NCBI GenBank assembly: GCA_002401655.1
Contig: NVTT01000001.1
Coordinates: 62,702-82,668, forward strand
Reading direction: 5' to 3'
Source: Gammaproteobacteria bacterium
GTDB lineage: Bacteria; Pseudomonadota; Gammaproteobacteria; Enterobacterales; Kangiellaceae
Length of the DNA stretch: 19,967 nt
Part shown: positions 1-19,967 of the stretch, one piece after another
Layout of the letters: every line of letters starts with the position of its first letter
Numbering within the stretch: position 1 is the stretch's first letter
Translations under genes and position numbers: made by a program
The notes under the pieces: generated by a model
Seen by the model: the letters and a program-made list of their open reading frames with translations, nothing else
Databases searched by the model: none
What the model was told of the DNA's origin: nothing

Positions 1-318
1 AGTGATGAAGTGAAAGAATTTACTAAGAACTATCGTACGAAATTACCCTTTGAATATGCGACTACCAGCGATGTTTTAGATCACTTTGATCACGTTGTAA
101 AATTAACGAGCATCGATCATGTTGGCATTGGTTCTGATTATGATGGTGTCGGTGATAGCTTACCGATTGGACTAAAAGATGTGAGTTCATACCCTAACCT
201 CATTCAAGGGTTACTTGATAGAGGTTATTCTGAAACGGATATTGAGAAAATACTATCTGGTAATTTAATTCGTGTTTGGACACAAGTAGAAACTTACGCT
301 GCATCCAAACCTAAATAA
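1..318 (+). CDS. Membrane dipeptidase, peptidase family M19 (3' end only)
   Basis: This is the C-terminal 105 codons of a renal-dipeptidase-like (M19) zinc peptidase, open at the left edge of the window. The family hydrolyses dipeptides with a binuclear zinc centre. The visible tail carries the family's late signature: a DHFDHVVKL helix, the strand IDHVGIGSDYDGV with its conserved metal-site-proximal Asp, a loop LPIGLKDVSSYPNL, and the closing motif GYSETDIEKILSGNLIRVW, which is the usual end of the catalytic barrel. Only about a dozen residues follow it, so the C-terminus looks complete. Any signal peptide and most metal ligands lie upstream, outside the window. It ends 19 bp from the convergent receptor gene, with no clear terminator between. 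The family call is firm; substrate and cellular location cannot be judged from this fragment. Confidence 0.93.
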   Translation, partial: SDEVKEFTKNYRTKLPFEYATTSDVLDHFDHVVKLTSIDHVGIGSDYDGVGDSLPIGLKDVSSYPNLIQGLLDRGYSETDIEKILSGNLIRVWTQVETYAASKPK

Positions 319-337
319 TTAATTCACGAAAAGTAAA

Positions 338-2680
338 TTAGAAATTATATCTAAACCCAAGAGCCCAGTTTCGTTTGGTTCTTGGCGCTAAATCTTTTAT
401 AAATGACCCGTGATCTCTAATTTCTTCGTTTAGTAAGTTCTTTCCTTTCAAAAATAGATACCAGTCACTTGAGCGATTAGATATTCGATAGGCAAATTCG
501 AGGTTAACTAAATCAAATGCTGGAGTGGCTAATTCATTTTCACCTACATCATTTTGTGCTTCATTTTTACTCCAAACTAAATCAGTAGTAAAATCTTCGT
601 AATTGTATACAAGATTAAAGCCGATTTTATTAGCTGGAATTCTAGGTAGATTCTCATCGCTATTTAGTTTAGCAACCAAATAATCGGCAAAGACTTCTAT
701 GTCTATTTGGTGTTTATTAAATTTAGCTAGAGAGCTTGTTAATTTAAATTCTGCGCCATAATAGTTAGCATCTTTTTGTTTGTAACAGATTAAACTGAGT
801 TCATCTTCTACAGCTTGCTCTATTGCCAATCCATTTGAATTTTCTGTAGATAAAACACACTCATCATCTATTACAACACTTTGTGCAAAGATATAGTCTG
901 TAAATTGATTATAAAACAGATTAATTTCTCCGCTAAAGCTCTTGTCTTTACCGAATGCTTCTTCGAAGCGATATGAGAAGTCTAGATTATTAGAATATTC
1001 CTTAGTTAAGTTAGGGTTTCCAATTTCGAAAGTGCCGCTGGCTAGATGGGGGCCAAAAGAAAAATACTCTTCAACGCTTGGGAATCGTACATTATGGGAA
1101 AAGTTTAACGCTAACTTATTATGTTTTTTAATGGTATAAACACTACCGACAGAATAATTTACCCCATTTTCTGAACGTTTAACTCCTGAGTCTAAAGTAA
1201 TATCTTGTTGTTCAAAACGCAGGCCTAATTCCCATTTTATTGAGTCAAAATGTTTTTCTTCTAACCAAAATAATGCCTTTGAATTGGTTGTAGATTTTGG
1301 AATAAATGCCTCCTCACCTATCGCTGAAAAATCACGCGATGTCATCTGTATTCCAGCAACCCCACTCCAGTCTAAATAAGGTTTGTGTTTAATATAACTC
1401 TTCAATTCATTGGCTTGATTCTCAAACCTTGTACCGATGGCTTCGCCTTCAAATTCTATGTGTTGGTAATCAGTATTTGCATAACCAACAAACAATGAGT
1501 CTAACGCACCTATGGATAGATCGAACTGGCTTTGAAAATGAACTGTCGATTGCTCCATGTCGATATAGACGTCTTCTTCACCATCCACTACATCACCTCC
1601 ATGCTCACTATGACCAGGTAGCCCATATTGTTTTTCAATAAAACTAACCGATAGACCAGCATAACCATCATCAAAAATGAAACTAGAACCAAGACTACCC
1701 CCCATAGTATTGCTATAGCTGTTTGATAATATTGACTCTTGGTGAAATTCAGATGTATCTTCGTCTTCTAGAGAAAGTTGAGCAAATGACTCGGCAGATA
1801 CGGGTATCTTTATATTACCTGTCTCATTTCTAAAACCATCAATATGCCATGTCCAATCGTTAACACCATTGTTTAATGTAAAAACAGATGCCTTTTCCTG
1901 TGTCGCACTATCACCCAAACGCACTTCAATACCGCCAGTTAATTCGTCTACTGGTGATGTTTGAATTTTATTATCAACGGTATTTATAACACCACCAATA
2001 GCACCGCTACCGTATAATAAGCTAGCAGGACCTTTAACTACTTCAATTTGTTGTAATAATAAAGGCTCTATACCGACATCATGATCGCTGCTGGTTGTTG
2101 ATGCATCTTGCACTCTCATTTGGTTATTCGTAACCATTACTCGTCCCGCACTCAATCCTCGAATAACCGGTCGTGCGACGGCAGGGCCAAAAGAAGAAAA
2201 GCTTAAGCCAGGTTCTAGCTGTAATATTTCACCTAACGTCGATGCGCGCTTGCTGATTAATTCTTCTCCTGAAATAATGGCGATCGGCGTTGCCATATCT
2301 AGAGAGGTATGTTCGAGAGGGTTAGCGTGAATAATAATTTTATGATCAGGTTCTTCAATTTTCGAAATTAGTAATGGTGAGTTACGTGGATAGTCTGATC
2401 CGTCATCAATATCTATATAGTGGTGAAAATGCTCATATTTTCCAGCTTCAATATCTAATAGGTATTGGCCACAGTCCAAATCAAACTTCACAATACCAAA
2501 TTGATCGCTGGTTTTACTGAGTTTTAATTGGTCAATTTTTACTAAAGCTTTTATTAGTGGTTTGCTGTAACTATCAACGACTAACAAATGAACGGATTTT
2601 GCATTTGAATAAGTTGAAAATGATGAGATTGATATAAGGCAAAAAATAAGATGCCAATTTTTGAATTGAAATTTGTTCAT
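338..2680 (-). CDS. TonB-dependent outer-membrane receptor, ZnuD-like (probable zinc uptake)
   Basis: A 780-residue outer-membrane receptor. The start chosen is the ATG at 2680-2678, because GGGAA lies 6 bases before it and it opens directly into a signal peptide (residues 1-27, ending SNA). The longer reading frame would begin at a TTG at 2731 and bury that signal. Domains in order: a carboxypeptidase-regulatory-like beta sandwich (about 28-95), a plug starting HANPLEH (118) with the RPVIRG box at 170-175 and a GPASLLYGSGAIGGVIN segment, then a 22-strand-type barrel ending in RYNF with the expected terminal Phe. The plug and the loop YGLPGHSEHGGD (352-363) closely resemble the ZnuD zinc-receptor subfamily, whose equivalent loop is His-rich. 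Zinc as substrate is therefore a reasoned inference, not proven. Two cysteines in a late extracellular loop could form a disulfide. A small secreted protein lies 129 bp upstream on the same strand and probably shares the transcript. Confidence 0.9.
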   Translation of the reverse strand: MNKFQFKNWHLIFCLISISSFSTYSNAKSVHLLVVDSYSKPLIKALVKIDQLKLSKTSDQFGIVKFDLDCGQYLLDIEAGKYEHFHHYIDIDDGSDYPRNSPLLISKIEEPDHKIIIHANPLEHTSLDMATPIAIISGEELISKRASTLGEILQLEPGLSFSSFGPAVARPVIRGLSAGRVMVTNNQMRVQDASTTSSDHDVGIEPLLLQQIEVVKGPASLLYGSGAIGGVINTVDNKIQTSPVDELTGGIEVRLGDSATQEKASVFTLNNGVNDWTWHIDGFRNETGNIKIPVSAESFAQLSLEDEDTSEFHQESILSNSYSNTMGGSLGSSFIFDDGYAGLSVSFIEKQYGLPGHSEHGGDVVDGEEDVYIDMEQSTVHFQSQFDLSIGALDSLFVGYANTDYQHIEFEGEAIGTRFENQANELKSYIKHKPYLDWSGVAGIQMTSRDFSAIGEEAFIPKSTTNSKALFWLEEKHFDSIKWELGLRFEQQDITLDSGVKRSENGVNYSVGSVYTIKKHNKLALNFSHNVRFPSVEEYFSFGPHLASGTFEIGNPNLTKEYSNNLDFSYRFEEAFGKDKSFSGEINLFYNQFTDYIFAQSVVIDDECVLSTENSNGLAIEQAVEDELSLICYKQKDANYYGAEFKLTSSLAKFNKHQIDIEVFADYLVAKLNSDENLPRIPANKIGFNLVYNYEDFTTDLVWSKNEAQNDVGENELATPAFDLVNLEFAYRISNRSSDWYLFLKGKNLLNEEIRDHGSFIKDLAPRTKRNWALGFRYNF

Positions 2681-2686
2681 GATATT

Positions 2687-2691
2687 TTCCC
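2687..2691 (-). promoter_or_regulatory. Ribosome binding site that fixes the receptor start
   Basis: Read on the minus strand this is GGGAA followed by 6 bases and ATG. It favours the internal ATG at 2680 over the TTG at 2731, which would add 17 residues in front of an otherwise canonical signal peptide. Confidence 0.65.
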
Positions 2692-2809
2692 AAGTAAATA
2701 ATATTTTCAAGATTGACGGATAATCTATCAAGCCTGCTTCATTAAGCTTATGAGCTATAACTAAACTGTTACGGCTTCAAGTAAACTTTAAAGTGAATTT
2801 TAAAAATAT

Positions 2810-3091
2810 TTATTGCTTGGGAGGTGCCCGACTCAAATGATAGTGGGAATAATGCTGAAGCTTAATTGGTTGGTATTGAACAACTAAAATAACATGGGGG
2901 TTATTGAAAGAATAGAAAATGGGATAAGTATTGCTATCAATAAAATCATCAAGCAGTAGATGTGAGGTACAAAGCGATATATCACAATCATTTAAATGTG
3001 CTTCACTATATTCGTGAGCAACAGCTGACCCTACTTGGAGTAACGTAAGTAATAGAACTAGAAAGGCTATATATTTCTTAAACTTAAACAT
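2810..3091 (-). CDS. Small secreted His/Cys-containing protein, zinc-chaperone-like
   Basis: A 93-residue protein with a clear signal peptide (MFKFKK, then hydrophobic residues 8-20, cleavage after VGSAVA at about 25). The predicted mature part starts HEYSEAH and contains a close Cys pair within DCDISLC, further histidines (SHLLLD, HYSHYH) and a C-terminal RAPP motif. Its size, signal peptide, early His/Cys cluster and RAPP ending recall the small periplasmic proteins annotated in gammaproteobacteria as zinc-uptake-associated chaperones, often found beside ZnuD-type receptors. The gene sits 129 bp upstream of such a receptor on the same strand. Function is inferred from this context and residue pattern; binding of zinc is not shown. 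No Shine-Dalgarno sequence is evident before the ATG. Sure that it is a secreted protein, moderately sure of the metal role. Confidence 0.72.
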   Translation of the reverse strand: MFKFKKYIAFLVLLLTLLQVGSAVAHEYSEAHLNDCDISLCTSHLLLDDFIDSNTYPIFYSFNNPHVILVVQYQPIKLQHYSHYHLSRAPPKQ

Positions 3092-3106
3092 TTGGATTTT
3101 AGCTAG

Positions 3107-3130
3107 ATTGATATTATTTATATTGATATT
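3107..3130. repeat. Two direct ATTGATATT repeats upstream of the metal-uptake pair
   Basis: ATTGATATT occurs at 3107-3115 and 3122-3130, spaced 15 bases start to start, just upstream of the small secreted protein gene. The position suits an operator, but the sequence does not match the Zur box known from Escherichia coli, and the whole stretch is very AT-rich, so chance is possible. Confidence 0.25.
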
Positions 3131-3240
3131 TTTCGATTTTACAAGTTATTTTTAATTAATACAATGAATAAAGTGTTTCAATTTATTGTCTTTAAATTAA
3201 TATCCCCTTTAAGCCTAAATGCTTTTTACCTTGTTTTGAG

Positions 3241-3264
3241 TTAAGATTATATTAATTATCTTAA
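3241..3264. repeat. Inverted repeat just before the yaiI ribosome binding site
   Basis: Arms TTAAGAT (3241-3247) and ATCTTAA (3258-3264) flank a 10-base AT-only spacer, ending immediately before the GTAGG that precedes the yaiI ATG. It could be an operator or a weak 5' UTR hairpin. No partner regulator is visible. Confidence 0.3.
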
Positions 3265-3278
3265 GTAGGTCTTTTGTA

Positions 3279-3725
3279 ATGAAAATTTGGGTTGATGCCG
3301 ACTCCTGTCCTGTTGTAATAAAAGATATTTTGTTTAAAGCCGCGATTCGAACTAATACAGAATTAACACTCGTTGCCAACCAAAACATAAGTCATCCCCA
3401 ATCACCTTTGATTAAAATGATGCAAGTATCATCAGGATTCGATGTGGCGGATGATGAGATTGTTAGGTTGGTTGGGGCAGGTGATATCGTAATCACTAGT
3501 GATATTCCACTTGCCGCTGAGGTCGTTGACAAAGGTGCTATAGCGCTGAGTTCAAGAGGCGAATTACATACGCCCGATAATATACGAGCGCGGTTAAATA
3601 TGAGAGACTTTTTAGATACCATGCGTGCCAGTGGTGAACATACGGGAGGGCCTCCACCGTTAAATCAAGCGGATCGCCAATCCTTCGCTAATCATCTAGA
3701 TCGAATTTTGTCGAAGGCTAAATAA
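3279..3725 (+). CDS. yaiI: YaiI/YqxD family protein (UPF0178, DUF188)
   Basis: A 148-residue protein that matches the UPF0178 family end to end; the Escherichia coli member is about 150 residues. Conserved features visible are the opening [12 protein letters not shown] with paired Asp residues 6 and 8, the strand [12 protein letters not shown] with another Asp, the SSRGELHT turn, and the C-terminal segment [24 protein letters not shown] typical of the family. The fold is related to PIN-like nucleases by its acidic pattern, but no biochemical activity is firmly established for the family, so no function is assigned. The ATG is preceded by AAGTAGG at good spacing. It stands alone, divergent from the metal-uptake pair and 163 bp before moaB on the same strand. 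Confidence 0.93.
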
Positions 3726-3888
3726 GCTAAACGTAAGCAAGTTGACTTGTATCATTCAATAGCTTTATTTAATTGTAGGACAAGCGAATAGTTTTTACTT
3801 CACGATGAATTCGCAATACACTAGGTGCTTAGCGAATTTGCATAACTAAATAATTTAACACTTCAAATTAAAAAGAGCCAGATAAGTA

Positions 3889-4410
3889 ATGTCCACTTTA
3901 GTCGAATCAAATAAGATACTCAAAATTGCCGTTTTAACCGTTTCAGATACTCGAAATTTTGAAACCGATAAATCCGGTGCTTACTTAGTAGAACAAATAG
4001 AAAGTGCTGGGCATGAGTTAGCTAAGCATAAAATCGTTATTGATGATATCTATCAAATAAGAGCGTGTCTATCTCAGTGGATTGCCAGTGATTCGATACA
4101 AGCGGTGATTATTACCGGAGGAACAGGATTTTATGGACGGGATTCTACGCCTGAAGCTATTATGCCGTTATTTGATAAACAGATGGAAGGTTTTGGTGAA
4201 TTGTTTCGTTCAATTTCATTTTCTGAAATCGGTAGTTCAACGATTCAGAGTAGAGCGCTTGGTGGTCTTGCTAATAACACCGTTATTTTTTCACTGCCTG
4301 GCTCAACTGGAGCTTGTAGAACAGCTTGGACAAAAATAATTAAAGAGCAATTAGATGGCGATTTTAAACCGTGTAATTTTGTTAAATTATTACAAACCGG
4401 AATACACTAG
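3889..4410 (+). CDS. moaB: Molybdenum cofactor biosynthesis protein B
   Basis: A 173-residue protein of the MoaB/MogA family. These proteins bind molybdopterin and, in MogA, adenylylate it before molybdenum insertion; the precise role of MoaB in gammaproteobacteria is less certain. The sequence follows Escherichia coli MoaB closely: ILKIAVLTVSDTR at the N-terminus, the nucleotide-binding loop ITGGTG (75-80), the acidic position Asp85 followed by TPEA, the EGFGELFR and STIQSRALGG segments, and SLPGSTGACRTAW (135-147). Length is normal. The four family landmarks being intact argues for a working protein. No other molybdenum cofactor gene is in the window. It is convergent with the hydrolase gene, leaving only 25 bp between the stops. 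Confidence 0.93.
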   Translation: MSTLVESNKILKIAVLTVSDTRNFETDKSGAYLVEQIESAGHELAKHKIVIDDIYQIRACLSQWIASDSIQAVIITGGTGFYGRDSTPEAIMPLFDKQMEGFGELFRSISFSEIGSSTIQSRALGGLANNTVIFSLPGSTGACRTAWTKIIKEQLDGDFKPCNFVKLLQTGIH

Positions 4411-4435
4411 CATATTTATTTTTAGTCATTCAATT

Positions 4436-5269
4436 TTAAAAATTACGCTTAGCCCACCCAACAATGGTAGAAATTAACCACTCCTTGTCTTTTTGAAGAA
4501 TGAAAGTGTGATCGCTTTTTTTATTATGTTCTACTTTAATTTTGTCTTCTGAAAATAAATCGCCAATAGCTTTTTTAAATTGATGTTTATAATTGTAAAA
4601 CATATACCAACCACCTGTAAAAATTACTAAAAATTTCGATCCTCTATTTAGTGTTTGCGATAACTTATTTTCAAATACAGATTTTTCTGGAAAGATCATT
4701 TTATAATTCATAGTAACATCTGATTTATTAAGTCGAGATATTTTGACATCTTTTTTAACGATAAATGGTAGAAATTTACTAACTAGATTTCTCCAACTAT
4801 TAGAATTGGTTAAACGTAAATACAATTTTTTAAAGTGAAATTTTGCTGTGGGATAAGCATATCCGTCGATTGGAATAACACCCTTAATACGTTCATCACT
4901 AAATGCTATTTCATAAGCATTATCAGCTCCTGTACAAATTCCACAAACCACAAATTGAGACACACCCGTACTCTCTTGTAGATAATCCATTGCATCAATA
5001 ATATCTTGATTAGTATTTTCTTTTAGACTTAAACTATTTTGTTTGGCTAAACTATCTCCTTTTCCGGATAAATCCATTCTTAAAGAAGTGAATTGTTGTT
5101 TTGCTAGTTCACGTGCGGTTGCTACGTAAATTCGAAAAGGGCCTACTCGATGCAATAAACCTGAATTCACAAAAATAAATATAGGTTTATCCTTTTGAAT
5201 CGATTCAGGTGAAGATAAGATCCCAATTAAATTTTGATTGTCACCAAATTGAATTATTTTTTCGTTCAT
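4436..5269 (-). CDS. Alpha/beta hydrolase with Cys at the nucleophile elbow, partner of the peptide synthetase
   Basis: A 277-residue cytoplasmic alpha/beta hydrolase without a signal peptide. Landmarks: the oxyanion-side segment NSGLLHRVGPFRIYV (35-49), RMDLSGKGDS (64-73), the nucleophile elbow GICTG (110-114) with Cys112 where most relatives have Ser, and the late KSDHTF with probable catalytic His254. Cys elbows also occur in dienelactone hydrolases and, as I recall, in exosortase-associated hydrolases, so it may be an active cysteine hydrolase. The start ATG overlaps the synthetase stop in an ATGA arrangement, which argues for translational coupling and joint function. Likely roles are release or editing of the product tethered to the synthetase, or processing of a precursor; the substrate is unknown. 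Base composition matches its neighbours. The fold call is firm, the role inferred. Confidence 0.85.
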   Translation of the reverse strand: MNEKIIQFGDNQNLIGILSSPESIQKDKPIFIFVNSGLLHRVGPFRIYVATARELAKQQFTSLRMDLSGKGDSLAKQNSLSLKENTNQDIIDAMDYLQESTGVSQFVVCGICTGADNAYEIAFSDERIKGVIPIDGYAYPTAKFHFKKLYLRLTNSNSWRNLVSKFLPFIVKKDVKISRLNKSDVTMNYKMIFPEKSVFENKLSQTLNRGSKFLVIFTGGWYMFYNYKHQFKKAIGDLFSEDKIKVEHNKKSDHTFILQKDKEWLISTIVGWAKRNF

Positions 5270-8200
5270 TTTAAAAGCTCTTTACAAATATGGGAGATAA
5301 TTGTTTGAGGGGCAACAGACGTCTCAATCTGCTCGGTATCTGTCCACGATAGTGACGTATCAAAGGTGTCAGAGTTGTTGAATTTATCTGATGCACTATT
5401 ATTATGTTGTTGTTTATTGTTAGAGAAAATAACGTGGTGCTTGCTTTGCATTTCTTTTGACCAATCTGTTGACTTTATATTCTGCAGCTCTTGTAGTAGT
5501 TGCTCTGAATAATTAAAACCAATTAATTCACTTTTATCACATTCGTTTGAGTCGCGTTTAATGTAAAATCTATCCTTATCAACTAACATTTCTCTGTGCA
5601 TTGTTTTTAGACTTGCAAGATTTGATTCGCCATCGATAATCGGATCCCAGTTTATAATAGTGCCGATATCCGTTCTGTTTGCCGCTGCTTTATTGGCTAA
5701 GTTAGCGCCTAAGCGTAAACCCAAAATAGAAACTTCATTTAGTCCAGACTTGCTTTTCAATTGTTCAATGGCGTCATTAATATTATGAGTCCAAATATCC
5801 ATATTGCAATCAATTGCATTACCATCGGAATCTCCAGTACCAAAATAATCAAAACGTAAAACGTGAAAGCCTAAATCGGTTAATCGTTTGGTTAATAGTT
5901 TAAAGCATCTAAAAATACGAAGATATTCTTGCCCTGTTGGGTAACAAAGAAGGATTGCTTGTTCTTTCTTAGATGACTGCTTGCTAGGAGCATGACCTGT
6001 TGGCGCATGACTTGTTGGCTTATGGTAATACGCAAATAAATGTTTATTTAACGATCGGATAAAGAAAGGGGTCGCTTTATCTCCATCGTTTGATGCTATT
6101 TGCTTTTTCTCAGACGGCTTAATTTTTTCTGACTTTAATTGAGGATGTTGCGATTCCAATTCACTGGCAAGTTGAGCTAAGTTTAAGGAAACTAACATTC
6201 TTGGATTCGATTTGAATTGCAGTTCTCGCTCCAAGCCTGAAATAACTTGCATCATCAACAGGGAGTCGCCACCAATATCAAAAAAGTTATCATACAAACC
6301 TACTTGATTGATATTCGGCAACGTTAACCATATTTTTGCAATTTTATTTTGTGCATTGGTTTCAAGTGGAATAACATCGCGCTCGTTATCATTATCTTCC
6401 ATATTAGGTTCAGGCAAAGCTTTTCGGTTTATTTTGCCATTAGCTGTCATCGGAATTTCATCCAACTGGATATAATGTTGAGGTAACATATAGTCAGGTA
6501 GAGATTGTTTAAGTGAAGAACGGATCAGTGATGCGTTTAAATTTGTGTCAGTAAAAGGAACGTAGTAAGCAATTAATTGTTTGTTTTTATTTTCATCTTC
6601 ATGGACGTTGATGATACCTTGTTCAATTTCTTCTATCTTGAGAAGCGCACTTTCAACTTCACCGACTTCAATTCGAAATCCACGAATTTTCACTTGATCG
6701 TCGGCTCTATCACGATACTCTAATAATCCATCTTCTCTAAACCTAACTAAATCGCCTGTTTTGTATAATTTGCTCGCGGAGTTATTTGAGAAAGGATCGG
6801 CAATAAATTTTTCTTCGGTCATTTCAGGTTTTCCGAGATAACCTCTAGCTAATCCTACCCCGCCCATATGAAGTTCACCAGTTACGCCTAAAGCAACGGG
6901 TTGCATATTCTTGTCTAACACGTAGGCATATAAATTTTTGACCGGTAAACCAATCGGTGCTTCTTGCTCTCTATTCGTATTATCGGCGTTTAAGTCACAA
7001 TAACTACTGACGATGGTACATTCTGTTGGACCATAAGTGTTGATTAGCTTAGCTTCTATTTTGTCGGAGCCTTCTGTTTGTGTTGTCTTAACGCTTTCAA
7101 TCCAATTAGCAACCGCTTGAGGTTGAGCTCGCTCTCCGCCGATAATAACATTTCGAATAGAGGAGGGCAGTGTGAGTTTATCTTCAATAATCGAAGCGGT
7201 GATTTGATGCCAAAATGCCGTGGGTAAATCTAAAAATGTAATTTTTTCGCGTTCACAGGCTTTTAAAAATTCTTTAGCACTACCAAGCATAGAATCATCA
7301 GCGAGACAAAGAGTGCCTCCGCTAATCAATGTGGGATAAATTTCTTCACCGGCAGTATCAAAGCTAATGGATGCAAATTGCAACATTTTGTCTTGTTCAC
7401 AAAAACCAAAGGCTTCTTTTGCAGCAATGGTATAGTTAACGATAGACTGATGTTCAATCATGACACCTTTCGCATCTCCGGTTGACCCCGAGGTGTAGAT
7501 GACATAAGCAAGATTATTAGGCTTTGGATCGGGACATTCTGATAACTGTGATGAATCTAAATCGGTATTGTTAATTTCACTCCAATCAGAATCCAGTAAA
7601 ATGATTGAGCATTGGTGCGCGGGTAAATTGTCTAATAGTTTCTTTTGTGTCAGTAAAAATTGAATACCAGAATCTTTGATCATGTAATCTAATCGTTCAT
7701 TGGGATAAGCAGGATCAAGAGGAACATAACCACCGCCGGCTTTTAATATGGCTAACATCGCTACAATCATATCCGGATGTTTGCTCATAGATAAACCAAC
7801 TGGCGCATCTATTTGTACGCCTTTCAGTTTTAAATAAGCTGAAAGCTTTTCGACTCGCTCTAATAATTCTTTGTAACTGTAACTCACATCTTGATTGTAA
7901 ACCGCAATATTATCAGGTGTTAATTTTGCCTGTTGCTCAAATAATTGATGCAAGCAAACATCGGGTATTTCAAATCCCTTTTGAGCTCTAAATGGCCCGT
8001 TGATTAACTGGTTTTCTTTATCGGTTAAAATATTAAAGTCAGTGATTGACCCCGTCGGATTGTCAATAAAGGCATCGATACATTTAAAGAAATGTTCAAT
8101 CGCTCTTTCGCGAGTTTCTTCATCAAATACGCCCACATTAAAATCAAAGGCAATGGTTAAAGTGCCTGTACCATCAAAATCATGGATTTGAATGGCTAAA

Positions 8201-9354
8201 GGCTCATGGGAATACCAAGCGCCAGTGTGTAACCAATGCAATGACATCGGCATTCCTGCAAAGGGTGGATAAGAAGCGTTGTTATAATTTATTGCTACGT
8301 CATACGCCCTATTATTCATCGGGTTACCAGGCGCATAGCGATAGTGACGCATTACTTCCATACTGGTACGCTTTGTCTTTTTATACAGCGACTCAAAGGT
8401 ATCTTCGGCAGTGGCACTGACTCTTAACGGTGCCGTTTCCATAAAAAAGCCAACCGTATTTTTATCATCGGGTGTGGCTCTATTGTGATATAAAGTCCCT
8501 AACGCTAAATCTTCATTACCCGTTATTCGATAGAGGTATGCTAGTAAGCAGGTTGAAATTAACTGAAAAGTGGATAGATGTGGAGACAAGGATTTAAATG
8601 GTTTTTGTTTACATAGTGCTTTAATCGCATTAGTTCTATCAACACCTAAATCTCGAGTCATTCTAATCGCTTTATTGACGCCGTGATCACGAGAAGTACG
8701 TCCATAAAAATTAAGTGTATCTAAAGGTTCAGAAAGCACCTTTTCCCAGTGTGCCTTAGACTGCTGATGGGCTTTTGATTCTCTATATTCTTGCTCTCTA
8801 TCAACATATCCCTCAAAAGAAGGAAAGTCAGGCAATTCTTCTATATCTTCATTAAAACTCTTTTCATAAAATTCAGAAACATATCGATAAACCAACGCAG
8901 TTGACCAACCATCACAAATAAGGTGATGCTGGCACCAATACCACATCACCTGATTATCACCTAGTTTGACTAAAACAGAATCAAAGAGTCTTTTCTCTAG
9001 ATCAAATATTTCTTTACAACGTGGTGTTGCCCATTCATCAAAGGCCTTTTGAGGATCTAGATTATTACTGAAGTCCAAAAATTCAACCTGATAGTCAAGC
9101 TTATCTAGAACGACCCGCTGTGGTACTCCGTTATTGAGTTTTATAATGGTTCTTAATGCATCGGCTTTGTTAACAACTTGTTGGAATGCGTGAGCAAAAC
9201 GTACAGGATCAACGTCTCCTTGAATAGTCAAAGCCATGGGCATATTGAAAAAAGGGGTATCGGGCTCTAGGTTTTGTCCAATCCAAAACCAAAGTTGGTT
9301 TTTTGGTAAATTGGATAGATGATAAACATCTTCTGTTTGATGTTCTTCTGTCAT
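5266..9354 (-). CDS. Single-module non-ribosomal peptide synthetase (C-A-T) with C-terminal alpha/beta-hydrolase-like domain
   Basis: A 1362-residue enzyme with one complete elongation module. The condensation domain (about 10-450) has the catalytic HHLICDG at 143-149. The adenylation domain (about 465-985) has YTSGSTGDAKG (620-630), FDTAGEE (665-671), NTYGPTE (772-778), YKTGD (864-868), the QVKIRGFR box (887-894) and NGKINRKALP (972-981), so it should activate an amino or related acid. The carrier domain has FFDIGGDSL (1024-1032), with Ser1031 for the phosphopantetheine arm. A linker follows, then a hydrolase-like domain (about 1096-1362) with FDYFGTGDSDG but an elbow reading GLRLGA (1212-1217), Arg in place of Ser. 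By manual alignment to GrsA the substrate pocket reads D-T-E-D-I-G-T-I-V-K. AAGGAG lies 8 bases before the ATG. There is no loading module, standard thioesterase, MbtH or transporter nearby; the downstream hydrolase overlaps by 4 bp. Confidence 0.93.
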   Translation of the reverse strand: MTEEHQTEDVYHLSNLPKNQLWFWIGQNLEPDTPFFNMPMALTIQGDVDPVRFAHAFQQVVNKADALRTIIKLNNGVPQRVVLDKLDYQVEFLDFSNNLDPQKAFDEWATPRCKEIFDLEKRLFDSVLVKLGDNQVMWYWCQHHLICDGWSTALVYRYVSEFYEKSFNEDIEELPDFPSFEGYVDREQEYRESKAHQQSKAHWEKVLSEPLDTLNFYGRTSRDHGVNKAIRMTRDLGVDRTNAIKALCKQKPFKSLSPHLSTFQLISTCLLAYLYRITGNEDLALGTLYHNRATPDDKNTVGFFMETAPLRVSATAEDTFESLYKKTKRTSMEVMRHYRYAPGNPMNNRAYDVAINYNNASYPPFAGMPMSLHWLHTGAWYSHEPLAIQIHDFDGTGTLTIAFDFNVGVFDEETRERAIEHFFKCIDAFIDNPTGSITDFNILTDKENQLINGPFRAQKGFEIPDVCLHQLFEQQAKLTPDNIAVYNQDVSYSYKELLERVEKLSAYLKLKGVQIDAPVGLSMSKHPDMIVAMLAILKAGGGYVPLDPAYPNERLDYMIKDSGIQFLLTQKKLLDNLPAHQCSIILLDSDWSEINNTDLDSSQLSECPDPKPNNLAYVIYTSGSTGDAKGVMIEHQSIVNYTIAAKEAFGFCEQDKMLQFASISFDTAGEEIYPTLISGGTLCLADDSMLGSAKEFLKACEREKITFLDLPTAFWHQITASIIEDKLTLPSSIRNVIIGGERAQPQAVANWIESVKTTQTEGSDKIEAKLINTYGPTECTIVSSYCDLNADNTNREQEAPIGLPVKNLYAYVLDKNMQPVALGVTGELHMGGVGLARGYLGKPEMTEEKFIADPFSNNSASKLYKTGDLVRFREDGLLEYRDRADDQVKIRGFRIEVGEVESALLKIEEIEQGIINVHEDENKNKQLIAYYVPFTDTNLNASLIRSSLKQSLPDYMLPQHYIQLDEIPMTANGKINRKALPEPNMEDNDNERDVIPLETNAQNKIAKIWLTLPNINQVGLYDNFFDIGGDSLLMMQVISGLERELQFKSNPRMLVSLNLAQLASELESQHPQLKSEKIKPSEKKQIASNDGDKATPFFIRSLNKHLFAYYHKPTSHAPTGHAPSKQSSKKEQAILLCYPTGQEYLRIFRCFKLLTKRLTDLGFHVLRFDYFGTGDSDGNAIDCNMDIWTHNINDAIEQLKSKSGLNEVSILGLRLGANLANKAAANRTDIGTIINWDPIIDGESNLASLKTMHREMLVDKDRFYIKRDSNECDKSELIGFNYSEQLLQELQNIKSTDWSKEMQSKHHVIFSNNKQQHNNSASDKFNNSDTFDTSLSWTDTEQIETSVAPQTIISHICKELLK
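5990..6019 (-). repeat. 15-bp tandem duplication in the synthetase linker
   Basis: On the plus strand GCATGACCTGTTGGC (5990-6004) is followed directly by GCATGACTTGTTGGC (6005-6019), one mismatch. In the protein this gives the repeated pentad in TSHAPTGHAP (residues 1114-1123), inside the low-complexity linker between the carrier and hydrolase-like domains. It is in frame and probably a slippage product. Confidence 0.75.
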
Positions 9355-9362
9355 CTAGGATA

Positions 9363-9368
9363 CTCCTT
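9363..9368 (-). promoter_or_regulatory. Strong ribosome binding site of the peptide synthetase
   Basis: AAGGAG on the minus strand, 8 bases before the ATG at 9354-9352. It confirms that the protein begins directly with the condensation domain, with no further domain upstream. Confidence 0.75.
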
Positions 9369-9403
9369 TAAATCCCTATAATTAGAGGTTGTTGGTTTTG
9401 TTT

Positions 9404-9510
9404 TTATGATTGTAACTATATTTATGGTTGTAACTATAGTAGCGACAGACAAAAAGATAAAGTATAAACACGCTCTTTGTGGAAAGCAATTTTAATCTAT
9501 GTAACTATTA
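9404..9510. promoter_or_regulatory. Direct repeats in the divergent synthetase/peptidase promoter region
   Basis: TTATGATTGTAACTATA (9404-9420) and TTATGGTTGTAACTATA (9422-9438) differ at one base and are spaced 18 bases start to start. A partial third copy, TATGTAACTATTA, lies at 9498-9510 near the DUF885 peptidase start. The shared core GTAACTAT thus occurs three times within 97 bases. The second copy runs into the small palindrome ACTATAGT (9433-9440). This pattern suits a transcription factor operator controlling the synthetase, the peptidase or both. No regulator gene is adjacent. Confidence 0.5.
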
Positions 9511-9538
9511 AGTAAGAATCAAACTATCAGGATTAAAC

Positions 9539-11347
9539 ATGAATTTGACCACCTTTAATCATAAAAACCAGTCTAAATCACTAAAACTATTATTAAAATT
9601 TTGTTTAATTAGTTTTTCAATAGGTTTCTCTATAAGCCAATCAATGGAAAACCTTAATTTTGATGAGAATCTGACGGAATTATTTGAAAAAGAGTGGCAA
9701 AGTCGGTTAAAAGACAATCCTGTTTCGGCTAATTCTTATGGTGATATGAGTGAACCTTCGGCTTTGATGGACGTATCTGAAAAAGCTTACTTAACAAGGT
9801 TAAAAAGCAATCGAAGTGTCTTGGCTAAATTAAAGGCAATTACTTATAAAAACCTGACGTCTGAAAATAGAATTAACTACGATATTTTTGAAAAGCAGAT
9901 TAGTTATAATATTAGCCAAATCGAATTTAAGACTTATCAACTGCCATTTCTAGCAGACTCAGGCTTTCATACCAGTATGTCTTGGCTGCCTAAGCAAGCT
10001 AAATTTGCTGATCTCGATAGTTACAACCATTATCTCGACAGACTTGAAAATATCCCTCAATTTTTTAATCAAAATATCGCAAATATGAATGCTGGTCTAA
10101 AAAGGGGCTATTCAATGCCTTCCGTTGTGATGCTCGGATTTACTGAGGTTATCCATCAGATTGGAAATAAAAAAGTTGAAGAATCAGAATTTTGGCAACC
10201 TTTTGTAAAACTACCGAAGCATTTTTCTAGTAGGGACGCTAAAAATATTAAAAAGCGAGCTAAAAAGGTTATTGGTAAAACACTACTCCCGGCTTACCGA
10301 TCGTTAGCTGAATATTTTGAGAAACAATATATACCTAACACAAAACAATCATTGGGAGCTTATGACTTCCCCAATGGTGCAGAATATTATCAATCAGAAA
10401 TTGCTCACTACACAACAACTGATCTGACTGCTGAACAAATCCATAAACTTGGTCTAACCGAAGTGGCTAGAATTAAGGCTGAAATGGATGAAATTATTAA
10501 AAAGCTAAAATTTAAAGGAGGCTTTAAAGCATTTTTAAAGTTCTTAAGAGAATCACCACAATTTTATGCCAAAACGCCTGAAGAGTTATTGAAGGAGGCA
10601 TCCTATATAGCAAAAAAGATGGATGGTCAGTTACCTAAATTTTTCACTAAATTGCCAAGACAACCTTATACGGTTGAAGCTGTTCCTGAGGCAATTGCGC
10701 CTAAATATACAACTGGTCGTTACATTTCAGCGCCATTAGACAGCGATAGACCCGGTACCTATTGGGTGAATACCTATGCTTTGGATAAAAGACCTCTTTA
10801 TGTATTAGAAAGTTTAACTTTGCATGAAGCTGTTCCCGGGCATCATTTACAGGGAGCACTTAATCAAGAGTTAAGTAATTTACCAAATTTTAGACGTTAC
10901 TCTTACATTTCGGCGTTTGGGGAGGGGTGGGCACTTTATTGTGAAAAATTAGGTCTTGAGGCCGGTTTTTATAAAGATCCTCATAGTGATTTTGGTCGGT
11001 TAAGTTATGAGATGTGGCGTGCGGCCAGGTTAGTTATTGATACGGGCATTCATGCGATGGGTTGGACTAGAGAAAGAGCGATCAAACTGTTGTCAGAAAA
11101 CTCGGCACTATCGATCCACAATATTACTACCGAAGTTGATCGCTATATCAGCTGGCCTGGTCAAGCTCTGAGTTACAAAATAGGTGAACTTAAAATATTA
11201 GAGCTACGCAAGAAAGCGGAAATAGCGTTAGGCGAGAAGTTTGATATACGTCATTTTCACGATGCGATATTAGCGAATGGCTCGATCCCTTTGGATGTTT
11301 TAACAATGCAGATGAATGATTTTATAAATACAGTGAAAAATGATTAA
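9539..11347 (+). CDS. Secreted DUF885 family peptidase-like protein
   Basis: A 602-residue DUF885 (COG4805) protein. An N-terminal signal or anchor is likely: basic residues, then a hydrophobic stretch at about 17-32, with no lipobox around Cys22, so it probably acts in the periplasm or outside the cell. The body has the family's metallopeptidase-like motif HEAVPGHH (429-436), followed by FGEGWALYCEKLG (460-472), DTGIHAMGWT (501-510) and WPGQALSYKIG (539-549), all expected of DUF885. The family resembles zinc peptidases and several members are thought to act on peptides, but the substrate here is unknown. AGGA lies 7 bases before the ATG. It is divergent from the peptide synthetase and shares its repeat-bearing promoter region. 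That could mean co-regulation or simple adjacency; nothing in the sequence decides. Length is normal for the family. Confidence 0.92.
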   Translation: MNLTTFNHKNQSKSLKLLLKFCLISFSIGFSISQSMENLNFDENLTELFEKEWQSRLKDNPVSANSYGDMSEPSALMDVSEKAYLTRLKSNRSVLAKLKAITYKNLTSENRINYDIFEKQISYNISQIEFKTYQLPFLADSGFHTSMSWLPKQAKFADLDSYNHYLDRLENIPQFFNQNIANMNAGLKRGYSMPSVVMLGFTEVIHQIGNKKVEESEFWQPFVKLPKHFSSRDAKNIKKRAKKVIGKTLLPAYRSLAEYFEKQYIPNTKQSLGAYDFPNGAEYYQSEIAHYTTTDLTAEQIHKLGLTEVARIKAEMDEIIKKLKFKGGFKAFLKFLRESPQFYAKTPEELLKEASYIAKKMDGQLPKFFTKLPRQPYTVEAVPEAIAPKYTTGRYISAPLDSDRPGTYWVNTYALDKRPLYVLESLTLHEAVPGHHLQGALNQELSNLPNFRRYSYISAFGEGWALYCEKLGLEAGFYKDPHSDFGRLSYEMWRAARLVIDTGIHAMGWTRERAIKLLSENSALSIHNITTEVDRYISWPGQALSYKIGELKILELRKKAEIALGEKFDIRHFHDAILANGSIPLDVLTMQMNDFINTVKND

Positions 11348-11354
11348 GACTAAA

Positions 11355-11374
11355 ACTATTTTTTATAAAATAGT
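11355..11374. repeat. Short AT-rich hairpin after the DUF885 gene
   Basis: Arms ACTATTTT (11355-11362) and AAAATAGT (11367-11374) with a 4-base loop, eight bases past the stop codon. It is a weak stem and may assist termination or protect the 3' end of the mRNA. Confidence 0.4.
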
Positions 11375-11400
11375 AGGAGCTTAAAAAAATGAAACCAAGC

Positions 11401-11422
11401 GTTCGAATTTAAAAGTTCGAAC
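11401..11422. repeat. GTTCGAA/TTCGAAC hairpin in the convergent gap
   Basis: Perfect 7-bp arms at 11401-11407 and 11416-11422 with an 8-base loop. It has no U-tract and lies between the AT hairpin and the main terminator palindrome. Confidence 0.4.
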
Positions 11423-11431
11423 TTAAGAACC

Positions 11432-11459
11432 AATAAAGCCTGCAATTGCAGGCTTTATT
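11432..11459. terminator. Bidirectional intrinsic terminator
   Basis: A perfect 28-bp palindrome whose left half is AATAAAGCCTGCAA. It forms a G+C-rich stem core GCCTGC/GCAGGC with A-rich and T-rich ends on both strands. It lies between the convergent DUF885 and HD-GYP-like genes, so it can stop transcription from both sides. Confidence 0.85.
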
Positions 11460-11478
11460 TAAATTCAAATATATTATT

Positions 11479-12783
11479 TTAGGAAACTTTTAGGAATGAC
11501 AACCATTTATTTTTAGAAAATAATCGGTCATGTAGTTCTCTAGCATCAATATCAACACTTGAACTTCTTAAACTTTTCTCAATCTGTAAAGGCATACCAA
11601 ATCGATCGGTTGGGTTGTCAATTAAGTTAACCACTTTTGGCTTAACCAATGTTGTATTCATGCTATCTTTAACGATAACTACTTTAGGTCTTAAACGAGC
11701 ATTGGAGGGTTGTTCCATAACTATGCCAATAGCATTGTTAGTCAACTTAACCAAACTGCCCGTTGGATATATCCCAATCGCTTGAATAAATGATTCGACA
11801 AGCTCTGTTTGAAATGCATTTCCGCGTTCATTATATAAATTTGAAATAGCTTCTACAGGTGTTAATGCTTCTTTACCTGGTAAAGGATTGATAAGTTCTT
11901 CATAGTATTGAACTAAACCGCAAACCCTAGCTAAAAATGGGATTCTATTTCCTACTAAATTTCTTGGATAACCTTTGCCATTATTTCTTTCGCAATAGCT
12001 AGAGAGTATGTAATTAACTTGATGGCTAGTAGAGAACATTTTTTCAGTTTCTTCCAAAGTCAAAGCCACATGTTCTTGGTAAGTCTCTGTTTCTTCAGCT
12101 GTGAGTTCTCCAAAAAGAAGTTCTCGGGGTAATTTACATTTACCGATTGGTGCTAACAAAAGTGCAGTACCAATATCTCTAAGATCATGTTTTGATAAAC
12201 CTAAGTGTCTACCGAAAATAATGCCCCAAATCGCACTTCTTACCGCTTGCTCATGTAATGCTTTATTTTCGGTATTAACACGACATAACCATGCCAATGC
12301 ATCTGGATTTCTTACAACGCTTTTTACCATTTCTGAAGATGCGGCTCTTATCCCAGCAATGTTAACGTAACCATTTTGCATCATATCTCTAAAAATTACA
12401 GACATTTGACCACTGACCTGTGAGAATAATTCTCCTACTTGAATCACTTCATTTTTAAGTTTGGTGCTATTTTCGTAATGCTCTACAGAAGGTTTAAAAC
12501 GAGCTTTTTCTGCCATTAACCGTTTCGTTTTAGGATCTAGCTTGTTAACTTTACTTGGCTTAATTGGCGTAAGCGTTAATTGTGACTGTACATCTATTTT
12601 GCTAAGAAATTGATCAACATAAACTTTGGTGCAATATACCGCCAACTGTTCAAGTTGTTCTTGTTTAGTAATATGAAATCCCTGAATAGGGAATGGAGTT
12701 TGAACCCAAGGAACATCTAAACGAGACACATACATGCCAATTAGCAAGTTATGTACTGGTATTTCCTGTGTTGTTAAATGCAT
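11479..12783 (-). CDS. DUF3391 plus degenerate HD-GYP domain protein, probably not an active phosphodiesterase
   Basis: A 434-residue cytoplasmic protein. Residues about 5-57 form a DUF3391 domain (IPVHNLLIGMYVSRLDVPW, ending in KVYVD), the usual partner of HD-GYP c-di-GMP phosphodiesterases. The following domain aligns with HD-GYP, but the key metal ligands are gone: the HDIGK box reads APIGK (211-215), and the HHERxDGxGYP box reads SYCERNNGKGYP (262-273), keeping only GYP. The tail after IGIYPTGSLV (about 337-346), with NNAIGIVMEQ and RLRPKVVIV, is the normal C-terminal extension. A plausible reading is a non-catalytic sensor or scaffold in c-di-GMP signalling or nucleotide binding; activity loss is inferred from residues only. 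GAGG lies 9 bases before the ATG. A GGDEF cyclase is encoded about 3 kb away. Confidence 0.85.
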   Translation of the reverse strand: MHLTTQEIPVHNLLIGMYVSRLDVPWVQTPFPIQGFHITKQEQLEQLAVYCTKVYVDQFLSKIDVQSQLTLTPIKPSKVNKLDPKTKRLMAEKARFKPSVEHYENSTKLKNEVIQVGELFSQVSGQMSVIFRDMMQNGYVNIAGIRAASSEMVKSVVRNPDALAWLCRVNTENKALHEQAVRSAIWGIIFGRHLGLSKHDLRDIGTALLLAPIGKCKLPRELLFGELTAEETETYQEHVALTLEETEKMFSTSHQVNYILSSYCERNNGKGYPRNLVGNRIPFLARVCGLVQYYEELINPLPGKEALTPVEAISNLYNERGNAFQTELVESFIQAIGIYPTGSLVKLTNNAIGIVMEQPSNARLRPKVVIVKDSMNTTLVKPKVVNLIDNPTDRFGMPLQIEKSLRSSSVDIDARELHDRLFSKNKWLSFLKVS

Positions 12784-13175
12784 CTTCAGGTACCTCGGAT
12801 AAACAATTCATCCCGAATAATAAATTGAAAATTCCCTTTCACGTTGCATACAGGATATCTTTTTCTAGAAAAGATTGAAGGAACCTGTTCACGTTTTATT
12901 CATTTATGGCTTTAACAGTAGGGTTTCCGGGCATTTACACTGTTAAAAATCAACCTGAAAATTTAAACCTTTTAGCGGTCAAATTGTACAAAAAACAACC
13001 AGTTATAATGGCTGATTTTGAAAAGCGTTAAAAAAATAGCGCAGTTAAAGTAGAGTATAGACAGAATTTCAATAAAGTTAAATTATTTTCAATAAATTGG
13101 TAATATTTACATATTTTGAATTTAAGTCATAAACACATCAATTAATGGACACATCGATTTACTCAGAAACACAGA
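12784..13175. other. 392-bp intergenic region upstream of the HD-GYP-like gene
   Basis: An AT-rich gap between the start of the HD-GYP-like gene and the 3' end of cmoB. It must hold the promoter of the former and the end of the pepE-cmoA-cmoB transcript. The only clear structure is the 9-bp inverted repeat at 12911-12947, annotated separately. A 41-codon plus-strand frame at 12906-13031 lacks a ribosome binding site and family features, so I do not call it a gene. I saw no tRNA, small RNA or strong terminator. Confidence 0.6.
12911..12947. repeat. Inverted repeat TTTAACAGT/ACTGTTAAA
   Basis: Perfect 9-bp arms at 12911-12919 and 12939-12947 with a 19-base loop, about 130 bp upstream of the HD-GYP-like start. 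It could be an operator for a dimeric regulator or a hairpin ending the cmoB-side transcript. The long loop and lack of a U-tract make a simple terminator less likely. Confidence 0.45.
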
Positions 13176-14159
13176 TTATGGTTTTTTTGCGATTAAAGTT
13201 GCTCTTAATGGCGCTGGATAACCCTCCACTGTCAAATTTTCATTATCAGGCATCAAAAAGTTTTCCAACGAATGAAATGTCATCCAGTCTGTTGCTCTCT
13301 GCTCTTCCGTGGATGTTTTTTCAACATTAATGCACCTTACATCTTTAAACCCGCATTTTTTGAGCCATAAAATTAGTGCGTCTACAGAGGGCAAAAACCA
13401 AACATTTCTCATTTGCGCGTAACGGCCCTTAGGAACCAATACCTGTTGATCATTGCCTTCAATCACCAAAGTCTCAAGTATGAGCTCACCTCCCTTTAAT
13501 AAGAGATCTTTCAATTGGAACAACATTTCAACGGGTGATTTGCGATGATATAAAACGCCCATACAAAATACCGAATCGAATCCACAGTTTTTAGTCTCCT
13601 TGGGCATATCCTCTATTCCTAACGGAAGTAAATGACAATTATTAGTCTGGATATATTTTTGCATGATGGCAAATTGAGCGAGAAACTTTTGTGATGGATC
13701 AACTCCCAACACAAATTGGGCGCCTTCACCTAACATTCTCCAGCAATGGTAACCATTGCCACAACCAACATCGAGAATTGTTTTCCCTTTTAATGGTGAA
13801 ATGTGGGACTTAATGCGATCCCACTTCCAATCTGAACGCCATTCCGTATCGATATGAATATCAAAAAGTTGGTAAGGTCCTTTTCTCCAAGGATGAAGCT
13901 GTTTTAACTTGTCTGTCAGATCGATTAATTGATTTTCGGAGAGTTTTTTGTTTTCGTCCAAATTGATTTGTACTTGTGATTCTAAATCGAAGGTTGTTTT
14001 TCCAAATTCAGGAAGCGATTGAACTAATTCTTGCCATTCTTGAACTTCACCATGAGTATAATTTTTGCACTTATCCTGAACTGAGTCTACAAAGTGACTC
14101 TGCCAAAATGCCACTTTTGAGTTCTTTATATCTTGCTGAAATTGTTTAATTTGAATCAT
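13176..14159 (-). CDS. cmoB: tRNA U34 carboxymethyltransferase
   Basis: A 327-residue enzyme that transfers the carboxymethyl group of carboxy-S-adenosylmethionine to 5-hydroxyuridine at tRNA position 34, giving cmo5U, which widens wobble decoding. It aligns with Escherichia coli CmoB along its length. Landmarks: HPWRKGP (89-95), IDTEWRSDWKWDR (103-115), the SAM-binding-type DVGCGNGY (130-137), MGVLYHR (200-206), ETLVI (229-233), RYAQMRNVWF (246-255) and VEGYPAP (311-317). The start aligns with the E. coli start (MIQIKQF against MIDFGNF). It is nevertheless preceded by a Shine-Dalgarno-free AT-rich stretch, so translation may depend on the unstructured leader. It lies 56 bp downstream of cmoA, which makes its cofactor, and is the last gene of a pepE-cmoA-cmoB unit. 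Confidence 0.96.
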   Translation of the reverse strand: MIQIKQFQQDIKNSKVAFWQSHFVDSVQDKCKNYTHGEVQEWQELVQSLPEFGKTTFDLESQVQINLDENKKLSENQLIDLTDKLKQLHPWRKGPYQLFDIHIDTEWRSDWKWDRIKSHISPLKGKTILDVGCGNGYHCWRMLGEGAQFVLGVDPSQKFLAQFAIMQKYIQTNNCHLLPLGIEDMPKETKNCGFDSVFCMGVLYHRKSPVEMLFQLKDLLLKGGELILETLVIEGNDQQVLVPKGRYAQMRNVWFLPSVDALILWLKKCGFKDVRCINVEKTSTEEQRATDWMTFHSLENFLMPDNENLTVEGYPAPLRATLIAKKP

Positions 14160-14215
14160 AATTGTTTAATGTTAATAGTTAGATAGGCGCTTGATTTCAA
14201 AAAGTAGTAAAAACA

Positions 14216-14977
14216 CTATTTTATCGCGATAAAGGACGCAAAATTTAAGTGCTGTTGCCAGCAGTTAACGTGCTTGAAACCAGCATCGACCATCCGCTTA
14301 ACATGCGACTCTAAAGTCTCAGGTATCAGCACATTTTCTAGCGCATTTCGTTTTTGACTAATTTCTAGGTCGCTGTATCCATTATCTTTTTTAAATTGAT
14401 GATGAAGTTCGATAAAGAGTTGATTAACTGGTTGATCTATAAAACTTATTTTCTCAGAAACAATTAATATAGCGCCATCATTCAAGCCTTCAAAAATAGA
14501 GTTAATCAAAGATTCACGCTTTTCTACGGGGATAAATTGCAAGGTATAATTTAAAACCACCATACTGGCATTTTCTATCTTTGTCGTAAGGATATCTTCG
14601 CATTTTAAGGTTATAAACGAATGATGTTTATAACAGTCCAAATGAAGTTGGCATCGATCAAGCATTGCGGTTGAATTATCGACACTTACAATCGTGATTT
14701 CAGGGCTAGAACTGTCAGAACCAGCTGTATTAGCATTAACAATTCCTCGATCCATCGCTAGTGTCGCTTCCCCCAAAGAACAGCCTAAATCGTAACAGTT
14801 TGTTTTATCTTTTACATAACGTCCCGCAAGCTGTTCGATCATATTGATAACCGCTTGATAACCCGGAACCGATCGACCTATCATATCGGGGAAAACGGAG
14901 GCGACTTGTTTATTAAACTCAAATGGTGAGTTTTCTTGAGTCACCTTGTAGATATTGTCGTCTTTAAATTTCATCAT
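14216..14977 (-). CDS. cmoA: Carboxy-S-adenosyl-L-methionine synthase
   Basis: A 253-residue enzyme that converts S-adenosylmethionine and prephenate into carboxy-SAM, the cofactor used by CmoB. Family landmarks: VFPDMIGRSVPGY (28-40), CYDLGCSLGEATL (61-73), the acidic end of strand two at VDNSTAMLDRC (99-109), ENASMVVLNYTLQF (135-148) and NGYSDLEISQKR (199-210). A short extra loop (about 80-93, rich in Ser and Asp) separates strands one and two relative to Escherichia coli CmoA. Two ATG codons are adjacent at the start. AAGG lies 4 bases from the first (14977) and 7 from the second (14974), so the true protein may begin one residue later. It sits 22 bp after pepE and 56 bp before cmoB on the same strand, consistent with one transcript. 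Confidence 0.96.
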   Translation of the reverse strand: MMKFKDDNIYKVTQENSPFEFNKQVASVFPDMIGRSVPGYQAVINMIEQLAGRYVKDKTNCYDLGCSLGEATLAMDRGIVNANTAGSDSSSPEITIVSVDNSTAMLDRCQLHLDCYKHHSFITLKCEDILTTKIENASMVVLNYTLQFIPVEKRESLINSIFEGLNDGAILIVSEKISFIDQPVNQLFIELHHQFKKDNGYSDLEISQKRNALENVLIPETLESHVKRMVDAGFKHVNCWQQHLNFASFIAIK

Positions 14978-14999
14978 TTGACCTTGAACTTAGTATCAG

Positions 15000-15797
15000 C
15001 TAATTAGAAGAACGATTTAATAGTGCGCTAACGTCTGTATCGGTCTGGATAGCCTGTTTCCCTCTAGAAGAAAATAAGTATGCTAACGTCTCTTTTTGCT
15101 CGCCTTCTGTATAAATAATGCGGTTTTCTCTGCAAATTAATGCAGTACCCTCTGGGATTGCAATCACTTGGCTATCAGGATTTGCAATTAAAAACTCTTC
15201 TAATCGCTGTTGCCGAGTTTCGCCATTGTGGCTCGATGGGGTTGCTTCTATGTAATGGGGATTTAATTGGCAAGGGATTAGGTTCAGTGCGTTAAATGAA
15301 GGTGGCTGAACAATGGGCATATCGTTGGTGGTTTTTATTGATGCCCCTGCGATATTAGAACCTGCACTCCAGCCTATATATGGTTTACCTACTTTTACTT
15401 CATCATGGATTAATTTTATCAGGTTTAAATTATATAATTGATTCAATAAAGAAAAAGTATTTCCACCGCCAACGAGTAAACAATCCGCATCTTTAATTTG
15501 CTGATGTTGTTGAGCGATGATATTTGTATCGGAACTAGCATTTTTTGCGCCATGAGTTGCACTATGATCTGCACTATGATGTATTGATGTTAGCTCTATA
15601 TTTAATGGCTTTAACGCTTCAATTACCATGGATTCATATTCATCGAATTTGATAGAAACCCCTGCAAACGGGATAAATAAAATGCGAATGGTCTTTTTTG
15701 TTTTATTCGCGTTCAAAAACTCGTCAATAAGGGGAATTGCATGGGACAAATAACCCGTCTTTCCAACACGAGAGCTACTTAATAGAAGAAGATTCAT
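15000..15797 (-). CDS. pepE: Alpha-aspartyl dipeptidase (peptidase E, family S51)
   Basis: A 265-residue cytoplasmic serine peptidase that cleaves dipeptides with N-terminal aspartate. The catalytic elbow GWSAGSN gives Ser144; by alignment with Salmonella PepE (Ser120, Asp135, His157) the other members are Asp159 in TTNDMPI and His181 in LNPHY, all at a constant offset of 24. LVGGGNTFSLL (108-118) and NGETRQQRLEEF (191-202) are also conserved. The protein is longer than the roughly 229-residue enterobacterial enzyme, mainly through a hydrophilic His/Ser/Ala-rich insertion around residues 73-95 that includes a 12-bp tandem duplication in the DNA; the triad is untouched, so activity is expected. 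It is the first gene of pepE-cmoA-cmoB and is divergent from the diguanylate cyclase gene. Confidence 0.95.
   Translation of the reverse strand: MNLLLLSSSRVGKTGYLSHAIPLIDEFLNANKTKKTIRILFIPFAGVSIKFDEYESMVIEALKPLNIELTSIHHSADHSATHGAKNASSDTNIIAQQHQQIKDADCLLVGGGNTFSLLNQLYNLNLIKLIHDEVKVGKPYIGWSAGSNIAGASIKTTNDMPIVQPPSFNALNLIPCQLNPHYIEATPSSHNGETRQQRLEEFLIANPDSQVIAIPEGTALICRENRIIYTEGEQKETLAYLFSSRGKQAIQTDTDVSALLNRSSN
15558..15581 (-). repeat. 12-bp tandem duplication within pepE
   Basis: On the plus strand TGCACTATGATC (15558-15569) is followed directly by TGCACTATGATG (15570-15581). It is in frame and encodes part of the His/Ser/Ala-rich insertion (HSADHSATH) that enlarges this PepE over its relatives. 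Confidence 0.8.
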
Positions 15798-15997
15798 AAA
15801 ATTCTAGTAATGAGTTTAATTAATCGCATGATTATACCCGTATTTGGGATAAAAGATGGAGTTTTATGGCTTAAACAGCACCTATTGAGAATGCTCTTTT
15901 TGTCACACTGATTGACCCGGTAAATATACCAACATCACCTTAAATCTTGCGACAAATGACTTGCAATTTAAGCCTAATCAGCGTAATTTATCAGCAA

Positions 15998-16018
15998 ATG
16001 GATCGGGGGAAGTATTAG
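15998..16018 (+). other. Six-codon leader frame abutting the cyclase start
   Basis: ATG at 15998 opens a frame of six codons (MDRGKY) ending at TAG 16016-16018, exactly before the GTG start of the cyclase. The cyclase ribosome binding site lies inside it. It may be chance, or a translational coupling element; nothing shows that it is translated. Confidence 0.25.
16006..16010 (+). promoter_or_regulatory. Ribosome binding site supporting the GTG start
   Basis: GGGGA, in a run of five G, lies 8 bases before GTG 16019. No ATG occurs in frame until residue 261, well past the receiver-like domain, so this site decides the start. Confidence 0.65.
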
Positions 16019-18697
16019 GTGCGAGAATCGCAAGGAAAAGGTGTTATTGACCGTAGTAGTCTAAGCCTGCACAGCCGTCAGGCAGGAGAGGTTCAATCTG
16101 CTACTTTCGAGCCACTATTCTCATCGTCGACTAGCGATCACAAAAACCAACCATTTGATTTAAACTCACATGTTTCCCTGCCTCAACTACGTGATCAACA
16201 AAGTGACCTAAATGGTCATCCAAATTTAAAAAACACCACTATTCAAAATATTTTAGTCGTTGATCCTGATTCAAAATTTTCATCGACTGTTGCAGACTAT
16301 TTGACGTTATTTGGTTTTCAAGTATCACATAAAAATAGTTTGGTGAGTGCTCTCGATTATTTAAAGAATCATAATTGTGATTTAATTTTTGTCAGTGACA
16401 ATTTTGAACAAATTCATCCGATTACCTCGCTACGTAAATTCAAAGAAATTTCAGATTCTAAGATTGTTATCATTGCGACCAGAGGAGATGATCAATTAGC
16501 GGTTGAATTAATTAAAGCAGGTGCTAGTGATTATTTAAGCCGTCGAGTAAAAGATAAAGATATTTTATCATCGCTAGCTTCACTACTAGACAGACTAGGT
16601 AATCAAGCAAAGAAAGCTCTAAAAAAATCGCCAAACAAATTTCACACGCCTAATACAGATGAATTTAAGCCGGTAAACAAGCCAGTTGATAAGTTAGGTG
16701 AACGTCTTGTTCATTTCTATGAGGGCGCTAGTCGGCAGGCAAGATATGACTCTGAAATTGCAGGCCTCGAGTCAACAAGGTCTAATGTTGGTACTGATAT
16801 GGGTACTGATATAGGTACTGAAATCATTGCAGATATCAAAAGTGAATCTAGTCGTCCATTAGTAATTAATAGGCCAGATTTTAGTAGAGCCGATTTTGAT
16901 AGAGCCGATTTTGATAGAGAGAATCATAATAGAGCTGGTTTTAACAGAGAAGATCATAATAGACCGGATTTTAACAGAGAAGATCGTAATAGACCTGATT
17001 TTAATGGCCCAGACTTTAATCTACCAGAACCTAATGAAAAAGATCTTGATAGAATAAATGTTTTTGAAAGACTTTCCTTAGAGTCAGATTTCAATTCAAA
17101 GAGAAATGCATCCCCTAAGACAAAGTCGCAATCAATGAAGCAGACGGGGATCGCTAATATTACTGATTTGCCTGGTAATTTAATTAGCTTAGATCAAAAT
17201 TTAAATATTGATGTAATTAATCATTCGGCTTCTAGCATTCTAGGGTTTTCTGTTCAGGAAAACATCCAAAAGTCAGTACTTGAGTTTATTCCACAATCAT
17301 TACAGAAATCATTTCAACAAGAGCTCATTGATATTGCTGAAAATTGTCATGTGGTTGGTGGTCATGCTGTAGGTGAAGAGGAAACGGGAAATCAGAAACA
17401 ATTTGAAACCGTTTTAACCATAAAAAATGGGGATACCATTCCTGTAAATTGTCATTTAAGTTGTTATTATAGTCGCTCGGAATCACACCATTCTGATTTA
17501 AATAAATCAAAAGAAATTTCTTATTTACTTTCCTTTGACGATATTAGTCATGTTAAAAGTGCGCAAGCAAAACAACAGTATCAGGCAATGTGGAATAATG
17601 TTTTACATAACTATTCATACCGATTTATAAACTTCAAATTGGCAGATTTCCCTTCGGAATTAACCTCTATTATCTCTGAAGCCGCTAGTTTTTTCAAACT
17701 TGATCGTGTATCAATTTATCTATTTGATAGAACATCAAGTAGCGCTAAAATTTATTTGGAATGGTTGAAAAGTGGTTGTGCTAGTCTAAAGCAGTTTTCC
17801 AAAAAAATTGAACTTCAAAATGATGCAGTAGAATTTTCTGCTTTGCTTGCTGGCGAAGTGCAATTATTAACACCTGAAGAAACCATTAAAACATCAGCGG
17901 ATCTTTCTTGTTTTGGGCTTTCAGAACACTACGCACAAGTAGGTGCAAAAAGTACCGTTATACTTCCTCTAGAACGACATACATCAAGCGATAAAAATCG
18001 AATTATGGGTTGGCTGAGTCTGGATTTTCAAACATCGAACAATCAATGGTTACAAGAAGATCTAATGCTTATTTCACCCTTGAGTAAGCTTATTTCCGAA
18101 GCATTTTCGCGACGAGCGCAAGAAGAACATCGACGTGTGACTCATCAAAAGTTGAGCGAAAATCATGGAAGATTATCTGAACAGGCATTTACCGATGGAT
18201 TAACTAATTTGGCTAATCGACGGTATTTTGATAAAGTTTTAGAATCTGAAGTGAGGCGAGCATCAAGAGAGCAAGCTAATATCGCAGTGCTGTTTTGTGA
18301 TATCGATTTTTTTAAAGCTTATAACGATACCTATGGTCATTTAGAAGGTGATGTCTGTTTAAAAGCTGTTGCGATGGTATTAAAAAATGAATTCCAAAGG
18401 GCTAGCGATTTTGTCGCTCGTTTTGGAGGTGAAGAGTTTGCTGTGATTTTGTCTGGTATGTCCCATCAAGATGCTCAAGATTCGGCTGAAAAATTAATTC
18501 AAAAAGTGATAGATCAAAATATTTTACACCATGGTTCACCTCTAGGACAAATTGCCATAAGTATTGGTATTGCTTGCGTTTCAGCACCCAACCCAGGTGA
18601 TGCAATCAAAATTTTATCTAAAGCAGATAAGGCGTTGTATAAAGCTAAATCAAATGGTCGTAACCGTGTCGAAATGGTAACTTACACACCAAATTAA
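16019..18697 (+). CDS. Diguanylate cyclase with receiver-like, PAS and GAF domains and a period-5 repeat linker
   Basis: An 892-residue cytoplasmic protein that should make c-di-GMP from two GTP. Domains: a receiver-like domain (about 77-195), a disordered linker with 12-bp and 15-bp repeats (about 257-345), PAS (about 378-515), GAF (about 530-700) and GGDEF (about 722-888). The catalytic loop FGGEEF (802-807), the metal Asp761 in FCDIDFFK, and the inhibitory RxxD site R794-D797 five residues before GGEEF are all intact, so the cyclase should be active and product-inhibited. The receiver is odd: the usual phospho-acceptor position appears to be Ser126 with Asp127 next to it, and the conserved Lys is Arg (SRR, 174-176), while the acidic pair Asp82/Asp84 and Thr154 remain. 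No transmembrane segment is seen. The start is GTG with a strong GGGGA. Signals sensed by PAS and GAF are unknown. Confidence 0.93.
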   Translation: MRESQGKGVIDRSSLSLHSRQAGEVQSATFEPLFSSSTSDHKNQPFDLNSHVSLPQLRDQQSDLNGHPNLKNTTIQNILVVDPDSKFSSTVADYLTLFGFQVSHKNSLVSALDYLKNHNCDLIFVSDNFEQIHPITSLRKFKEISDSKIVIIATRGDDQLAVELIKAGASDYLSRRVKDKDILSSLASLLDRLGNQAKKALKKSPNKFHTPNTDEFKPVNKPVDKLGERLVHFYEGASRQARYDSEIAGLESTRSNVGTDMGTDIGTEIIADIKSESSRPLVINRPDFSRADFDRADFDRENHNRAGFNREDHNRPDFNREDRNRPDFNGPDFNLPEPNEKDLDRINVFERLSLESDFNSKRNASPKTKSQSMKQTGIANITDLPGNLISLDQNLNIDVINHSASSILGFSVQENIQKSVLEFIPQSLQKSFQQELIDIAENCHVVGGHAVGEEETGNQKQFETVLTIKNGDTIPVNCHLSCYYSRSESHHSDLNKSKEISYLLSFDDISHVKSAQAKQQYQAMWNNVLHNYSYRFINFKLADFPSELTSIISEAASFFKLDRVSIYLFDRTSSSAKIYLEWLKSGCASLKQFSKKIELQNDAVEFSALLAGEVQLLTPEETIKTSADLSCFGLSEHYAQVGAKSTVILPLERHTSSDKNRIMGWLSLDFQTSNNQWLQEDLMLISPLSKLISEAFSRRAQEEHRRVTHQKLSENHGRLSEQAFTDGLTNLANRRYFDKVLESEVRRASREQANIAVLFCDIDFFKAYNDTYGHLEGDVCLKAVAMVLKNEFQRASDFVARFGGEEFAVILSGMSHQDAQDSAEKLIQKVIDQNILHHGSPLGQIAISIGIACVSAPNPGDAIKILSKADKALYKAKSNGRNRVEMVTYTPN
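16790..16825 (+). repeat. Three 12-bp tandem repeats in the cyclase linker
   Basis: GGTACTGATATG (16790-16801), GGTACTGATATA (16802-16813) and GGTACTGAAATC (16814-16825), in frame, encode the GTDM-GTDI-GTEI run at residues 258-269. The copies decay in order, as expected of slippage followed by drift. Confidence 0.8.
16871..17053 (+). repeat. Period-15 bp array encoding about 12 pentapeptide-like units
   Basis: Sixty-one codons (residues 285-345) fall into five-residue units of the form R-x-D-F-N/D. The clearest are RPDFS, RADFD, RADFD, then RENHN, RAGFN, REDHN, RPDFN, REDRN, RPDFN, GPDFN, LPEPN. The first units fit the A(D/N)(L/F)xx pentapeptide-repeat pattern; later ones alternate Phe with His or Arg at the central position. 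The array lies between the receiver-like and PAS domains. Confidence 0.8.
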
Positions 18698-18784
18698 TCG
18701 CATACAATCTATCTGAGTTTTCTGCTAATTTTCAATATATTTTCTATATTCTATTTTTTTTATTTAGTTTTATAAAGGCTTATA

Positions 18785-19600
18785 ATGACATCATACTTTA
18801 AAATATTCTTTCAGGCTTTTTTAAAAGACAAAAGTTATGTGTTAAATGCTGGTATCGTTTTGTTGTTAATGATGGTTTTGTTAGCGCAGCATGATTGGAA
18901 TTTAAAACCTAATTCCGATTTTAGCCCTCAAGAAAATATTTTTGATGCTAGATCTGAGTTACCTGATTTCTCAAAAATAAAAAACACAAAAGAAAAAAAG
19001 ATCAAGTTTTTTGAATTTTTACGACCTAAAATAAGACGGGCAAATCAAAAAATAAAGTATCAACAAGTGTTAATGCAAAAGCTCACTAGTGAAATTAAAA
19101 ATGAATCTTATCATTCTGATAATTCTAAAAAGAAACTGATTCGTTTAGGCGTTTCTTACGGATTAAAAAAAGAGAATGTCTTAGAGCAACTAGCTGAACT
19201 GTCAGTACGAATAGATATCATTCCAGAAGCTTTGGTTTTAGCTCAAGCAGCAAATGAATCTGCCTGGGGAACTTCACGGTTTTCAGTGCAAGCTAATAAC
19301 TTATTTGGCCAGTGGTGCTTTACAAAAGGGTGCGGATTAGTACCAAAAAATAGAAGCGGAAATGCAAAGCATGAAGTTCGAAAATTTCAATCAATTCAAT
19401 CCGCTGTCACAAGTTATATGAAAAATCTCAATAGTCATAGAGCTTACAAAACACTAAGAACCATTAGAGCAAGTCTGCGCCAGCAAGGTCGAGTAATTAA
19501 AGGAATTAAACTGGCCCAAGGACTTAAAAGTTATTCCGAAAGAGGTGATGCCTATGTCGAAGAAATTATTAGAATGATTAGGCAAAATCAATTGGAATAA
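18785..19600 (+). CDS. bax: Bax-type glucosaminidase-domain protein
   Basis: A 271-residue protein matching the Bax family, whose C-terminal domain belongs to the glucosaminidase group that cleaves peptidoglycan glycans. One membrane segment at about 18-34 anchors it with the catalytic part in the periplasm. LPDFSKIKNTKEKKIKFFEFL (starting at 59) is the Bax signature region. The catalytic domain has AQAANESAWGTSRF with probable catalytic Glu158, then NNLFGQWCFTKGCGLVPK with Cys178 and Cys183, a likely disulfide, and a late SYSERGDAYVEEI. AAGG lies before the ATG at good spacing. It is 87 bp after the cyclase gene on the same strand and upstream of the clpB promoter. The family call is firm; the cellular role of Bax proteins is poorly defined, and wall turnover is the likely one. 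Confidence 0.9.
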   Translation: MTSYFKIFFQAFLKDKSYVLNAGIVLLLMMVLLAQHDWNLKPNSDFSPQENIFDARSELPDFSKIKNTKEKKIKFFEFLRPKIRRANQKIKYQQVLMQKLTSEIKNESYHSDNSKKKLIRLGVSYGLKKENVLEQLAELSVRIDIIPEALVLAQAANESAWGTSRFSVQANNLFGQWCFTKGCGLVPKNRSGNAKHEVRKFQSIQSAVTSYMKNLNSHRAYKTLRTIRASLRQQGRVIKGIKLAQGLKSYSERGDAYVEEIIRMIRQNQLE

Positions 19601-19657
19601 CATTATCTGTATTCCGGTTAATCTGGTCAATTGTTTTTGCCGTTTGAATCAGCTTTC

Positions 19658-19727
19658 GTTTTATAAGCTCGGTTTTATAAGTTAGGTTTTATAAGCTAGG
19701 TATTATAGGTTCAATTTTATAAAATCC
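19658..19727 (+). repeat. Five 14-bp tandem repeats between bax and clpB
   Basis: Units start at 19658, 19672, 19686, 19700 and 19714. The first three are near identical (GTTTTATAAGCTCG, GTTTTATAAGTTAG, GTTTTATAAGCTAG); the last two are degraded (GTATTATAGGTTCA, ATTTTATAAAATCC). The array ends 22 bases before the -35 element of the clpB heat-shock promoter. It may be neutral slippage sequence, or it may influence the promoter. Confidence 0.85.
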
Positions 19728-19749
19728 GCTTTAAATCTCAACCTCTCAG

Positions 19750-19776
19750 TTGAAATTAATTAATAAATCCCCATTT
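19750..19776 (+). promoter_or_regulatory. Sigma-32 (RpoH) heat-shock promoter of clpB
   Basis: The -35 element TTGAAA (19750-19755) and the -10 element CCCCATTT (19769-19776) match the sigma-32 consensus (CTTGAA and CCCCATnT). There are 14 bases between TTGAA and the -10 element, which is the usual spacing. It lies 38 bp before the clpB ATG, the gene classically driven by this factor. Confidence 0.85.
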
Positions 19777-19813
19777 CATTAGTATCACTTAATTATTTTA
19801 AAGGCATACTAAA

Positions 19814-19967
19814 ATGCGAATGGATAAACTTACTAGCAAGTTTCAGCTAGCCATCGCCGATGCTCAATCTTTAGCAATCGGTCGCGAACATCAATTTATC
19901 GAGCCCATCCACATGATGAGTGCTTTGCTTAATCAGCAAGGTGGCAGTCTTCGTCATTTAATGGCTC
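19814..19967 (+). CDS. clpB: Chaperone ClpB, 5' end only
   Basis: The first 51 codons of the ATP-dependent disaggregase ClpB, cut by the right edge. [20 protein letters not shown] aligns almost residue for residue with the Escherichia coli ClpB N-terminal domain and continues [19 protein letters not shown], the first Clp-N repeat. ClpB is a hexameric AAA+ machine that works with DnaK to rescue aggregated proteins after heat stress. AAAGG lies 9 bases before the ATG, and a sigma-32 promoter sits directly upstream, so heat-shock control is expected. The ATPase modules are outside the window. Confidence 0.96.

Follow-up and report, generated by a model that had tools for sequence, protein, structure and literature searches.

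The closest described relatives of the enzymes considered here are the exosortase A-associated hydrolases 1 and 2 (NCBIfam families TIGR03100, hydr1_PEP, and TIGR03101, hydr2_PEP), which belong with the exosortase system, a system tied to exopolysaccharide. Both families are curated as hypothetical equivalogs; we found no tested function for either, and a literature search by family number and name returned one paper, whose available excerpt assigns TIGR03100 to one gene in an exopolysaccharide cluster of Burkholderia (PMC3584217). A second point of comparison is provided by the SerRS-like amino acid:[carrier protein] (aa:CP) ligases, whose biological role was called unknown in the available part of a 2022 review (PMC9437257). 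For the condensation step, the nearest described case is the starter condensation domain of the rhizomide enzyme RzmA, a lipoinitiation domain that, according to the excerpt consulted, uses acyl-CoA (PMC7804268). Among single-module synthetases, the closest match from a foreign genome in a 398-genome phylum sample (G557, L129; 34% identity, 643.7 bits, query residues 10-1069) has the same condensation-adenylation-thiolation (C-A-T) order as the synthetase described below. Finally, the aminoacyltransferases CmaE and SyrC use a Cys. Along with the type II thioesterase LgnA they are described as separate proteins acting on T-bound aminoacyl groups, as our candidate enzyme H1 would, and the available part of that source describes no partner with an Arg in its nucleophile elbow for any of them (PMC8748450; compared by description only).

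The two-gene unit and its probable substrates

The window, i.e., the whole stretch of 19,967 nucleotides that was analyzed, comes from a marine bacterium (G000, contig C75, 62702-82668; assembly of 2.95 Mb, 75% complete) and carries two minus-strand ORFs that overlap by four bases, ATGA (Table 1). The longer one encodes a nonribosomal peptide synthetase (NRPS) with Pfam domains that all score above cut-off: Condensation, AMP-binding (472-840, 281.1 bits), AMP-binding_C (899-974, 28.2 bits) and PP-binding. Their order, the HHxxxDG motif and the carrier Ser (codon 6264-6262), which is invariant in five aligned rows, identify a C-A-T module. This module is followed by an alpha/beta hydrolase-like domain, H2, and the second ORF encodes a stand-alone hydrolase, H1. 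The ORFs, their overlap, the domains and both elbows thus bear out the first-pass annotation, which had described a compact C-A-T-hydrolase gene translationally coupled to a second hydrolase gene. Neither hydrolase is a canonical NRPS thioesterase: PF00975 has no match at E<=0.001, and in place of a nucleophilic Ser the elbow holds an Arg in H2 and a Cys in H1. The G557 protein, in contrast, ends in a PF00975 thioesterase (1079-1180, 80.0 bits) at the place where the window protein has H2, and its adenylation pocket reads DILQLGLIW rather than DTEDIGTIV.

Table 1. Features of the two-gene unit, in window coordinates
Feature	Position	Strand	Details
C-A-T-H2 synthetase gene	5266..9354	-	1362 aa; ORF and Pfam
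H1, stand-alone alpha/beta hydrolase	4436..5269	-	277 aa; TIGR03100 (best match); start overlaps synthetase stop (ATGA)
Shine-Dalgarno-like AAGGAG, upstream of synthetase start	9363..9368	-	read from sequence
Condensation domain, aa 20-451	8002..9297	-	PF00668, 230.5 bits; HHLICDG, aa 143-149; best solved match is starter-type
Adenylation domain, aa 472-974	6433..7941	-	PF00501/PF13193; pocket DTEDIGTIV + Lys974
Thiolation (carrier) domain, aa 1004-1059	6178..6345	-	PF00550, 31.2 bits (cut-off 20.8); Ser1031
H2, alpha/beta hydrolase-like domain, ~aa 1096-1345	5320..6069	-	TIGR03101 (best match); Arg1214

On one side the unit has a DUF885 gene in divergent orientation (9539-11347), on the other a moaB-like gene that converges on it and ends at 4410; a TonB-dependent receptor is also encoded in the window (338-2731). 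As the earlier annotation had held, the unit stands by itself: among the 14 of the 15 window ORFs scanned with Pfam (an 89-aa ORF at 12101-12370 was left out) there is no MbtH, phosphopantetheinyl transferase, inner-membrane exporter or second synthetase. No MbtH was found in G000 or in G001. Elsewhere in the host assembly, contig C66 holds a phosphopantetheinyl transferase-family match (a 241-aa frame) and a three-module NRPS with an H2 and an H1 of its own.

The predicted-protein search recovered four orthologs of the synthetase (90, 88, 83 and 68% identical to the window protein), in all of which the HHxxxDG motif, the nine pocket residues, Ser1031 and Arg1214 are kept. Both genes are present in the metagenome-assembled genome Kangiella sp. 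NORP56, in matching surroundings as judged by gene lengths and DNA match. Between the window and NORP56 the dN/dS ratio is 0.08 for the whole NRPS (C 0.03, A 0.06, T 0.05, linker 0.47), 0.20 for the H2 region and 0.10 for H1. The four close orthologs and these low ratios argue that the two-gene unit is not a product of chance.

In a ranking of solved chains the window C domain resembles best the RzmA starter domain (105.6 bits, a modest likeness), ahead of bacitracin synthase 3 (86.7 bits) and SrfA-C (66.8 bits), so that its assignment as starter-type rests on a lead of about 19 bits in one ranking; the CDA chains, which we take to be another starter C domain, reach 48.5-48.7 bits and fall under several elongation-type domains. 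The preference for RzmA is absent from the internal C domain of a relative (371 against Txo2, 73 against RzmA) and likewise from the first C domain of the same protein (287 and 59, respectively). Of the two donors proposed earlier, an acyl or aminoacyl group made elsewhere or the product of a partner synthetase, the acyl donor is favored; since the domain is most like a starter domain using acyl-CoA, an upstream synthetase need not be assumed. N-acylation by the unit is the likelier case on this comparison.

The adenylation pocket (DTEDIGTIV with Lys974, read by motif) is identical in orthologs P0003-P0007, and among single solved A domains ApnA A1 comes closest (469.4 bits). The code was not found in the literature searched, which covered a minority of subscription journals. 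Because Glu and Asp hold what we take to be pocket positions 239 and 278, the substrate is probably an amino acid with a basic side chain.

Family relationships and active sites of H1 and H2

The best NCBIfam match of H1 is TIGR03100 (89.1 bits, below the curated cut-off of 168.45), and that of the H2 piece (window 5266-6180) is TIGR03101 (76.6 bits, below the cut-off of 202.75). Pfam Hydrolase_4 likewise matches both below its cut-off of 27 (synthetase residues 1151-1243, 22.6; second protein, 22.5). As the two exosortase-associated families are the best matches and yet stay under their curated cut-offs, we regard H1 and H2, on these profile scores, as distant kin of hydrolases 1 and 2 and not as members. 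The resemblance to the exosortase hydrolase pair drawn at first therefore survives as kinship, and so does the lack of a detected exosortase; membership does not. The order, H2 then H1, is shared, as are the Cys and Arg elbows in related loci. In contrast to the exosortase A hydrolases, the window H2 is fused to an NRPS, the genome has no detected exosortase, and the acid of the window H1 comes after beta-6 and not after beta-7. Exosortase PF09721 occurs in 35 of the 59 genomes with H1 that were searched and in one of 14 of the window's family; it has no match in G000, a weak negative in an assembly 75% complete, or in G001 (95% complete).

The elbow of H1 reads GICTG, with Cys112 (codon 4936-4934), and that of H2 reads GLRLG, with Arg1214 (codon 5715-5713), the latter identical in five aligned orthologs. 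Cys occupies the elbow in 127 of 131 H1 rows (Ser in three, a gap in one), and Arg does so in 84 of 87 H2 rows (Gly, Lys and Cys once each), and the H1 His is present in 123 of the 131 rows, the other eight being gaps. Among the fused H2-H1 proteins in the matches listed (120 of 1103, with 8000 candidates scored) Arg is found in 119 and Cys in all 120. Having been gathered by similarity with near-copies included, these sets measure conservation within the families and not an unbiased rate.

The aligned site after beta-7 of the window H1 lacks an acid, and Asp135 lies directly after beta-6. Across 246 H1 rows (126 of the 131 and the 120 fused) the acid is found only after beta-7 in 180 (Asp or Glu), only after beta-6 in 60 (Asp), at both sites in two and at neither in four. 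Its near-constant presence at one or other of the two sites speaks for a functional Cys-His-Asp enzyme, and in the window protein the putative triad would be Cys112-His254-Asp135, with Cys112 as the presumed nucleophile. In a rapid tree built from 100 of the 124 representatives, all 31 beta-6 rows group within a single supported set of 36 rows (support 98; the remainder being two beta-7 rows, two with both and one with neither); since the beta-6 rows share one set, the shift of the acid reflects one or few events and not 60. In the predicted structure of H1 (pLDDT 87.8, pTM 0.84), Cys112 is flanked by strand 106-111 on one side and helix 113-124 on the other, and strand 244-249 precedes His254. 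A natural H2-H1 fusion, P0091, is modeled with pLDDT 91.9 and pTM 0.91, which leads us to expect that the two domains would pack as one compact body.

Recurrence of the pair behind carrier domains

H1 was detected in 46 of 369 genomes in a survey of the class (E<=1e-15) and in 21 of 99 genomes in a survey of the family. All 51 places of the class survey outside the unit's own genome and six stretches from the family survey were taken in, and the scanned set came to 70 loci (L029, L031-L045, L075-L128); these contain 75 H2 and 74 H1 domains, the presence of H1 being by construction, as an H1 match was the basis for choosing the loci. H2 is followed by H1 on the same strand in 71 of the 75 cases, 15 of them within one ORF. 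L099 and L103 account for the four H2 that lack an H1: each has two neighboring matches, of which the second may be a mis-scored H1. A carrier domain lies within 1.5 kb upstream of 48 of the 75 H2 (15 in one ORF) and of none of the other 27, a count to be read with the carrier profiles partly built from the same 70 loci and with some of the loci mutual orthologs. For many fused H2-H1 proteins that lack a carrier next to them, an acyl carrier protein (ACP) gene is present further upstream in the same stretch.

Of the 15 further loci L031-L045, 12 have an A-domain synthetase beside H2 and H1 (on the opposite strand in L043), with L031/L034 and L032/L033 each representing a single unit found in two congeners; in L037 and L039 H1 is alone, and L045 has no NRPS. 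The conservation of the hydrolase beside the synthetase, on which the first-pass annotation had staked its case, thus holds in relatives. The hydrolase pair itself is not special to this unit: it recurs in other NRPS, polyketide synthase (PKS), exosortase-type and ligase loci. In a protein search reaching from 0.55 to 1.75 times 1362 aa (about 750-2380 aa), and so favoring fusions, PP-binding (PF00550) is present in 23 of 25 H2-bearing proteins from both NRPS and PKS contexts. Architectures among the relatives of H2 include C-A-T-H2, A-T-H2 and KS-AT-ACP-H2 (P0008, P0010), a reductive PKS module with H2 (P0023, named Anaerolineae), a protein with a second C domain read between T and H2 (P0011), and PF13480-H2-H1 fusions (P0014, P0018). 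The adenylation pockets ahead of H2 vary (DILQLG.., DLTK.GEVG, DVWH.SL.., DIEH.TAV. and others) and presumably specify Gly, Asn or Asp, and Ser; because they differ, the pair goes with the carrier and not with one amino acid.

A further context is an operon in which fused H2-H1 accompanies an ACP (PRK07081, 109.3 bits, cut-off 72), a SerRS-like aa:CP ligase (429.3 bits, cut-off 357), an acyl-CoA dehydrogenase and a DUF1839 protein, in several genomes of Kangiellaceae and others. Whereas these operons would load the carrier by an aminoacyl-tRNA synthetase-like ligase, the window unit would do so by an A domain, and no such ligase was found in G000 or G001. The ligase occurs in 27 of 398 genomes, and since an H2-H1 fusion lies within ~10 kb of eight of the 27 ligase loci, the link is real but partial.

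Proposed function and alternatives

We consider it fairly likely, from domain content and gene order, that the window unit is an N-acyl amino acid-forming module joined to a two-hydrolase release or transfer machine. The starter-type C domain would accept an acyl group whose most likely donor is acyl-CoA or an acyl carrier protein; the A domain would load onto the T domain a single amino acid, its side chain probably basic, which the C domain would N-acylate there, and the N-acyl-aminoacyl thioester would be handed to the hydrolases. Cys112 of H1 would attack with the help of His254 and Asp135, and the acyl group would pass to water or to an acceptor. H2, with Arg1214 at the nucleophile site, may serve as a partner without a nucleophile of its own, keeping the carrier arm or substrate in place and anchoring H1 at the T domain. 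The sequences themselves show the domains, the active-site residues, the pairing, its conservation and its position behind a carrier; the acyl donor, the amino acid, the nucleophilic use of the Cys, the part played by the Arg, release and the acceptor are inferred. A literature search by titles and abstract openings, with few subscription journals, found no report of H1 or H2 as carrier-protein enzymes.

The strongest alternative, in our estimate a rather unlikely one, is that the pair attaches an acyl or aminoacyl group to a polymer of the envelope, a glycan or a lipid, with no free small molecule being made. It draws on the exosortase-type loci: 21 loci have a small, separate ACP gene ahead of H2 (within 50 bases in 20, overlaps included, and at 123 in one), and 20 of the 21 genomes have an exosortase. 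Moreover, the Ser-coded unit L038 has a sugar transferase gene and a gene for polysaccharide export as neighbors, and the TIGR03100 protein of the Burkholderia cluster cited above points the same way. The window unit itself, however, adjoins no polysaccharide or lipid gene detectable by Pfam among the window ORFs, and the NORP56 copy lies in the same surroundings.

Less probable still is a role of H1 and H2 in moving an acyl-aminoacyl or aminoacyl group in trans, for instance to the three-module synthetase on contig C66. Such a shuttle has precedent in CmaE, which the excerpt available describes as carrying a substrate from one T domain to another, with homologues that belong to the syringomycin and zorbamycin pathways (PMC8748450); the C66 cluster, however, has its own H2 and H1, and no further carrier or synthetase gene was found close to the window unit. 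That H1 and H2 merely clear misprimed T domains, in the manner of a type II thioesterase, with release left to another enzyme or to spontaneous reaction, seems improbable to us: stand-alone hydrolases next to synthetases often do edit, but H2 is covalently placed behind the T domain, at the site of the canonical thioesterase in G557, and Arg1214 does not vary among the aligned orthologs. A chance juxtaposition of hydrolases unrelated to the synthetase might be read from the sub-threshold Pfam matches of both, but is scarcely credible given their repeated pairing, fusion and position behind carriers.

Returning to release or transfer from the carrier, the H1/H2 families can be put to the test in this role because they lie directly behind carriers and a canonical thioesterase stands there in a related module; with only two proteins required, the window unit lends itself well to such a test. 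On a wider reading, to which we give about even odds, H2-H1 would be a general system for carrier-protein offloading or acyl transfer, composed of a Cys hydrolase and an Arg-elbow pseudo-hydrolase and used in NRPS, PKS, exosortase-type ACP clusters and some aa:CP ligase operons; the acid would have moved from beta-7 to beta-6 in the assembly-line clade, and the window unit would be the minimal self-contained form. The function of the pair, which adjoins these other carrier-protein pathways as well, would bear on exosortase-type clusters and on the aa:CP ligases, and the latter, were the wider reading true, would gain a downstream enzyme to test. H1 and H2 show correlated pairwise distances (r 0.74 over 70 pairs, with 1000 shuffles reaching at most 0.13), a correlation that may in part come from descent alone.

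A second copy of the synthetase-hydrolase unit

Window positions 3976-10519 recur over their entire length at 98.3% DNA identity in the same assembly (L002, G000:C28:1-6544). The first 5.5 kb of this copy are 97-100% identical to the window, as against 86-89% for the final 750 bases. The probable explanation is a strain allele that has a recombination edge in this assembly.

H2 and H1 hydrolases in other contexts

The H2 (Arg-elbow) and H1 (Cys-elbow) hydrolases also accompany a three-module NRPS in the source genome (L032, G000:C66:1-20000), and a PPTase-family match lies behind them; the same cluster is present in the relative NORP56 too (L033). The A-domain codes of the L032 NRPS are odd (DACQLALLA, VAWLTSLSN). 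The C-A-T-H2 synthetases of L031 and L034 have a code which we take to specify glycine, and three acyl-CoA dehydrogenase-like genes lie near the L031 pair.

Among fused H2-H1 proteins, three have Ser in place of the H1 elbow Cys; in each case another H2-H1 fusion follows downstream. A 993-aa relative among the matches listed (P0160) bears the source name ATP-grasp carboligase/hydrolase, possibly another fusion partner for H2-H1. DUF1839, encoded beside the SerRS-like amino acid:carrier-protein (aa:CP) ligase at L115, is classed as papain-like in PMC10318531.

Other genes of the window

The ZnuD match of the TonB-dependent receptor, whose listed start is TTG, scores 361 bits, below the cut-off of 950. 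The neighboring 93-aa ORF had no family match; NORP56 carries an ORF of equal length at the matching position. The HD-domain and GGDEF proteins probably function in c-di-GMP signaling, and a methyltransferase-like ORF and cmoB adjoin the Peptidase S51 family gene.

Coordinates of features in the window and in other loci (L numbers)
Location	Feature	Remark
Window 338-2731	TonB-dependent receptor	Top NCBIfam match ZnuD
Window 2810-3091	93-aa ORF	Precedes the receptor
Window 11479-12783	HD-domain (DUF3391) protein	
Window 15000-15797	Peptidase S51 family protein	194.8 bits
Window 16019-18697	Response-regulator/PAS/GGDEF protein	
L031 3570-14022	C-A-T-H2 + H1	Likewise in L034
L032 1656-13846	Three-module NRPS, then stand-alone H2 + H1	
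L115 4029-7593	DUF1839 + GH2-like 844-aa protein	Adjoin aa:CP ligase and H2-H1 fusion
L118 7598-9409	Fused H2-H1	H1 elbow GLSSG
L119 1031-2815	Fused H2-H1	H1 elbow GLSSG
L120 8462-10285	Fused H2-H1	H1 elbow GLSSG
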